Positions 1 to 64,000 of a stretch of DNA of 64,000 bases are shown here, one piece after another. The DNA comes from Arthrobacter sp. B1805 (GTDB lineage: Bacteria > Actinomycetota > Actinomycetes > Actinomycetales > Micrococcaceae): contig NZ_PJIQ01000015.1 in assembly GCF_002929745.1 (NCBI RefSeq), forward strand, positions 1-64,000, read 5' to 3'. How positions within the stretch are numbered: position 1 is the first letter of the stretch; every line of letters starts with the position of its first letter. The notes below the pieces were generated by a model that was given only the letters and a program-made list of their open reading frames with translations, searched no databases and had not been told where the DNA came from. The position numbers and the translations under genes are program-made.

Positions 1-87
1 ACACTGGACGACGCCACTCAGCCCTCGGAGGCAACCCCCCGATCAGCCGACTGCAACCAACGTCCTGACCCCGTACAACTAGTCGGT

Positions 88-122
88 CCCATCGGACCCG
101 TGCTGAGCGCGGGTCCGATGGG
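88..122. terminator. GC-rich hairpin near left edge
   Basis: Perfect 13-bp inverted repeat (88-100 with 110-122) around a 9-base loop. There is no T tract on either side, so it is either a weak terminator for a gene ending left of the window or another structured element. Nothing else is recognisable in 1-180, and no complete coding region is visible there. Confidence 0.4.
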
Positions 123-181
123 GAAACCGGGAACCGCCGATCAGGGCGGCTGCCGATTTCGCTCCAGCGGCCGGGAACTGG

Positions 182-187
182 TAAAGT
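182..187 (+). promoter_or_regulatory. -10 element of the tRNA-Thr/tRNA-Met unit
   Basis: TAAAGT lies 11 bases before the first base of tRNA-Thr, a suitable place for a -10 box. No convincing -35 is present at 17-18 bases upstream (TTCGCT at best), so this is tentative. Confidence 0.35.
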
Positions 188-198
188 TTCTTGCTGTT

Positions 199-270
199 GC
201 CCCCCTAGCTCAGTGGTAGAGCGCGTTCTTGGTAAGAACGAGGTCACCGGATCGATTCCGGTGGGGGGCT
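199..270 (+). tRNA. tRNA-Thr (anticodon GGT)
   Basis: Complete cloverleaf of 72 bases. The acceptor GCCCCCC (199-205) pairs with GGGGGGC (263-269), followed by discriminator T. The anticodon stem CGTTC/GAACG encloses the loop TTGGTAA, giving anticodon GGT, which reads ACC and ACT. The 3' CCA is not encoded. It lies 55 bases before tRNA-Met on the same strand, probably in one transcript. A Thr-Met tRNA pair is common in actinobacteria, often followed by rpmG, which is absent here. Confidence 0.97.
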
Positions 271-325
271 CGTAAATGAGGGGGCCCGTGACGATCATCC
301 GATCGGTGCGGGCAGCCTCATTTAG

Positions 326-399
326 GGCGGTGTAGCTCAGCTGGTTAGAGCGCACGACTCATAATCGTGAGGTCCCGGGATCGAGTCCCGGCACCGCTA
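326..399 (+). tRNA. tRNA-Met (anticodon CAT, elongator type)
   Basis: 74-base cloverleaf. The acceptor GGCGGTG pairs with CACCGCT (one G-T pair), with discriminator A at 399. The anticodon stem CACGA/TCGTG encloses the loop CTCATAA, giving CAT. The fully paired acceptor start, instead of the mismatched first pair of initiator tRNA, points to elongator Met. A strong hairpin terminator follows six bases later. Confidence 0.96.
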
Positions 400-404
400 C
401 AGGA

Positions 405-434
405 AAGGCCCCGGAGCTTCGGCTCCGGGGCCTT
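405..434. terminator. Terminator between tRNA-Met and rtcB
   Basis: Perfect 13-bp stem (405-417 with 422-434) closed by a TTCG tetraloop, with CTTCT after it on the + strand and TCCT on the - strand. It ends the tRNA transcript and lies 41 bases beyond the rtcB stop, so it can serve both converging units. Confidence 0.85.
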
Positions 435-475
435 CTGTGTACCCGGCTCCCTGCGGTCGGCCACTCGGCCGTCCG

Positions 476-1645
476 TCAGTCGCCCTTCACGTTGATGATC
501 TGCCGAAGCGTGTGGCGGATCTCCACCAGGTCCCGGGCATCCTCCATCACGGCGTCGATATCCTTGTAGGCCGCCGGGATCTCGTCCAGGAACGCCGGGG
601 TGTCCCGGAATTCGATGCCCCGCATGGCGGCCCGGAGCTGTTCCTGCGTGAAGGTCCTCCGGGCCGCGTTGCGGGAGTACTCACGCCCTGCCCCGTGCGG
701 TGCCGAGTCCAGTGCTTCCCTGTTTCCCCTGCCCGTCACCACGTACGAGCCGGTGCCCATCGAGCCGGGGATGAGCCCGGGGCGCCCGGGATCCGCGGCG
801 ATGGCACCCTTGCGCGAGAGCCAGACGTCCTTGCCGTAGTGCTTCTCCCGCTGCGTGTAGTTGTGGTGGCAGTTGATGCGCTCGCGTTCCTCCACCGGCT
901 TCCCGACCCAGTCGCTGAACTGCCGCACCACGCGATCCATCATCTCCTCGCGGTTGAGCAGAGCGAACCTCTGGGCCCACATCAGTTCGGCGATGTAGCG
1001 GTCGAACTCCGGCGTGCCCTCCTCGAGGTAGGCGAGGTCCTGATGGGGAAGGGTGACCGATCTCTGCGCGCAGTAGTCCTGGGCCGCGCGGATGTGCCGC
1101 TGGGCGATGCGGTTGCCGATACCCCTGGAGCCCGAGTGGAGGAAGAGCCAGACGTCGTGCTGCTCGTCGAGCGATACCTCGATGAAGTGGTTCCCCGAGC
1201 CGAGCGTGCCGAGTTGCAGGCGCCAGTCCCTGACGTAGCTCGCCGGATCGAAGCCGGCCGAGTGCGCGTCCTGCTCGAGCGACTCGATGCGGGGTCTGGC
1301 GGACGCGCTCAGCCGCTTGTTGTTGTTGCCCGCGGACAGGGGGACGGACCGCTCGATGGCCACCCACAGCGCGCGGCGCTCGAGGCGGGCGACGTCGTCA
1401 GCCGTGTAGTCGGTGCGGACAGCCACCATGCCGCAGCCAATGTCCACGCCGACTGCTGCGGGGATGATCGCGCCGAGGGTCGGCAGGACAGAGCCGACGG
1501 CGCACCCCAGGCCGAGGTGGGCGTCGGGCATCGAGGCGAAGTGGGGATACACGAACGGCATCGAGCTCGTCATGCGGTTCTGTGCCAGCGTCGCGTCGTC
1601 GATGATGCTGGCGAAGTTGACGTACTTCTCGGTGATCCACTGCAT
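476..1645 (-). CDS. rtcB: RtcB family RNA-splicing/repair ligase
   Basis: 389-residue RtcB protein. The family joins 2',3'-cyclic-phosphate or 3'-phosphate RNA ends to 5'-OH ends using GTP and two Mn ions, through a GMP-histidine intermediate. Visible landmarks are VDIGCGM (67-73, metal-binding Asp and Cys), GSGNHF (149-154), HSGSRG (170-175), the NCHHNY region near 258, and SAPHGAGR (314-321), which carries the His that accepts GMP. It is somewhat shorter than the roughly 400-480 residues of archaeal and E. coli forms, but all catalytic blocks are present. There is no rtcA or rtcR neighbour. It runs against the upstream tRNA pair and shares only the terminator. RNA repair is the likely role; the substrate is unknown. 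Confidence 0.93.
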   Translation of the reverse strand: MQWITEKYVNFASIIDDATLAQNRMTSSMPFVYPHFASMPDAHLGLGCAVGSVLPTLGAIIPAAVGVDIGCGMVAVRTDYTADDVARLERRALWVAIERSVPLSAGNNNKRLSASARPRIESLEQDAHSAGFDPASYVRDWRLQLGTLGSGNHFIEVSLDEQHDVWLFLHSGSRGIGNRIAQRHIRAAQDYCAQRSVTLPHQDLAYLEEGTPEFDRYIAELMWAQRFALLNREEMMDRVVRQFSDWVGKPVEERERINCHHNYTQREKHYGKDVWLSRKGAIAADPGRPGLIPGSMGTGSYVVTGRGNREALDSAPHGAGREYSRNAARRTFTQEQLRAAMRGIEFRDTPAFLDEIPAAYKDIDAVMEDARDLVEIRHTLRQIINVKGD

Positions 1646-1717
1646 CCGTCGAGGCTACCGACGGGGCAGGTCGGGAAGCACGCGGTGCACCATCCCGCCC
1701 TGCCCCTTGCGGACGCG

Positions 1718-2347
1718 TCAGCGGATCCGTACTGCCTGGAGCACCGCGTCGCTGATGGTCACATCCCGGCCGTCCCCGGTGCGCTCCGTCCTCGGACGCG
1801 ACTCGCACACCCGAATGTCCCATGCGTCGTCGAGCAGTTCGGCTATCTGCTGCGGCGTGTAGAAGAGCTCGGGCTGCGGCGGCCTGCCGATCCCCGAATG
1901 GAGGTCCGAGGGATCGTGCGCGACGATCAGGAGGGTTCCGCCTACTCCGACCAGGGCCGCAAGGGAGCGGAAGATGCGCGACCGATCAGGATCGGGAAGA
2001 TGCATGAACTGGATGGAGACGAGGTCCAGGCCGTCCGGAAGATCCGGTGCGGACAGCAAATCCACCTGGCGCCATTCGAGGCGGTCCCGGACCGGAGGAT
2101 CGAGCTCCTCCGCATGGGCCCGGGCGCGTGCGAGCGCCACATCGGAGACATCGATGCCGAGGACGTTCCAGCCGTGGGAAGCGAGCCAGGCAGCATCCGC
2201 TCCCTCCCCGCACCCGACGTCGAGGGCCCTGCCGGGAAGCAGATCCGCCACGCCGGCGACGAGCTGTCTGTTCGGCTTGCCGCTCCAGATCCTCGGCCGT
2301 TGCCGGTAGCGCTCGTCCCAGAACTCCTGCGTGTACTCAACCTGCAC
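1718..2347 (-). CDS. Class I SAM-dependent methyltransferase
   Basis: 209-residue soluble protein with a Rossmann methyltransferase fold. Motif I is ALDVGCGEGAD (41-51), and the acidic end of strand 2 is GIDVSD (64-69), where D66 should hold the SAM ribose. The N-terminal FWDERY and IWSGKPN segments are typical of small methyltransferases that act on metalloid or thiol compounds (tellurite or thiopurine type), but the substrate cannot be read from sequence. Its start overlaps the end of the upstream flavoprotein by 11 bases, so the two are translationally coupled and may share an electrophile- or redox-detoxification role (inference). Confidence 0.85.
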   Translation of the reverse strand: MQVEYTQEFWDERYRQRPRIWSGKPNRQLVAGVADLLPGRALDVGCGEGADAAWLASHGWNVLGIDVSDVALARARAHAEELDPPVRDRLEWRQVDLLSAPDLPDGLDLVSIQFMHLPDPDRSRIFRSLAALVGVGGTLLIVAHDPSDLHSGIGRPPQPELFYTPQQIAELLDDAWDIRVCESRPRTERTGDGRDVTISDAVLQAVRIR

Positions 2348-3446
2348 GGCGTGCTCCTTCCCCCGCTGCTTCGTCGACCGCTGCTCGTGCGGCCGTTGAG
2401 ACGCCGGCGAGCCCGTCCTCCAGCCCGTGCCGCCGGAGCCCGAGCACCCGGGCCGAGACGTCCGCCTCGGACGCCGCGGAGAAGGGACCGCGATGGGCCT
2501 CGACGGCCCACGCCGTCTCCTCCTCCACGAGGTTGGCGTTGATCGCCGCGCCCGCCATGGTGCCCTCGGCCGCGGCCACGATCACCTGTGCAGAGAGATT
2601 CGAGACGTTGCCCGCAACATACACCCCCGGTACCGCCGTCGCCCCCATGGGGCCAGGCTCGATGAAGTGACCCATCCCCGACGGATGCTGCTGCGTCGTG
2701 AGACCGAGCGATCCGGGCAGGTCGTTCCGGGACTCCATCCGCGTCCCGACGGCGAGCGCCTGCAGGTCGAAGGTGTGTCCACTCGCCACCGTCACCCCGG
2801 TCAGGATTCCTCCTGTGCTGTCGACGGATGTCACCACGCCCTGCACCACGCGAACGGCGCGGGCGGCGAGCCGGTCCCACTCCTCATCGGTGGGAGTGAG
2901 GGAGTCGTTGAGGAACAGCGTGATGTCCTCCGACCACTGCCGGAACAGGAGGGCCTGGTGGACGGACAGGGCACCCGTGCCGAGGACCCCGATGCGCTGC
3001 CCGCGAATCTCGTAGCCATGGCAGTAGGGGCAGTGCACGACGCCCGCCCCCCACTGTTCACGGAGGCCCGGGATCTCGGGCAGCCCGTCCGAGAGGCCGG
3101 TGGCGAACAGGATGCGTCGTCCGGTGACACTGCGCCCGTCCGTCAGCACGACGTCGAACCCTTCCGAGGTCCGCAGCACGGCTTCGGCTTCGGCGCGCAC
3201 GATCGTAGCGCCGTAGGACTCCGCCTCCGTCCTGCCGGCGTCGAGCAGTGCGAGCGGATTCATGCCCTCCCGGGTGAGGAAACCGTGGACGCCCCGGGCA
3301 GCTGCGTTGCGCGGTTGTCCGGCGTCGATCACGAGGACGGATCGCAGGGCGCGGCTCAGGGTGACGGCGGCGCTGAGGCCTGCCGCACCACCCCCGACGA
3401 CGACGGCGTCATACCGATCCTGGAGGGGTTGGCTGGTGGTTGACAT
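2337..3446 (-). CDS. Thioredoxin-reductase-like FAD/NAD(P) oxidoreductase
   Basis: 369 residues. VVVGGGAAGL (15-24) is the FAD dinucleotide fold, HCPYC (138-142) is a redox CxxC at the position used by low-molecular-weight thioredoxin reductases, and IGVLGTGAL (152-160) starts the NADPH fold. GVYVAGNVS near the C-terminus is the usual second FAD motif. The C-terminus is extended by an Ala/Arg-rich tail. I chose the ATG at 3446, preceded by GGAAGGAGA, over an in-frame ATG at 3539 that would cross the divergent regulator's promoter. It is divergently arranged with an XRE-cupin regulator that probably controls it. Confidence 0.9.
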   Translation of the reverse strand: MSTTSQPLQDRYDAVVVGGGAAGLSAAVTLSRALRSVLVIDAGQPRNAAARGVHGFLTREGMNPLALLDAGRTEAESYGATIVRAEAEAVLRTSEGFDVVLTDGRSVTGRRILFATGLSDGLPEIPGLREQWGAGVVHCPYCHGYEIRGQRIGVLGTGALSVHQALLFRQWSEDITLFLNDSLTPTDEEWDRLAARAVRVVQGVVTSVDSTGGILTGVTVASGHTFDLQALAVGTRMESRNDLPGSLGLTTQQHPSGMGHFIEPGPMGATAVPGVYVAGNVSNLSAQVIVAAAEGTMAGAAINANLVEEETAWAVEAHRGPFSAASEADVSARVLGLRRHGLEDGLAGVSTAARAAVDEAAGEGARRAG

Positions 3447-3537
3447 GCTGGGTCTCCTTCCGTGGTGCTTGTCCTTCAAGCATCCGCACGGCATGTAGAA
3501 GTGACAAATATCCTTGCTGATGTGGCAAAATCGGACC

Positions 3538-4122
3538 ATGCCTCCAGACCTCGACTCCGTGCTCGACGCCGTTGGTCCACGTCTTCGTGCGCTCCGCGTT
3601 CAGCGCAACCTGACGCTCGGAGAGGTGTCTGCTGCCTCCGGTGTATCGGTGAGCACACTGTCCCGGCTAGAATCCGGCCGGCGCCGGCCGAACCTGGAAC
3701 TGCTGCTGCCGATCGCGCAGCTCTACGGGGTGCCGCTCGACGACCTCGTCGGTGCTCCGCCCACCGGAGACCCGCGCATCCACCTCCGGCCCATCGAGCA
3801 CCATGGCATGACGGCGATCCCCCTCACCAGGCGCCCCGGGGGCGTCCAGGCCTTCAAGATGGTGATCGCCGGGGACGCACGCGGTTCGGAACCGGAGTTG
3901 CAGGTCCACGAGGGCTACGAATGGATGTACATCCTGAACGGTTCCCTGCGGCTGGTGCTCGCGGAGAACGACTTCGTGCTCGGGCCGGGCGAGGCAGCAG
4001 AGTTCGACACACGAACGCCGCACTGGTTCGCCAGTGCGGACGGGAAGCCCGTCGAGATGATCAGCCTCTTCGGGCAGCAGGGCGAGCGGATGCACGTCCG
4101 CGCACGGCCGAAGCGATCGTGA
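3538..4122 (+). CDS. XRE-family regulator with C-terminal cupin
   Basis: 194 residues. A helix-turn-helix of the Cro/cI class occupies about 14-70 (SVSTLSRLESGRRRP is the recognition region). A small cupin barrel follows at about 118-180 (GYEWMYILNG, LGPGEAAEF). This architecture is typical of one-component repressors that sense a small metabolite through the cupin pocket and control a neighbouring oxidoreductase or catabolic gene. The adjacent divergent flavoprotein gene is the obvious target. There is no Shine-Dalgarno before the ATG at 3538, and CAAAAT lies six bases upstream, so a leaderless mRNA is possible. An alternative ATG at 3514 would overlap that element. Confidence 0.9.
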   Translation: MPPDLDSVLDAVGPRLRALRVQRNLTLGEVSAASGVSVSTLSRLESGRRRPNLELLLPIAQLYGVPLDDLVGAPPTGDPRIHLRPIEHHGMTAIPLTRRPGGVQAFKMVIAGDARGSEPELQVHEGYEWMYILNGSLRLVLAENDFVLGPGEAAEFDTRTPHWFASADGKPVEMISLFGQQGERMHVRARPKRS

Positions 4123-4235
4123 GGCAGTCGGGCCGCCCGAAACGGCGACAGACGGCACGCGACGGCCTTATAGGATGAACTGAGCCGAGCGATCAGAGAG
4201 CGGCCCGACCGCGGGCCGACGGGGACGGAACGACG

Positions 4236-5708
4236 ATGACGAACGAGCAGCCGGGGTTCACCCCCGACAACCCCTCCGGTGACTTCCCCACCCGGGCGAG
4301 CCGCCGCCGCGCCGCAGCGTCGCCGGACCAGCCGCGCTTCGCCGACCGGTTCGCGCCGGATCCCGCGATGAACCCGGTCGCGCCGGAGAAGGGTGTTCCG
4401 GGCGAGCCGGGCCACCCCGACGACGCTGACGTCACCGTACGCCGCACTCCCACCGACGCCCCCGGTGGACGGGCGACGGGGCAGGCACACGACGCGTCGG
4501 ACGCACCTGCCGTACCGGGGACATCAGGCCTGCCGGTGTTCCAGCCGGCGATCCCGGCTGCCCCCTCCGCAGCCCCGGAAGCGCACGGTACCCCGACCGG
4601 CGTCGGACCCGGGCCGGACGCCGCCGCAGCGCGGACTGAGCCCTCACCGATCGTCCGGCGTCGCCCGTCGCCTGCCGAGCAGGAGGCAGCGGCACCGTCC
4701 GTTGCCCCGGATCTCGCGGTACCGGCCGTGCCGGTGCCCCTTCGCCGCGTGCCGGCTCCCGACCACGCGCCGACGGGGTTGCGCCCGCGCGAGGGACGGG
4801 CGTCGTTCCTCGCACCCGATACCGCCGTCGTCCCCGCCGAGAGCGGATGGCGTGGCGTCCTCGCACGGCTGGGGCTGAGCATCCCGCCGTCACGCCGGGA
4901 ACTCGCTATCAGGGCGGATGTCACCGCGGTCAGCCGGCACTGGCCCGGCCCCCGGACCGTCGCCGTCGTCAATGGCAAGGGCGGAGCGAACAAGACGCCC
5001 ACCTCGGTCATGCTCGCGGCCGTCTTCGCGCGCAATGGTGGCGGGCCCGTTCTCGCGTGGGACAACAATGACGCCCGCGGCACGCTCGGCTGGCGGACCG
5101 AGCAGGGCCCGCACGAGGCCACCGTCCTGGATCTCCTTCCGCAGGCGGACGCGCTCCTGGCGCCGTCCGCGCAGTCGGCCCTGCTGGCGCGGTACGTCCA
5201 CCACCAGACCGAGGACAAGTTCGACGTCCTGCGCTCCAAGCCGGACGTCCTCGCCTCCCAGCAGAAGGTGACGGCGGACGACTTCGACGCGCTCCACGAA
5301 GTCGCGTCCAAGTATTTCCGTCTCACCGTGGTCGACTCGGGGAACGACGAGACCGCCGAGCGCTGGCTGCGGATGATCCACCATACGGACCAGCTCGTGA
5401 TCGCCACGACGACGCTCGAGGAGCACGCCGAAGCCGGGGCGCTCCTGCTGGAGGCTCTGCGCGCGCGTGGTGGTCGCTACTCCGATCTCGCGCGCAGCGC
5501 AGTGGTCATCGTGAGCCAGTCGGACAAGAACGGGACCCAGGCACAGAGCCAGTCGATCGCGGACGGGTTCGGGGAGCTCGCCCGCCGCGCGGTCACCATT
5601 CCCTTCGATGCGGCTCTGATTAAGGGTCGGATCCGTTACGGCGCCCTGCGTCCGGCCACGCAGCGAGCATGGCTGTCCGCGGCGGCTGCGGTGGCGGAGG
5701 GGCTCTAG
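4236..5708 (+). CDS. ParA/MinD-like ATPase with long Pro/Ala-rich N-terminus
   Basis: 490 residues. The first 210 or so are low-complexity (Pro, Ala, Glu, Arg) and probably disordered. The C-terminal half is a ParA/MinD-class ATPase: KGGANKT (248-254) fits the deviant Walker A consensus KGGxxK[TS], including the signature lysine. Following segments AWDNNDARGTLGW and LTVVDSGND correspond to the switch regions. No ParB, parS site or plasmid gene is nearby, so it is not obviously a partition system. The layout resembles actinobacterial ATPases that have a Pro-rich tail before a MinD-like domain and act in polar localisation or secretion. Exact role unknown. Confidence 0.8.
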   Translation: MTNEQPGFTPDNPSGDFPTRASRRRAAASPDQPRFADRFAPDPAMNPVAPEKGVPGEPGHPDDADVTVRRTPTDAPGGRATGQAHDASDAPAVPGTSGLPVFQPAIPAAPSAAPEAHGTPTGVGPGPDAAAARTEPSPIVRRRPSPAEQEAAAPSVAPDLAVPAVPVPLRRVPAPDHAPTGLRPREGRASFLAPDTAVVPAESGWRGVLARLGLSIPPSRRELAIRADVTAVSRHWPGPRTVAVVNGKGGANKTPTSVMLAAVFARNGGGPVLAWDNNDARGTLGWRTEQGPHEATVLDLLPQADALLAPSAQSALLARYVHHQTEDKFDVLRSKPDVLASQQKVTADDFDALHEVASKYFRLTVVDSGNDETAERWLRMIHHTDQLVIATTTLEEHAEAGALLLEALRARGGRYSDLARSAVVIVSQSDKNGTQAQSQSIADGFGELARRAVTIPFDAALIKGRIRYGALRPATQRAWLSAAAAVAEGL

Positions 5709-5748
5709 ACCGCTTGCCGTGCTTCCCGACCTTCAGACAGGATCAGGC

Positions 5749-6798
5749 ATGACCGAGCTGCCGTTTCCCATCCAGCCCATGCTCGCGAAGGCCGTGGACT
5801 CCGTGCCCGGTCCCGACACCGTTCCCGGCGGAATGCTCTACGAGCCGAAGTGGGACGGCTTCAGGGCGGTCGTGCGCATCGAGAACGGTACCTGCGAGAT
5901 CGGCAGCCGGGGTTCGAAGATGCTCACCCGGTACTTCCCGGAACTCGTCGACGCGCTGCTGGAGAACCTGCCCGAGCGCTGCGTCGTCGACGGGGAGATC
6001 GTGGTGCGCCGGGGGGAGCCCGGTGCAGAGAGGCTCGACTGGGAGGCCCTGTCCCAGCGCATCCATCCCGCCGACAGCAGGGTTCGCCTGCTCGCCGTTC
6101 AGACGCCGTCGTCGTTCGTGGCCTTCGACCTCCTCGCGATCGACGACAATGACCTGACGCGCATACCGTTCGCCGAACGCAGGAAGGCGCTCGAGGGCAT
6201 CGGCGAGTCCTTCTCCGCTCCCGTTCACCTGTCGCAGGTCACCCGCGACGTCGAGCTCGCACAGCGCTGGCTCGTCGAGTTCGAGGGCGCGGGACTCGAC
6301 GGCATCGTCGCGAAACCCCTGACCGCGCAGTACGAGCCGAACAAGAGGCTCATGCTCAAGGTCAAGCACCGCCGCACTGCCGACGTCGTGCTGCTCGGTT
6401 ACCGGGTGCACAAGTCCGGGCAGGGGGTCGGCTCGCTGCTGCTGGGCCTGTACGACGACGACGGCGGGCTGCGCAATGTGGGAGGCATCTCGGCGTTCTC
6501 CGACAAGCGGCGGCTCGAACTCGTCGAGGAGCTCGCGCCGGACGTCATGCGGGATGACGCCGGGGAGATCGAACGGGGCGCCACCGACCGCAGCCGCTTC
6601 GCGTACTCGAAGGACGTGTCCTTCATCCGATTGGAGCCGCGGCGCGTGGTGGAGGTGCGGTACGACCAGATGGAGGGTGACCGGTTCCGCCACACCGTCC
6701 AGTTCGAGCGATGGCGGCCGGACCGGGAGCCGCGATCGTGCACGTTCGGGCAGCTCGACATCCCTGCCGCCTACGATCTCAGCAGGGTGCTGGCGTGA
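5749..6798 (+). CDS. ligC: ATP-dependent DNA ligase (LigC type)
   Basis: 349-residue stand-alone ATP-dependent ligase. Motif I is YEPKWDGFR, with K34 as the adenylated lysine; then SRGSKML (motif Ia), VVDGEIVV (motif III), FVAFDLL (motif IIIa), DGIVAKPL (motif IV) and LMLKVKHRRTADVV (motif V), followed by an OB fold. The size fits the LigC class of actinobacterial non-replicative ligases used in base-excision or end repair; the polymerase and nuclease domains of LigD are absent. ATG at 5749 is chosen because AGGATC precedes it; an upstream ATG at 5719 lacks a ribosome site. It overlaps the following DUF2797 gene by four bases. Confidence 0.9.
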   Translation: MTELPFPIQPMLAKAVDSVPGPDTVPGGMLYEPKWDGFRAVVRIENGTCEIGSRGSKMLTRYFPELVDALLENLPERCVVDGEIVVRRGEPGAERLDWEALSQRIHPADSRVRLLAVQTPSSFVAFDLLAIDDNDLTRIPFAERRKALEGIGESFSAPVHLSQVTRDVELAQRWLVEFEGAGLDGIVAKPLTAQYEPNKRLMLKVKHRRTADVVLLGYRVHKSGQGVGSLLLGLYDDDGGLRNVGGISAFSDKRRLELVEELAPDVMRDDAGEIERGATDRSRFAYSKDVSFIRLEPRRVVEVRYDQMEGDRFRHTVQFERWRPDREPRSCTFGQLDIPAAYDLSRVLA

Positions 6799-7781
6799 CG
6801 TCCGCACAGGCCGGACGGAGGAGCCCCCTCTACCTGTGCAGCGGCGTGGGCTGGCACGCAGGGGGACCGGTGCTGTCACTGCACGCAGTGCCGAGCGAGG
6901 GCGCTCCCGGACGGCCTGGAACTGCCGCCGCGGCCACCGATGACGACCGCCCGCTCGATCTCGCGCTCCGGCCCGGGACGAGGGTGGCCTACGAGATCGC
7001 CGCCGACGGGAGGTTCTGCCTCGGGTACCACCGGGTGCACGGCCGGGACGACCGGACGTGGGTGCAGTGCGCCGACCAGGCGCCCGCCGAGCGGGGCTAC
7101 CAGTGCGCCCGGTGCTTCGCACAGGACGACGTCCGGTTCATGCACGACATCCACCGGTCCGGCATAGCACCGGCCGGGCTCAAGCGCTACCTCGACCAGC
7201 CCCACTGGCTGTACGTCGCGACGTTCGCCGACGGCTCGAGCAAGGTCGGAACGGCCTCGCACCCGAGGAAGCGTGCCCGCCTCGTGGAGCAGGGTGCGGT
7301 GGTGGCCCAGTACGTGGCGCATGCCGACGACGGCCGGGTGGTCAGGGTCCTGGAGGACGAGGTCACCCGTTCGGTCGGCCTCCAGCAGGCTGTGAGATCG
7401 AGCACGAAGGCATCCTCCCTCTGCTCGCCGCTACCGACCGTACGGCTCGAACGCGTCAACGACGGTTTCGCCCTGGCAGCCAGGGGTCTGCTCGAAAGTG
7501 GCCTCGGGGTCGACGGCTTCGAGGTGGTGCACGAGGAGTTCGAACCGCCGTCGTCGTGGTCCGCCGTCCTCGGCCACCAAGGGCTGCAGCCCTATGCCGA
7601 GCCGCTCGGGAGCGGGCAGCACGGCTTCACCATCCTCGAGGTGCTCGGTCCGTCGGCCCTCGTCGCCATCGACGGCGCGGACCTGGTGTTGGTCGCCGAT
7701 CTGTCCGGACTCAAGGGCAGGCGCCTGCGGTTCGGCGACTTCAGTACGCCGGTGCCGGCCGTCCAGGAGGCGCTGTTCTGA
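6795..7781 (+). CDS. DUF2797 domain protein coupled to DNA ligase
   Basis: 328 residues, starting at a GTG within the GTGA that ends the ligase gene, so translation is coupled. Near residue 90-110 it has a cysteine pair and histidines (VQCADQ ... YQCARCFAQ) that look like a small zinc site. The central part, YLDQPHWLYVATFADGSSKVG, has been broken here to LYVATFADGSSKVG, which recalls the GIY-YIG-like region of DUF2797 proteins. No transmembrane segment. Function is not established; the ligase neighbour suggests nucleic-acid work (inference). Upstream ATGs in this frame lie inside the ligase and are rejected. Confidence 0.75.
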   Translation: MTSAQAGRRSPLYLCSGVGWHAGGPVLSLHAVPSEGAPGRPGTAAAATDDDRPLDLALRPGTRVAYEIAADGRFCLGYHRVHGRDDRTWVQCADQAPAERGYQCARCFAQDDVRFMHDIHRSGIAPAGLKRYLDQPHWLYVATFADGSSKVGTASHPRKRARLVEQGAVVAQYVAHADDGRVVRVLEDEVTRSVGLQQAVRSSTKASSLCSPLPTVRLERVNDGFALAARGLLESGLGVDGFEVVHEEFEPPSSWSAVLGHQGLQPYAEPLGSGQHGFTILEVLGPSALVAIDGADLVLVADLSGLKGRRLRFGDFSTPVPAVQEALF

Positions 7782-7815
7782 GTGGCAGCAGCGGAACCCG
7801 CAGTAGAATCGGATC

Positions 7816-8046
7816 ATGCTGAATACGCCTTGGGAGACCGGCTCGGACCTGTACCGCAGGCTGGTGGTGTCCGCTCTGGTGACCACGGCGATCGGCATCC
7901 TGATCGCGGTGGCCGGCGCGACGTCGGACCAGCGCGCGGTCGTGCTCGCGGGCATCACGGTCATCGTGGCCGGGATGGTGTGCCATCTCGCCGGCATGGT
8001 GGTGCGCTCGCGCGACGTCCGGCGGCGTCTGAAGGACATGTCCTGA
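7816..8046 (+). CDS. Small two-helix membrane protein
   Basis: 76 residues with two hydrophobic segments (about 15-36 and 42-63) separated by a short DQR turn and a basic C-terminal tail (RSRDVRRRLKDM). Both ends are likely cytoplasmic. No family recognised. It sits between the DUF2797 gene and the MaoC-murB operon, 34 bases after the former, without a strong ribosome site. Real but uncharacterised. Confidence 0.6.
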   Translation: MLNTPWETGSDLYRRLVVSALVTTAIGILIAVAGATSDQRAVVLAGITVIVAGMVCHLAGMVVRSRDVRRRLKDMS

Positions 8047-8161
8047 CCCTCCCTCGCTCCGCCGGCGCCGGCACCCCGTCCCGCACGGCAACCCGTGCCG
8101 GCACGCGCACATCCCCAGCTTCTCCGCATCCATGCCCGACGACGCTTCCACCGGAGGTTTC

Positions 8162-8611
8162 ATGACCATCGACCCAGACCTGCAGGGGCGCAGCTACCCC
8201 GCCGGAGAGACCTACTCGGTGGGCCGTGAGGCCATCCGGGACTTCGCCAGGGCCATCAAGGCGACACACCCGGCGCACTACGACGTGGCCGCCGCGGCGG
8301 CCCTCGGGCATGCCGATCTCGTGGCGCCCCCCACGTTCGCCATCATCGTGGCCCAGCGGGCCGATGCGCAGCTCATCAGCGATCCGAGCGCGGGCATCGA
8401 CTTCACCCGCGTGGTCCACGCGGACCAGCGGTTCGTCCACCATCGGCCCATCCTCGCGGGGGACCAGCTCGTCGCCGAGCTGCACGTCGACCAGGTGCGG
8501 GCCATGGGCGGGGGAGCGATGATCACCACGCGTGCGGAGATCTCGACCGTCGACGGAGAAGCGACGACCACGACGACATCGTCCATCCTCGTCCGAGGGG
8601 AGGACCAGTAG
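8162..8611 (+). CDS. MaoC-like dehydratase, HadA/HadC-type subunit
   Basis: 149 residues of hot-dog fold, FAS1-like dehydratase N-terminal type. VGREAIRDFARAI and VAPPTFAII are typical of HadA-like proteins. It lacks the catalytic D-x(4)-H pair, which the partner protein downstream carries. GGAGG lies directly before the ATG at 8162. Two bases separate it from the second MaoC gene, so the two should form a heterodimer like mycobacterial HadAB. In an organism without mycolic acids, the substrate is probably a fatty acyl thioester; murB follows in the same operon, an arrangement common in actinobacteria. Confidence 0.88.
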   Translation: MTIDPDLQGRSYPAGETYSVGREAIRDFARAIKATHPAHYDVAAAAALGHADLVAPPTFAIIVAQRADAQLISDPSAGIDFTRVVHADQRFVHHRPILAGDQLVAELHVDQVRAMGGGAMITTRAEISTVDGEATTTTTSSILVRGEDQ

Positions 8612-8613
8612 CC

Positions 8614-9054
8614 ATGACCGTCTCCCTTGCCTCGCTCGAGGTGGGCCAGCACATCGGCTCCGCCACCGTCGATATCACCCGGACCGACCTCGTGCGGTAC
8701 GCAGGCGCCTCCGGCGACCTCAACCCGATCCACTGGAACCAGGCCTTCGCCGAGGGGGTCGGCCTGCCCGGCGTGATCGCCCACGGCATGTTCACCATGG
8801 GCGCTGCCGTCCAGCTCGTGACCGACTGGATCGGCGACCCGGCCGCCGTCGTCGACTACCAGACGCGGTTTACCAAGCCCGTGGTCGTCACGGATACGAC
8901 GGCGCAGCCCGGCCAGCCGGGCGCGGTCGTCGAGGTCACCGGCGTCGTCGGCCAGATCGACACCGAACGCTCGACGGCGCGCATCGACCTCACGGTGACC
9001 TCCGCCGGGCAGAAGGTCCTCGTCAAGGCCCAGGCCGTGGTGAGGCTGGCGTGA
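8614..9054 (+). CDS. MaoC family (R)-hydratase, HadB-type catalytic subunit
   Basis: 146 residues. The hydratase-2 motif is clear: YAGASGDLNPIHW (Asp and His of the catalytic pair) followed by GVIAHGMFTMG. It is the active partner of the preceding gene and probably dehydrates or hydrates 3-hydroxyacyl thioesters. Its stop codon overlaps the GTG start of murB (GTGA at 9051-9054). The three genes therefore form one translationally coupled unit. Confidence 0.92.
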   Translation: MTVSLASLEVGQHIGSATVDITRTDLVRYAGASGDLNPIHWNQAFAEGVGLPGVIAHGMFTMGAAVQLVTDWIGDPAAVVDYQTRFTKPVVVTDTTAQPGQPGAVVEVTGVVGQIDTERSTARIDLTVTSAGQKVLVKAQAVVRLA

Positions 9055-10142
9055 GCGCGCCCGCCACGCAGGTGAATCTCGCCGACCTCACGACCACCCG
9101 CGTCGGGGGACCCGCGCGCTCGCTCGTTGAAGCCGCGACGGAACAGGAGATCGTCGAGGCCGTCCGCGCTGCCGATGCTGCGGGTGACCCGCTGCTCATC
9201 GTCAGCGGGGGCTCGAACCTGCTCGTCGGGGACGAGGGCTTCGACGGGACGGTCGTCCACATCGTGTCCAAGGGGTTCACGGTCGACGACGACGACGCCA
9301 CGTGCGGCGGCGTCATGGTCAAGGTGCAGGCCGGCCAGGACTGGGACGAGCTGGTGCGGTACACCGTGCTGCACGCGTTCTCCGGTCTGGAGGCCCTCTC
9401 GGGTATCCCCGGTTCCACAGGAGCCACGCCCGTGCAGAACGTCGGGGCCTACGGTTCGGACGTGTCGCAGACCATCGCGACGGTCCGCACGTACGACCGC
9501 GAGACCGACAGCATCAAGAGCTTCACCAACTTCGAGCTGAAATTCGGCTACCGGGATTCGCTGCTCAAGCGCAGCACGGTCAACGGCTCGCCCCGCTACG
9601 TGGTGCTGAGCGTCGAGTTCCAGCTCGGGCTGGGGCGCATGAGCAAGCCGGTCAAGTATGCCGAACTGGCACGCGCGCTCGGCATCGAGGTGGGTGCCCG
9701 CGCCTACGCGAATGACGTGCGGCGGGAAGTGTTGAAGCTACGCGCGGGGAAGGGCATGGTGCTCGACGCGCCTGACCCGGACACCTGGAGCACGGGGTCC
9801 TTCTTCACCAACCCGATCGTGCCCCAGGAGGTGGCCGACCGGCTCCCGGAGGACGCTCCGCGGTATGCGACGGGAGCGGCCGGAGACGTGAAGCTCAGCG
9901 CCGCCTGGCTGATCGAGCACGCAGGGTTCTCGAAGGGGTTCGGGCTCGGCGACGACGAAGGCCATGCTGTGGCGGAAGGGCGCGCGTCCCTCTCGACGAA
10001 GCACACGCTTGCCCTCACCAACAGGGGAGGCGCCTCGGCGTCGGACCTCCTGGCGGTTGCCCGGCTCGTGCGGGACGGCGTCGAACAATCCTTCGGGATC
10101 CGGCTCGAACCGGAACCGCTGCTGGTCAACTGCTCGCTCTGA
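9051..10142 (+). CDS. murB: UDP-N-acetylmuramate dehydrogenase
   Basis: 363 residues. Reduces UDP-GlcNAc-enolpyruvate to UDP-MurNAc with NADPH and FAD in the cytoplasm, the second step of peptidoglycan precursor synthesis. Landmarks are TTRVGGPA (15-22), SGGSNLLVGDEGF (52-64) for FAD pyrophosphate, GIPGSTGATPVQNVGAYG near 125, FGYRDSLLK with the type-I tyrosine, TGSFFTNP near 250 with the proton-donating serine, and a C-terminal glutamate in LEPEPLLV. The GTG start at 9051 overlaps the stop of the MaoC gene. It converges on the OpgB-like gene with only 13 bases between stops. Confidence 0.97.
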   Translation: MSAPATQVNLADLTTTRVGGPARSLVEAATEQEIVEAVRAADAAGDPLLIVSGGSNLLVGDEGFDGTVVHIVSKGFTVDDDDATCGGVMVKVQAGQDWDELVRYTVLHAFSGLEALSGIPGSTGATPVQNVGAYGSDVSQTIATVRTYDRETDSIKSFTNFELKFGYRDSLLKRSTVNGSPRYVVLSVEFQLGLGRMSKPVKYAELARALGIEVGARAYANDVRREVLKLRAGKGMVLDAPDPDTWSTGSFFTNPIVPQEVADRLPEDAPRYATGAAGDVKLSAAWLIEHAGFSKGFGLGDDEGHAVAEGRASLSTKHTLALTNRGGASASDLLAVARLVRDGVEQSFGIRLEPEPLLVNCSL

Positions 10143-10155
10143 CGCGGCGGCAGCG

Positions 10156-11706
10156 TTACTGGGGGGCGTCCTGGCCTGCCCAGGCTATCGCGTAGAACTG
10201 CTCCGAACGCGAGTTGAGCAACTCGGCGTAGAGGTCCGGCATCATCGCCTGCGCTGAATTACTGGAGACACTAGGAGCGAAGGCAGATACGCCAAGCCCA
10301 GCCTCACTGTCCTGCAGGGTCAGGCCGGCGGCCTCCAGAATGGTGGGGTACAGGTTCATCTGGTCCACGTTGGGGCGCAGCGTGCTTCCCGGGTTCTCGC
10401 CCGGGATCCAGATCCGATTGAAGATGCTTCGGTTGTCGCTGGCGGAGAGCTGCTCGTGGAATGCGCTCCCGGCGCTCATCTGCTTGAGGTGGTCGCCCAT
10501 GATGACCACGGCAGTGTCGTCGAGGTAACCCTTTTCCTCCATGTAGCTCACGAATCCGGCCACCTGGGCCATCGAGCAGGAAAATACCGAGGTGGCCGCG
10601 TCCTTCGTATCTACAGGGCAGTAGTCGAAGACGTGTACCGGCTCATGGGTGTCCAGCGTCAGCACAGAGAGATTGAACGGCTGACCGGTTCTCGCGGCCT
10701 CGGCATGCAGCTCGTCGATCTCGTCCTTGGCATGGGCCATGAGGCGTTCGTCGCTCAGGCCCCAGTCGCGGATGCTCTCCTCCGGTTCACCGGCGGCACG
10801 CCAGACATTGAGGTCCTTCACGTCGGAGTAGCCGTGGCTCCTCAGGAAGGTGTCCTTAGCAGCGAAGGAGGCGTCGGCGCCGCCCAGGAAGACGTTGGTA
10901 TAGCCGTGCTCGTCCAGGACGTCACCCAGGCACATGGCCCCTCCGAGGTACGAGTCGATCACACCGCCGAGCTCGTTGAGGGCCGCGTTACCCGAGACGG
11001 TGCCCATTCCCTTCAGCGGAACACCGCATTGGGTGGCAGTGATACCGGCCATCGTCCAGCCTCCACCCTCATACTCCTGGAGACCCTCCATGCTCTGCCA
11101 GCCGTCCGACGACGTCGTAACCTCCTTCAACGGAGCGAACGCGTCCTTCTCGAAGAGCTGGCCGTCGGCGAGGGTGGCCTCGCCGGACTCGAGATAGATC
11201 AGCACCAGATTGCGCTTGTGCTCGTCATTGGTGACGGTCGGCTTTACGTAGTAGTCGCCGAGATCGAGGTCGGAGTTCGCCGCTTTGATGTAGTCAATTA
11301 CTCCCACCGCACTGGCGAAGGCCGAGCTGCCGGCAACGACGACCGCGGCCACCGCGACACTGCAGACGATGCGCATCGCCCGTGCAGAACGACGCGTACG
11401 CATGCGGCGACCGAGGCGGCGCTTCCGGCGCCGCAAGTACTGCACCAAGGCGATCCCGCCGGTGACGAGCAGGGGGACGACACCGATCGCCACAACGCCG
11501 ATCCAGACAATTGCTCCGCCCCCACCGTCGACTTGCACGGAGATCAGATTCAGGAGCAGCTGGTTCACTGAGATCTTGCCCCAGTAGAAATGGATGCCGA
11601 GGGCCGCGATGAGCAGCACGAGCCCCGCCCAGATCAGGACGTAGACGAGGGTGCTGCCCACAACGAAGCCAACCCGTCGGGTCAGCGCACGGATCCGGTC
11701 AGACAT
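10156..11706 (-). CDS. OpgB/LtaS-like membrane phosphoglycerol transferase
   Basis: 516 residues: three hydrophobic helices (about 13-39, 62-88, 110-134) and a large extracytoplasmic alkaline-phosphatase-fold domain. Key spots are YLESGE (metal-binding Glu), GGGWTMAGITATQCGVPL, which closely follows the E. coli OpgB (MdoB) signature with its nucleophilic Thr, CLGDVLDEHGY, LDTHEPVH and VIMGDHLKQ. E. coli OpgB moves phosphoglycerol from phosphatidylglycerol to periplasmic glucans; a Gram-positive relative should decorate a cell-surface glycan or teichoic-like polymer with glycerol phosphate (inference). Its own promoter is visible upstream. Confidence 0.85.
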   Translation of the reverse strand: MSDRIRALTRRVGFVVGSTLVYVLIWAGLVLLIAALGIHFYWGKISVNQLLLNLISVQVDGGGGAIVWIGVVAIGVVPLLVTGGIALVQYLRRRKRRLGRRMRTRRSARAMRIVCSVAVAAVVVAGSSAFASAVGVIDYIKAANSDLDLGDYYVKPTVTNDEHKRNLVLIYLESGEATLADGQLFEKDAFAPLKEVTTSSDGWQSMEGLQEYEGGGWTMAGITATQCGVPLKGMGTVSGNAALNELGGVIDSYLGGAMCLGDVLDEHGYTNVFLGGADASFAAKDTFLRSHGYSDVKDLNVWRAAGEPEESIRDWGLSDERLMAHAKDEIDELHAEAARTGQPFNLSVLTLDTHEPVHVFDYCPVDTKDAATSVFSCSMAQVAGFVSYMEEKGYLDDTAVVIMGDHLKQMSAGSAFHEQLSASDNRSIFNRIWIPGENPGSTLRPNVDQMNLYPTILEAAGLTLQDSEAGLGVSAFAPSVSSNSAQAMMPDLYAELLNSRSEQFYAIAWAGQDAPQ

Positions 11707-11777
11707 GGCAACACCTCGCGTTCTCAGGTACCCGTCGGCCGGGCGCCCTTGACATACGGCCCTTCCGGGCCCATAGA

Positions 11778-11806
11778 AGACTAGCCCCGCTATGCTACCT
11801 GTTCAA
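11778..11806 (-). promoter_or_regulatory. Promoter of the OpgB-like gene
   Basis: On the minus strand, TTGAAC (11801-11806) and TAGTCT (11778-11783) are separated by exactly 17 bases, a good sigma-70-class promoter, about 70 bases before the ATG at 11706. Confidence 0.6.
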
Positions 11807-11911
11807 CCTTGGTTCACCTTCAAGCAATCTGTTGTACACCGGGTAGGGGTGGGCAAGGCACCCCCGGTGGGTGCAGCCCGCACTGCTCGGATTCGACTTC
11901 CGGTGCGCCGG

Positions 11912-12340
11912 CTACAGGACGGCGGACCGGCGCGCCTGCTCGGCTGCGGCGCGCGTGAGCACGACGTCGTCCCAGCTGTCCTCCCGTTGGACGAGGCGGC
12001 GGGAGCAGAGCCATTGGGCCAGCCGGGACGCGACGCTGATCTGTGCGAGCCGGTCGTGGAAGTCGGGCAGAAGCTGGGGTGCAGCAAGGAAGCCGGGAAG
12101 TGCATGCAGCATTTCGCGGGCGCCCATGATGCGTGCGTACGGAGCATCTGTACCGAATTGCCGCTCCAGGCCGATCAGCTGCCGGTCGTCCGCGTCCAGG
12201 AGCGCGGCTCCGCCGTCTTCGAGGTAGGCCCGGAGGTGCATCTGCACCCGCTCGTACCGCAGGAGGCTCTCCGGGTGCCGCGTGTGCCCGCTCGCCGCGA
12301 AGAAGCGATCGAGGATGGTGTCTGCGTTGAGGTGGTCCAT
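11912..12340 (-). CDS. Conserved-looking hypothetical protein
   Basis: 142 residues, soluble, mostly alpha-helical by composition, with HPESLLRYERVQMHLRAYL and IMGAREMLHALPGF segments and no cysteines in a metal pattern. I do not recognise a family. The ATG at 12340 is preceded by GGCAGGA; the longer frame to 12496 overlaps the promoter region of the divergent PAS-ANTAR gene and is less likely. Divergent arrangement with that regulator, 154 bases apart, is the only functional hint. Confidence 0.55.
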   Translation of the reverse strand: MDHLNADTILDRFFAASGHTRHPESLLRYERVQMHLRAYLEDGGAALLDADDRQLIGLERQFGTDAPYARIMGAREMLHALPGFLAAPQLLPDFHDRLAQISVASRLAQWLCSRRLVQREDSWDDVVLTRAAAEQARRSAVL

Positions 12341-12494
12341 GCGCACATCCTGCCGTCGGCCACCGACTTTTTCCCGGCGCGCGGAAGGGGAGCCGGGCAG
12401 ACGGATGACGGCAGGAATGACTAGCATCGATGCTGTACGACTGCACGCGCTGGCCCGGCTCCGTGCGGGATCGTCTCGGGCAGGGAGAACGCGC

Positions 12495-13289
12495 ATGGCC
12501 GAACAACATCCAGCTCAGCGTCGATCGGCCGGTGCGGCTGTTTCCCTCAGGTCCCTGGCCTTCGACGTCGCGACGTCCGGCTACTCGCTGATGGACCTGG
12601 ATTTCGTCATCCTCGATGTCAACAGGGCGTTCGCCGAGTCGACGGGCATGGATCGCGAGATGCTGGTCGGACGTCAGGCATTCGAGGTGTTCCACGAGAA
12701 CCCGCTGCAGTCCGACCACGCTCCTGCACGAACGATGCGCCAAAGCCTCGACCGCGTCATGGCGACCGGACAACCCGACGTCATGCACATCCAGCGCTTC
12801 GACATCCCTGATCCGTCCGAGCCGGGCGCATTCCACGAGCGTTACTGGAGCCCGGTGAACCTTCCCGTGATGAACGACGACGGCGACCTGGTCGCTCTCC
12901 TCCAGCAGGTGGAGGACGTCACCGATTACCGCGACGACCTGGTCAAGGTGCTCGGCTACCTGCAGGAGGTTCCGGCGGGCACCTCCGCGGAGACCTCCCG
13001 GCGCTTCGCCGAATACGCGGCCACCGCCATGGCGCACTCGAGCCTCTACCACTCCGCGCAGCGGGAGGTGGAGCAGTTGCAGGAAGCACTCACGTCCCGC
13101 GCCGTCATCGACCAGGCGAAGGGCATCCTGATGGGCCGGCACCGGTGTGGCAGCGATGAGGCCTTCGTACTGCTGCGGAAGATGTCGAACGAAGCGAACG
13201 TCAGGCTGCGGGACGTCGCAGCTGCGCTGGTCTACCAGACCGCAGTCCCTCCGCGAGCAGGGACGACGACCCGGGAGGACGCAGTCTAG
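12495..13289 (+). CDS. PAS-ANTAR transcription antitermination regulator
   Basis: 264 residues. A PAS sensor fold (about 20-130, with [19 protein letters not shown]) is followed by a helical linker and a C-terminal ANTAR domain (about 190-250, with [18 protein letters not shown] and [20 protein letters not shown]). ANTAR proteins bind paired hexanucleotide stem-loops in mRNA and prevent terminator formation. Here sensing and RNA binding are in one chain, so no kinase partner is needed. ATG at 12495 has GGGAG upstream; an in-frame ATG at 12417 is possible. Its stop overlaps the stop of convergent asd within CTAG at 13286-13289. Confidence 0.9.
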
Positions 13290-14425
13290 AGGTTGCCGGT
13301 CGCGATCATCAGCATGCGGCGGAGGGGCTCGGCCGCACCCCACAGGAGCTGGTCGCCCACCGTGAAGGCGCTGATGAAGTCCGGCCCCATCTCGAGTTTA
13401 CGGACGCGCCCGACGGGGATGTCGAGCGACCCCGTGGCCGCGACCGGGGTGAGCCCCGCCAGCGTGTCCGTCTTCGTGTTCGGGATGACACGCACCCATT
13501 CGTTGTCCGCGGCGATGATCGCCTCGATCTCGCTGACCGGCAGGTCCTGCGTCAGCTTGAGGGTCAGCGCCTGGGAATGCGACCGCATTGCTCCCACGCG
13601 GACGCACAGGCCGTCGAAGGGGATGCGCGTGTCGGTCCCGAGGATCTTGTTGGTCTCCGCACCGGCCTTCCATTCCTCCTTCGACTGGCCGTTGCCCAGG
13701 TCGCTGTCGATCCAGGGGATGACCGATCCGGCCAGAGGCACCCCGAACTGCGTTGCTTCCAGGCTCGGATGCCTCTGCTTCGCGAGGATGGCCCGGTCGA
13801 TGTCCAAGATCGCCGATGCGGGGTCGTCCAGGTTCATCGCGACCGTGCCGTGCAGCGCGCCGAACTGGTTGAGCAGTTCGCGCATGTGGCGGGCACCGCC
13901 GCCCGAGGCCGCCTGGTAGGTCATCGAGGTGCCCCATTCGACGAGGCCGTTGCGGAAGAGCCCGCCGAGGCCCATCAGCATGCAGGACACCGTGCAGTTT
14001 CCACCGATGAAGTCGCGGACGCCCCTTGCCAGACCCTCGTCGATGGCACCCCGGTTGACGGGATCCAGCACGATGATGCTGTCCTGTTCCATGCGCAGCG
14101 TGGAGGCCGCGTCGAGCCAGAGGCCGGACCAGCCGGCGTCGCGCAGTTTCGGATAGACCTCGGCGGTGTAGTCGCCACCCTGTGCCGTCACGATGATCGG
14201 CAGCTTCGCGAGGGTCTCGACGTCGTACGCGTCCTGCAACGTACCGGCGCCGTCAGCGAACGACGGCGCGGAACCCCCTGCGGCCGAGGTCGAGAAGAAC
14301 ACGGGGTTGATGCGGGCGAAGTCGCCCTCGTCCTGGAGCCGCTGCATGAGGACAGAGCCGACCATGCCGCGCCAGCCCACGAATCCGACGGACGGCAGGG
14401 CTGAGCTTTCGGGTGCTGAAGTCAT
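13286..14425 (-). CDS. asd: Aspartate-semialdehyde dehydrogenase
   Basis: 379 residues; reduces aspartyl phosphate to aspartate semialdehyde with NADPH, leading to lysine/diaminopimelate, threonine and methionine. [18 protein letters not shown] (13-30) is the nucleotide-binding start, GGNCTVSC (141-148) carries the catalytic Cys144, and [20 protein letters not shown] carries the catalytic His region. The [12 protein letters not shown] start and the length match the E. coli-type branch of the family rather than the shorter Gram-positive branch. It lies 198 bases from the dfrA stop and is probably transcribed on its own. Confidence 0.95.
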
Positions 14426-14623
14426 GCTGTCCAGTTTAGGCGCGCAGCCTCCGTGGTCGCGCTTTGTGACCGAGGTCCGTCGCTCGACCCCGGCAGCTGG
14501 TGCGGAGGTCGGAAGGACTGCTGGGAGGGCGTCGGCAGCCCGCGCTCCCTCCGTATCCGGTCCGCCCGCACCTCGATCACCATGTAGCGCGCGAAGAGGG
14601 GAAGCTGCCCATCGCCGGTCGTC

Positions 14624-15190
14624 CTAGTCCTGCCTGATCCAGAGGCTGATGCGGTACCGCGTGCCGCCCGACGACTCCAGCCACCCGGATTCGGGGGTCA
14701 GCGCGGCAAGCGTCCAGTCGGGCCCGAGGGCGGGCGCGACGGTGTCCCCCTCCACCGTCGACTCGACGACGGTGACGAGCGCGGCATTGGCGCGGGACAT
14801 GGCGTCTGCATAGACGCGGCCACCACCGATGACCCAGATCTCCTCGGCGCCGGGGCTGCCCTGCGCGGCCTCGAGGGCCGAGTCGAGCGAGTCCACGAGG
14901 ACCGCGCCCGGGAGGTCCACCGAGGTGGAACCCGAGATCACGATGTTCGTGCGATCAGGCAGGGGGCGGAACCTCTCCGGGAAGGACTCCCACGTCCGAC
15001 GGCCCATGATGACGGGATGTCCCGTCGTCGTGGCCCTGAAGTGTGCCATGTCCTCAGGGACGTGCCAGGGGATACCGCCGTCCCTGCCGATCACGCCGTC
15101 CTCCGTCTGGGCCCAGATCATGCCGATGACAGGAGCGGATCCGACGGCATCGGAGACGCTGAGGGTGCCGGCCGAGGGCGCTTCGCTCAT
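14624..15190 (-). CDS. folA: Dihydrofolate reductase
   Basis: 188 residues; makes tetrahydrofolate with [29 protein letters not shown] has been seen here in pieces: [17 protein letters not shown] contains the Met20-type loop and the active-site Asp/Glu, [12 protein letters not shown] is the cofactor motif and [13 protein letters not shown] the second. It starts at 15190 in an ATGA that overlaps the thyA stop, so it is translated together with thyA, which regenerates dihydrofolate; the pairing is functional. The longer frame reaching 15565 lies inside thyA and is rejected. Confidence 0.96.
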
Positions 15191-16014
15191 ACCGCCACCG
15201 GCGCCTTGATGGTCGGGTGGTGCTGGTAGTCGACCACGTCGAAGTCCTCCAGGGTGTAGTCGAAGATACTCTCGGGCTTCCGTTTCAGTTCGACGCGGGG
15301 ATAGGGGTACGGCGCACGCGACAATTGCTCCGTGACCTGCTCCACGTGGTTGTCGTACACGTGGACGTCGCCGCCGGTCCAGATGAACTCGCCGGGCTCG
15401 AGACCGGTCTGCTGGGCCACCATCAGGGTCAGCAGGGCGTAGGACGCGATGTTGAACGGTACCCCCAGGAACGTGTCGGCTGAACGCTGGTACAGCTGGC
15501 AGGACAAGGTGCCGGGGCTCCCGTCGACCCCCGGGCTCACGTAGAACTGGAAGAACACATGGCACGGGGGGAGCGCCATATTGGAGATCTCCGACACGTT
15601 CCAGGCCGACACGAGGTGCCGGCGCGAGTCGGGATTGGTCTTCAGGGCTTCGACCACCTGCGCGATCTGGTCGATGTGCCCGCCGTCAGGTGTCGGCCAC
15701 GAACGCCACTGCACGCCGTACACCGGGCCGAGCTCGCCGTCGTCGTCGGCCCACTCGTTCCAGATCGACACGCCCCGCTCCTGGAGCCAGCGGACGTTCG
15801 AGTCGCCGCGGAGGAACCAGAGCAGTTCGAGTGCGACGGACTTGAAGTGCACGCGCTTGGTGGTGATGAGCGGGAAGGACTCGCGGAGATCGAAACGCAA
15901 CTGCCGGCCGAAGACGCTTCGCGTTCCGGTGCCCGTCCTGTCACTCTTCGCCGCGCCGTTCGCCATCACATCGCGCAGCAGATCCTCATAGGGGGTGGGA
16001 ATGGGGGTGCTCAC
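15187..16014 (-). CDS. thyA: Thymidylate synthase
   Basis: 275 residues; methylates dUMP to dTMP with methylene-tetrahydrofolate. [15 protein letters not shown] holds the catalytic Cys151; RRHLVSAWN and [10 protein letters not shown] are folate/dUMP-binding landmarks, and [11 protein letters not shown] is the dUMP loop. The start is GTG at 16014, without a Shine-Dalgarno; TAGACT ends six bases before it, so the mRNA may be leaderless. thyA and folA form one coupled unit. Confidence 0.97.
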
Positions 16015-16020
16015 CCAGCC

Positions 16021-16067
16021 AGTCTAGGACGATCTCGCCGCGGGTTGCAGCGCCGGCCCGGTAGACT
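16021..16067. promoter_or_regulatory. Divergent -10 elements for thyA and the Pls-like gene
   Basis: The same hexamer, TAGACT, occurs on both strands: 16021-16026 (minus, six bases before the thyA GTG) and 16062-16067 (plus, 67 bases before the synthetase GTG). Neither has a good -35. The short divergent spacing suggests that the two promoters could interfere. Confidence 0.45.
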
Positions 16068-16134
16068 GCGCCGAGGCCGGGTGGACGGCGACGCCGGTCA
16101 CCTGCCGTTCACTTTCCACCGGAAGACTCCAGCC

Positions 16135-19100
16135 GTGACCATTCCCTCGCCCGAGACCACCGCCGCGCCCTACCCCGCACAGTTCGTGGCATCCGGGCTC
16201 GCACCGGACCCCCGTACGCTCCTCGACATCCTGCGAGCGACCGCCGCGGCCCACCCCGACGCGTCGGCGCTCGACGACGGAACGGCCGCGCTCAGCTACG
16301 CGGAACTCGTCGCCGCGGCCGAAGAGTTCGCGGAGGCGCTGCGCGGCGCCGGCGTAGGCCGCGGTGATGCGGTGGGAGTCCGCATCCCGTCGGGAACCAA
16401 CGAGCTCTACATCGCGATCCTCGGCGTATTGTCGGCCGGTGCCGCCTACGTCCCGGTGGACGCGGACGACCCCGACGAGCGGGCCCGGGTCGTGTTCGCG
16501 GAGTCCCGCGTGGTCGCGGTCGTAGGACAGGGCCTCTCGGTGGCCGCGGGAGCAGGCCGGAGCAGTGGGGCCACCGGCCATCCTACGCCCGACGACGACG
16601 CCTGGATCATCTTCACCTCCGGTTCCACGGGCACGCCGAAGGGAGTGGCCGTGACACACCGATCGGCAGCGGCTTTCGTCGACGCCGAGGCCCGGCTCTT
16701 CCTCCAGCGTGAGCCCATCGGGCCGGCCGATCGTGTCCTCGCCGGTCTGTCCGTCGCGTTCGACGCCTCCTGCGAGGAGATGTGGTTGGCGTGGCGGAAC
16801 GGGGCCTGCCTCGTGCCGGCCCCCCGTGCGCTCGTGCGTACCGGCATGGACCTGGGGCCGTGGCTGATAGCACGGGGGATCACCGTCGTTTCCACGGTGC
16901 CTACCCTGGCAGCGCTGTGGCCTTCGGATTCCCTCGAGAACGTGAGGTTGCTGATCTTCGGCGGTGAGGCCTGCCCTCCCGAACTCGCGCAGCGCCTCGC
17001 GGTCCATGACCGCGAGGTCTGGAACACGTACGGGCCCACCGAGGCCACCGTCGTCGCGTGCGCCGCGCGCCTCGGCGGTCCGGGGCCGGTCCGGATCGGC
17101 TTGCCACTGGACGGCTGGGACCTCGCGGTCGTCGACGAGGCCGGCATCCCGGTGGAGGAGGGCGCCACGGGAGAGCTGATCATCGGGGGAGTGGGCCTGG
17201 CCCGCTACCTCGACCCGGCCAAGGACGCCGAGAAGTACGCCCCGATGCCCACCCTCGGCTGGGACCGTGCCTACCGCTCCGGGGACCTCGTGCAGCTCGA
17301 GTCCGCCGGACTGGTCTTCGCAGGCCGGGCGGACGACCAGGTGAAGCTGGGCGGTCGCCGCATCGAACTCGGCGAGGTGGACGCCGCCCTCCAGTCGTTG
17401 CCGGGCATCGCCGGTGCTGCCTCGGCAGTGCAGACGACGCCCTCCGGCAATCAACTGCTCGTGGGCTACCTCGTCCCCGCCAGCGGTGAGCCCGACCTCG
17501 CTGAGCTCCGGGACCTCCTCGCGGACCGCCTTCCCGCAGCGCTCGTGCCGCTGCTGACCGTCACCGCGTCGCTTCCCACGAAGACCAGCGGCAAGGTGGA
17601 CCGCAACGCCCTGCCCTGGCCACTCGCCGACGTCGGCGGACCGGGCGACCCGCAGGACCTCGACCCGCGCGTGCAGTGGATCGCGGACCAGTGGGCTGCC
17701 GTCCTGGGCGCCGTCGCGACCGACGAGGACGCCGATTTCTTCCTGCACGGCGGAGGTTCCCTCGCCGCTGCCCGGCTCGTCTCGCTGATTCGGGTGCGCT
17801 ACCCGGTGATCACCGTCGCGGACATCTACGCGCACCCCCGGCTCGGGGCACTCGCAGCGTTCGCCGCGAGCACGGGCGACGGCGGCGAGCAACCGGCAGC
17901 GCCCGTCAGGACGGTCCGGGGCACCGCCCGCAGGTCGCAGGTCTTCCAGACCATCATGGGCATCCCGCTGCAGTTCCTCGCCGGCATGCGCTGGCTGACC
18001 TACGCGATGATCGCGAGCAACGTGCTCGCCGGCGTCGGCATCCTCACTGCCGCGCCCACACTGTCCTGGTGGTGGGTCGCGCTGTCCTGGGTCGTCTTCG
18101 TCAGCCCGTTCGGCCGCATGGCACTGTCCGTCCTCGCAGCACGCATGCTCCTCGGCCGGGTGGAGCCGGGCGTCTACCCGCGTTCCGGCAAGGTGCACCT
18201 GCGTCTCTGGCTGGCCGAGCAGATCTCGGACAGCGTCGGGGCCGTCAGCCTGGCGAGCGCTCCCTGGGTGCCCGTCTACGCGAGGGCGCTCGGCGCGAGG
18301 ATCGGGCCCGACGTCGCACTCCACTCCGTGCCGCCCGTGACAGGGCTCCTCACCCTCGGTGCCGGCGCATCGGTGGAACCTGAAGTGGACCTGTCCGGGT
18401 GGTGGATCGACGGGGACCGTGTCCATATCGGCGCCGTGACGATCGGGGCGGGAGCAGTCGTCGGTGCCCGGAGCACGCTGATGCCCGGGACGCGGATCGG
18501 AGCCGGTGCGGAAGTCGCCCCGGGGTCCGCGGTCCAGGGCGTCGTCAAGCCGGGTCATCTCGTCTCCGGATCACCTGCGACACGAGCCGGCAAGGCGAAG
18601 CGGGACTGGCCGGAAGCCCCACCCGCGCAGTCCCGGCTACGTGCCCGCCTGGCGTTCGTGGCGTTCGCTGCTGCGTCCGGCGCCCTGTCACTCATCCCGT
18701 ACGTTGCCGCCGTCGTCGCGTCCCTGCCGGTCCTGGCCGCGCTCCGGGGCGCGCCCTCCCTGTCGGCCGCCGGGCCGTCGCTGCTGGGAGTGGTCGTTCT
18801 TGCGGCCGTCCTCTGGCTCGTCACGAACGCGCTCCTCGTACTCGTCACGGTTCGCCTGCTCGGCCTCGGGCTGCGGGAGGGACACTACGCGGCACGCAGC
18901 CGGATCGGCTGGCAGATCTGGGCGACCGAACGCGTCCTCGACCTCGCGCGCGACATCCTCTTCCCCCTGTATGCGAGCCTCTTCACGCCCGTCTGGCTGC
19001 GACTGCTCGGCGCCCGCGTGGGCAGGAACGTGGAGGCCTCCACCGTCCTGCTGATACCGAAGATGACCACGATCAGCGAGGGTGCCTTCCTCGCGGACGA

Positions 19101-20046
19101 CACCATGGTGGCTTCCTACGAACTCGGCGGCGGGTACCTCCGCATCGCTCCCGCGAAGATCGGCCGGCGCGCGTTCCTCGGCAACTCGGGCATGACGTCG
19201 GCGGGACGACGCGTCCCGAAGAACTCGCTCGTCGCGGTTCTCTCCGCGACGCCGGCCAAGGCGAAGGCCGGCAGCTCGTGGCTGGGGAGTCCGCCGTCGC
19301 GGTTGCGCCGTCTCGCCGTCACGGGGGACCAGAGCCGTACCTTCCAGCCGCCCCGCCGGCTCAAGGCCGCCCGGGCCTTCTGGGAGCTCTGCCGCGTGGT
19401 GCCGATCATCCTGACCGTGATGATCGCTGCGACGTCGCTCGTGGTCTTCGATGCCCTGGCCCTCCGGGGCGGGTACGCGCTGGCCGCAGTACTGAGCGGC
19501 ATCGTCTTCATGGTGCTCGGCGCCATTGCTGCCGGGAGCGCTGTCGTGGCGAAGTGGCTCCTCGTGGGACGGATCGCTGCGGGGGAACACCCGCTGTGGA
19601 GTTCCTTCATCTGGCGCAACGAGGTCGTGGACACCTTCATCGAGAGCGTCAGCGCGCCCTGGTTCGCCCGGGCCGCCAGCGGAACCCCGGCGCTGGTCTG
19701 GTGGCTCCGCGCGCTGGGCTCCCGGATCGGGTCAGGAGTCTGGTGCGAGAGTTACTGGCTGCCCGAGGCAGACCTCGTGACGCTCGGCAGCGGTTCGACG
19801 GTCAACCGCGGGTGCGTGGTGCAGACCCATCTCTTCCATGACAGGATCATGAGCATGGACACCGTGGAGCTCGCCGCAGGAGCAACCCTGGGCCCGCACA
19901 GCGTGATCCTTCCGGCTGCTGACATCGCCACGGGCGCCACCGTGGGACCGGCGTCGCTCGTGATGCGCGGCGAGACCGTCCCCGCTGGAAGCTACTGGAT
20001 GGGGAATCCCGTCAGTTCCTGGTCCGGTCCGGGGGACGGTGCGTGA
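16135..20046 (+). CDS. Membrane-bound Pls/PosA-type nonribosomal peptide synthetase
   Basis: 1303 residues in one chain. Adenylation domain at about 25-500: IIFTSGSTGTPKG (158-170), NTYGPTEATV (297-306), YRSGDLV (380-386), GRADDQVKLGGRRIELGEV (397-415) and PTKTSGKVDR with Lys487. Carrier domain at 505-580 with phosphopantetheine Ser542 (HGGGSLAAAR). Then three repeats of a transmembrane pair plus a left-handed beta-helix acyltransferase-like module: membrane 603-672 and helix 717-815; membrane 838-908 and helix 957-1045; membrane 1082-1145 and helix 1192-1295. This matches the A-T-(membrane-C)x3 plan of epsilon-poly-L-lysine synthetase (Pls), which makes a homopolymer without a condensation or thioesterase domain. 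Starts at GTG 16135 after GGAAG; the longer frame into thyA is rejected. Product unknown. Confidence 0.9.
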   Translation: MTIPSPETTAAPYPAQFVASGLAPDPRTLLDILRATAAAHPDASALDDGTAALSYAELVAAAEEFAEALRGAGVGRGDAVGVRIPSGTNELYIAILGVLSAGAAYVPVDADDPDERARVVFAESRVVAVVGQGLSVAAGAGRSSGATGHPTPDDDAWIIFTSGSTGTPKGVAVTHRSAAAFVDAEARLFLQREPIGPADRVLAGLSVAFDASCEEMWLAWRNGACLVPAPRALVRTGMDLGPWLIARGITVVSTVPTLAALWPSDSLENVRLLIFGGEACPPELAQRLAVHDREVWNTYGPTEATVVACAARLGGPGPVRIGLPLDGWDLAVVDEAGIPVEEGATGELIIGGVGLARYLDPAKDAEKYAPMPTLGWDRAYRSGDLVQLESAGLVFAGRADDQVKLGGRRIELGEVDAALQSLPGIAGAASAVQTTPSGNQLLVGYLVPASGEPDLAELRDLLADRLPAALVPLLTVTASLPTKTSGKVDRNALPWPLADVGGPGDPQDLDPRVQWIADQWAAVLGAVATDEDADFFLHGGGSLAAARLVSLIRVRYPVITVADIYAHPRLGALAAFAASTGDGGEQPAAPVRTVRGTARRSQVFQTIMGIPLQFLAGMRWLTYAMIASNVLAGVGILTAAPTLSWWWVALSWVVFVSPFGRMALSVLAARMLLGRVEPGVYPRSGKVHLRLWLAEQISDSVGAVSLASAPWVPVYARALGARIGPDVALHSVPPVTGLLTLGAGASVEPEVDLSGWWIDGDRVHIGAVTIGAGAVVGARSTLMPGTRIGAGAEVAPGSAVQGVVKPGHLVSGSPATRAGKAKRDWPEAPPAQSRLRARLAFVAFAAASGALSLIPYVAAVVASLPVLAALRGAPSLSAAGPSLLGVVVLAAVLWLVTNALLVLVTVRLLGLGLREGHYAARSRIGWQIWATERVLDLARDILFPLYASLFTPVWLRLLGARVGRNVEASTVLLIPKMTTISEGAFLADDTMVASYELGGGYLRIAPAKIGRRAFLGNSGMTSAGRRVPKNSLVAVLSATPAKAKAGSSWLGSPPSRLRRLAVTGDQSRTFQPPRRLKAARAFWELCRVVPIILTVMIAATSLVVFDALALRGGYALAAVLSGIVFMVLGAIAAGSAVVAKWLLVGRIAAGEHPLWSSFIWRNEVVDTFIESVSAPWFARAASGTPALVWWLRALGSRIGSGVWCESYWLPEADLVTLGSGSTVNRGCVVQTHLFHDRIMSMDTVELAAGATLGPHSVILPAADIATGATVGPASLVMRGETVPAGSYWMGNPVSSWSGPGDGA

Positions 20047-21410
20047 GCAGTAGTCCCGAGAGCGCTGCGCCGGACGCGTACACGCCGGACAACGGCAGCA
20101 CCTCCTATCGCGTAGGGCACTACGACCTCACCCTCGACTACAAGCTGGCCAGCAACCGGCTGTCCGGGCGCGCTGTCCTCACGATGACGGCGCAGCGGGA
20201 GCTGCAGGGGCTGGAACTCGACCTGGGCGGCCTCCGCACCACCAAGGTCACGTCCGATACCGTTCGCATCCGGTCCTTCAAGGACCGGGCGGGAAAGCTC
20301 GTGGTCGCCTTCCGGGACGCGGTGCCCGACGACGCGGAGTTCCGGCTCGAGATCCGGTACGAGGGAAATCCGGCACCGACCTCCGGCACCTGGGGCGACG
20401 TCGGGTGGGAGGAACTGACCGACGGCGTCCTCGTCGCCGGTCAGCCCACCGGAGCGCCGTCCTGGTTCCCGTGCAACGACCACCCGTCGAACAAGGCCTC
20501 CTACCGGTTCACGGTGACGACCGATGCCGGTTACCGTGCGATCTGCAACGGGGTCCTCGTCTCCCGCATCGCCAAGTCCAGCCGGACCACCTGGGTGTAC
20601 GAGCAGGCGGAGCCGATGGCGACCTACCTCGCGACCGTCCAGATCGGCCGGTACGAGCTCGTCGCCCTGAACGATCCCGCCCAGCCCGCCGTGGCCCTCC
20701 CCGGCCACGCCGCACAGCGGGACCCGGGGGCCCCCGTTCCGCAGTACGCCGCCGTGCCGCCGTCGCTCGTGCCGGCCGCGAAGACGTCGCTCGCGAGGAA
20801 CCACGAGATGATGTCGACGTTCGAGGATCGCTTCGGGCCGTACCCCTTCCCCCAGTACGTCGTGGTGGTCGCCGACGATGAACTGGAGATCCCGCTCGAG
20901 GCCCAGACGCTCTCCATCATCGGCCGGAACCACCTCCGCCAGGACTGGGACGCACAGCGGTTGATCGCCCACGAACTCGCGCACCAGTGGTTCGGCAACG
21001 CGGTCACGGCAGCGCGCTGGCAGGACATCTGGCTCCACGAGGGGTTCGCCTGCTACGCCGAGTGGATCTGGTCCGAGGCCAGCGGATCGACGACGGCGGA
21101 TGCGCGGGCACGCTCGACCCACGAGCGGCTCAGCGCCGAGCGCCAGGACCTCGCCGTCGGTGATCCGGGCGCTCCTGAGATGTTCGACGACCGTGTCTAC
21201 AAGCGGGGTGCCCTCGCTCTGCACGTGCTGCGGACCGCGGCGGGCGACGACGCCTTCTTCATGCTGCTGCGTTCCTGGACGGAGGCGCACCGGTTCGCCT
21301 CCGTCACCACGCCGGACTTCATCGCGCTCGCGGCCCGATCGCTGGCCGGGGTCGACGTCGAGGTACTGCTGACACGCTGGCTGTTCACGGAGGAGCTGCC
21401 GGCCCTGTGA
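20043..21410 (+). CDS. M1-family zinc aminopeptidase coupled to the Pls-like synthetase
   Basis: 455 residues, the short actinobacterial form of the M1 family (classical members are about 850). HELAH (310-314) and the Glu 19 residues later (WLHEGF, E333) complete the HExxH-x18-E zinc site; the usual GAMEN loop is replaced by IPLEAQT. No signal peptide. The GTG start overlaps the synthetase stop (GTGA, 20043-20046), so the two proteins are made together. Zinc aminopeptidases that degrade epsilon-poly-lysine are known from its producers, so this enzyme may trim or recycle the neighbouring synthetase's product (inference). Confidence 0.9.
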   Translation: MSSSPESAAPDAYTPDNGSTSYRVGHYDLTLDYKLASNRLSGRAVLTMTAQRELQGLELDLGGLRTTKVTSDTVRIRSFKDRAGKLVVAFRDAVPDDAEFRLEIRYEGNPAPTSGTWGDVGWEELTDGVLVAGQPTGAPSWFPCNDHPSNKASYRFTVTTDAGYRAICNGVLVSRIAKSSRTTWVYEQAEPMATYLATVQIGRYELVALNDPAQPAVALPGHAAQRDPGAPVPQYAAVPPSLVPAAKTSLARNHEMMSTFEDRFGPYPFPQYVVVVADDELEIPLEAQTLSIIGRNHLRQDWDAQRLIAHELAHQWFGNAVTAARWQDIWLHEGFACYAEWIWSEASGSTTADARARSTHERLSAERQDLAVGDPGAPEMFDDRVYKRGALALHVLRTAAGDDAFFMLLRSWTEAHRFASVTTPDFIALAARSLAGVDVEVLLTRWLFTEELPAL

Positions 21411-21413
21411 GCA

Positions 21414-22151
21414 TCACCCCCTGCGCTCCGTTCTGAGCGGGGTGACGGCGAGGGCAGCCACGAGGCCTTCCGGCTCGAGGGCGATGCCGTCCACGCCCTG
21501 CAGGTCCTGGATCCGTCCGTCCCGCAGGACATCCACCTGACTGGGGTCCCTGTCGGCGAAGCCTGTCCCGAGGGCCTTGAGCAGCGCTTCCTTCCGTGTC
21601 CACAAGCGGGTACGCGCGGCGGCTCGCTGCACCTCGGGAAGCCGGCCGACGTCATCCCGCTCCGCCCGAGTGAGCGCTACGTCGTCGAAGCCGTCGAAAG
21701 CCGTGCCGGGCACCGACTCGAGATCCACGCCGACACCGACACCGCAGGCACCGGGCACCGGATCGGCACCACGCGTGTCGAGGGCTGCGAGCAGGACGAA
21801 TCCGGCGGCCCGCGAGAGGCTGAGGGCCAGCGGGACGGGTTCGCCGTTCAGGGAGTAGCCGGGGCGGCCATGGTCCGGCAGCCCCTGCTCCGACCCGCAG
21901 GAGAGGCACGTGAAGCACGAGGCGAGGTCGGACACCCGGACGTCCAGCAGATCGGCCGCCAGCAGGCGCTGCGCGTACCGGCCGGCGACGAAGGAGGAAC
22001 GTGTACCGGTGTCCTGCATCCGCGCTGCCCGGGCGCGCTCCGCCCCGTCGAGGACCGACAGCATCTCAGCGACCGGCGGCAGGGCGGTGCCTTCCGCAGT
22101 ACGGAGCAGGCGAAGGGCCACACTGTTCGTGGGGATCTGCGGCCGGTTCAC
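21414..22151 (-). CDS. 4'-phosphopantetheinyl transferase (Sfp type)
   Basis: 245 residues. Moves phosphopantetheine from CoA onto the conserved serine of carrier domains. GVGVDLESV (139-147) holds the magnesium ligands and WTRKEALLKALG (184-195) the second metal/catalytic motif; both are the Sfp/EntD hallmarks. A CFTCLSC cluster at 80-85 may bind a metal. Start is GTG at 22151 with GAGG upstream. It converges on the M1 peptidase with only 3 bases between stops, and is the natural activator of Ser542 in the Pls-like synthetase two genes away. Confidence 0.92.
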   Translation of the reverse strand: MNRPQIPTNSVALRLLRTAEGTALPPVAEMLSVLDGAERARAARMQDTGTRSSFVAGRYAQRLLAADLLDVRVSDLASCFTCLSCGSEQGLPDHGRPGYSLNGEPVPLALSLSRAAGFVLLAALDTRGADPVPGACGVGVGVDLESVPGTAFDGFDDVALTRAERDDVGRLPEVQRAAARTRLWTRKEALLKALGTGFADRDPSQVDVLRDGRIQDLQGVDGIALEPEGLVAALAVTPLRTERRG

Positions 22152-22273
22152 CTGATGCCTCGACCGACGTCTGCTGGGGAGGTCATCTCACTATCCTGCC
22201 GCGGAAGCGCGGTGCTCGGGTGAGGTCACCCGTTGTGCAGCACGGCCACGTCGCGTGAGCCCTGCGTCAGGGC

Positions 22274-22513
22274 CTAGTGGCGGACGCCGAACAGCTCGGC
22301 GCACACATCCTCGCGCAGCACGAAGGGGCGGGGGCGGTCGCGGTCGGCGGGAGTCCCGTAGACGTAGTAGCCACGGCCCTCGCCGGGGCCGCCGGCCGCG
22401 CGGTCGATCGCGTGCAGGAGCTTGGGCGTGAGTGGCCCGGCAGGGCCGATGCTGTGGATCTCCTCGATCTCGTGCGGCGCCAGGCCCCGCACGAGGCTCT
22501 TCACATCGGCCAT
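22274..22513 (-). CDS. Small hypothetical protein
   Basis: 79 residues from the ATG at 22513 (MADVKSLVRGLAPHEIEEI ...), or 98 from an in-frame GTG at 22570; neither has a strong ribosome site. Hydrophilic, with a Gly-rich middle and a FVLREDVCAELFG end. No family recognised. It lies alone between the phosphopantetheinyl transferase and MutT1 genes, all on the minus strand. Confidence 0.45.
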   Translation of the reverse strand: MADVKSLVRGLAPHEIEEIHSIGPAGPLTPKLLHAIDRAAGGPGEGRGYYVYGTPADRDRPRPFVLREDVCAELFGVRH

Positions 22514-22671
22514 TGCTGCATTCCCGTCGTCGGTACTGGTCCCTGCATGAGGAACCGACGTTAGGTCCACCGCGTGAACGCCCGATGAACGGAGTCAACA
22601 CCGGCGATGAAGCTACGTGGGCTGATCATCTCCGTACGACGAGTGGATGCACGCGCGCTGAAGCCGCCGGA

Positions 22672-23640
22672 TCAGTCGTCGTATGCGCGGAACTGCTCCA
22701 CCGAGACGATGCGCCCCTGGTTCGTGCTGCTGACCTGGCAGATGACTGCCTCGCCGGGCGCCAGATAGGGGTCCTCCACCGGGAGGAGCGCCCGCAGCGC
22801 GCTCGTCATGTGCTCACCGAGCACCGAGAACACGAGCGGGAGCACGGGGCGATGCGTGCAGATCGCCACGGGACGGCGTTTGTCGATGACGCGCTCGACG
22901 GCGCTCCTCGCGCGCGCCGGCTTGCGCGAGGCGTCGTGCTCGGTGAGCGCGTCCACGAGTTTGAGTTTCGCGCTGCGCTGGTTCACATAGGGCGAGATCG
23001 TCTGGACGCACCGCACCCAGGGGCTGCTCACCACGCGCTCCGGGTTCCAGGCCTGAAGCAGGCGGCTCACCGCGATGGCCTGCCTCCGGCCGGTGGCCGC
23101 GAGGGGCCGCTCGCCCTCAGCCCTGCTCCACGAGGACCGCGGTTTCGCCTTCGCGTGCCGCACCACGATCAGCGGCCACGTCTGCAGGTCCTTCGCGCGG
23201 TGTGCCTCGAGCAGGGCGTCGAGCGGTTCGACGTCGGACGGATTGCTCAACATGTCGCGCGCGCTCTCGGGCGACACCCACAGCACCCGGTCGACCTCCT
23301 TGCCGTCCGGGGCCGGTCGGAGCCGCTCTGTCTTCGCGGCCCAGTAGTGCACCACCTTGTCGCCGGATGCGACGGGATAGGTGATCGTGGCAAGCGGGAT
23401 CCCCAGCTTGACGCTCAGTCCCACCTCCTCGAACGTCTCGCGGACCGCGCACTCGGGTGTCGTCTCACCCGGATCGAGCTTGCCCTTCGGCCAGGACCAG
23501 TCCTTGTAGCGGGGGCGATGGATGATCAGGACCTCGAGCCGGCCCTTCTCGATGCGCCAGCACAACGTCCCGGCAGCAGCAACGGTGACGCCCGTACCCT
23601 GGGTGGTGCCGGCGGGCGCGTCCTTCGTCGTCGGGACCAT
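22672..23640 (-). CDS. mutT1: MutT1-type Nudix hydrolase with histidine phosphatase domain
   Basis: 322 residues in two domains. The N-terminal Nudix domain has its box at 53-75 (GKLDPGE ... RETFEEVGL), and the C-terminal histidine-phosphatase domain starts at VVRHAKAK near 160, with a second histidine in CTHRPVL. Mycobacterial MutT1 has this architecture and hydrolyses diadenosine polyphosphates and 8-oxo-guanosine nucleotides. The ATG at 23640 overlaps the ppk stop by one base (TGATG read as minus strand), so the two are coupled. The same pair is adjacent in mycobacteria, which supports the assignment. Confidence 0.92.
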   Translation of the reverse strand: MVPTTKDAPAGTTQGTGVTVAAAGTLCWRIEKGRLEVLIIHRPRYKDWSWPKGKLDPGETTPECAVRETFEEVGLSVKLGIPLATITYPVASGDKVVHYWAAKTERLRPAPDGKEVDRVLWVSPESARDMLSNPSDVEPLDALLEAHRAKDLQTWPLIVVRHAKAKPRSSWSRAEGERPLAATGRRQAIAVSRLLQAWNPERVVSSPWVRCVQTISPYVNQRSAKLKLVDALTEHDASRKPARARSAVERVIDKRRPVAICTHRPVLPLVFSVLGEHMTSALRALLPVEDPYLAPGEAVICQVSSTNQGRIVSVEQFRAYDD

Positions 23641-25862
23641 CAGCGGCGGGCCACCGCCCGCTGGCGGGCCCTGGAGGCCAGCAGCCAGGACTGGATGTCC
23701 TCGAGGGGCACGCCGTCGTCATCCTTGTGGTGGCGTGTCCACTCACCACTCGCGTCGAGGTGCCAGCTGGAGACAGCGGGGTTCATGTAACGGTCCATGA
23801 GGTTCATCAGGTAGGAGATGTCCTCGGGCTCGCTGAGCTGCACGAGGGCCTCCACGCGGCGATCGAGGTTGCGGTGCATCATGTCCGCCGACCCGATGAA
23901 CACGGCAGGCTCGCCCCCGTTCGCGAAGGCGAACACACGCGAGTGCTCCAGGAATCGTCCGAGGACCGATCGGACGGTCACGTTCTCGCTGAGCCCGGGA
24001 ACCCCCGGTCGCACCGAGCAGATACCGCGGACGATCACGTCCACCTTCACGCCCGCCTGCGACGCACGGTACAGCGAATCGATGATCGCCTCGTCCACCA
24101 TGGAGTTCACCTTGATGACCACGCGGGCCGCGAGGCCCGCCTGCTTGTTCGCGATCTCCCGTTCGATGCGGTCGATGAGGCCCGAGCGCACGGACCGCGG
24201 CGCCACGAGGAGTCGCTTGAACGTCGACTTCGGCGCGTAGCCGGAGAGCTGGTTGAAGAGGCGCGACAGGTCCTGGCCCACCTGCTCGTTGGCCGTGAGC
24301 AACCCGAGGTCCTCGTAGTAGCGCGCGGTGCGTGGGTGGTAGTTGCCCGTGCCGATGTGGCAGTAGCGGCGCAGGCCGTCGATCTCCTGCCGCACCACGA
24401 GCGACAGCTTGCAGTGGGTCTTGAGGCCCACGATGCCGTACACCACGTGCACGCCTGCCTGCTCGAGCTTGCGCGCCCAGGAGATGTTCGCCTGCTCGTC
24501 GAAGCGGGCCTTGATCTCCACCAGCGCCAGGACCTGCTTGCCCGCCTCCGCGGCGTCGATCAGGGCGTCCACGATGGGGGAGTCGCCCGAGGTGCGGTAG
24601 AGGGTCTGCTTGATGGCCTGCACCTTGGGATCCGCGGCAGCCTGCTCCAGGAACGCCTGTACCGACGTCGAGAAGGAGTCGTACGGGTGGTGCAGCAGGA
24701 TGTCCCGCCGGCGCATCGCGGCGAAGACGTTCGCGGCCTTGGAGGTCTCGCTCTCGTTCAGGTAGCGGCTCGTGTGCGGTACGTGCTTCGGGTAGTGCAG
24801 GTCGCCCCGGTCGATCCCGGCGATCACGCTGAGGCCGCGCAGGTCCAGCGGGGCAGGCAGGTTGTAGACCTCGTCCGCCTCGACTCCGAGTTCCCGGGAC
24901 AGGAGCGCACGGATGCTCGGGTTGATATCCGTCGTCACCTCCAGGCGCACGGGCGGGCCGAAGCGGCGGCGCAGCAGTTCCTTCTCGAGCGCCTGCAGGA
25001 GGTTCTCGGCGTCGTCCTCCTCGACCTCGAGGTCCTCGTTGCGCGTGACGCGGAACAGGTGGTGCTCGAGCACCTCCATGCCCGGGAAGAGCTGATCCAG
25101 GTGGACGGCGATGACCTCCTCGAGCGGGATGAAGCGCGCGATGCGTCCCGCGACGTTGCCCGCCCGGGGCCCGTCGACCGACATGAGGCGCGGCAGCTGG
25201 TCGGGCACCTTGACGCGGGCGAAGAGTTCCTTCTCGCTGATCGGGTTGCGGACCACGACGGCGAGGTTCAGGGACAACCCGGAGATGTACGGGAAAGGGT
25301 GCGCGGGATCCACGGCGAGCGGCGTGAGGATCGGGAAGACCTTCTCGGCGAAGACCTTGCGGAGCTCCGCCCGCGCGGCGTCGTCGAGTTCCTCCCACGT
25401 GGTCAGGTAGATCTGCTCCTGCGCGAGCGCGGGGCGGATCTGCTCCGCGAACACAGCGGCGTGCCGCTGCTGCAGCTGGTAGCCGTCCTGCATGATCTTC
25501 TCGAGCTGCTCGATCGGGCTGAGGCCCGCGGCCGACGGAACGGCCAGGCCCGTGGCGATCCGACGCTTGAGCCCGGCGACGCGCACCATGAAGAACTCGT
25601 CGAGGTTGGACGCGAAGATGGACAGGAAGTTCACGCGCTCGAGGAGGAAGAGCTCCGGATCCTCGGCCAGTTCCAGCACGCGCGCGTTGAAGTCGAGCCA
25701 GCTGATCTCGCGGTCGAGGAAGCGGTCCGGCCGGATGTCGCCGGAGGGCAGGAGGCTGGGAGCGAAGTCGGGGATGTCGATGCGGTCCTGGGTCGCCCGG
25801 GCCGGAGCCGTCTCGGACGATCCGTACAGTGACGCACCACGGCGTTTGGTCTCTGAATCCAT
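23640..25862 (-). CDS. ppk1: Polyphosphate kinase 1
   Basis: 740 residues; polymerises the gamma-phosphate of ATP into polyphosphate and can run in reverse. [19 protein letters not shown] opens the protein and [18 protein letters not shown] follows. The two phospholipase-D-like halves contain the autophosphorylated histidine in [11 protein letters not shown] and the [12 protein letters not shown] segment. Length is typical. I place the start at 25862, which has GCAGGAG upstream, instead of an ATG nine codons earlier. Coupled to mutT1 downstream. Confidence 0.96.
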
Positions 25863-25951
25863 TGCGTCTCCTGCAGCGTGGGCGGGCATGGTGTGGCGAG
25901 TACCGCGGCCGACCGGCCGGGCACGCCTCGAAACAAACCTTACAAGGTGCT

Positions 25952-26923
25952 TTACGCCGTCGTGCCCGCGTACATGACGTCGACGTCCCAGCGGGTGAAA
26001 CCGAGCTTCCGGTAGAGCGCCACGGCCGCGGCATTGTCCGCGTCGACGTACAGCATGATGGCCTGCAGCCCCTTGCGGTGGAGGTATTCGATGCCGGCGA
26101 TGGTGAGGGCCTTCCCGAGGCCCATGCCCTGGGCGTCAGGCGTCACCCCTACCACGTACACCTCGCCCATCCGCGGGTGCGCACCGACCCCCGGGTGGAT
26201 CTTGGTCCAGTGGAAACCGAGCAGCGCACCGTCCCCCTCGCGCACGGCGAGCAGGAAGCCGTCCGCGTCGAACCAGTCCTCGTCCATGCGGGCTTCGAGG
26301 TCCGCCCGTGTGGTGGAGCCCTGCTCGGGGTGGTCGGCGAAAGCCGCTGCATTGGCAGCGAGCCACGCGTCCTCGTCCTCGCCGCGGACGAACGGGCGCA
26401 GGACGATGCCCTCGGGAAGGATCAGCGCCGGGACGGCCTGCTCAACGGCGGCACGCGTCAGCCGCATGCGCCAGAGTTCCCGCACGGGCCGGAAACCGAA
26501 GCGGGCGGCAAGGTCTGCGGCGGCGGAGTGGTTGCCGTGGGACCAGCCACGGAGTCCGGTGATGTTCTCCGCCAGGACCGCCTCGATGAGGGCCGTCCCC
26601 GCGCCTTCACCACGGCAGTCCGGTGCGACGACGAGTTCGAGGACGGCGCCTTCCCCGGTGTCGCCCGTGACACCACCGGTGACGACGGCCACGCCCGCGA
26701 GCTCGCTGTCCTGCTGCCCAGCGGTGCGCACGGTGAACACGAGCAACCGGTCACCGGCGTCCTGCGCCCGCAGCGTCACGAGCGTCTGTTCCGACAGCGG
26801 GGGATTCCCGTCCGCCTCGGTCGCCGCGGCCGTGAGCCGGCGCACCTCCGTGGAGAGGGGAGCGGGCGGGGCGCCCATGATCCTGTCGACGGACCAGGTG
26901 GGAACGTGCTGCGCAGCGGTCAT
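25952..26923 (-). CDS. mshD: Mycothiol synthase
   Basis: 323 residues made of two GNAT acetyltransferase domains. The C-terminal domain carries the acetyl-CoA loop ([17 protein letters not shown]) and the [21 protein letters not shown] segment; the N-terminal one has [16 protein letters not shown]. It acetylates Cys-GlcN-Ins, the last step of mycothiol synthesis, the main low-molecular-weight thiol of actinobacteria. It lies next to glnR on the same strand, as in mycobacteria, but 222 bases and a terminator separate them. Confidence 0.95.
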
Positions 26924-26956
26924 GCGTTCAGCCTAGTCCCGTTGCCGACCATCGTT

Positions 26957-26985
26957 TTGGTGCCCGCTCCGTTGTGCGGTAGTGT
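26957..26985 (+). promoter_or_regulatory. Candidate promoter of a small RNA
   Basis: TTGGTG (26957-26962) and TAGTGT (26980-26985) are 17 bases apart on the plus strand. The -10 hexamer is the same as that of the downstream rpoB promoter. No plus-strand gene starts within reach; transcription would run into the terminator at 27083. Confidence 0.45.
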
Positions 26986-26991
26986 CGTGAA

Positions 26992-27117
26992 CTGCTCGAG
27001 GGGGATGCACCAGTGGGGTGCCCGCGATACGTTCGACCCGTATGTCCTCCACCACGGTCCGGTCCATCACGGCCGGCATATGAAAAGCCCCTCCACCCAC
27101 GGGTGGAGGGGCTTTTT
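26992..27117 (+). ncRNA. Putative small RNA between mshD and glnR
   Basis: About 125 bases bounded by the promoter at 26957-26985 and the terminator at 27083-27116. Contains two short hairpins, 27007-27011 with 27017-27021 and 27027-27031 with 27039-27043, followed by the strong terminator hairpin. The plus-strand reading frame here has no stop before the terminator, so a free-standing small protein is unlikely. Both neighbouring genes are on the other strand. Confidence 0.35.
27083..27116. terminator. Strong bidirectional terminator between mshD and glnR
   Basis: 15-bp stem AAAAGCCCCTCCACC with its complement (27083-27097 and 27102-27116) around CACG. A T run sits on the plus side and the A run gives a T run on the minus side. 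It ends glnR transcription and could end the plus-strand small RNA. Confidence 0.9.
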
Positions 27118-27145
27118 CGTGTCGTCGTCGCGGACGAAGCCGGGC

Positions 27146-27853
27146 TCAGGCGTCCTGGTTGACGGAGCTGCGGTCTTCAGGGAGGCGGGTCAGCGTGAAC
27201 CGGTAGCCCACGTTGCGCACGGTTCCGATCAGCTGCTCGTGGTCCGCCCCGAGCTTCGCGCGCAGTCGCCGCACATGGACGTCGACCGTCCGCGTGCCTC
27301 CGTAGTAGTCGTAGCCCCACACTTCGTGCAGGAGCTGGTCGCGGGTGAAGACACGCCCCGGATGCTGCGCGAGGTACTTGAGCAGCTCGAACTCCTTGTA
27401 GGTCAGGTTCAGGGGCTCACCGCCGACCCTCGCTGTGTAGCTCGCCTCGTCGATGACGACGCCCGACGCATGGATCTCGGTACTCGTCTCCTCGCTGGCC
27501 GCCGTCGACCGCGCGATGACGAGGCGGAGCCGCGCCTCCACCTCGGCCGGCCCGGCGGTGTCCAGCACGACGTCGTCCGCCAGCCAGTTCGCGGCGACCG
27601 CCGCCATGCCACCCTCGGTGAGGACGAGGACGAGGGGGGCGCTGAGGCCGGTGGCTTTCAGGAGCTGGGTCAGGGAGCGGGCCCCCACGAGGTCCTTGCG
27701 GGCATCCACCAGGACCACGTCGCAGGGCTCGGTCTCCAGCAGCGCCGTCGGTTCCGCCGCGAGGATGTGCACCTTGTGGTTGAGCAGTTCGAGGGCCGGC
27801 AGGATGTCGACGGACGAGCCGGTGGTGTTCGTGAGCATCAGGATGTGCGGCAT
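27146..27853 (-). CDS. glnR: Nitrogen-response regulator GlnR
   Basis: 235 residues of OmpR class: a receiver-like domain (1-115, with [11 protein letters not shown]) and a winged helix (about 135-225). The block [40 protein letters not shown] and [11 protein letters not shown] follows mycobacterial GlnR almost residue for residue. The receiver is atypical, as in known GlnR proteins, which have no cognate kinase and act as dimers. Controls nitrogen assimilation genes (glnA, amtB and others) in actinobacteria. Ribosome site GGAGGA precedes the ATG; TATACT at 27941-27946 on the minus strand is a probable -10. Position next to mshD is conserved in mycobacteria. Confidence 0.92.
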
Positions 27854-27940
27854 GTGTCCTCCACGGGTCGGGAATGCGCATCATCGGGCAGCGGTGCCGT
27901 CGTTCCCGAAGGGGAGGCGAAGGCGGTAGAGATTTTGACA

Positions 27941-27946
27941 AGTATA
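27941..27946 (-). promoter_or_regulatory. -10 element of glnR
   Basis: TATACT on the minus strand, 88 bases upstream of the glnR ATG. No clear -35 at the usual distance, which would fit an activated promoter. On the plus strand a perfect TTGACA (27935-27940) lies beside it, but without a good -10. Confidence 0.4.
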
Positions 27947-28036
27947 GCCGCAGGGCTGTGATGCGGCGCACGTGCCCCACTGGTCCGCAGTCCCCGGTTT
28001 TCCCAGCGCACGTGGGGGTAGGGCAGTATTGCTGGG

Positions 28037-28789
28037 GTGAAGAGGACGAGCGTGGCCGCTGCGGCCGGAGCAGCAGCAGTGGCGACAGGGGCGATTGTCG
28101 CGTCCTCCTACATCTCGCTGACGGCGGTGGCACTGATCGTCGGCGCCGCCGTCGTCCTGGCTGCCGTCGGATGGCCCTACGTTCTCGGTGTGCCCGCGAG
28201 GAAGAGCCAGTCCGCCGCCATCGGGCTGAGCGCCCTGCTCGCCGTCGTGCTGACCGCCACCACACCGGGTCCGTCATTCCTCGCCTGGTTCCCGGCGTCC
28301 GTCGCGCTGGGTGTCGGCGCCGTCTTCATGATCCAGCTCATCCGCGGGACCGGTCAGAGCCACCGGCTGGAGTCGACCCTCGGAGCGAGTTCGGGCGTCG
28401 TCGCCGTCGCCATGGGGGCGGGGTGGGTCGCCGCCGAGAGGCTGGCTGTCAACGCCACGGATTCCGGCGTGATGCTGGTCACCGGAATCAGCATCCTGGT
28501 GGCCATCGCAGGGTGCCTCCTGCCATTCCCCGACCGTCTGGTCGCACCGGCCGTCGTCGTCCTCGCGGCGCTCGCCGGTCCTCTCGGCGCGTTGCTGTTC
28601 ACCGACGTGCCGGCCCTGTCCGCCGCGGTCGTAGGGCTCGCGTGCGGCACGGTGATCGCAGGGACGCGCCGGCTGCTGGTCGCCCGTGAGGCATCCCTGC
28701 CGACCATTGCCGCCTTGGCCTCGGGAGTGACGCCCGTGCTCGCGATCGGCGCCGTCGTCTACTTCCTCGACAAGCTCTTCCTCTCCTGA
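28037..28789 (+). CDS. Polytopic membrane protein of unknown function
   Basis: 250 residues with seven or eight hydrophobic helices (first at about 5-25, last at 228-246) and almost no soluble loops. Starts at GTG 28037. No transporter signature recognised. Actinobacterial genomes often carry such a permease-like protein beside glnR, but the role is unknown; a link with nitrogen control is speculative. Confidence 0.7.
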   Translation: MKRTSVAAAAGAAAVATGAIVASSYISLTAVALIVGAAVVLAAVGWPYVLGVPARKSQSAAIGLSALLAVVLTATTPGPSFLAWFPASVALGVGAVFMIQLIRGTGQSHRLESTLGASSGVVAVAMGAGWVAAERLAVNATDSGVMLVTGISILVAIAGCLLPFPDRLVAPAVVVLAALAGPLGALLFTDVPALSAAVVGLACGTVIAGTRRLLVAREASLPTIAALASGVTPVLAIGAVVYFLDKLFLS

Positions 28790-28866
28790 CGCGATTTCCC
28801 GACCACGGCGCAGGGAGCCCGCCCGAGCGGTCCCGCCGTGTCCGGGCTGCGCGTTACGATGGAAGC

Positions 28867-28980
28867 ATGTCCATTCTTGCTCTTGAAATCTTCTTCATCT
28901 CGCTGCTGGTCGTCGCCGGTCTCGGCATGGCAGGTTTCGCAGCCCTCGTCATCACGCGCCTGTACAAGGGCCAGAAGTAG
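28867..28980 (+). CDS. 37-residue single-helix membrane protein
   Basis: ATG at 28867 to TAG at 28980. One hydrophobic helix (about 4-29, starting MSILALEIFFISLLVV), then a short basic tail ending RLYKGQK. TACGAT and GGAAG precede the ATG at promoter and ribosome-site distances. The clean helix plus positive tail and its own signals argue for a real microprotein of N-out, C-in topology. Function unknown. Confidence 0.6.
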   Translation: MSILALEIFFISLLVVAGLGMAGFAALVITRLYKGQK

Positions 28981-29010
28981 TCCCAGCAAGCCCCTTGACC
29001 CGGAGCGCCC

Positions 29011-29610
29011 ATGTCGATTGAACTGCCCACCGACCTGACACCCGAGCTCGTCCCACTGTCGTGGCTCCTCGGAACCTGGGAGGGGACAGGGATGCTCGGT
29101 GAAGGAACGGCCGAGTCGGAGCGCTTCTCGCAGCGCGTCGTGTTCTCGCAGAACGGCCTGCCCTACCTGCAGTACAGCGCCGAGTCCTGGCTCATCGACG
29201 AGCAGGGCTCGCAGTTGCGGCCGCTGTCCGTCGAGACGGGCTTCTGGGCGCTCGACCGGAAGCTGAACGACGCCGACGTCGGTCCGGGGCTGAGCCCCGC
29301 GGACATCGTTCCGGCGCTGAAGACGGCCGACGAGGTCGAGCAGTTCCGCAACGCGGCCGGTGGCTTCGACATCACCGCTACGATCGTGCACCCGGGCGGA
29401 ATCGCCGAGCTCTACTACGGGAGCATCAAGGGCCCGCAGATCCAGTTGAGCACGGACCTCGTCATGCGCGGACAGCACTCCAAGGAGTACTCCGCCGCCA
29501 CCCGCCTGTTCGGACTGGTCGAAGGCAACCTCTACTGGCGCTGGGACGTGGCAGCGGACGGCAATTCCCTCGAGGCGCATGCGTCGGCCATTCTCAAGAA
29601 AGCCCCCTGA
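29011..29610 (+). CDS. Nitrobindin-family heme beta-barrel protein
   Basis: 199 residues. GTWEGTG (21-27) is the GxWxGxG signature of the nitrobindin/THAP4-like barrel; the C-terminal EAHASAILKK carries the histidine expected to bind heme iron (about residue 190). Members bind ferric heme and can isomerise peroxynitrite to nitrate. Thirty bases after the microprotein, with CGGAG as a modest ribosome site. Confidence 0.9.
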   Translation: MSIELPTDLTPELVPLSWLLGTWEGTGMLGEGTAESERFSQRVVFSQNGLPYLQYSAESWLIDEQGSQLRPLSVETGFWALDRKLNDADVGPGLSPADIVPALKTADEVEQFRNAAGGFDITATIVHPGGIAELYYGSIKGPQIQLSTDLVMRGQHSKEYSAATRLFGLVEGNLYWRWDVAADGNSLEAHASAILKKAP

Positions 29611-29698
29611 CAGCGCGGACAACCGGATCCGCGGTCGCACCGTGCACCCACGGCGCCGACCAGCAGGAATAGCCCCGCCCGAGAGGCGTTATACCGTC

Positions 29699-30790
29699 AT
29701 GATCCCATCAAGCCCTTTCCTGAGCCGACCCGGTGCCGTCGAGGGCGGCGGAGCGGACGCCGGGGTTGCCTCCCACTACGGCGATCCGTTCCGTGAGCAG
29801 CGCCTGCTGGCGGACGGGCAGGCCGTCGTCGACCTCTCCCACCGCGGAGTGGTCACGGTGTCCGGCCCCGACCGCCTCAGCTGGCTCAACAGCCTGTCAT
29901 CCCAGCTGCTGCTCGGCCTCCGGCCCGGGCAGAGCACCGAGACGTTGCTCCTGACGGTTCAGGGGCGGATCGAGTACTCGGCGCACGTCGTGGACGACGG
30001 CGCGACCACCTGGCTCGTCACCGAGGGTGGCGAGGCGGCCCCGCTGGCAGCCTGGCTCCAGCGCATGAAGTTCATGCTGCGCGTCGAGGTGGAGGACGTC
30101 ACGCATGCCTGGGCCGTGGTCGGAGCGACGAGGGCCCTGCCGGAGGTGGCCGACGCCGTCGTCACCTGGGAGGATCCCTGGCCATCGATCGGGGCGGGCG
30201 GCTACGCCTACTCCACTATCGACGACGGCGAGCACCCCGGCCGGGAGCGGCCCTGGTTCGAATACCTCGTGCCACGTGAGCGCCGGAAGGAGGTCGTCGC
30301 GGCGACGGGTCTCGCCCTCGCCGGGTCACTCGCCGCCGAAGCCCTCCGCGTGGCCGCCTGGCGCCCGCGGCCCGGCTTCGAGACCGATGAAAAGACGATT
30401 CCCCACGAGCTCGACCTCATGCGCACGGCCGTCCACCTGGCCAAGGGGTGCTACAAGGGCCAGGAGACGGTTGCGCGCGTGCACAACCTCGGGCATCCGC
30501 CGCGCAGGCTCACCTTCCTCCATCTCGACGGCAGCCAGCACACCCTTCCCGCCCCCGGCAGTGCCGTCATCAGTGAGGGCCGCACGGTGGGCCGGGTGAC
30601 ATCCGTGGCGCACCACTACGAGATGGGCCCGATCGCGCTTGCGGTCCTCAAGCGGTCCGCTGATGCGTCAGCGGACCTCATCGTGCAGGACGGCGAGGAG
30701 ATCTATGCGGCCGGCCAGGAGGTCATCGTGGCGCCGGACGCCGGTCAGGTCGTCGGTCGCGCCACCGGGTTCCTGAGGTCGCCGCGATGA
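29699..30790 (+). CDS. ygfZ: YgfZ/GcvT-like folate-binding protein
   Basis: 363 residues. The diagnostic KGCYKGQE motif (249-256) identifies YgfZ, a tetrahydrofolate-dependent protein that helps maintain some iron-sulfur enzymes; the GcvT fold is seen in VVTVSGPDRLSWLN. ATG at 29699 has no Shine-Dalgarno, but TTATAC sits four bases upstream, so leaderless transcription is likely. It overlaps the ankyrin gene by four bases (ATGA). Confidence 0.93.
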   Translation: MIPSSPFLSRPGAVEGGGADAGVASHYGDPFREQRLLADGQAVVDLSHRGVVTVSGPDRLSWLNSLSSQLLLGLRPGQSTETLLLTVQGRIEYSAHVVDDGATTWLVTEGGEAAPLAAWLQRMKFMLRVEVEDVTHAWAVVGATRALPEVADAVVTWEDPWPSIGAGGYAYSTIDDGEHPGRERPWFEYLVPRERRKEVVAATGLALAGSLAAEALRVAAWRPRPGFETDEKTIPHELDLMRTAVHLAKGCYKGQETVARVHNLGHPPRRLTFLHLDGSQHTLPAPGSAVISEGRTVGRVTSVAHHYEMGPIALAVLKRSADASADLIVQDGEEIYAAGQEVIVAPDAGQVVGRATGFLRSPR

Positions 30791-31218
30791 GCGCGGGTGG
30801 AGGCGACGAGGCCGGCGGCACCGCCGCGGCGGGCACGGACGACGGCGCTGCCGCAGCGATCGCCCTGGCCCATGCGCTCTTCGATGCCGCGCGGCAGGGT
30901 GACGCCACCACGCTGGTGCGGTACCTGGACGCCGGGGTGCCCTTCGCTCTGACGAACACCGCGGGAGACAGCCTGCTGATGCTGGCCGCCTACAACGGGC
31001 ATCCGGCCGTCGTGCGGGACCTGCTGGCACGGGGCGCTGACGTCGATCAGGCCAACGACCGTAGTCAGACGCCGCTCGCGGGAGCCGTCTTCAAGGGCCA
31101 CACCGACGTCGTCCGGCTCCTCGTGGCGGCCGGAGCGGATCCCGAGGCGGGGACGCCGTCGGCCCGTGCTGCCGCGGAGATGTTCGGGCGCACCGAGCTC
31201 CTCGAGCTGTTCGGCTAG
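30787..31218 (+). CDS. Ankyrin-repeat protein
   Basis: 143 residues. An Ala/Gly-rich head (1-25) is followed by about three ankyrin repeats: DARQGDATTLVRYLDAGV (written here as AARQGDATTLVRYLDAG), GDSLLMLAAYNGHPAVV and QTPLAGAVFKGHTDVVRLL. A protein-binding scaffold without catalytic features. Coupled to ygfZ by ATGA overlap, which suggests a shared job or merely shared expression. Confidence 0.9.
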   Translation: MSAGGGDEAGGTAAAGTDDGAAAAIALAHALFDAARQGDATTLVRYLDAGVPFALTNTAGDSLLMLAAYNGHPAVVRDLLARGADVDQANDRSQTPLAGAVFKGHTDVVRLLVAAGADPEAGTPSARAAAEMFGRTELLELFG

Positions 31219-31253
31219 CGGGGGGATACCTCCAGGACGGATGCTCGTGCCGG

Positions 31254-33305
31254 TCACCATCCGGTGGCGTCCCTGAAGTGCTCCTCGAAGAACGGCCTCA
31301 ACGTGCCGGCGTAGGTAGCAGTGAGGTGATTGTCATCGAGGTACACGCGAACGTTCCCGATGACGGCAGGGCAGGTTTCCGAGACGCAGATGTAGCCGTT
31401 GAGGTCCATGGTCGAGAGGCCCGGAGTGATGGCTGCCATTTGCGCGATGGGCGATACTTCTCCCATGTCGCGTGCGTCGGCCTCTCGTGGGTTGCACGCT
31501 TCGGACGACGCCCCGAACTTCTCCACGCACTCCATCATGTTCTGATGGAAGCGGGGGTTGTCGCGGATAGCCACCATGGGGATGCCCTGGGACATCAGGT
31601 CGGAGGCACCCCGACTGAACCCACCGGGAAGCAACTCGAAGGGTGCATCGGCGATCGAGTAGGTTCCCGTGGTGAACACCACGTCCGGACGGAGACCGAG
31701 GATGTAGTCGGTGGCCTGAGTGTTCCTCCCGTTGCAGTCAGGGGCTACTGTCTCCTCGTGGCCGACGTACTGGCACCCACCCTTCACGATGGCCACTACT
31801 GCCCAGTTGTTCTCCTCCGCCATCGGCCTGATGGCAGCGAGCCACTGCTGGACGTGGCTGTTCCCTACCGCGAGGATGGTGCGATCCGGCGCCTCCTGGT
31901 CGACGATGACGGAGCAGCCCATCCCCTGCAGCAGTGGGGCGTCCGTGCCGTACCTCCCTAAACAGGGAGCATGGAGGCTGGCGTAGTCGTGGGCGGCAGT
32001 GCTTGCGGAGGGGACGAGCGGGACCCCTTCGGGGGCGGTGACCCCGAAGCGCGAATCCAGCACCAGGGCCCCCGGGTTGTTTCTGCTGGCCTCGGCCGCG
32101 ATCTGTTCCGATTCGATCCTCAGGCTCTGCTGCCAGGCAGTCAGGGGAACTGCGACGAGCCCCAGGCACGCCGCGAGCACGATCACGGCATTCAGGCGCC
32201 GTCTGTCGGGCCACGCCAGTGCCCGCAGGGGGCGCTCGACGAAGCGCATCGTGGCGTAGGCCAATACGAGGGACACCGCGATGATGATGAGGCCTCCGAG
32301 TACGCCCGGCGTCGGGCGGTCCTGCCACGCCAACGCCAGCACCAACACGGGCCAGTGCCACAGATAGAGGGCGTAGGACAGATTCCCCAGGCGCACCAGC
32401 GGCTTCGACGACAGGAACCGGTCCGCTCCGACGGCGCTCCGGCTCTGCCCGGCAACGATCACGAGGGCAGCCGCCATCAGCGGCCACAGGGCTACATATC
32501 CCGGGAACTGGCCCTGCACATCAAGCAGGAAACCGCCGCTCAGCATCGCGAGCACGCCGACCCAGCCCGCGACGATGCGGCCGACGCGCGGCAGGCGGAC
32601 GTACGGCAATGCCAGCGCGAGCAGCGTGCCGATGGCGAATTCCCACAGCCGGGCGCGCGTGTCGAAATACGCGAAAGCCTGGTTCGTGTAGGTCTCCCAG
32701 ACGGAGAACGCCAGCGAGGCGACGAACAATGCACCGAACACGATCAGGACGACACTGCGGAACTTTAGCTGCAACCGCCGCGACACCAGCACGCTGATAA
32801 GGAACAGCAAGGGCCAGAGGATGAACACCTGCCCCTGCACCGATAGCGACCAGAAGTGCTGCAGAGGGCTGGCCTGACTGTGATCAGCCGCGTAGTAGTC
32901 CACGGTGTCGGCAGCCAGTATCCAGTTCTGCACGTAGAACAGCGACGCCCATGACTGTCCCATGATGTCCCACCAGCGCGATTGCGGCACCAGCAGGCTG
33001 GATGCGACGAGCGTGCCGAGGATGACGACCACGACAGCCGGAAGCAACCGCTTGTACTGGTGCAGCCAGTGGCGGGTGAGGTCCAGCGGGCGCCCGGATT
33101 CGACCTTCCGCAGGAACGACAACGTCAGCAGGAATGCCGAGATCAGCAGGAAGACATCGACCCCGCCCGACACCCGGCCGAACCAGATGTGATAGGACAC
33201 GACCATGAGTACAGCCAGCGCGCGCAGGCCCTGGACCTCCGGACGGTAACCCCCACCCGTGCCGTTGCTCTCCCGTCGGGGAACAGAAGGTCGAATCCTA
33301 CTCAT
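31254..33305 (-). CDS. OafA/YrhL-type acyltransferase with C-terminal SGNH domain
   Basis: 683 residues. The N-terminal two thirds is an acyltransferase-3 membrane domain of about ten helices, beginning YRPEVQGLRALAVLMVVSYH with its conserved histidine and including SPLQHFWSLSVQGQ. The extracytoplasmic C-terminal third is an SGNH hydrolase fold with VGNSHVQQW and DDNHLT as the Ser and Asp-x-x-His blocks. Such fusions O-acetylate surface polysaccharides or peptidoglycan. ATG at 33305 is chosen (GGAAAG upstream) over an ATG 22 codons earlier. Substrate unknown. Confidence 0.92.
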   Translation of the reverse strand: MSRIRPSVPRRESNGTGGGYRPEVQGLRALAVLMVVSYHIWFGRVSGGVDVFLLISAFLLTLSFLRKVESGRPLDLTRHWLHQYKRLLPAVVVVILGTLVASSLLVPQSRWWDIMGQSWASLFYVQNWILAADTVDYYAADHSQASPLQHFWSLSVQGQVFILWPLLFLISVLVSRRLQLKFRSVVLIVFGALFVASLAFSVWETYTNQAFAYFDTRARLWEFAIGTLLALALPYVRLPRVGRIVAGWVGVLAMLSGGFLLDVQGQFPGYVALWPLMAAALVIVAGQSRSAVGADRFLSSKPLVRLGNLSYALYLWHWPVLVLALAWQDRPTPGVLGGLIIIAVSLVLAYATMRFVERPLRALAWPDRRRLNAVIVLAACLGLVAVPLTAWQQSLRIESEQIAAEASRNNPGALVLDSRFGVTAPEGVPLVPSASTAAHDYASLHAPCLGRYGTDAPLLQGMGCSVIVDQEAPDRTILAVGNSHVQQWLAAIRPMAEENNWAVVAIVKGGCQYVGHEETVAPDCNGRNTQATDYILGLRPDVVFTTGTYSIADAPFELLPGGFSRGASDLMSQGIPMVAIRDNPRFHQNMMECVEKFGASSEACNPREADARDMGEVSPIAQMAAITPGLSTMDLNGYICVSETCPAVIGNVRVYLDDNHLTATYAGTLRPFFEEHFRDATGW

Positions 33306-33384
33306 GCTCGTCTTTCCGGCGTTCACGGCAAACACGGTGTCTGATCCTACCGGCGCACTCCTCAGCCTCATATCCGTCCATCAC

Positions 33385-33732
33385 TCACCGGGAGCCCCCG
33401 TGGCGATCCTGGTCGATTCCGGTCGTCCACCTGAGCAGCCAGCGGGAGAAGCGGTCACCGTCCTTCAGGCAGAAGAAGGTGAGGACCAGTGCCAGCAGCA
33501 CCGTCACGGTCACGGACCCGACCGTTCCGAGTCCGGAGGAGACCTGGGACAGTAGGCTCGCTGCGGCCCACCCCACTCCGCTCACTGCTACCAGCAGGCC
33601 AAGAACCGTGGTCGCCGCGGCTGCCGAGAGTACTGCTCCGCTACGGATATCGCCCAGCATCGCACGCGGGGGAACCGTTTCCCGCTGTTCCTCATCGGCG
33701 CTGGTCGAAGGTGGTTTCTGTTCGTCCGTCAT
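33385..33732 (-). CDS. Small membrane protein resembling part of an AI-2E family transporter
   Basis: 115 residues: a hydrophilic N-terminus, then helices at about 32-55 and 70-90, then FFCLKDGDRFSRWLLRW. That last motif is typical of AI-2E/PerM family proteins, which are normally 350 residues or more. This gene may therefore be a remnant or an unusually small relative. The ATG and frame are intact and composition is normal. Confidence 0.55.
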   Translation of the reverse strand: MTDEQKPPSTSADEEQRETVPPRAMLGDIRSGAVLSAAAATTVLGLLVAVSGVGWAAASLLSQVSSGLGTVGSVTVTVLLALVLTFFCLKDGDRFSRWLLRWTTGIDQDRHGGSR

Positions 33733-33823
33733 GTCTGCCCTTCCACGGAGCCGGTCCGCTGCGGGACCGCACCGCAGCCCGGAATTGCCGGTGTGCTCGG
33801 CGGGAGGTCGCGTGGAGTCGCCG

Positions 33824-34846
33824 TCACCGAGCGCTCATCGACAGGGTTGAGGCCCGTACTGACCGGTGTTCACGCCACCACAGCAGGAGGACCAGGGCTG
33901 CACCGCCCACGCACGCGAGCAGCGGGACCGCCCAGGCGTCGTCGGGTGCAAGGAGGGCGCCACCGTCCTGCCAGGGCCACAGTGCCCGGAGCGAGCCGAG
34001 GATAAGCCCAGTCGCGACCAGGAGGGTTGCTCGCCGGTGCACGCGCAGCAGGTACGAGAGGGCCTGGACCACGGAGACGAGTCCGAGGACGGCACCAGCT
34101 ATGAAGAGCAACAAGTACCCACCGTCCCGGGTGCTGACCGCCTCGAGCGTCGGCTCATACATGCCGAGGGTCAGGAGGATGAAGGAGCCCGAGAGTCCGG
34201 GGAGGGCCAAGGCGCAGACCGCGACCGTTCCGCTGAGGACCACGACCCACCCGGACGGATCCTCGACCTGGAGTGACGGGCGGCCCAGGAGCACGAACAC
34301 CACAGCTGCAACTGCACATACGGCGACGGGCCCGAGAACCCTCGAGCTCGTGGTCGAGGGACCTGCGTCCCGGGCCATGGTGATGGGCACCAGCAAGCTC
34401 GCCGCCACCATTCCGAGGAACAGGGCGCTGGAGAGTGTCGGCTGCGTGTCGACGAAAGTGTGCAGGGGCTTCGAGAGGGCGAACAGGGCCAGGAACATGC
34501 CGACGGCAAGGGGCAGGATCAGGGTCCACTCGACACCGGCCAGGCGAGGTCCTGCACCCTGTCGGTCGCGTCGCAGGACGATGCACGCCAAGCCTCGGAT
34601 GAGGTGATTGGACGAGGCGACCACACGGTCGAACACCCCGAGAACCAGTGCGACAGTACCGCCGGAGACCCCCGGGACAAGCTCCACCAGACCGATCAGG
34701 GCCCCGTAGAACGTGGTGCCGAGGGTCGAGCTGAGTGTGGTCGCGGGCTGTGAGGCGGGGCGAGGGGAGAATTTCACCGGTTCCACGCTAACAACCGACG
34801 TCGGTTGAACGGCTCGATCGGGGGCACGGTTGCTGTTCCGTAACAT
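33824..34846 (-). CDS. popT: DUF368 polyprenyl-phosphate transporter
   Basis: 340 residues with about eight to ten membrane helices. The family signature is clear: GALIGLVELVPGVSGGTVAL and the inverted second copy CALALPGLSGSFILLTLGMYE. DUF368 proteins (PopT) return undecaprenyl phosphate across the membrane for reuse in cell-wall synthesis. The start is uncertain: ATG 34846 has no ribosome site, and GTG codons at 34786 or 34777 would leave a palindrome upstream instead of inside the gene. Confidence 0.85.
   Translation of the reverse strand: MLRNSNRAPDRAVQPTSVVSVEPVKFSPRPASQPATTLSSTLGTTFYGALIGLVELVPGVSGGTVALVLGVFDRVVASSNHLIRGLACIVLRRDRQGAGPRLAGVEWTLILPLAVGMFLALFALSKPLHTFVDTQPTLSSALFLGMVAASLLVPITMARDAGPSTTSSRVLGPVAVCAVAAVVFVLLGRPSLQVEDPSGWVVVLSGTVAVCALALPGLSGSFILLTLGMYEPTLEAVSTRDGGYLLLFIAGAVLGLVSVVQALSYLLRVHRRATLLVATGLILGSLRALWPWQDGGALLAPDDAWAVPLLACVGGAALVLLLWWREHRSVRASTLSMSAR
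34792..34807. promoter_or_regulatory. 16-bp perfect palindrome at the popT start
   Basis: CAACCGACGTCGGTTG is exactly self-complementary. It is immediately upstream of the GTG alternatives of popT, or inside the first 20 codons if ATG 34846 is used. A dimeric repressor operator is a reasonable guess. Confidence 0.4.
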
Positions 34847-34950
34847 GATCGATGGCCGACCGTGACTCGCTGGGAAGTTGCTGACAGTCGGATACCCGCT
34901 GCTGCGTCGCTCGGGCAGGGACTGCCTCCGCGCCGGCCCGCTGCACGCTG

Positions 34951-35673
34951 TCAGGCGTCGAGGATGACCGAGGTCTGTGTCCCGGCGAAGGCGAAACCCG
35001 CCCGTCGGGCGGTGCGCTGCGAGGCGGTGTTGTCCGTGCGCACGCGCCATTGGGGGACGAGGCCGGCAGCCATCGCTTCCTCGACGGCGACGGCGGCTAT
35101 GCGTTGCGCGTATCCCTTGCGTCGTTCGTCCGGCGGCGTGATGACGGCGGTGTGCGCCAGGATGCCCGCCCAGATGTCATACCCCGCGCCCGCAAGCGGC
35201 GTCGGCTGCCCGTTGTCCGAGTCGTCGCCCTCGGCCACCAGCACGAAGGCGTGTTCGGCCCCGCCGAGGCCAGCCTCCGCCACGTCGTCGGGCGGGCACC
35301 TGCGCTCGAGCGCGTGGACGAGCAGCTGCTCACGGGACACGACGGCGGGCGGTCCGTCGAACTGTGGCAGGTCGTCGCAGAAGTACAGCTGCGCCTCACC
35401 GAGACCGCGTCCCCCGTGGCCGCGACTGAGCGTGAGCAGCGCCGAGTGGCTGCGCAGCTCTAGCCCCGACATGCTCCGCCCTGCGTCGATGGCCCACGCA
35501 GGTCCCTTGAGCACCTCCTGCCCGAACAGGGTGACGAAGGTCAGCACGGATGCGTCGTCGTCGAGGCTGTACAGGCGGTCGGGGCCGCCGCCGGCAAGTG
35601 CGTCGTCATCGAGCCCCAGCAGCCGCGACCAGGCGAGCTGGATGATCGAGACGGTTCCCGGGTCGAGTTCCAC
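34951..35673 (-). CDS. GNAT-family N-acetyltransferase
   Basis: 240 residues. The C-terminal half is a GNAT fold: AVITPPDERRKGYAQRIAAV carries the acetyl-CoA loop and RTDNTASQRTARRAGFAFAG the following helix. The N-terminal half is an alpha/beta region of a kind seen in a two-part actinobacterial GNAT group. The GTG start at 35673 is five bases after the pfkA stop, so it is probably cotranscribed with pfkA. Substrate unknown. Confidence 0.85.
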   Translation of the reverse strand: MELDPGTVSIIQLAWSRLLGLDDDALAGGGPDRLYSLDDDASVLTFVTLFGQEVLKGPAWAIDAGRSMSGLELRSHSALLTLSRGHGGRGLGEAQLYFCDDLPQFDGPPAVVSREQLLVHALERRCPPDDVAEAGLGGAEHAFVLVAEGDDSDNGQPTPLAGAGYDIWAGILAHTAVITPPDERRKGYAQRIAAVAVEEAMAAGLVPQWRVRTDNTASQRTARRAGFAFAGTQTSVILDA

Positions 35674-35677
35674 GAGC

Positions 35678-36703
35678 TCAGCCGAAGAGGATCGCAGCTT
35701 CGTCGTATCGGTGCTGCGGAACGCGCTTGAGGTTGCCGAGTGCCGCCTCGAAGCCGACGTGGGCGATCTCCGTGCCGTTGAGCGAGACCATGGTGCCCCA
35801 CAGCTCGTCCTTGACGGAGTCGACCGCGGCCATGCCGAGGCGCGTGGCGAGCACACGGTCGAACGACGTCGGGACTCCGCCGCGCTGGATGTGGCCCAGG
35901 ATCGTGGCCCGGGTCTCGATGCCCGTTCGTGCCTCGAGCTCCGGGGCCAGCTGGTCCGCGATACCACCGAGACGGGGGCGGCCGAAGGTGTCGAGCCCGC
36001 GCTCCGAGTGGGCCTGTTCCATGTGCGAGGGCACGAACCCCTCCGCGACGACGACGAGTGGGGCACGTCCTCGGGCGTTCGCCGTCGAGACCCACTCGGC
36101 GATCTGTTCGATGCTGGTCTGCTGTTCCGGGATCAGGATGGCATGCGCGCCGGACGCCATGCCCGCGTGCAGCGCGATCCAGCCGACGTGGCGGCCCATC
36201 ACCTCGGCGATCATGCAGCGGCTGTGTGACTCGCCCGTGGTGCGGAGCCGGTCGATGGCCTCGGTGGCGATCTGCACGGCCGTGTCGAAGCCGAAGGTGT
36301 AGTCCGTGGCGTCGAGGTCGTTGTCGACGGTCTTGGGGACGCCGACGATCTTCAGGCCCAGGTCCGTGAGGCGCTTGGCGGCCGCGAGCGTGCCCTCTCC
36401 ACCGATCGCGATCATCGCGTCGATGCCGAGTCGGTCGAGGTTCTCCTTGATGGCCTCCGCACCGCCCTTGCCCTCGAAGGGATTGGTCCGCGAGGTTCCG
36501 AGGATCGTGCCGCCCTGTTTCGAGATGCCCCTGACCGCATGGCGGGGAAGGTCGATGATGTCGCCTTCGACGACGCCACGCCACCCGTCGCGGAATCCCA
36601 CGAACTCCTGCTCGTGGGTCTTGATGCCCTTGAGCACCGCGCCGCGGATGACGGCGTTCAGCCCGGGGCAGTCGCCGCCGCTGGTGAGGATTCCGATCTT
36701 CAT
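35678..36703 (-). CDS. pfkA: 6-phosphofructokinase
   Basis: 341 residues; phosphorylates fructose 6-phosphate in glycolysis. TSGGDCPGLN (7-16), GGEGTLAAA and PKTVDNDL are the nucleotide and catalytic blocks. The Gly in GGEGT at the position that is Asp in pyrophosphate-dependent enzymes indicates ATP use, as in the Streptomyces enzyme with the same GGEGT/PKT combination. MGRHVGWIAL and the C-terminal substrate region are intact. Upstream, TAGAAT on the minus strand near 36770 may be its -10. Confidence 0.96.
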   Translation of the reverse strand: MKIGILTSGGDCPGLNAVIRGAVLKGIKTHEQEFVGFRDGWRGVVEGDIIDLPRHAVRGISKQGGTILGTSRTNPFEGKGGAEAIKENLDRLGIDAMIAIGGEGTLAAAKRLTDLGLKIVGVPKTVDNDLDATDYTFGFDTAVQIATEAIDRLRTTGESHSRCMIAEVMGRHVGWIALHAGMASGAHAILIPEQQTSIEQIAEWVSTANARGRAPLVVVAEGFVPSHMEQAHSERGLDTFGRPRLGGIADQLAPELEARTGIETRATILGHIQRGGVPTSFDRVLATRLGMAAVDSVKDELWGTMVSLNGTEIAHVGFEAALGNLKRVPQHRYDEAAILFG

Positions 36704-36946
36704 GGGGCGTGGGTTCCTTCGACGAGGGGTGGGTGGTTCATCAGGAGCACACCGTCGGGCCCAACTATGATTCTAGACACACGCGGGACTCCCCACCCGA
36801 CTGCGTCACACTGCCGGGCGCACCGGGGGGACTCGTCGTTCCCGGGCCGTCCGCCCCGCTACGGACCACGTAGGCTGGCACCATCCGGCGCACGCGGACG
36901 CAGCTCCCGCGGATCGCCACCCCGTAGGTCCGAGGAGGACACAGCA

Positions 36947-37813
36947 GTGCCCCAGGCAGGTTTTGCGCCAGCGGCGCTGCGGATGGTGTCCATCTCCCGA
37001 CCGGTCCTCTGGATCAATACCCTGGGCACCGGCGTGGTCAGCATGTGGCTCGTCGGTTCTTTGTGGCAGTGGGAGGCGTGTGCGCTCCTGGTCTGGCTCA
37101 CGCTGCCGTTCAACCTGCTCATCTACGGCGTCAATGACATCTTCGACCAGGACACGGACGCCCTCAATCCGCGGAAGGGCTCGCTCGAGGGCGCAAGGAT
37201 CAGGGCCTCCGAGGTCCGGGCCATCTGGGTCGCCGTCCTCGTCACGAACCTGCCGTTCCTCGCCTGGTTCGCCCTCACCCTCCCGCCGGTGGCGCTCGGG
37301 TGGATTGTGCTCTACGCGGTCGTGTTCGTCTTCTACTCTGCGCCGCCGCTGCGCTTCAAGGCCCGGGCGTACATGGACTCGATCAGCAATGCGGCCTACG
37401 CCCTGCCGCTCGTCTTCGTGCCCTACGCGCTGGGCGACGAGCCGGTCTGGGCCGCGGCACTCGGGCTCATGGCCTGGAGCGCCGCGAAGCACACGTACGA
37501 CGCCGTCCAGGACATCGACGAGGACAGGGCAGTAGGCATCACGACGACGGCGGTCCGGCTCGGGGTGCGCGGCGTCGTCGGCTGGAGCGGGGCCTGGTGG
37601 GCACTCTCCACCGCGTGCTTCGCCCTCGTCAGCATCCCGGTCGCCGTGGTGAATGCCCTGATCGCCGGCTGGCTCCTGGTCGGCCTCTACCGGGACCCCC
37701 GGCCGGCGACGGGGCACCGGCTGTACCGGTACTCGATCGCGTTCCCCTACGTGGCCGGCACCGTCGCAGGCGTCCAGCTCGTGGTCGGCCTCACGCTGGG
37801 CCTGTACCGGTGA
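36947..37813 (+). CDS. UbiA-family lycopene elongase (C50 carotenoid prenyltransferase)
   Basis: 288 residues with eight or nine membrane helices. The two aspartate motifs are NDIFDQDTD (63-71) and DAVQDIDEDR near 185, characteristic of UbiA prenyltransferases. Because it is coupled to a CrtI/CrtD-like desaturase and next to a CruF-like gene, it is best read as the LyeJ/CrtEb enzyme that adds dimethylallyl units to the ends of lycopene, giving a C50 chain. GTG at 36947 follows GAGGAGG. Not a menaquinone or heme O gene by context. Whether it also hydrates the 1,2 bond, as haloarchaeal LyeJ does, cannot be told. Confidence 0.85.
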   Translation: MPQAGFAPAALRMVSISRPVLWINTLGTGVVSMWLVGSLWQWEACALLVWLTLPFNLLIYGVNDIFDQDTDALNPRKGSLEGARIRASEVRAIWVAVLVTNLPFLAWFALTLPPVALGWIVLYAVVFVFYSAPPLRFKARAYMDSISNAAYALPLVFVPYALGDEPVWAAALGLMAWSAAKHTYDAVQDIDEDRAVGITTTAVRLGVRGVVGWSGAWWALSTACFALVSIPVAVVNALIAGWLLVGLYRDPRPATGHRLYRYSIAFPYVAGTVAGVQLVVGLTLGLYR

Positions 37814-39237
37814 GCCGTGTCGTCGTCGTCGGTGGCGGTATCGGTGGCCTGACCGCTGCTGCCCTGCTCGGGCGAGCGGGTCACAGCGTCACCCTGCTGG
37901 AGGCGTCCGACGACGTCGGAGGCAAGAGCCGGCGCATCGACGTCGCCGGGCAGCGGATGGACACCGGACCGTCGTTGTTCACCTTCCCGGCCGTCTGGCA
38001 GGACTTCCTGCAGAGGCTCGACGACGTCGCTCCCCCTGGTTCCGGTAGTGCGGCGGCTACCGCGGACCTCCGGCTGGAGAGGTTGCCGGAGGTCGGCACC
38101 TACTACTACCGCGGGGAGGAGTGCGTGCTGCCGGTGCCCGAGGGACACCCGTGGCACGAGGCATGGACGCGTTTCGCGGCTGAGCACGGCATCCTGGGCG
38201 CGGACGTGTCGCGACTGCTCACCACCGGCCCGCTCGAGGCCAAGGCGTATCCTGCGCTGGCGAAACTCGCCGGGCTGTACGGCCGGAGGCTGACGACGCG
38301 CAGCTACCTGGACAGCCTGGACTGGCTGCCGGAAGGGCTGCGGGAGGTCATCGCGATCCACACGCTCAATGCGGGCGTGAGTCCCACCAGGACGCCCGCG
38401 CTGTACGCAAGCATGCCGGCGATCATGGCGAGCGACGGCGTCTGGATCCCCGACGGCGGCGTCTACGAGCTGGTACTGGCGCTCGAACGGCTTGCCGTCG
38501 ACGCCGGCGTCGAGATCCGTACGGGTGAACCCGTGCAGCGCATCGCGCGACGCCGGGTCACCACGGCCGGGGGCACCTACCCGGCCGACGCCGTGGTGTG
38601 CGGCATCGACGCCAACCGCCTCGGCGCCCTGTTGTCCGGACGCGCTCCACGTGTGCCGGGGAAGCTCACCTGCTCGGCCGTCGGGATCTACGCCGTGCTG
38701 GCGCGGCCACTGCCCGAGGGCACGCCGCGCCACGGCGTCGTCATGCCCGACGACCCAGCCGCGTTGTACGCGCGGCTCGAGACCGGCGACGAACCCGAGC
38801 AGACGATGGCTTTCGTCAACTACTACCCGGCGAACGGGGTCTACCCGAACTCGTCCCCGACCCTGGCGCTGCTCCTCACCGCGCCGGCCAACGGGAGAAC
38901 CTATCCCCTCGACGATCCCTTCGTCCGGCGCGAACTCGACCGGACGACGCGCGTGCTGGGACTGCCGGAGCCCGTCGAGGACTACTTCGAGACCTACGAG
39001 ATCCTGGACCCGGGGTACTTCGGCGAGCGCGGATCCGCCGGCGGGGCGCTGTACGGCGCGGTGCGTCCGGCCTGGTTGAGCGGACCGTTCCACCTTCCGC
39101 CCTACTCGGATCCCCTGCGGCCGTGGCTGTGGCGCGTCGGAGCGTCCGTCCACCCGGGCGGAGGGCTGCCGGCCGTGCTCGGCGGGGCGATGATGTCGAC
39201 GCAGAAGCTACTGGACCGGCTCGGTCCCGCCGCCTGA
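37810..39237 (+). CDS. crtD: CrtD-like carotenoid desaturase
   Basis: 475 residues of the phytoene-desaturase superfamily. VVVVGGGIGGLTAAALLGRAG begins the FAD fold (shown as VVVGGGIGGLTAA, 5-17), MDTGPSLFTFP is the second conserved block and RVGASVHPGGGLPAVLGGA the C-terminal FAD motif. GTGA overlap with the elongase. Since a full crtI is present at 54.7 kb, this copy probably performs the 3,4-desaturation of the elongated carotenoid, as CrtD does in the bacterioruberin route (inference from context). Confidence 0.85.
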   Translation: MSRVVVVGGGIGGLTAAALLGRAGHSVTLLEASDDVGGKSRRIDVAGQRMDTGPSLFTFPAVWQDFLQRLDDVAPPGSGSAAATADLRLERLPEVGTYYYRGEECVLPVPEGHPWHEAWTRFAAEHGILGADVSRLLTTGPLEAKAYPALAKLAGLYGRRLTTRSYLDSLDWLPEGLREVIAIHTLNAGVSPTRTPALYASMPAIMASDGVWIPDGGVYELVLALERLAVDAGVEIRTGEPVQRIARRRVTTAGGTYPADAVVCGIDANRLGALLSGRAPRVPGKLTCSAVGIYAVLARPLPEGTPRHGVVMPDDPAALYARLETGDEPEQTMAFVNYYPANGVYPNSSPTLALLLTAPANGRTYPLDDPFVRRELDRTTRVLGLPEPVEDYFETYEILDPGYFGERGSAGGALYGAVRPAWLSGPFHLPPYSDPLRPWLWRVGASVHPGGGLPAVLGGAMMSTQKLLDRLGPAA

Positions 39238-39299
39238 TCGAGAGCCTGCTGGGGCATCGCGCGCGTCACTCGTCCCACCGGAGCCGCCGGCACGGAGTG

Positions 39300-40115
39300 T
39301 CAGGATCGCGGAGCGGCCGGGACGGGGTCGTCGTCCCTGCGTGCCGTGGTGGCCGCGCGCGTGAGCTGCAGGCGACGCCGCCCCACGAGGACGATCAGCG
39401 CAGCGGCGAGAACGGCGGGAAACACGAGCCCCGAGAAGATGCAGACGCCCAGCCACAGGAACATCGAGACCAGCAGGCTGTCGAGCAGGCCCGGCCGGAG
39501 CGGCACCTCGGTGAGACGCCGGCCGCCGATCCAGGTGACGAGCGCGGACGCGATGAGCCCCGAGATGAGCCAGCCGCCGTAGTTGGAGAGCGGCACTCCG
39601 TAGTACGGGCCGCTGTCGGGCCAGATCCAGAAGCCGAGGGACACGGCGCCCGGATCCAGGACGCCGTCGATCACGACCAGCAGCAGGCCGCCGAGAACGA
39701 TCCTGCGCAGCGTCGTCCCGTGACCCGACACCACGGCCACGGCGCCGATGACCAAGGGTACGTAGGACAGGGGCAGCAGGTACGGCACGAGGCCGAGGAT
39801 CGTGGGACCCAGGGGATCGCCGTAGTAGAACCGGCCGTACGGCATTCCGGTGGCGACGCCGAGTCCCTCGATCAGGTAGCCGAAGAGCGACACTGCCACG
39901 AGGGCCGCGGACCCGCGCACGGCGCCGAGCTGCCGGACCAGCGCGATGAACGCCGGCAGCGCGATCAGCAGGTTGAAGGCGTACGACGCGTAGCTCGCGC
40001 CCTCCACGTCGGGAAACCGCACCACAAAGTATCCGGAGATGAACAGGAACGCGCACGACGCGATGAGCAGGCGCGGGACTTTGCGGGGAGCGGTGGTTCT
40101 CGACACGGCATCCAT
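39300..40115 (-). CDS. cruF: CruF-like C50 carotenoid hydratase (DUF422)
   Basis: 271 residues, seven membrane helices. Typical CruF pieces are GYLIEGLGVATGMPYGRFYY and VIDGVLDPGAVSLGFWIW. CruF adds water to the terminal double bonds of acyclic C50 carotenoids, giving the hydroxylated ends of bacterioruberin. It faces the elongase-crtD pair with 62 bases between stops. The start (ATG 40115) follows AAGG at very short spacing; a GTG four codons later is an alternative. Confidence 0.87.
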   Translation of the reverse strand: MDAVSRTTAPRKVPRLLIASCAFLFISGYFVVRFPDVEGASYASYAFNLLIALPAFIALVRQLGAVRGSAALVAVSLFGYLIEGLGVATGMPYGRFYYGDPLGPTILGLVPYLLPLSYVPLVIGAVAVVSGHGTTLRRIVLGGLLLVVIDGVLDPGAVSLGFWIWPDSGPYYGVPLSNYGGWLISGLIASALVTWIGGRRLTEVPLRPGLLDSLLVSMFLWLGVCIFSGLVFPAVLAAALIVLVGRRRLQLTRAATTARRDDDPVPAAPRS

Positions 40116-40133
40116 CCTTGCAGGTCATGCAGC

Positions 40134-40174
40134 AGGAAGGGCCATCCGCGCTGACTGCGCGGATGGCCCTTCCT
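40134..40174. terminator. Long hairpin between pspC and cruF
   Basis: Perfect 18-bp stem (40134-40151 with 40157-40174), five-base loop. It is located after the small pspC stop and before the cruF start, so it should stop the envelope-stress operon from reading into cruF. Only a weak pyrimidine stretch follows on the minus strand. Confidence 0.8.
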
Positions 40175-40188
40175 GTGCTCGTCATCCG

Positions 40189-40434
40189 TCACCGGGACCC
40201 GGACACGACCTTCTCCAGGGCGATGGTGCCGTCCGTCGTCGGCAGGAGGAGCCACAGGACCAGGTAGAGGGGAAGACCGATGAACGGGAGGAGGAAGCTG
40301 AGGAGCATCGCGATGCGTACATAGCTCACGCGCCACCCGTACTGGTGTGCGATGCCCGAGGCGATGCCGCCGAGGATCCCTCCCGGACCGCGCTTGATGG
40401 GGGAGGAGCGAAGGAAACGGTAGAAGGACTGCAT
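40189..40434 (-). CDS. PspC-domain small membrane protein
   Basis: 81 residues. GILGGIASGIAHQYGWRVSYVRI is a PspC domain (seen as GGIASGIAHQYGW), followed by one membrane helix ending YLVLWLLLP. PspC proteins are inner-membrane sensors or partners in phage-shock and Lia-type stress responses. Third gene of the minus-strand unit that begins with the LiaF-like gene. Confidence 0.88.
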   Translation of the reverse strand: MQSFYRFLRSSPIKRGPGGILGGIASGIAHQYGWRVSYVRIAMLLSFLLPFIGLPLYLVLWLLLPTTDGTIALEKVVSGSR

Positions 40435-40473
40435 GGTGTGCCTTTCGTTGGTGGTCTGTGCTTGTGGGGATGG

Positions 40474-40785
40474 TCAGTAGGATGCGGTCGTGTCCGAGCC
40501 GTGGTCCCTGTCGTGGTCGCTGTCGTCGTCCCGCCCGGCTTCGTTCGCTGATCGGTCCGTACCTCCGCCGTCGGCCGTCGCCCGGGAGCGGAGGGAGAGT
40601 ATCCCTCCGGCGACCAGGGCGAGCCCGACACCGATCAGCAGGCCGAGTGCCACCACCACCGGATCGATCGACAGCGCGATGAACTGGCTGAGGAGGACGA
40701 GCAGGGCGATGGCGAGGATCAAGGCCCCCCAGACGATCGTGGTGACGCGCGGGCGTCGCTTCTGCTCGGTGATCGAAGTGCTCAT
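40474..40785 (-). CDS. Small two-helix membrane protein of the PspC unit
   Basis: 103 residues: two helices (about 16-36 and 42-65) and an Asp/His/Arg-rich cytoplasmic tail of about 35 residues. ATGA overlap with the upstream PspC/LiaF-like gene shows coupled translation. No named family; context indicates an envelope-stress accessory protein. Confidence 0.7.
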   Translation of the reverse strand: MSTSITEQKRRPRVTTIVWGALILAIALLVLLSQFIALSIDPVVVALGLLIGVGLALVAGGILSLRSRATADGGGTDRSANEAGRDDDSDHDRDHGSDTTASY

Positions 40786-42428
40786 GGTGTGTCTCCTGCG
40801 GGGGTGTCGGTGCCGGGGGCGGTGGTGATCGAGACGTCGCTGAGCGCGCCCCGCACCTCGAGAATCAGGGCTGCGCCGGCAGCATCAGGATTCAGCTCGC
40901 CGTTGCTCAGCTGCAGCAGTCCTTCCCGGTCGCTGAACTCGGAGCGGGACTCGCCGAGCGGCGGAGCGTCGCTGATCGCCTCGGCGTTGCCGAGGGCCAT
41001 GCGCGTCCGGATCTGTACGAAGACGTCCTCCGGAACGATCACCGTCACGCCGCTGGCCAGGGAGTTGACCGGCACCGTGATGTCACTCGCCGGCCGGGGC
41101 AGCTCCGTCAGGTCGATCGTCGTGTGTGCCGCCATGATGCTGTAACCGCCCTCCGCTGCCCGCAAGGACGTCGGCGTGGTCCGGTTCTCCTGCGCCACAA
41201 TCCAGGCCCCTCCCACGATCGTGAAGGACGAGACGAGTGCACCGATGGTCGCGAGCGCCGCCGTCAGACCGACAAGACCGGAGGTTCGACCACGAGCCCC
41301 GAGTACCACGACGCCGAGGGCGAGCACGATCGCAGCCGCCGCGAGGGCGACCACTGCCGGATTCAGGAGGTCCAGCACGTCCAGGTAGTCGAGCGTCAGG
41401 AGTGTTGCCGCGAGGATGACCGCTCCGCCGACGAGGAGCGCCGTCGCGGATCCGGAGGGCCGCGCGGGGCGGGGGCGGGCGGTTCCCGGGCTGGAACCGG
41501 ACGGCGGCGATCCCGCTCCGTAGAACCCTGGCGCCGGATACTGCGACCCCGAGCCTGCCCACGTCGAGGAGCCGGTCCACCCGGTGCCGGCGGGGTCGTG
41601 GGGCAGGGGGGCGGAGGCGGGCAGGGGCTGAGTCAGCGCTCCCGGATGCTGCGGCAGGGGAATGGTCCTCTGCTCGAGCGTCTCGTCCCGCGCGCGGCCC
41701 ACGTCTGGATCGCCGTCGTCCCCATCAGGCGCGGTGCCGGGGAGTGCTGATCCGGTGCCGCTCGCTGGGGCGCCGGCGGAGGGTGTGAAGGCCATGCGTT
41801 CACCGGGCGTGGGCGGCCCGGGCCGGCTCGCCGGTCCGAAAGGCGCGGGCGGGAAGGCCGCTGGCCCTCCGTGACTGTGGGGTGGGCCGGCAGGGCCTCC
41901 GCCGACGTCCTGCGGACCGCCTGGTGCTCCGTGCACGGTGCGGCCGCTGCCGGACCGGTTGATGATCCAGTACACGAACAGGACGACGGCGCCGATCCAG
42001 AACAGCGTCCACAGGAGGCCGCCGGCACCGCCCTCGCCGAGGAACGGCAGGTTCGGGCGCCAGAGACCGATCGCCACGAGCGCTGCGGCTCCGGTGAGGC
42101 CGGACGTCCAGGATCCGCGGCCGGCCTGCTCGACGTGGATGCGTCCGTCCGGTTCCGGAAGCAGGGCCCAGGCGAGCCCGTACAGCAGCACGCCGATGCC
42201 GCCGAAGACCGCGAGGATCACGATGATGCCGCGCACCAGGGCCAGGTCGAGCCCCGTGCGGCGGGCTACGCCGCCCGACACTCCGCCGACCCAGCGATCG
42301 GGGGCCCTGGTGATGTCGAGGCCTCGGATCCAACGGAAGAACGACGATGACGCGGGAGGATCCGCAGGAGCGGGTGTGGCCGGATCGTGCTGCCAGGACG
42401 GCTCGCCTGGTGTTGGTGCTGATGTCAT
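40782..42428 (-). CDS. PspC-LiaF-like envelope stress membrane protein
   Basis: 548 residues. N-terminal PspC domain (about 38-95, WVGGVSGGVARRTGLDLALV), two more helices near 108-150, a Pro/Gly-rich linker, then four C-terminal helices and an extracytoplasmic or soluble beta-rich tail (SLASGVTVIVPEDVFVQIRT) resembling LiaF/DUF1707-type toast-rack domains. LiaF-like proteins hold the histidine kinase inactive until cell-envelope damage occurs. Divergent from the PspC-kinase gene. Confidence 0.85.
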   Translation of the reverse strand: MTSAPTPGEPSWQHDPATPAPADPPASSSFFRWIRGLDITRAPDRWVGGVSGGVARRTGLDLALVRGIIVILAVFGGIGVLLYGLAWALLPEPDGRIHVEQAGRGSWTSGLTGAAALVAIGLWRPNLPFLGEGGAGGLLWTLFWIGAVVLFVYWIINRSGSGRTVHGAPGGPQDVGGGPAGPPHSHGGPAAFPPAPFGPASRPGPPTPGERMAFTPSAGAPASGTGSALPGTAPDGDDGDPDVGRARDETLEQRTIPLPQHPGALTQPLPASAPLPHDPAGTGWTGSSTWAGSGSQYPAPGFYGAGSPPSGSSPGTARPRPARPSGSATALLVGGAVILAATLLTLDYLDVLDLLNPAVVALAAAAIVLALGVVVLGARGRTSGLVGLTAALATIGALVSSFTIVGGAWIVAQENRTTPTSLRAAEGGYSIMAAHTTIDLTELPRPASDITVPVNSLASGVTVIVPEDVFVQIRTRMALGNAEAISDAPPLGESRSEFSDREGLLQLSNGELNPDAAGAALILEVRGALSDVSITTAPGTDTPAGDTP

Positions 42429-42470
42429 GCCTCAATCCTTCACTCGACGGTCCGGCGCGGCTATCGGGGC

Positions 42471-42503
42471 GAACCCTGATTGAACCCTGAGCGCCCCCTG
42501 AAT
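42471..42503. repeat. Three 11-bp phased repeats between PspC operon and kinase
   Basis: GAACCCTGATT, GAACCCTGAGC and GCCCCCTGAAT follow without gaps. The 11-base step puts each copy on the same DNA face. The array sits in the 124-bp divergent region of the envelope-stress module, as expected for a binding site of the module's response regulator. A nearby inverted repeat GGGAG-GAG-CTCCC (42511-42523) may add to it. Confidence 0.5.
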
Positions 42504-42552
42504 CTGCTCCGGGAGGAGCTCCCACCCTGTAGGTGCATGTTTTGATGAGGAC

Positions 42553-43881
42553 ATGAGACCCCCGCTGCTGCGCAGATCCGACGGCGTGATAGCCGGTGTC
42601 TGCGCCGGACTCGCGGTCCATCTGGGGATCAAGCCCTCCTGGGTCCGCATCGGGATGGCGCTGTTGACCCTCGCCTCGGGAGCAGGAGTGCTCCTGTACG
42701 CCTGGCTCTGGATCTTCGTGCCGACCGCCGCGGACAAGGCGGCACAGGCAGGGCGGCAGACCGGGCCGGCAGCCTTCATGCACGACGTCGGGACGCCCGC
42801 CCCGTCCGACGGCAGTGCTGCGGCCAGGGACACTGGACAGGCGCCGGCCGCCGGCGCGTCCCTTTCGCCGGAGCCGGGTCCCTTCGATCCGGAAGGGCTG
42901 GATGATCGGACGCTGCGCGCGGGTCGACGGGAGATCCTGTTCGGAACGGGGTTGCTGCTCGCGGCGGCGGTGCTCGTGGTGCAACTGCTCGGAGTGCAGG
43001 TCAACTGGGGTTTCTTCGTTCCGATCGCCGTCGTGGCCACGGGAGCAGCTCTGGCATGGTCGCAACTCGACGAGGTGCGACGGGTCCGGGTCATGAACAG
43101 GGCGGGAGCGGGACGGGCCGGCGGAACACTGCGCCTCCTCGCGGGCATCGTGCTCGTGGTCGCAGGCGTCCTCGTCGCGCTGTCGAGCACCGGCTCGTGG
43201 ACGTTGACGATGGCCACGGTCGTGGCGGTGCTCGCCGTCCTCGCCGGGGTCGCCCTCGTCCTCGCACCGTGGGGCCTCACGTTGTGGCGTGACCTCGAGG
43301 CGGAGCGTGCGGCCCGGGTCCGTGAGACGGAGCGCGCGGAGATCGCTGCGCACCTGCACGACTCCGTGCTGCAGACCCTCGCGCTGATCCAGAACCGGGC
43401 GGATTCCGAGACGGATGTGCTGCGGTTGGCGCGGGCGCAGGAGCGCGAATTGCGCCAGTGGCTCTTCGCCGACCCGGCGAAGGACCCCGGCAGCCTCGCT
43501 GAGCGGCTGCGCGTCATGGCGGGCGAGATCGAGGACCTCTACGGGCATCCTGTCGCAGTCGTGGCCGTGGGAGACGCCGTCCTGGGCCCGGCGGAGGACG
43601 CTCTGGCGCAGGCGGCGAGGGAAGCGATGCTCAACGCCGCCAAACATGCGGGGGTCGCGGTCTCCGTCTATCTCGAGGCCGGTACCGACGCCGTCGAGGT
43701 GTTCATCCGGGACAGGGGCGAAGGCTTCGATCCGAACGCGGTGCCGGCAGATCGCCTGGGGATCCGCGAATCCATCCACAGCAGGATGCGCCGGCACGGT
43801 GGCTCTTCGGAGCTCCGCAGTGACGAGGCCGGCACCGAGGTGCGCCTCCGTCTGCCCAGGCCTGCCCGGAACGGCGTCTAG
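42553..43881 (+). CDS. PspC-domain sensor histidine kinase
   Basis: 442 residues. N-terminal PspC domain (3-60, SDGVIAGVCAGLAVHLGIKPSW), linker, four membrane helices (about 135-240), then a HisKA_3 dimerisation helix with phospho-His269 (AAHLHDSVLQTLAL) and a GHKL ATPase domain (EAMLNAAKHAG, DRGEGFD). Close in plan to MacS/LiaS-like kinases of actinobacteria. Paired with the response regulator that follows, and opposed by the PspC/LiaF-like unit. Confidence 0.92.
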   Translation: MRPPLLRRSDGVIAGVCAGLAVHLGIKPSWVRIGMALLTLASGAGVLLYAWLWIFVPTAADKAAQAGRQTGPAAFMHDVGTPAPSDGSAAARDTGQAPAAGASLSPEPGPFDPEGLDDRTLRAGRREILFGTGLLLAAAVLVVQLLGVQVNWGFFVPIAVVATGAALAWSQLDEVRRVRVMNRAGAGRAGGTLRLLAGIVLVVAGVLVALSSTGSWTLTMATVVAVLAVLAGVALVLAPWGLTLWRDLEAERAARVRETERAEIAAHLHDSVLQTLALIQNRADSETDVLRLARAQERELRQWLFADPAKDPGSLAERLRVMAGEIEDLYGHPVAVVAVGDAVLGPAEDALAQAAREAMLNAAKHAGVAVSVYLEAGTDAVEVFIRDRGEGFDPNAVPADRLGIRESIHSRMRRHGGSSELRSDEAGTEVRLRLPRPARNGV

Positions 43882-43968
43882 GCTGGCGTGACGGACTGCC
43901 GCCGCAACGGCGGAGAACTATGGGCGCGACAGGGGCGGACGGTCGCAGGGCGGCCAGGAGAGGGAGAC

Positions 43969-44649
43969 GTGGACAGCCAGAACGAATCGGTGGACGAGGC
44001 AGCACCGGTGATCGTCACCGTGGTCATCGTCGACGATCACGCCATCTTCCGCTCCGGCCTCCGTGCGGCGCTGGGCCCGTCGATCCGCGTCCTCGGCGAG
44101 GCGGCGACGGTGGAGGAGGCGGAGGCGGTGATCAGCTCTACGGAGCCCGACGTCGTGCTCCTCGACGTGCACCTTCCGGGAGGTCGCGGAGGGGGCGGCG
44201 CGGAAGTGATCCACCGGTGCACTACCCGGGGAACGCGGTCCCGGTTCCTCGCCCTGAGCGTCTCCGATTCGGCGGAGGACGTCGTCGCCGTCATCCGTGC
44301 AGGGGCCCGCGGCTATGTCACCAAGACGATCTCAGGACCCGAGATCACCGACGCCGTGCAGCGCATCTCCTCAGGCGACGCCGTGTTCTCGCCGCGACTG
44401 GCCGGCTTCGTCCTCGATGCCTTCGGAACGGCTTCCGTCGCCGTCGACGACGAGCTCGACCGACTCTCCGCGCGGGAGCTGGAGGTCATGCGGCTGATCG
44501 CACGCGGCTACAGCTACAAGGAGACGGCGAAGGAACTCTTCATCTCCGTGAAGACCGTCGAGACACACGTGTCCGCGGTGCTCCGGAAACTCCAGCTGTC
44601 CTCGCGCCACGAACTCACGCGCTGGGCCACGGAGCGCAAGCTGCTCTGA
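43969..44649 (+). CDS. NarL/LuxR-type response regulator
   Basis: 226 residues. Receiver with VIVDDHAIFRSGLR and phospho-acceptor Asp66 (DVVLLDVHLPGG), then a LuxR-type DNA-binding helix-turn-helix (LSARELEVMRLIARGYSYKE and VSVKTVETHV, seen as ISVKTVETHVSAVLRKL). GTG at 43969 is favoured because GGAGAGGGAG precedes it; an in-frame GTG at 43888 has a poor ribosome site. Partner of the PspC kinase; the 11-bp repeats upstream of the kinase are candidate targets. Confidence 0.93.
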   Translation: MDSQNESVDEAAPVIVTVVIVDDHAIFRSGLRAALGPSIRVLGEAATVEEAEAVISSTEPDVVLLDVHLPGGRGGGGAEVIHRCTTRGTRSRFLALSVSDSAEDVVAVIRAGARGYVTKTISGPEITDAVQRISSGDAVFSPRLAGFVLDAFGTASVAVDDELDRLSARELEVMRLIARGYSYKETAKELFISVKTVETHVSAVLRKLQLSSRHELTRWATERKLL

Positions 44650-44653
44650 CCCG

Positions 44654-44716
44654 GCCGGTACCGCAGCAGCCGCCGGTACCGCAGCCGTCGGTGGACGTCG
44701 GTGGACGTCAGTGGGC
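44654..44716. repeat. Short tandem repeats between response regulator and aspC
   Basis: GCCGGTACCGCAGC occurs at 44654-44667 and 44672-44685. GTCGGTGGAC occurs at 44687-44696 and 44697-44706, followed by the degenerate GTCAGTGGGC. The repeat runs over the aspC stop at 44708. No hairpin terminator separates the converging genes. Confidence 0.5.
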
Positions 44717-45943
44717 GGAGCCGAGGAACTCCTGCAGGCGCCCGACGCCCGTGGCGAGGTCCTCGTCGCCGAGCGCGTAGGACAGCCGGAGGTATCCGCT
44801 CGGGCCGAAAGCCTCGCCGGGCACGACGGCGACCTCGACCTTCTCGAGGATCAGCGCGGCGAGCTCGGCGGAGGTCGCCGGTGCGACGCCCCCGAAGCTG
44901 CGCCCGAGAAGGGCACGCACGTCCGCGTAGGCGTAGAAGGCACCGTGCGGAGTGGGGCACTCGACGCCCTCGATCGCGTTCAGGGCGGAGACCATCGCAC
45001 GACGGCGGCGGTCGAACGCCACCTTCATCTCGTCGACGGCGGTCAGTGGACCGGAGACCGCCGCGAGCGCTGCCATCTGCGGGACGTTCGAGACGTTCGA
45101 CGTCGCATGCGACTGCAGGTTCGTCGAGGCCTTGATGAGGTCCTTCGGGCCGATCATCCAGCCCACGCGCCATCCGGTCATCGCGTAGGTCTTCGCGACA
45201 CCGTTGAGGATGACCACCTTGTCGCCGAGGGAGGGAGCCGCCGTTGCGATCGAGGTGAAGGGAACACCGTCGTAGGTCAGGTGCTCGTAGATCTCGTCCG
45301 TGACGACCCAGAGCCCGCGTGCGGCGGCCCATTCCCCGATCTCGCGGACCGCGTCCGCGCCGTAGACGGCTCCGGTGGGGTTGGACGGCGATACGAACAG
45401 CAGCACCTTGGTGCGGGCGGTCAGCGCGGCCTCGAGCTGGTCGACAGTGACCAGGTAGCCCTGCTCGGGACCGGCGAAGACCTCCACGGGTACTCCACCG
45501 GCGAGCCGGATGGCCTCGGGATACGTGGTCCAGAACGGAGTCGGCACGAGGACTTCGTCGCCTGGATCGAGAAGAGCCGCGAAGGACTCGTACACGGCCT
45601 GCTTGCCGCCGTTGGTCACGAGGACCTGCGCGGGATCGACGGCATAACCGGAGTCGCGCAGCGTCTTCTCGGCAATGGCCTGCTTGAGCTCCGGCAGCCC
45701 TCCGGCTGGGGAGTAGCGGTGGAACCTCGGCTGGCGCGCGGCTTCGATCGCCGCTTCGACGATGTATCCGGGAGTCGGGAAATCCGGTTCGCCCGCGCCG
45801 AAACCGATGACCGGCCGCCCTGCCGCCTTCAGGGCCTTGGCCTTCGCATCGACGGCCAGCGTCGCCGACTCCGCGATGGAGTCGATCCGGCGGGAGATCC
45901 GCGGGAGGGCTGCTCGGATGGAGTCATCGGTCGTCGTGTTCAT
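44708..45943 (-). CDS. aspC: Aspartate aminotransferase (class I PLP)
   Basis: 411 residues. SNPTG (187-191), [16 protein letters not shown] with the pyridoxal-binding Lys251, and GYLRLSYAL with the carboxylate-binding Arg mark a fold-type I aminotransferase of the Ib aspartate group. It interconverts aspartate/oxaloacetate and glutamate/2-oxoglutarate; aromatic or prephenate activity is possible in this group. Position just before tRNA-Trp-secE, on the opposite strand, is usual for Arthrobacter relatives. Confidence 0.92.
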
Positions 45944-46301
45944 CGGGTCCCGTTCACTGGCGGTGTCGTGTCAGCTTCCAGCTTAGGTGCTGGGCGTGTT
46001 CGGGCCGGAATGAGGCGCTGCCCTGCGGCTCGGGCCGGGAGCCGCGCACCGGCCACGCGTGACGCGCGGAAGGTACGGCGACAGGGGAAGTGACGCGTGC
46101 CGGGTGACACCCGGGACCGCGGTGACCCAAGGAGCGGCGACCGGACGGACGTCGCGGTATGCCTCGTGGACTCCCGCCCGGCTCCTCGGTTCGACGTTCC
46201 GGCGGTGAATGCGTAGACTTGTTCCTCGGTGTTGAAACACCATGATGGTTCGTGCCCTCACCGGCCCGTCCGGAGTGGAAGCTGTACCGGTTCAAAACCA
46301 A
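45944..46301. other. Intergenic region upstream of aspC and tRNA-Trp
   Basis: 358 bases between divergent units. It holds the tRNA-Trp promoter (46191-46219) and a small hairpin GGTGT-TGAA-ACACC (46228-46241) near the expected transcript start. On the minus side, TAAGCT about 40 bases before aspC may be its -10. No coding sequence is evident in between. Confidence 0.6.
46191..46219 (+). promoter_or_regulatory. Promoter of tRNA-Trp-secE-nusG unit
   Basis: TCGACG (46191-46196) and TAGACT (46214-46219) with 17 bases between. Transcription would start near 46226, about 75 bases before tRNA-Trp. Confidence 0.55.
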
Positions 46302-46374
46302 AGGGTAGTGGCGCAATTGGTAGCGCAGCGGTCTCCAAAACCGCAGGTTGCAGGTTCGAGTCCTGTCTGCCCTG
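46302..46374 (+). tRNA. tRNA-Trp (anticodon CCA)
   Basis: 73-base cloverleaf. AGGGTAG pairs with CTGCCCT through one G-T pair, discriminator G. GCGGT/ACCGC encloses CTCCAAA, giving CCA. 3' CCA not encoded. Precedes secE by 153 bases in the order conserved across actinobacteria, so the tRNA is probably processed from the secE-nusG transcript. Confidence 0.97.
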
Positions 46375-46527
46375 CGCGTGGCCTTCGCGGATGGATGGCG
46401 AAGGCACGGCAGAAACAGATCACGAAGCCCCGGCGCAGGCACAGGCCCCGCGCGGCGGTAAACATGATCAGCTGGGGGCGCCACTGGTGGTCCGGCTGGA
46501 ACACCACACAGATTGATGAGGTTGACG

Positions 46528-46785
46528 GTGACCGATACGGCTGCGAGCAGCTCCAAGGGAAGCCCCTCCGAGAAGAAGGCTCCTCAGCGCGGGTTCTTCG
46601 GGCGCATCATGCTGTTCATCCGCCAGGTCCTCGCGGAGCTCGGGAAGGTCGTCACGCCAACCCGCCGGGAGCTGGTCAGGTTCACCATCACCGTCCTCAT
46701 CTTCGTGGTCATCATGATGCTCCTCGTGACCGCTCTGGACCTCCTGTTCGGGGCCGGCGCGGTGTGGGTCTTCGGCGAGAACTGA
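46528..46785 (+). CDS. secE: Preprotein translocase subunit SecE
   Basis: 85 residues, single C-terminal membrane helix (about 48-72), preceded by the conserved amphipathic segment FFGRIMLFIRQVLAELGKVVTP (visible as RQVLAELGKVVTPTRREL). Essential part of SecYEG. GTG at 46528 is chosen because GAGG lies 7 bases before; upstream TTG and ATG codons at 46513-46518 overlap that ribosome site. Confidence 0.95.
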   Translation: MTDTAASSSKGSPSEKKAPQRGFFGRIMLFIRQVLAELGKVVTPTRRELVRFTITVLIFVVIMMLLVTALDLLFGAGAVWVFGEN

Positions 46786-46888
46786 CCCCTTCCCGGGGGA
46801 ATGCACGTTCCGGTGCCGTTGTTGTGGTGTCGGGTTGAGTACAGGCAAGCAAGACAACCCTGAAGAATGTCAGAAAGCAGGCGGCTAG

Positions 46889-47794
46889 GTGTCCGAGCAA
46901 GAACTCGAACGGCAGATCACTTCCGAAGATGGTCTGGAGAACGAGGAGTACGGAACGGAGGCGGATGTGGAAGCCTCCGACCTCGACGTGCCTGCTGACG
47001 ATTCCGAGTCGTCCGAATACCCCGCCGCAACCGATGTCGCCGCCGAGGACGGACTCCTCGCGGACGATGCGGAGGTGCAGGCCGACGAGGCCGACGCAGA
47101 TGCCGACGAGATCGTGGCGACGGCGACGGAAGCCGTCGACGAGGCCGCCGGCTCCGAGAGCGACGAGGCCGCCGCAGCGGAAGCCCCCGCGGAGGATCCC
47201 GTCGCGGCGTTCAAGGCCAAGCTCCGCCGCCAGGAGGGTGACTGGTACGTCATCCACTCCTACGCAGGCTACGAGAACCGCGTGAAGGCGAACCTCGAGA
47301 CCCGCATCCAGACCCTGGACATGGAAGATTACATCTTCGAGATCCAGGTCCCGATGGAGGAGGTCGTCGAGATCAAGAACACGACGCGGAAGATCGTCAA
47401 CCGCGTCCGCATCCCCGGTTACGTCCTGGTCCGCATGGAACTCACCGATGAGTCCTGGGGTGCTGTCCGCCACACGCCCGGCGTCACGGGATTCGTGGGC
47501 AATGCCCACAACCCGGTTCCGCTGAGCCTCTCCGAGGTGTTCTCGATGCTCGAGCACACGATCGTGCACACGGACGCGGAGTCGGGCAAGCCCGTTCAGC
47601 CGCAGTTCACGCCTGCCACCGTCAACTTCGAGGTGGGCGAGTCGGTCACCGTCAACGAGGGTCCCTTCGAGACCCTGCCTGCGACGATCTCCGAGATCAA
47701 GCACGAGTCGCAGCAGCTCGTCGTGCTCGTCTCGATCTTCGAGCGCGAGACCCCGGTCACGCTCTCGTACAACCAGGTCACCAAGATTCAGTAA
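46889..47794 (+). CDS. nusG: Transcription termination/antitermination factor NusG
   Basis: 301 residues. Residues 1-110 are an acidic, Ala/Glu/Asp-rich extension typical of actinobacterial NusG. The NGN domain begins at [19 protein letters not shown] (about 118) and the KOW domain ([18 protein letters not shown], about 250-300) closes the protein. Binds RNA polymerase and couples transcription to translation or Rho. GTG start. Confidence 0.97.
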
Positions 47795-47837
47795 AGCTTC
47801 GACGCCTCCCGGCGTGCTTGGTCGGGAAGCGCCGTCC

Positions 47838-47858
47838 GGCCATCACGCCATGATGGCC
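47838..47858 (+). promoter_or_regulatory. Hairpin in the rplK leader
   Basis: GGCCATCA and TGATGGCC around a 5-base loop, perfect 8 bp, about 60 bases before rplK. In many bacteria ribosomal protein L1 represses the L11-L1 mRNA by binding a leader structure; this is a position where such a site could lie, but the L1 consensus was not verified. Confidence 0.3.
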
Positions 47859-47916
47859 ACCACCCCGCAGGACGCTCCTGTCCCGTGGGAACGCAATGCA
47901 AGAGAAGGACCCTTTC

Positions 47917-48348
47917 ATGGCCCCCAAGAAAAGAGTCACCGGCCTCATCAAGCTGCAGATCAATGCAGGCGCCGCCAACCCGGCTCCTCCCATCGGTCCC
48001 GCGCTCGGTCAGCACGGTGTCAACATCATGGAATTCTGCAAGGCATACAACGCCGCCACGGAATCCCAGCGCGGAAACGTCATCCCCGTGGAGATCACGG
48101 TGTACGAGGATCGCTCGTTCACCTTCATCACCAAGACCCCGCCGGCAGCCGAGCTGATCAAGAAGGCAGCCGGTGTCGCCAAGGGATCCGGTACGCCTCA
48201 CACCGTCAAGGTGGCGAAGCTGACCAACGCCCAGGTCGAGGAGATCGCCACCATGAAGATGGAAGACCTCAACGCCAACGACGTCCAGGCCGCCGCGAAG
48301 ATCATCGCCGGCACCGCCCGCTCCATGGGCATCACGGTCGAGGGCTAG
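47917..48348 (+). CDS. rplK: Ribosomal protein L11
   Basis: 143 residues: [22 protein letters not shown] is split here as [19 protein letters not shown], the proline-rich N-terminal domain that also binds thiostrepton, and the C-terminal RNA-binding domain ends in [17 protein letters not shown] at 47917 follows GAAGGA; an ATG seven codons earlier overlaps the ribosome site. Confidence 0.98.
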
Positions 48349-48497
48349 TACCAGCCTCACCAACGCCCGGTCCGGCATACCCGGACAGGGCACACCACCA
48401 ATTCACAGCACGACGACGCCGCATCGCGCGGTCGACGTCGTGAGTGGCAGGGCCCAGCGCGGTCCGACGACCACGACTGCATAAGGAGAACAAGCAG

Positions 48498-49202
48498 ATG
48501 GCACAGCGCAGCAAAGCATACAAGGGAGCTGCCGCGAAGATCGAGGCGGACAAGCAGTACGCGCCCCTCGAGGCGGTAGTCCTCGCGAAGGAGACCAACC
48601 CTTCGACGTTCGACGCCACCGTCGAGGTGTCGCTCCGTCTCGGAGTGGACCCCCGCAAGGCTGACCAGATGGTTCGCGGGACCGTCAACCTTCCCCACGG
48701 CACCGGCAAGACCGCCCGTGTCCTGGTCTTCGCAACAGGCGAGAAGGCGGAAGCGGCCATTGCGGCCGGTGCTGACTTCGTCGGTTCCGACGACATGATC
48801 GAGAAGGTTTCCGGCGGCTGGACCGACTTCGACGCAGCGGTCGCCACCCCCGACCTGATGGGCAAGGTGGGACGCCTCGGAAAGATCCTCGGCCCCCGCA
48901 ACCTGATGCCGAACCCCAAGACCGGTACTGTCACGGCAGATGTGGCGAAGGCTGTCACCGACATCAAGGGCGGCAAGATCGACTTCCGCGTCGACAAGCA
49001 CTCCAACCTCCACTTCATCATCGGCAAGGTCTCCTTCGACGAGCAGAAGCTGGGCGAGAACTACGCTGCAGCGCTCGAGGAGATCCTCCGCCTGAAGCCC
49101 TCGGCTTCGAAGGGCCGCTACATCCAGAAGGCTACGGTCTCGACCACCTTCGGTCCCGGCATCTCCGTCGACCCGAACGTCACGAAGGTTTTCGCCGGAT
49201 AG
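48498..49202 (+). CDS. rplA: Ribosomal protein L1
   Basis: 234 residues. [19 protein letters not shown] and [20 protein letters not shown] are the L1 hallmarks. Forms the mobile stalk for E-site tRNA release and represses its own operon in many bacteria. AAGGAG lies before ATG 48498. The 149 bases after rplK contain small hairpins but no terminator. Confidence 0.98.
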
Positions 49203-49225
49203 TTCCCTGCATCGGCATGACCCCT

Positions 49226-49255
49226 GAAGCCCCGCGGTCTGTGCCGCGGGGCTTC
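49226..49255 (+). terminator. Terminator after rplA
   Basis: 12-bp perfect stem (49226-49237 with 49244-49255), six-base loop, followed by TTCGTCGTCG. Ends the secE-rplA transcript and separates it from rplJL. Confidence 0.85.
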
Positions 49256-49315
49256 TTCGTCGTCGTGCTGCGGCACAGTGCCTGGCAGCTCCGAGTTCGG
49301 GCGCCGATTTGGTAG

Positions 49316-49495
49316 GGATCGGTGAGTCCCGTAGTCTTTAACTACCAAAGACCGTCGGTCGGTCCACCTCCACTTTCCAGCAGTGCACCCGTGCGCGGCG
49401 GGGAAGAAGGAGCAGGATCCGAAAGTTCCCGTGAGGGACGGCCTACGCAGGTGAACGAAGCTCCTCTCCATGGGTTGTTGCCCGTGTCGAGCAAA
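49316..49495 (+). promoter_or_regulatory. rplJ (L10) leader
   Basis: Untranslated region before rplJ, rich in paired segments and containing GCCTACGCAGGTGAACG, which resembles actinobacterial L10 leader RNAs. CATGGG/CCCGTG (about 49469-49486) forms a hairpin just before the attenuator. L10-(L12)4 is known to bind such leaders and repress rplJL. No coding sequence in this 364-base gap. Confidence 0.55.
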
Positions 49496-49527
49496 GCCCC
49501 GTGCATCTGCGCGGGGCGTTTTTTATT
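49496..49527 (+). terminator. Attenuator directly upstream of rplJ
   Basis: GCCCCGTGC pairs with GCGCGGGGC (one T-G pair) around ATCT, followed at once by GTTTTTTATT, a complete intrinsic terminator 40 bases before the rplJ start. A full terminator between a leader and its gene implies conditional termination. Confidence 0.85.
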
Positions 49528-49566
49528 GGAGCTGGAAAGCCGGCGCATATCCCCGGAAGGAGGGTT

Positions 49567-50166
49567 ATGGCAACGCCAACAAAGGTTTCTGCAGTGGACG
49601 AGATCACTACCGATTTCAAGGATTCCACCGCTGCTGTCCTGACCGAATACCGCGGGCTCACTGTTGCTCAGCTCAAGGAACTGCGCCGTGCCCTTGGCGC
49701 GGACAACAAGTTCTCCGTCGTCAAGAACACCTTGACCGGCATCGCGGCTAAGGAAGCCGGCATCGACGCGTTCGATGGCCAGCTCTCCGGACCCACCGCG
49801 ATCGCCTTCATCAAGGGTGACGCCGTTGCTGCGGCCAAGAGCCTCACGGATTTCGCGAAAGCCAACCCGAAGCTCGTCATCAAGACTGGAATCTTCGAGG
49901 GCAAGCCCCTCAATGCATCCGAGGTCGTTGCCCTGGCAGCCCTCGAGTCGCGCGAACTCCAGCTCGCCCGGGTGGCCGGTGTCCTCAAGGCGCCGATGTC
50001 CGCCCTGGCTCGTACCGTCGATGCATTGCGCATCAAGCTCGAGGAGGAGAGCGGCGCTGCACCTGCAGCCGACGCTGATGCTCCTGCTGCCGAGGAAGGC
50101 GCTGCTCCCGCAGAGGCCACCGCGGAGGCTCCCGCCGAGGAAGCCGTAGCACCCGAAGCGAACTAG
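49567..50166 (+). CDS. rplJ: Ribosomal protein L10
   Basis: 199 residues. AVLTEYRGLTVAQLKELRR is the 23S RNA-binding N-terminus; the helix that binds L7/L12 dimers is near 150-170. A C-terminal Ala/Glu/Pro-rich tail (about 175-199) is longer than in E. coli. Strong ribosome site GGAAGGAGG at 7 bases. Confidence 0.98.
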   Translation: MATPTKVSAVDEITTDFKDSTAAVLTEYRGLTVAQLKELRRALGADNKFSVVKNTLTGIAAKEAGIDAFDGQLSGPTAIAFIKGDAVAAAKSLTDFAKANPKLVIKTGIFEGKPLNASEVVALAALESRELQLARVAGVLKAPMSALARTVDALRIKLEEESGAAPAADADAPAAEEGAAPAEATAEAPAEEAVAPEAN

Positions 50167-50223
50167 TTTCCCTTCGATCCACACACTCCGGTGCAGAGCA
50201 CCACTAAAGGAAGGACGCCTCCC

Positions 50224-50604
50224 ATGGCGAAGCTCACCAACGAAGAGCTCATTGAAGCTTTCAAGGAACTGTCCATCATTGAACTCTCGGACTTCGTAAA
50301 GCTGTTCGAGGAGACCTTCGATGTCACCGCTGCTGCTGTTGCAGTTGCAGGCCCCGCCGGTGGCGGAGCCGGCGAAGCCGCCGAAGAGGAGCAGACCGCA
50401 TTCGACGTCATCCTCGAGGCTGCCGGCGACAAGAAGATCGCAGTGATCAAGGAAGTCCGCGCGCTCACCTCGCTGGGCCTGAAGGAAGCCAAGGACGTTG
50501 TCGACAGCGCTCCCAAGGCCGTCCTCGAGGGTGCAACCAAGGAAGCCGCAGAGAAGGCCAAGGAGTCCCTCGAGGCTGCCGGCGCCACCGTTACCCTCAA
50601 GTAA
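50224..50604 (+). CDS. rplL: Ribosomal protein L7/L12
   Basis: 126 residues. N-terminal dimer domain [20 protein letters not shown], Ala/Gly hinge near 38-55, C-terminal factor-binding domain with [20 protein letters not shown] and TVTLK end. Four or six copies recruit translation factors. AAGGAAGGA upstream; 57 bases after rplJ in the same unit. Confidence 0.98.
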
Positions 50605-50650
50605 CACCTTTCTGCCGACGGGGCGGCTCGCGCCGCGTCCGCTGCAGTCC

Positions 50651-50686
50651 GAAAGAGCCCCGCTTCTCGCGAAGCGGGGCTCTTTC
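50651..50686. terminator. Terminator between rplL and thiolase
   Basis: 16-bp perfect stem (50651-50666 with 50671-50686), loop TCGC, then TCGTCG; on the minus strand it lies after the thiolase stop. Serves both converging genes. Confidence 0.92.
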
Positions 50687-50719
50687 GTCGTCAGGCGTGC
50701 AGGAGGACGGGTGGACCTG

Positions 50720-51919
50720 TCAACGCCACAGCAACAGGGCTTCGCCCTGGCCGCCGCCCCCGCAGAGGCTGACGGCAGCCTTCCCGCTGCCGCGACGCGC
50801 GAGTTCCATCGCCGCATGCAGGGCGAGCCGCGCGCCCGAGGCTCCGATCGGGTGACCGAGGGCGATCGCACCGCCGTGTATGTTGCATTTCTCGAGCGGA
50901 TAGTCGAGGTCCTTCAACGACTGCACGGCCACGGAGCCGAAGGCTTCATTGATCTCGATGAAGTCGAGGTCCGTCGTGGCCCAGCCCGCTCGGGAAAGTG
51001 CCTGCCGGATGGCGGCGGACGGCTGGGAGTGCAGGGTGTTGTCGGGGCCGGCGACCTGGCCCGGCCGTCCGACGACGGCCAGCACGGGCAGGCCGGCTTC
51101 CTCCGCGTAGGAGCGCGTCGTCACGACGAGCGCAGCGGCACCGTCAGACAGCGGAGATGAATTGCCCGCCGTGATGGCGCCGTCGGGATTGAATGCCGGG
51201 CGCAGCTTCGCGAGCGATTCGACCGTCGTCGCGGGCCGTATCCCCTCGTCCGCTGTCAGCACGACGTCGTCGCCCTTGCGCTGCGGAACGGTGACCGGGA
51301 TGATCTCCTCCACCAGCACGCCGTCATCCGTTGCCGCGGCCGCGCGCTGGTGCGAAGCCGCGGCGACCGTGTCCTGGGCTGTGCGGTCGATCTCGAGGCG
51401 GACGTTGCCGCGTTCGGTCGATGCTCCCATCGAGTCGCCGTCGAAGGCGTCGGTGAGCCCGTCGTGTGCCACCGCGTCGAGCGCCTGGACGGACCCGTAG
51501 GTCCAGCCCTGGCGTGAGCCGGGCAGCAGGTGCGGCCCCCTGGTCATCGATTCCTGCCCGCCCGCGACGACGACCCGCGCTTCACCGCCGCGGATCAAAC
51601 GGGCGGCGTCGATCACGGCCGTGAGCCCCGACAAGCAGACCTTGTTCACGGTGACTGCGGGGACGTTCCAGGGGATGCCCGCCCTGACCGCGGACTGCCG
51701 TGCGGGGTTCTGGCCGCACCCGGCCTGGACGACGTGGCCCATGATGACGGCGTCCACCACAGCGGGTTCGACACCTGCCCGGTCGAGCGCTCCTGCGATG
51801 GCGAGGCCGCCGAGTTCGACGGCCGTGAAGGAGGCAAGCTGCCCGTTGAGGCGCCCGAGGGGTGTGCGGGCGCCTCCGACGATGACGACGTCATCGGGGG
51901 TCGGCGTGGGTGTCGCCAT
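50720..51919 (-). CDS. Acetyl-CoA C-acetyltransferase (thiolase)
   Basis: 399 residues. Cys95 in VNKVCLSGL is the acylated nucleophile; NIHGGAIALGHPIGASG and SLCGGGGQG bring the catalytic His and second Cys. Condenses or cleaves acetoacetyl-CoA. ATG at 51919 is preferred (GAAAGAGAG upstream), six codons after a possible ATG at 51937. Next to idi, but without mevalonate genes in view, so a direct isoprenoid role is only suggested by position. Confidence 0.93.
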   Translation of the reverse strand: MATPTPTPDDVVIVGGARTPLGRLNGQLASFTAVELGGLAIAGALDRAGVEPAVVDAVIMGHVVQAGCGQNPARQSAVRAGIPWNVPAVTVNKVCLSGLTAVIDAARLIRGGEARVVVAGGQESMTRGPHLLPGSRQGWTYGSVQALDAVAHDGLTDAFDGDSMGASTERGNVRLEIDRTAQDTVAAASHQRAAAATDDGVLVEEIIPVTVPQRKGDDVVLTADEGIRPATTVESLAKLRPAFNPDGAITAGNSSPLSDGAAALVVTTRSYAEEAGLPVLAVVGRPGQVAGPDNTLHSQPSAAIRQALSRAGWATTDLDFIEINEAFGSVAVQSLKDLDYPLEKCNIHGGAIALGHPIGASGARLALHAAMELARRGSGKAAVSLCGGGGQGEALLLWR

Positions 51920-52005
51920 GGCGGAACTCTCTTTCATCGTTGAAATGGTGCCGCTACCAGATTAGGCGTTGTCGAGCCCGCGCTCTTGCGATGGGAGAAC
52001 CGGGA

Positions 52006-52614
52006 TCACCGGTGCGTGCGTGGTCCCGGCCCGTCGGCGCCCTGCGGGTACAGCAGGGGCAGCTGCAGGGTCAGCCAGGGGCTGAAAGCCCACGGTGTTG
52101 CGGTGACGGCGCGGACGAGCTCGCCGGCGTCGACCCACTGGAAGTCCATGACTTCTGCGGGCAGGGGATCGACGGCACTGCCCGCGACAGCCGTGTAGAC
52201 CGGGCAGATCTCATTCTCGACGATGCCCGACGCGTCGACCGCCCGGTACCGGAAGTCCGGCAGGGCAGCCCGGATGTCGCGGACGGAGAATCCGAGTTCC
52301 TGGGCGGCCCGCCGGTCCACGGCATCCTCGAAGGACTCGCCCGGAGCGGGATGCCCGCAGAACGAATTGGTCCAGACGCCGGGCCAGGCCTTCTTGCCGA
52401 GCGCGCGGCGCGTCACGAGGATGCGCCCCGTGTCGTCGTACACGTGCGCCGAGAAGGCGAGGTGGAGGGGGGTGTCGAGCGTGTGGACCGTCGCTTTGTC
52501 GTGGGTGCCGAGCGGTGTGCCGTCCTCGGCGAGCAACACCACGACCTCCGGGAGGGCGGCCGAGCCGCTGCCTCCGACCGCGCCGGGGTGCATGGTTCCT
52601 GCTTCGCTCGCCAT
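52006..52614 (-). CDS. idi: Isopentenyl-diphosphate delta-isomerase, type I
   Basis: 202 residues. Nudix-fold isomerase with active-site Cys86 (WTNSFCGHP) and Glu in VENEICPVY (131-139); metal ligands at HLAFSAHVYD. Converts IPP to DMAPP, the starter for CrtE. ATG at 52614 has GGAAGAGAG upstream. Divergent from crtE-crtB-crtI, with an inverted repeat between them. Confidence 0.95.
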   Translation of the reverse strand: MASEAGTMHPGAVGGSGSAALPEVVVLLAEDGTPLGTHDKATVHTLDTPLHLAFSAHVYDDTGRILVTRRALGKKAWPGVWTNSFCGHPAPGESFEDAVDRRAAQELGFSVRDIRAALPDFRYRAVDASGIVENEICPVYTAVAGSAVDPLPAEVMDFQWVDAGELVRAVTATPWAFSPWLTLQLPLLYPQGADGPGPRTHR

Positions 52615-52636
52615 CGTGACTCTCTTCCGCTGGTGG

Positions 52637-52676
52637 TCCGTCCGATCGTCCGCCGGTGGTCGGACCATCGGACGGA
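52637..52676. promoter_or_regulatory. Inverted repeat between idi and crtE
   Basis: TCCGTCCGAT (52637-52646) and ATCGGACGGA (52667-52676) are perfect complements, 20 bases apart. Nested GGTCCG (52635-52640) and CGGACC (52661-52666) can pair too. Could be an operator or alternative hairpins in the idi leader. Confidence 0.45.
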
Positions 52677-52758
52677 GTACGGCGGGGCCGGGCGAGGGGC
52701 CCGGCTGCGGCCGCGAGCGTTGTCGTCAGCGGCCTCTTATCCGTTGTTTACTTTACCT

Positions 52759-53826
52759 ATGGACATGGACACTCTGCTGATCGAGCCTGCCGGGCTCGAG
52801 CAGGTCGAGGGTGCCCTGCTGCGGTTCTTCGAGGAGTCGAAGAACCGGGCCGCGAAGATCGGACCCGGGTACCACTCCCTGTGGGAGACCCTCGAGCGCT
52901 GCACGGCGGGCGGTAAGCGCTTCCGTCCCCGCATGGTGATGTCCGCGTACCAGATGCTCGGAGGCCGGGACCTCGGCAACGCCGCCGAAGTGGGCGCCGC
53001 CTTCGAACTGCTGCATACGGCGCTGATCGTGCACGACGACGTCATTGACCGCGACTTCATCCGTCGGGGCGTCCCCAACGTCTCCGGTCGCTACCGCGCC
53101 ATCGCGGAGGCCGCCGGTGCCTCGCCGGACGAGGCCCGGCATGTGGGCTTCTCGGCGGGAGTGGTCGCCGGTGACCTCGCGCTCTCCAACGCGTACCGGC
53201 TGCTGGAGCGCGTCGAAGCCGCTCCCGCGACCAAGCGGCGCCTCGGCGAGATCCTCGACGAGGCCGTCTTCGCGGCTGCCGCTGGAGAGTTCCTGGACAT
53301 CGAGACCTCGCTGGACCCCGCGATGCCGCCGCTCGAAGCCATCGTCCACATGGCCAGGCTCAAGACGTCGGTGTATTCCTTCGAGGGGCCGCTGCAGGCC
53401 GGAGCGGTCCTCGCGGGTGCGGAGGAGGAGGTCATCGTGCGGCTGGGTGATTTCGGGCGCGACGCCGGTATCGCCTACCAGATCGCGGACGACCTGCTCG
53501 GTGTGTTCGGGAACGAGACGCGCACGGGGAAGACGAACTGGGGGGATCTACGCGAGGGCAAGCGCACGGCGCTCATGTCCTACGTGTCGGCGCGTCCGGA
53601 ATGGGACAGCATCTCCTCGCTGGTCGGCAGACCTTCGATGTCGGCCGCCGACGCCGACTACGTGCGCGGGATCCTCGTCGACAGCGGCGCCAGGGACTAC
53701 TCGGCCCACCTCGCCTCCGAATACGCGGCACGTGCGCGTACCCACCTCGACGCCGGCGTCATGCCTCCGGCGCTGCGGGCCGCGCTCGGTCCCGTGGTGA
53801 CGGCCGTCGTGGACAGGGTGCGCTGA
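52759..53826 (+). CDS. crtE: Geranylgeranyl diphosphate synthase
   Basis: 355 residues, all-helical prenyl synthase. First aspartate motif HDDVID (92-97), second DDLLG near 240 (YQIADDLLGVF). Makes GGPP for phytoene synthesis. The ATG at 52759 (second ATG two codons on) lacks a Shine-Dalgarno; TTTACT ends six bases before, suggesting a leaderless message. First gene of crtE-crtB-crtI. Confidence 0.93.
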   Translation: MDMDTLLIEPAGLEQVEGALLRFFEESKNRAAKIGPGYHSLWETLERCTAGGKRFRPRMVMSAYQMLGGRDLGNAAEVGAAFELLHTALIVHDDVIDRDFIRRGVPNVSGRYRAIAEAAGASPDEARHVGFSAGVVAGDLALSNAYRLLERVEAAPATKRRLGEILDEAVFAAAAGEFLDIETSLDPAMPPLEAIVHMARLKTSVYSFEGPLQAGAVLAGAEEEVIVRLGDFGRDAGIAYQIADDLLGVFGNETRTGKTNWGDLREGKRTALMSYVSARPEWDSISSLVGRPSMSAADADYVRGILVDSGARDYSAHLASEYAARARTHLDAGVMPPALRAALGPVVTAVVDRVR

Positions 53827-54726
53827 GTGGGCGTCGACGCTTCCCTCGCCCGCTACAACGCGGCAGCGCTCAAGGCTTCGGCGGGTGTCATCCGCTGCTA
53901 CTCGACGTCCTTCGGCATGGCCTCCCGCATTCTCGATCGCACCACCCGCAGCCATATCGAGGCCGTGTACGCGCTGGTGCGCGTGGCGGACGAGGTCGTC
54001 GACGGCGCGGCTGCGGGGGCAGGCATACCTCCGGGCGGCGTCGAGAAGCTCCTCGATGACCTCGAGCGGGAGACGGAGGCTGCGATGGGCGCGGGCTACA
54101 GCGCCAACCTGGTGGTCCACGCTTTCGCGGTCACCGCCCGGGAGACGGGCATCGGGGTGGACCTCACGCGGCCGTTCTTCGCCTCGATGCGGGCCGACAT
54201 CAGCCAGAGCGAGCACACCCAGGAGTCCTTCGACCTGTACGTGTACGGGTCCGCGGAGGTCGTCGGGCTGATGTGCCTGCGGGCGTTCCTCGTCGGACAC
54301 CGCGTGACCGCCGACGAGGAGGCCGTCCTGGTGGACGGAGCGCGGCACCTGGGTGCGGCCTTCCAGAAGATCAACTTCCTGCGGGACCTGGCGGAGGACT
54401 TCTCGACACTCGGGCGCAGCTACTTTCCCGGGATACGCCCCGAAAGCTTCACCGAGGCGGACAAGCTCCGCCTCCTGGACGACATCGACGAGGACCTGCG
54501 CATCTCGGCGGCAGCGCTTCCGGGCCTCCCGGCGACGCCGCGCCGCGCTGTCGCCCTCGCCCAGGGCCTGTTCACCGAACTCGCCGTCAGGCTGCGCGCC
54601 ACCCCGGCGCACGAGCTCCTTCGGGCACGGATCCGGGTCCCCAACCCGGTCAAGGCCCGCATCATGGCGAAAGCCTTCACCGGCCGCGCGGTACCGGCAC
54701 TCGCCGCGCAGGAGAGGACGGCATGA
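53827..54726 (+). CDS. crtB: Phytoene synthase
   Basis: 299 residues. DEVVD (55-59) and NFLRDLAEDF (about 183-192) are the two aspartate-rich motifs of squalene/phytoene synthases. Couples two GGPP head to head. GTG start directly follows the crtE stop (TGAGTG), and its end overlaps crtI by ATGA. Confidence 0.96.
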   Translation: MGVDASLARYNAAALKASAGVIRCYSTSFGMASRILDRTTRSHIEAVYALVRVADEVVDGAAAGAGIPPGGVEKLLDDLERETEAAMGAGYSANLVVHAFAVTARETGIGVDLTRPFFASMRADISQSEHTQESFDLYVYGSAEVVGLMCLRAFLVGHRVTADEEAVLVDGARHLGAAFQKINFLRDLAEDFSTLGRSYFPGIRPESFTEADKLRLLDDIDEDLRISAAALPGLPATPRRAVALAQGLFTELAVRLRATPAHELLRARIRVPNPVKARIMAKAFTGRAVPALAAQERTA

Positions 54727-56345
54727 CCATCCACCAGAATGAGCGCGTGCGCGTCGGCGCCGGCAACGTCGTCGTGATCGGTGGCGGCATCGGCGGGTTG
54801 GCGACGTCGGCCCTGCTGGCCAGGGAGGGCCACCGCGTCACCCTGCTCGAGAGGCGCGAACAGGTCGGCGGACGCGCCGGTTCGTGGGAGCAGGACGGCT
54901 TCCGTTTCGATACAGGCCCGTCCTGGTACCTCATGCCCGAGGTGATCGACCACTTCTTCAAGCTGATGGGAACGAGTGCGGCGGAACAGCTCGACCTGGT
55001 CAGGCTCGACCCCGGCTACCGGGTGATCTTCGAGGACGGGTTCGACACCGTGGACGTCCCTGCCGACCGCGAGGCCGTGACGAAGCTTTTCGAGTCGATG
55101 GAGGAGGGGGCCGGCGAGCAGCTCGCGAAGTACCTCGATTCCGCCGAGGACGCCTACGAGATCGCGAAGAAGCGTTTTCTCTACTCGACCTTCCAGTCCT
55201 TCCTCCCGTTCGTGCGGCCCGACGTCCTCAGGCGCCTTCCCCGGATCGGCTCGCTCCTGCTGCAGCCACTGCAGTCCTTCGTGGAGAAGCGCTTCAAGGA
55301 CCCGCGGATCCAGCAGATCCTCGGCTATCCGGCCGTGTTCCTCGGCAGCTCGCCGTTCGACGCGCCGAGCATGTACCACCTGATGAGCCACCTCGACCTC
55401 GACGACGGCGTCCTCTACCCCAAAGGGGGCTTCACGACCCTCATCGAGGCCATGCGTCGCGTCGCGACCGCTGCCGGAGTGGAGATCCGCACCGGCGCCG
55501 ACGTCATCTCCATCGATACCGTTCCGCGCGCCCCCGGCAGGTCGCCGCTGGACCGGCGGTCTGCGACGGTGCGAGCGGTCACGTACCGGACGGACAGCAC
55601 GACGACGTCGATCGACGCCGACGTCGTCGTCTCCGCCGCCGACCTCCACCACACCGAGACCGAGCTGTTGCCGGCTGACCTGCAGAGCTACCCGGAGAAG
55701 TACTGGAATACCCGTGTGCCGGGGCCCAGCGCCCTGCTGCTCTACCTCGGCGTCCGGGGCGGCCTGCCGCAGCTCGAACACCACACCCTGCTGTTCACCA
55801 CTGACTGGCGCGACAACTTCGGCCGCATCTTCGGTGCGGAGACCTCCGTGCCCTCGCCGGCGTCGCTCTACGTCTGCCGCCCCAGCGCAACCGACGACTC
55901 CGTAGCGCCGGACGGCCACGAGAACGTCTTCGTCCTGGTTCCCATCCCGGCCGACGTGGGTATCGGCAAAGGGGGACTGGAACGAGGGGGAGACGCGCGG
56001 GTGGAGGAACTGGCGGACGCGGTCATCGCACAGATCGCCGAATGGACCGGCGTGCCGGACCTCGCCGAGCGGATCGTCGTCCGGCGCAGCTACGGACCCA
56101 AGGACTTCGCGGACGATCTCAACGCCTGGCGCGGCACGTCGCTCGGACCGGCCCACATCCTCAAGCAGAGTGCCTTCTTCCGCGGCTCGAACCGCAGCTC
56201 GAGGGTCGAGAACCTCTTCTATGCCGGCAGCTCCACCGTTCCGGGCATCGGCATCCCCATGTGCCTGATCAGCGCGGAACTCATCGTCAAGCGACTGCGC
56301 GGGGACACCAGCACCGGCCCGCTGCCGGAACCCGCCCTCCGCTAG
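54723..56345 (+). CDS. crtI: Phytoene desaturase
   Basis: 540 residues. FAD-binding VVIGGGIGGLATSALL (17-32), GGRAGSWEQDGFRFDTGPS and the C-terminal FYAGSSTVPGIGIPMCLIS are CrtI hallmarks. Four desaturations from phytoene give lycopene, the substrate for the elongase at 37 kb. ATGA overlap with crtB. Confidence 0.96.
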   Translation: MTIHQNERVRVGAGNVVVIGGGIGGLATSALLAREGHRVTLLERREQVGGRAGSWEQDGFRFDTGPSWYLMPEVIDHFFKLMGTSAAEQLDLVRLDPGYRVIFEDGFDTVDVPADREAVTKLFESMEEGAGEQLAKYLDSAEDAYEIAKKRFLYSTFQSFLPFVRPDVLRRLPRIGSLLLQPLQSFVEKRFKDPRIQQILGYPAVFLGSSPFDAPSMYHLMSHLDLDDGVLYPKGGFTTLIEAMRRVATAAGVEIRTGADVISIDTVPRAPGRSPLDRRSATVRAVTYRTDSTTTSIDADVVVSAADLHHTETELLPADLQSYPEKYWNTRVPGPSALLLYLGVRGGLPQLEHHTLLFTTDWRDNFGRIFGAETSVPSPASLYVCRPSATDDSVAPDGHENVFVLVPIPADVGIGKGGLERGGDARVEELADAVIAQIAEWTGVPDLAERIVVRRSYGPKDFADDLNAWRGTSLGPAHILKQSAFFRGSNRSSRVENLFYAGSSTVPGIGIPMCLISAELIVKRLRGDTSTGPLPEPALR

Positions 56346-56361
56346 CGAGGGAGGGCCGAAG

Positions 56362-56405
56362 GCCCGGCTTGCCCGGCGGACTTCGTCGGCGAGGGCGAGC
56401 CGGGC
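56362..56405 (+). terminator. Hairpin after crtI
   Basis: 13-bp stem with one T-G pair (56362-56374 with 56393-56405), 18-base loop. Ends the crtEBI unit just before the rpoB promoters, and its right arm touches the first -35. Poor T tract. Confidence 0.5.
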
Positions 56406-56461
56406 TTGACGCAATCGGGGGAAAGAGGCTAGTGGACTTTTCGTCGCGCGTACCGTAGTGT
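56406..56461 (+). promoter_or_regulatory. Tandem rpoB promoters
   Basis: First: TTGACG (56406-56411), 18 bases, TAGTGG (56430-56435). Second: TGGACT (56433-56438), 17 bases, TAGTGT (56456-56461). They overlap so only one can be used at a time. A leader of about 190 bases without genes follows up to rpoB at 56659. Confidence 0.6.
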
Positions 56462-56658
56462 AGGTCTTTGCGTCTTCCCTCTAAACCTCAGCCTTCATAT
56501 AGCGGTGGGCTTTGCTCTGCTCTCGTCGTTTAACCTGGCCCCATGGTTGGGATTCACGCGAGCAGACTTTGGTGAGCACTGAGATCCCCGCAGCATACTG
56601 CGGTGGCGGTGCGGAGGCGAAGCGCTGACAAGCCTGACGGTCTGTGGAAGGATCCCTC

Positions 56659-60168
<3,510 letters not shown>

Positions 60169-60182
60169 GTTCCACGCCCCGA

Positions 60183-60266
60183 ACCGGTGTTCGACCGCGG
60201 CCAACGAAATTTCTGGCGGCCGCGGACGGCCTTGAAATATTAAAGGCCGCTTTCTCGAACACCGGT
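60183..60266 (+). other. Branched RNA structure between rpoB and rpoC
   Basis: Outer perfect 12-bp stem (60183-60194 with 60255-60266) encloses two hairpins: 60195-60202 with 60218-60225, and 60227-60233 with 60243-60249. Together they form a three-way junction occupying half of the 175-base gap. The second hairpin is followed by CTTTC, only a weak terminator. May be an RNase III site or a regulatory element. Confidence 0.6.
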
Positions 60267-60343
60267 CCGGTGCAGGGCTTGGACGCTCGCCGCACCCCAT
60301 AAGACTTCAAGAATTTAGAGAACAAAGAGAGAACAGGGACCCT

Positions 60344-64000
<3,657 letters not shown>

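Follow-up and report, generated by a model that had tools for sequence, protein, structure and literature searches.

A predicted epsilon-poly-L-lysine synthetase gene of Arthrobacter sp. B1805 linked to genes for an M1 peptidase and an Sfp-type phosphopantetheinyl transferase

Genes at the locus and domain order of the synthetase

We looked at a stretch of 64,000 nucleotides (the window) from contig NZ_PJIQ01000015.1 of Arthrobacter sp. B1805, in which genes for a synthetase (Pls), an M1 peptidase, a phosphopantetheinyl transferase (PPTase) and a small conserved protein follow one another (Table 1). The pls start codon is GTG. In the mechanical listing the open reading frame begins at 15559, and the start was set at 16135 because a relative that is 88% identical (L066) aligns over residues 1 to 1303. 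The start of the M1 gene (GTGA) overlaps the pls stop codon TGA by 4 nt, and the PPTase gene ends 3 nt past the M1 stop, so that these two genes lie tail to tail.

Table 1. Features of the pls locus, in positions of the window
Feature	Position	Strand	Evidence
pls, predicted epsilon-poly-L-lysine synthetase, 1303 aa	16135..20046	+	TIGR02353, 699 bits; closest solved chain 7wew; pocket code DAESIGTVVK
Adenylation domain core, residues 34-357 of Pls	16234..17205	+	PF00501 (AMP-binding), 211 bits
Thiolation (carrier) domain, PP-binding, residues 514-576 of Pls	17674..17862	+	PF00550
Membrane/beta-helix terminal domain with C1, C2 and C3 modules	17941..20013	+	TIGR02353, AlphaFold model
M1 zinc peptidase, PldII-like, 455 aa	20043..21410	+	PF01433, 105 bits; HELAHQWFGN..E
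Sfp-type 4'-phosphopantetheinyl transferase, 245 aa	21414..22151	-	PF01648, 46 bits; GVDLE; genus profile
79-aa conserved ORF, fourth gene of the thyA/mutT-site block	22274..22513	-	conservation in block

The original prediction described a 1303-residue synthetase made of an adenylation (A) domain, a thiolation (T) domain and three membrane-pair/beta-helix modules, devoid of condensation and thioesterase domains, coupled to a zinc aminopeptidase and faced by an Sfp-type PPTase, and all of this was borne out. AMP-binding, PP-binding and TIGR02353 were all matched in Pls, the last on residues 603-1293 (cut-off 423.1, E 5e-210) with its profile covered whole (1-695/695). Neither a condensation nor a thioesterase family was present among the four Pfam families matched, and of the 104 NCBIfam matches the best 25 were considered. 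The carrier motif HGGGSL starts at residue 538 and keeps its serine, which is found in 175 of 177 aligned rows, one of the other two having a gap and the other a Gln. The match to the closest solved chain (Epsilon-poly-L-lysine synthase) reaches 665 bits.

In an AlphaFold model of residues 590-1303 (pLDDT 89.5, pTM 0.90), a beta-helix follows each of three helix pairs, and when this model was used in a fold search, hexapeptide acyltransferases ranked best (E 4e-5). The terminal domain is thus predicted to carry three left-handed beta-helices on three transmembrane helix pairs, the placement in the membrane being a prediction as well. H1232, in C3, is the only near-invariant His of the terminal domain, and D988, N1017, R1059, E1163, R1192, E1211 and others are equally conserved. 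From this conservation, H1232 of the third beta-helix is proposed as a candidate catalytic residue.

The peptidase and phosphopantetheinyl transferase partners

The catalytic core of M1, HELAH-x18-E, is intact, and the HExxH-x18-E motif was read in 140 of 141 M1 matches. M1 lies directly 3' of pls in 66/66 clade-A loci fetched from the family of the window, and in 69/80 named loci (genome contigs), these and later locus counts leaving out G141 (clade A, pls with stops), the three group-B loci of G092, G100 and G081, and fragments of G054 and of G145 C19. This adjacency indicates that the pairing of pls with M1 is not due to chance. The closest solved M1 chains are the zinc metalloproteases 6a8z and 6iff (474 aa; 162 and 159 bits, nearly full length), and the M1 beside an S. 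albulus-like pls (L036) is 42% identical to that of the window. PldII is described as an epsilon-poly-lysine-degrading enzyme located at the outside of the membrane, and the behaviour of S. albulus repressed for pldII was interpreted as a loss of protection against epsilon-PL (PMC9223678). Contrarily to what this location of PldII would suggest, the N-terminus of the window M1 is not hydrophobic, with a 15-residue hydropathy of at most 0.35. Synthesis, activation and product trimming had been assigned to the three genes, and while the synthetase and activator assignments stood, degradation or self-protection would be a better reading than trimming, since M1 corresponds to PldII, a degrading enzyme. 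That M1 determines how long the polymer chains are instead of protecting the producer, as the first reading of the locus suggested and as its strict adjacency and coupling to pls would allow, is unlikely in view of what is described for PldII and its repression.

Sfp-type PPTases are recognized by an ACPS superfamily domain and by GVD.E and KE...K motifs in a protein of about 230 aa. The window protein scores above the PF01648 cut-off of 25 and contains GVDLE and, by eye, KEALLK; TIGR00556 gave 24.3, below its cut-off of 45.35. In the genus of the window, Sfp-type PPTases are present in 20/20 genomes with Pls and in 1/18 genomes without it, the P-values taking no account of how closely the genomes are related. 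Besides Pls, the genome of B1805 encodes two PF00550 carriers (a fatty-acid-type ACP and, on contig C49, an A-T-acyltransferase protein), and besides the window PPTase it encodes just one PF01648 protein, which is AcpS-like. The PPTase could therefore be a general enzyme that merely happens to be located there and serves other carriers such as the C49 protein. However, genus genomes with Pls and no C49-type protein have an Sfp-type PPTase in 9/9 cases, whereas none was detected in the ten with a C49-type protein and no Pls (0/7 when G160, G172 and G175, of lower completeness or with no AcpS match, are set aside). Sfp-type PPTases thus track Pls rather than the other carrier enzyme of the genome. 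Moreover, a PPTase lies within the fetched pls flanks in 56 of the 66 clade-A loci, on a side that varies. A general role is decidedly unlikely against this linkage and phylogenetic profile, both of which back the activator role first proposed, and the PPTase probably switches the synthetase on. A link between Pls and a PPTase was not found in the literature searched, the subscription papers (original Pls, PldII) lying outside the search; the PPTases in the part of PMC4361855 available concern PKS genes, and a C. glutamicum PPTase is named for heterologous synthesis (PMC11078359).

The thyA/mutT site and the inheritance of the block

In 10/10 carriers examined, pls, M1, the PPTase gene and the 79-aa ORF form a single block between thyA and mutT, and this block is missing from 11/11 non-carriers examined. 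thyA and mutT are adjacent, 24-215 nt apart, in five of these non-carriers; in the six others, 1.6-2.1 kb of other ORFs lie between them, which look by eye like a ~550-aa membrane protein in five and like a MerR-like regulator plus another ORF in the sixth. A clean empty site in every non-carrier was thereby ruled out, and the spot is variable, not simply empty or filled. Neither Pfam nor NCBIfam gave a match to the product of the 79-aa ORF, with E values of up to 10 allowed. The ORF was found in at least 11 of the 149 genomes of the family, and always together with a clade-A pls in the genome, when up to 37 first-look candidates were scored per genome. It was rejected as a general partner of pls, since outside the genus of the window its matches lie away from pls, with mixed neighbours.

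Acquisition of the cassette by the genus through horizontal transfer was also considered. While a quick A-domain tree put the trio of the window outside other Micrococcaceae, the full-length tree nests it, with support 99, within a 23-row clade in which every one of the six named members belongs to the Micrococcaceae, and horizontal transfer was dropped for this reason. The window Pls is 55% identical over its full length to the S. albulus-like L036, and the group B paralogues, whose pocket code is almost identical, branch nearby, which leaves the order of branches near the proven enzyme poorly supported: in a careful A-domain tree, the order of the window Pls versus group B and Streptomyces had a support of 44/93. 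Group C, with the code DFECLSVVTK, was split from the group of the window Pls with support 100. The trees were built without PosA (8g95) and other proven synthetases, PosA being compared through the code printed in PMC10522769.

Predicted product, proposed pathway and known systems

The frames of pls, M1 and the PPTase gene are open, the pocket code, carrier serine, HExxH and GVDLE are intact, and the terminal-domain model is confident. These features make a silent or decayed locus with no product very unlikely, even though proteomics of Corynebacterium variabile cultures did not detect the Pls of that species (PMC8117764). That enzyme, 51% identical to Streptomyces Pls, gave epsilon-PL when expressed in S. 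coelicolor, but no epsilon-PL was detectable from C. variabile culture or from C. glutamicum expressing the C. variabile gene (PMC8117764), so the window cluster may be silent or need particular conditions.

The ten pocket residues of the window Pls (D210, A211, E214, S253, I274, G276, T298, V306, V307 and, further on, K487), at code positions defined by the numbering of gramicidin synthetase, equal the code of the 7wew A domain, to which the A domain is 69% identical over 466 aligned positions. The same code was read in 66/66 clade-A loci and in 78/80 named loci, and DFECLSVVTK in 11 of 12 paralogues at 30% identity. Since its pocket is identical to that of a solved epsilon-poly-lysine synthetase, predicting poly-lysine, beyond a generic cationic homopolymer, is justified, and the product of the window synthetase is predicted to be epsilon-poly-L-lysine. 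Although poly-ornithine, poly-diaminobutyrate, poly-diaminopropionate and poly-beta-lysine all come from the Pls family and pocket codes are predictions only (PMC10522769), any of these is a most improbable product, given that all ten residues are as in 7wew, that code position 2 is Ala211 as in lysine enzymes and not Met as in PosA or Phe as in PDAP/PDAB (PMC10522769), and that aminomutase, transaminase and aspartate kinase are all absent among the 10 neighbouring proteins scanned.

Altogether, the locus is very probably a complete epsilon-poly-L-lysine module, and we infer polymer production in Arthrobacter sp. B1805. The PPTase would attach phosphopantetheine to the serine of the Pls carrier domain, and the A domain, as its pocket predicts and as others have shown for relatives, would adenylate L-lysine and load it on the carrier. 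The terminal domain would then join lysines repeatedly via the epsilon-amine and release the polymer either at the membrane or through it, an outline that is known for the family and predicted for the window protein. By analogy with PldII, M1 would degrade the polymer, mainly for self-protection or recycling. More speculatively, and with some doubt on our part, Micrococcaceae-like bacteria may inherit epsilon-poly-lysine synthesis as a self-sufficient cassette that has a PPTase dedicated to it and that includes, in this lineage, an accessory protein of 79 aa, which is likewise located beside a different homopolymer synthetase of the DFECLSVVTK type; Pls activity would depend on the PPTase, because AcpS could not replace it, and condensation would take place at one site only, around H1232 of the third beta-helix.

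Epsilon-poly-lysine, an antimicrobial polymer, is sold as a food preservative and obtained by Streptomyces fermentation. A compact coryneform pls with a linked activator offers a testable explanation for failures of pls when it is expressed by itself in other hosts, and pls-M1-PPTase is a natural cassette for expression as a whole. As pls and the PPTase gene are co-inherited in the genus, with sister species having neither, this dependence is directly testable.

The published pls-pldII operon of S. albulus, with its 4-bp overlap (PMC4361855), resembles the window in domain order, in the ten-residue pocket code (that of 7wew), in the overlap of 4 nt and in the peptidase directly downstream. Unlike the window, the S. 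albulus-like L036 has no PPTase within 8 kb on either side of the A-domain match, although the window-seeded profile may miss distant ones. Pls homologues of coryneforms, Arthrobacter among them, have been described, and the product of one of these homologues is proven (PMC8117764, Jiang et al. 2021). Like the window, C. variabile has a coryneform Pls with a peptidase operon, while phosphopantetheinyl has 0 occurrences in the main text of that paper (PMC8117764). NAPAA clusters of Pseudarthrobacter and Arthrobacter, from close relatives and of the same genome-mining class, were found by antiSMASH and are prediction only there (PMC12025171). The delta-poly-L-ornithine synthetase PosA shares the A-T-terminal-domain architecture, and three beta-helices with approximate threefold symmetry were already modelled for it (PMC10522769). 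The kind of operon and the core enzymology are thus already known, and the link to a PPTase is the less ordinary part of the locus.

Domains, relatives and substrate pocket of the synthetase

We looked at the pls synthetase of the window, predicted to make epsilon-poly-L-lysine (epsilon-PL), and at the three genes that accompany it between thyA and mutT.

Genes of the pls block in the window
Feature	Position	Strand	Remarks
pls (synthetase)	16135-20046	+	1303 residues; ORF as called in the original prediction
M1 (PldII-like zinc peptidase)	starts 20043	+	GTG start; GTGA common with pls stop
PPTase (Sfp-type phosphopantetheinyl transferase)	22151 to 21414	-	
79-aa conserved ORF	22274-22513	-	begins MADVKSLVRGLAPHEIEEIHSIGP...; member of the pls block between thyA and mutT

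The domain order first proposed for the synthetase was borne out. Pfam detected an AMP-binding domain (residues 34-357), a PP-binding domain (514-576) and a hexapeptide repeat (768-800), and NCBIfam the complete Pls/PosA terminal domain TIGR02353 at residues 603-1293 (699 bits vs a cut-off of 423). Of the five TIGR02353 matches in the 79 contigs (3.8 Mb) of the host genome, the window pls alone is above the cut-off. Homologues were sorted by identity into clade A (60% or more), group B (about 50%) and group C (about 30%), and the nearest named relative is L066 from Arthrobacter sp. SX1312 (88% over 1302 positions), which makes an Arthrobacter-like Micrococcaceae bacterium the most probable host.

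Among 166 matched PDB sequences, the best match of the A domain was 7wew (665 bits), the solved S. albulus synthetase A domain, with 69% identity over 466 aligned positions and all ten pocket residues the same (DAESIGTVVK). This code was found in 66/66 clade-A family loci and 78/80 named loci, the other two having a broken frame there or DAESIGTVIK. Group B carries DAESIGTVIK (13/17) or DAESIGTVVK (4/17), and group C DFECLSVVTK (11/12; the remaining copy is partial and blank at those positions). According to excerpts of PMC10522769, code position 2 is Ala in lysine enzymes, Met in ornithine enzymes and Phe in those for short diamino acids. By this rule lysine is the predicted substrate of the window synthetase; for group C it may be a shorter diamino acid. 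The group-C homopolymer synthetases at L204-L214, found within the host's own family, have DFECLSVVTK, about 30% identity and no adjoining M1 partner, and possibly use a short diamino acid.

Phylogeny had been put forward as a check. In a quick A-domain tree (73 rows), the window and 7wew shared a 46-row clade (SH-aLRT 99), while in a careful tree their last common ancestor took in group B too, with weak support (44/93). A full-length quick tree (69 rows), where S. albulus is replaced by the S. albulus-like locus L036, whose A domain shares 92% identity with 7wew, set group C apart from Pls and group B (support 100). In that tree the window falls into a clade of 23 rows (support 99), the others being 16 family rows of clade A and six named ones, each from the Micrococcaceae. 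These trees leave out C. variabile Pls, PosA and the remaining proven synthetases. By these trees, the window synthetase belongs to the lysine-code superclade, apart from group C, with weak support for the branching order around the proven enzyme.

The three membrane-pair/beta-helix modules originally read from the sequence were also recovered by AlphaFold2 (714 residues, 41 aligned sequences, five models), the best model (mean pLDDT 89.5, pTM 0.90; range over the five models 75.5 to 89.5) showing a beta-helix after each of three pairs of long helices. The same architecture was modelled before for PosA, as excerpts of PMC10522769 describe. Foldseek gave 35 PDB matches at E 0.001 or below, with serine acetyltransferase at the top and other hexapeptide acyltransferases; TM-scores by query length were 0.17 or lower among the 50 matches listed, therefore the matches cover roughly one module each. 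Thirty-nine terminal-domain positions were conserved in 96.5% or more of 176 synthetase rows (A, B, C and named loci). The sole histidine among them, H1232, lies in the third module within Q-x-H-x-x-x-D and may act as the active residue; this proposal, drawn from conservation, is a lead only, because several acidic or basic residues (D988, R1059, E1163, R1192, E1211) are conserved to the same degree.

A phosphopantetheinyl transferase accompanying the synthetase

As predicted, the PPTase gene faces pls and M1, lying tail to tail with the latter. Flanks of about 7 kb (family) or 8 kb where the contig allowed (named loci) were searched with an iterated profile seeded with the window PPTase. At 56/66 clade-A loci there was a match, lying downstream and on the other strand in 52 and upstream in 4; the ~7-kb flanks of the remaining 10/66 had none. 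Seven of the 80 named loci had one (four Arthrobacter, one Pseudarthrobacter, one Humibacillus and one Brachybacterium, genera of the Micrococcales); none was detected in the flanks of the Kocuria and Planctomonas loci among the 80, nor at the Micrococcus locus, which is on a short contig. The profile matched at 8/17 group-B and 0/12 group-C loci; PF01648 matches adjoin the group-C genes in G118 and G082, and in G154 and G162 further matches lie ~2-3 kb away from such genes, therefore the profile misses some PPTases. At three group-B loci (L191, L193, L198), M1 and PPTase genes lie ~2.6-3.4 kb past the pls end, not adjoining it.

At least two PF01648 matches, one of them usually AcpS, occurred in 59/68 family genomes with clade-A pls vs 35/81 without (149 genomes in all); 7/9 of the pls genomes below two matches have a PPTase near pls by profile. 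In the genus (38 genomes, 68-100% completeness), 20 genomes have Pls-family synthetases, which belong to clade A in 18 of them and to group C alone in the other 2. The Sfp-type PPTase was found with the window protein in 19/20 of these vs 0/18 without Pls, and by PF01648 count in 20/20 vs 1/18 (Fisher p = 6e-10, relatedness of genomes ignored). In G158, the lone Pls-less exception, an open frame of 3151 aa that matches part of an A domain lies ~17 kb from the second PF01648 match. PPTase and pls are on separate contigs in G159 and G167. At L220 (G169:C28:29097-29821) the PPTase match is split between two open frames and may be decayed or misread.

The host has another carrier enzyme, an A-T-acyltransferase-like membrane protein of ~840 aa (L120, contig C49:14094-16610), for which 21/38 congeners, host included, have a match that covers most of the protein at no less than 60% identity (in pieces in G160). 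The PPTase was present in 0/10 genomes with this protein but no Pls (0/7 after leaving out G160, G172 and G175, less complete or without an AcpS match) and in 9/9 with Pls but without it, so the C49 protein does not account for PPTase presence. The window PPTase would load the Pls carrier.

The four-gene block between thyA and mutT

The thyA-ppk interval was compared in 20/37 congeners, of which 9 carry pls at this place and 11 do not. These 9 carriers and the window share, without exception, the order thyA-, pls+, M1+, PPTase-, 79-aa ORF-, mutT-, ppk-, with pls in several pieces in G168. None of the four block genes was found by tblastn (1e-4) in the interval of the 11 non-carriers, where the thyA-mutT gap is 24-215 nt (5/11) or holds 1.6-2.1 kb of other ORFs (6/11). 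G150 and G113, with the thyA proteins nearest the window's (97%), are both non-carriers. Five clade-A carriers (G096, G167, G159, G170, G173) have pls apart from the thyA-ppk pair. In G149 (89% complete), pls is apparently split, the first part beside thyA and the rest ~1.1 Mb off near the PPTase (C1:1913545 and C1:3052052), by rearrangement through pls or assembly error.

The 79-aa ORF had no match in Pfam or NCBIfam and occurs in 11/149 family genomes, all with clade-A pls. A 41% identical copy in G096 (L213 6386-6622) lies just upstream of, and divergent from, a group-C homopolymer synthetase. By eye, distant copies at L242 and L247 are near CYTH/CHAD-like ORFs, and that of L247 also near a polyphosphate-kinase-2-like ORF; the window ORF is two genes from ppk, and this ppk-type neighbourhood is possibly chance. 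Outside the block, just past folA and thyA, lies a semialdehyde dehydrogenase gene (13286-14425, minus strand; PF02774/PF01118); if it encodes the aspartate-semialdehyde dehydrogenase of lysine synthesis, its proximity to pls could be meaningful or accidental.

The M1 peptidase and comparison with known pls operons

The M1 protein has PF01433 and PF17900 (Pfam) and the motifs HELAH-x18-E and YKRG; the G..EN pattern was searched and not found in it. Its gene is directly 3' of pls at 66/66 clade-A, 69/80 named, 1/17 group-B and 0/12 group-C loci, and at least three of the 11 named loci without it (L038, L081, L082) sit at contig ends. Together with the GTGA overlap, this agrees with the translational coupling proposed earlier.

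Domains, motifs, lysine code, operon overlap, fold, PPTase linkage and co-occurrence were read from sequence or model; lysine polymerisation by Pls, epsilon linkage and degradation by PldII are established for relatives in the papers cited here. The observation and the main interpretation of the original prediction hold, and the strain may produce a polymer. What is new is modest: a dedicated-looking PPTase and a four-gene presence/absence block.

As in the window, S. albulus pls and pldII have a 4-bp overlap (excerpts of PMC4361855), and parts of PMC9223678 describe pldII as translationally coupled to pls and PldII as a degrading enzyme with postulated self-protection, a role the window M1 may share. 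PldII is reported in such excerpts to be outside the cell, whereas no hydrophobic N-terminus was found when looked for in the window M1. C. variabile Pls yields epsilon-PL in S. coelicolor, with none detectable in cultures of C. variabile or in C. glutamicum carrying the gene (excerpts of PMC8117764), and NAPAA clusters are recorded for Pseudarthrobacter and Arthrobacter (excerpts of PMC12025171). Since the S. albulus and C. variabile operons and these clusters are published, as far as those excerpts go, the system is an already described kind of pls operon.
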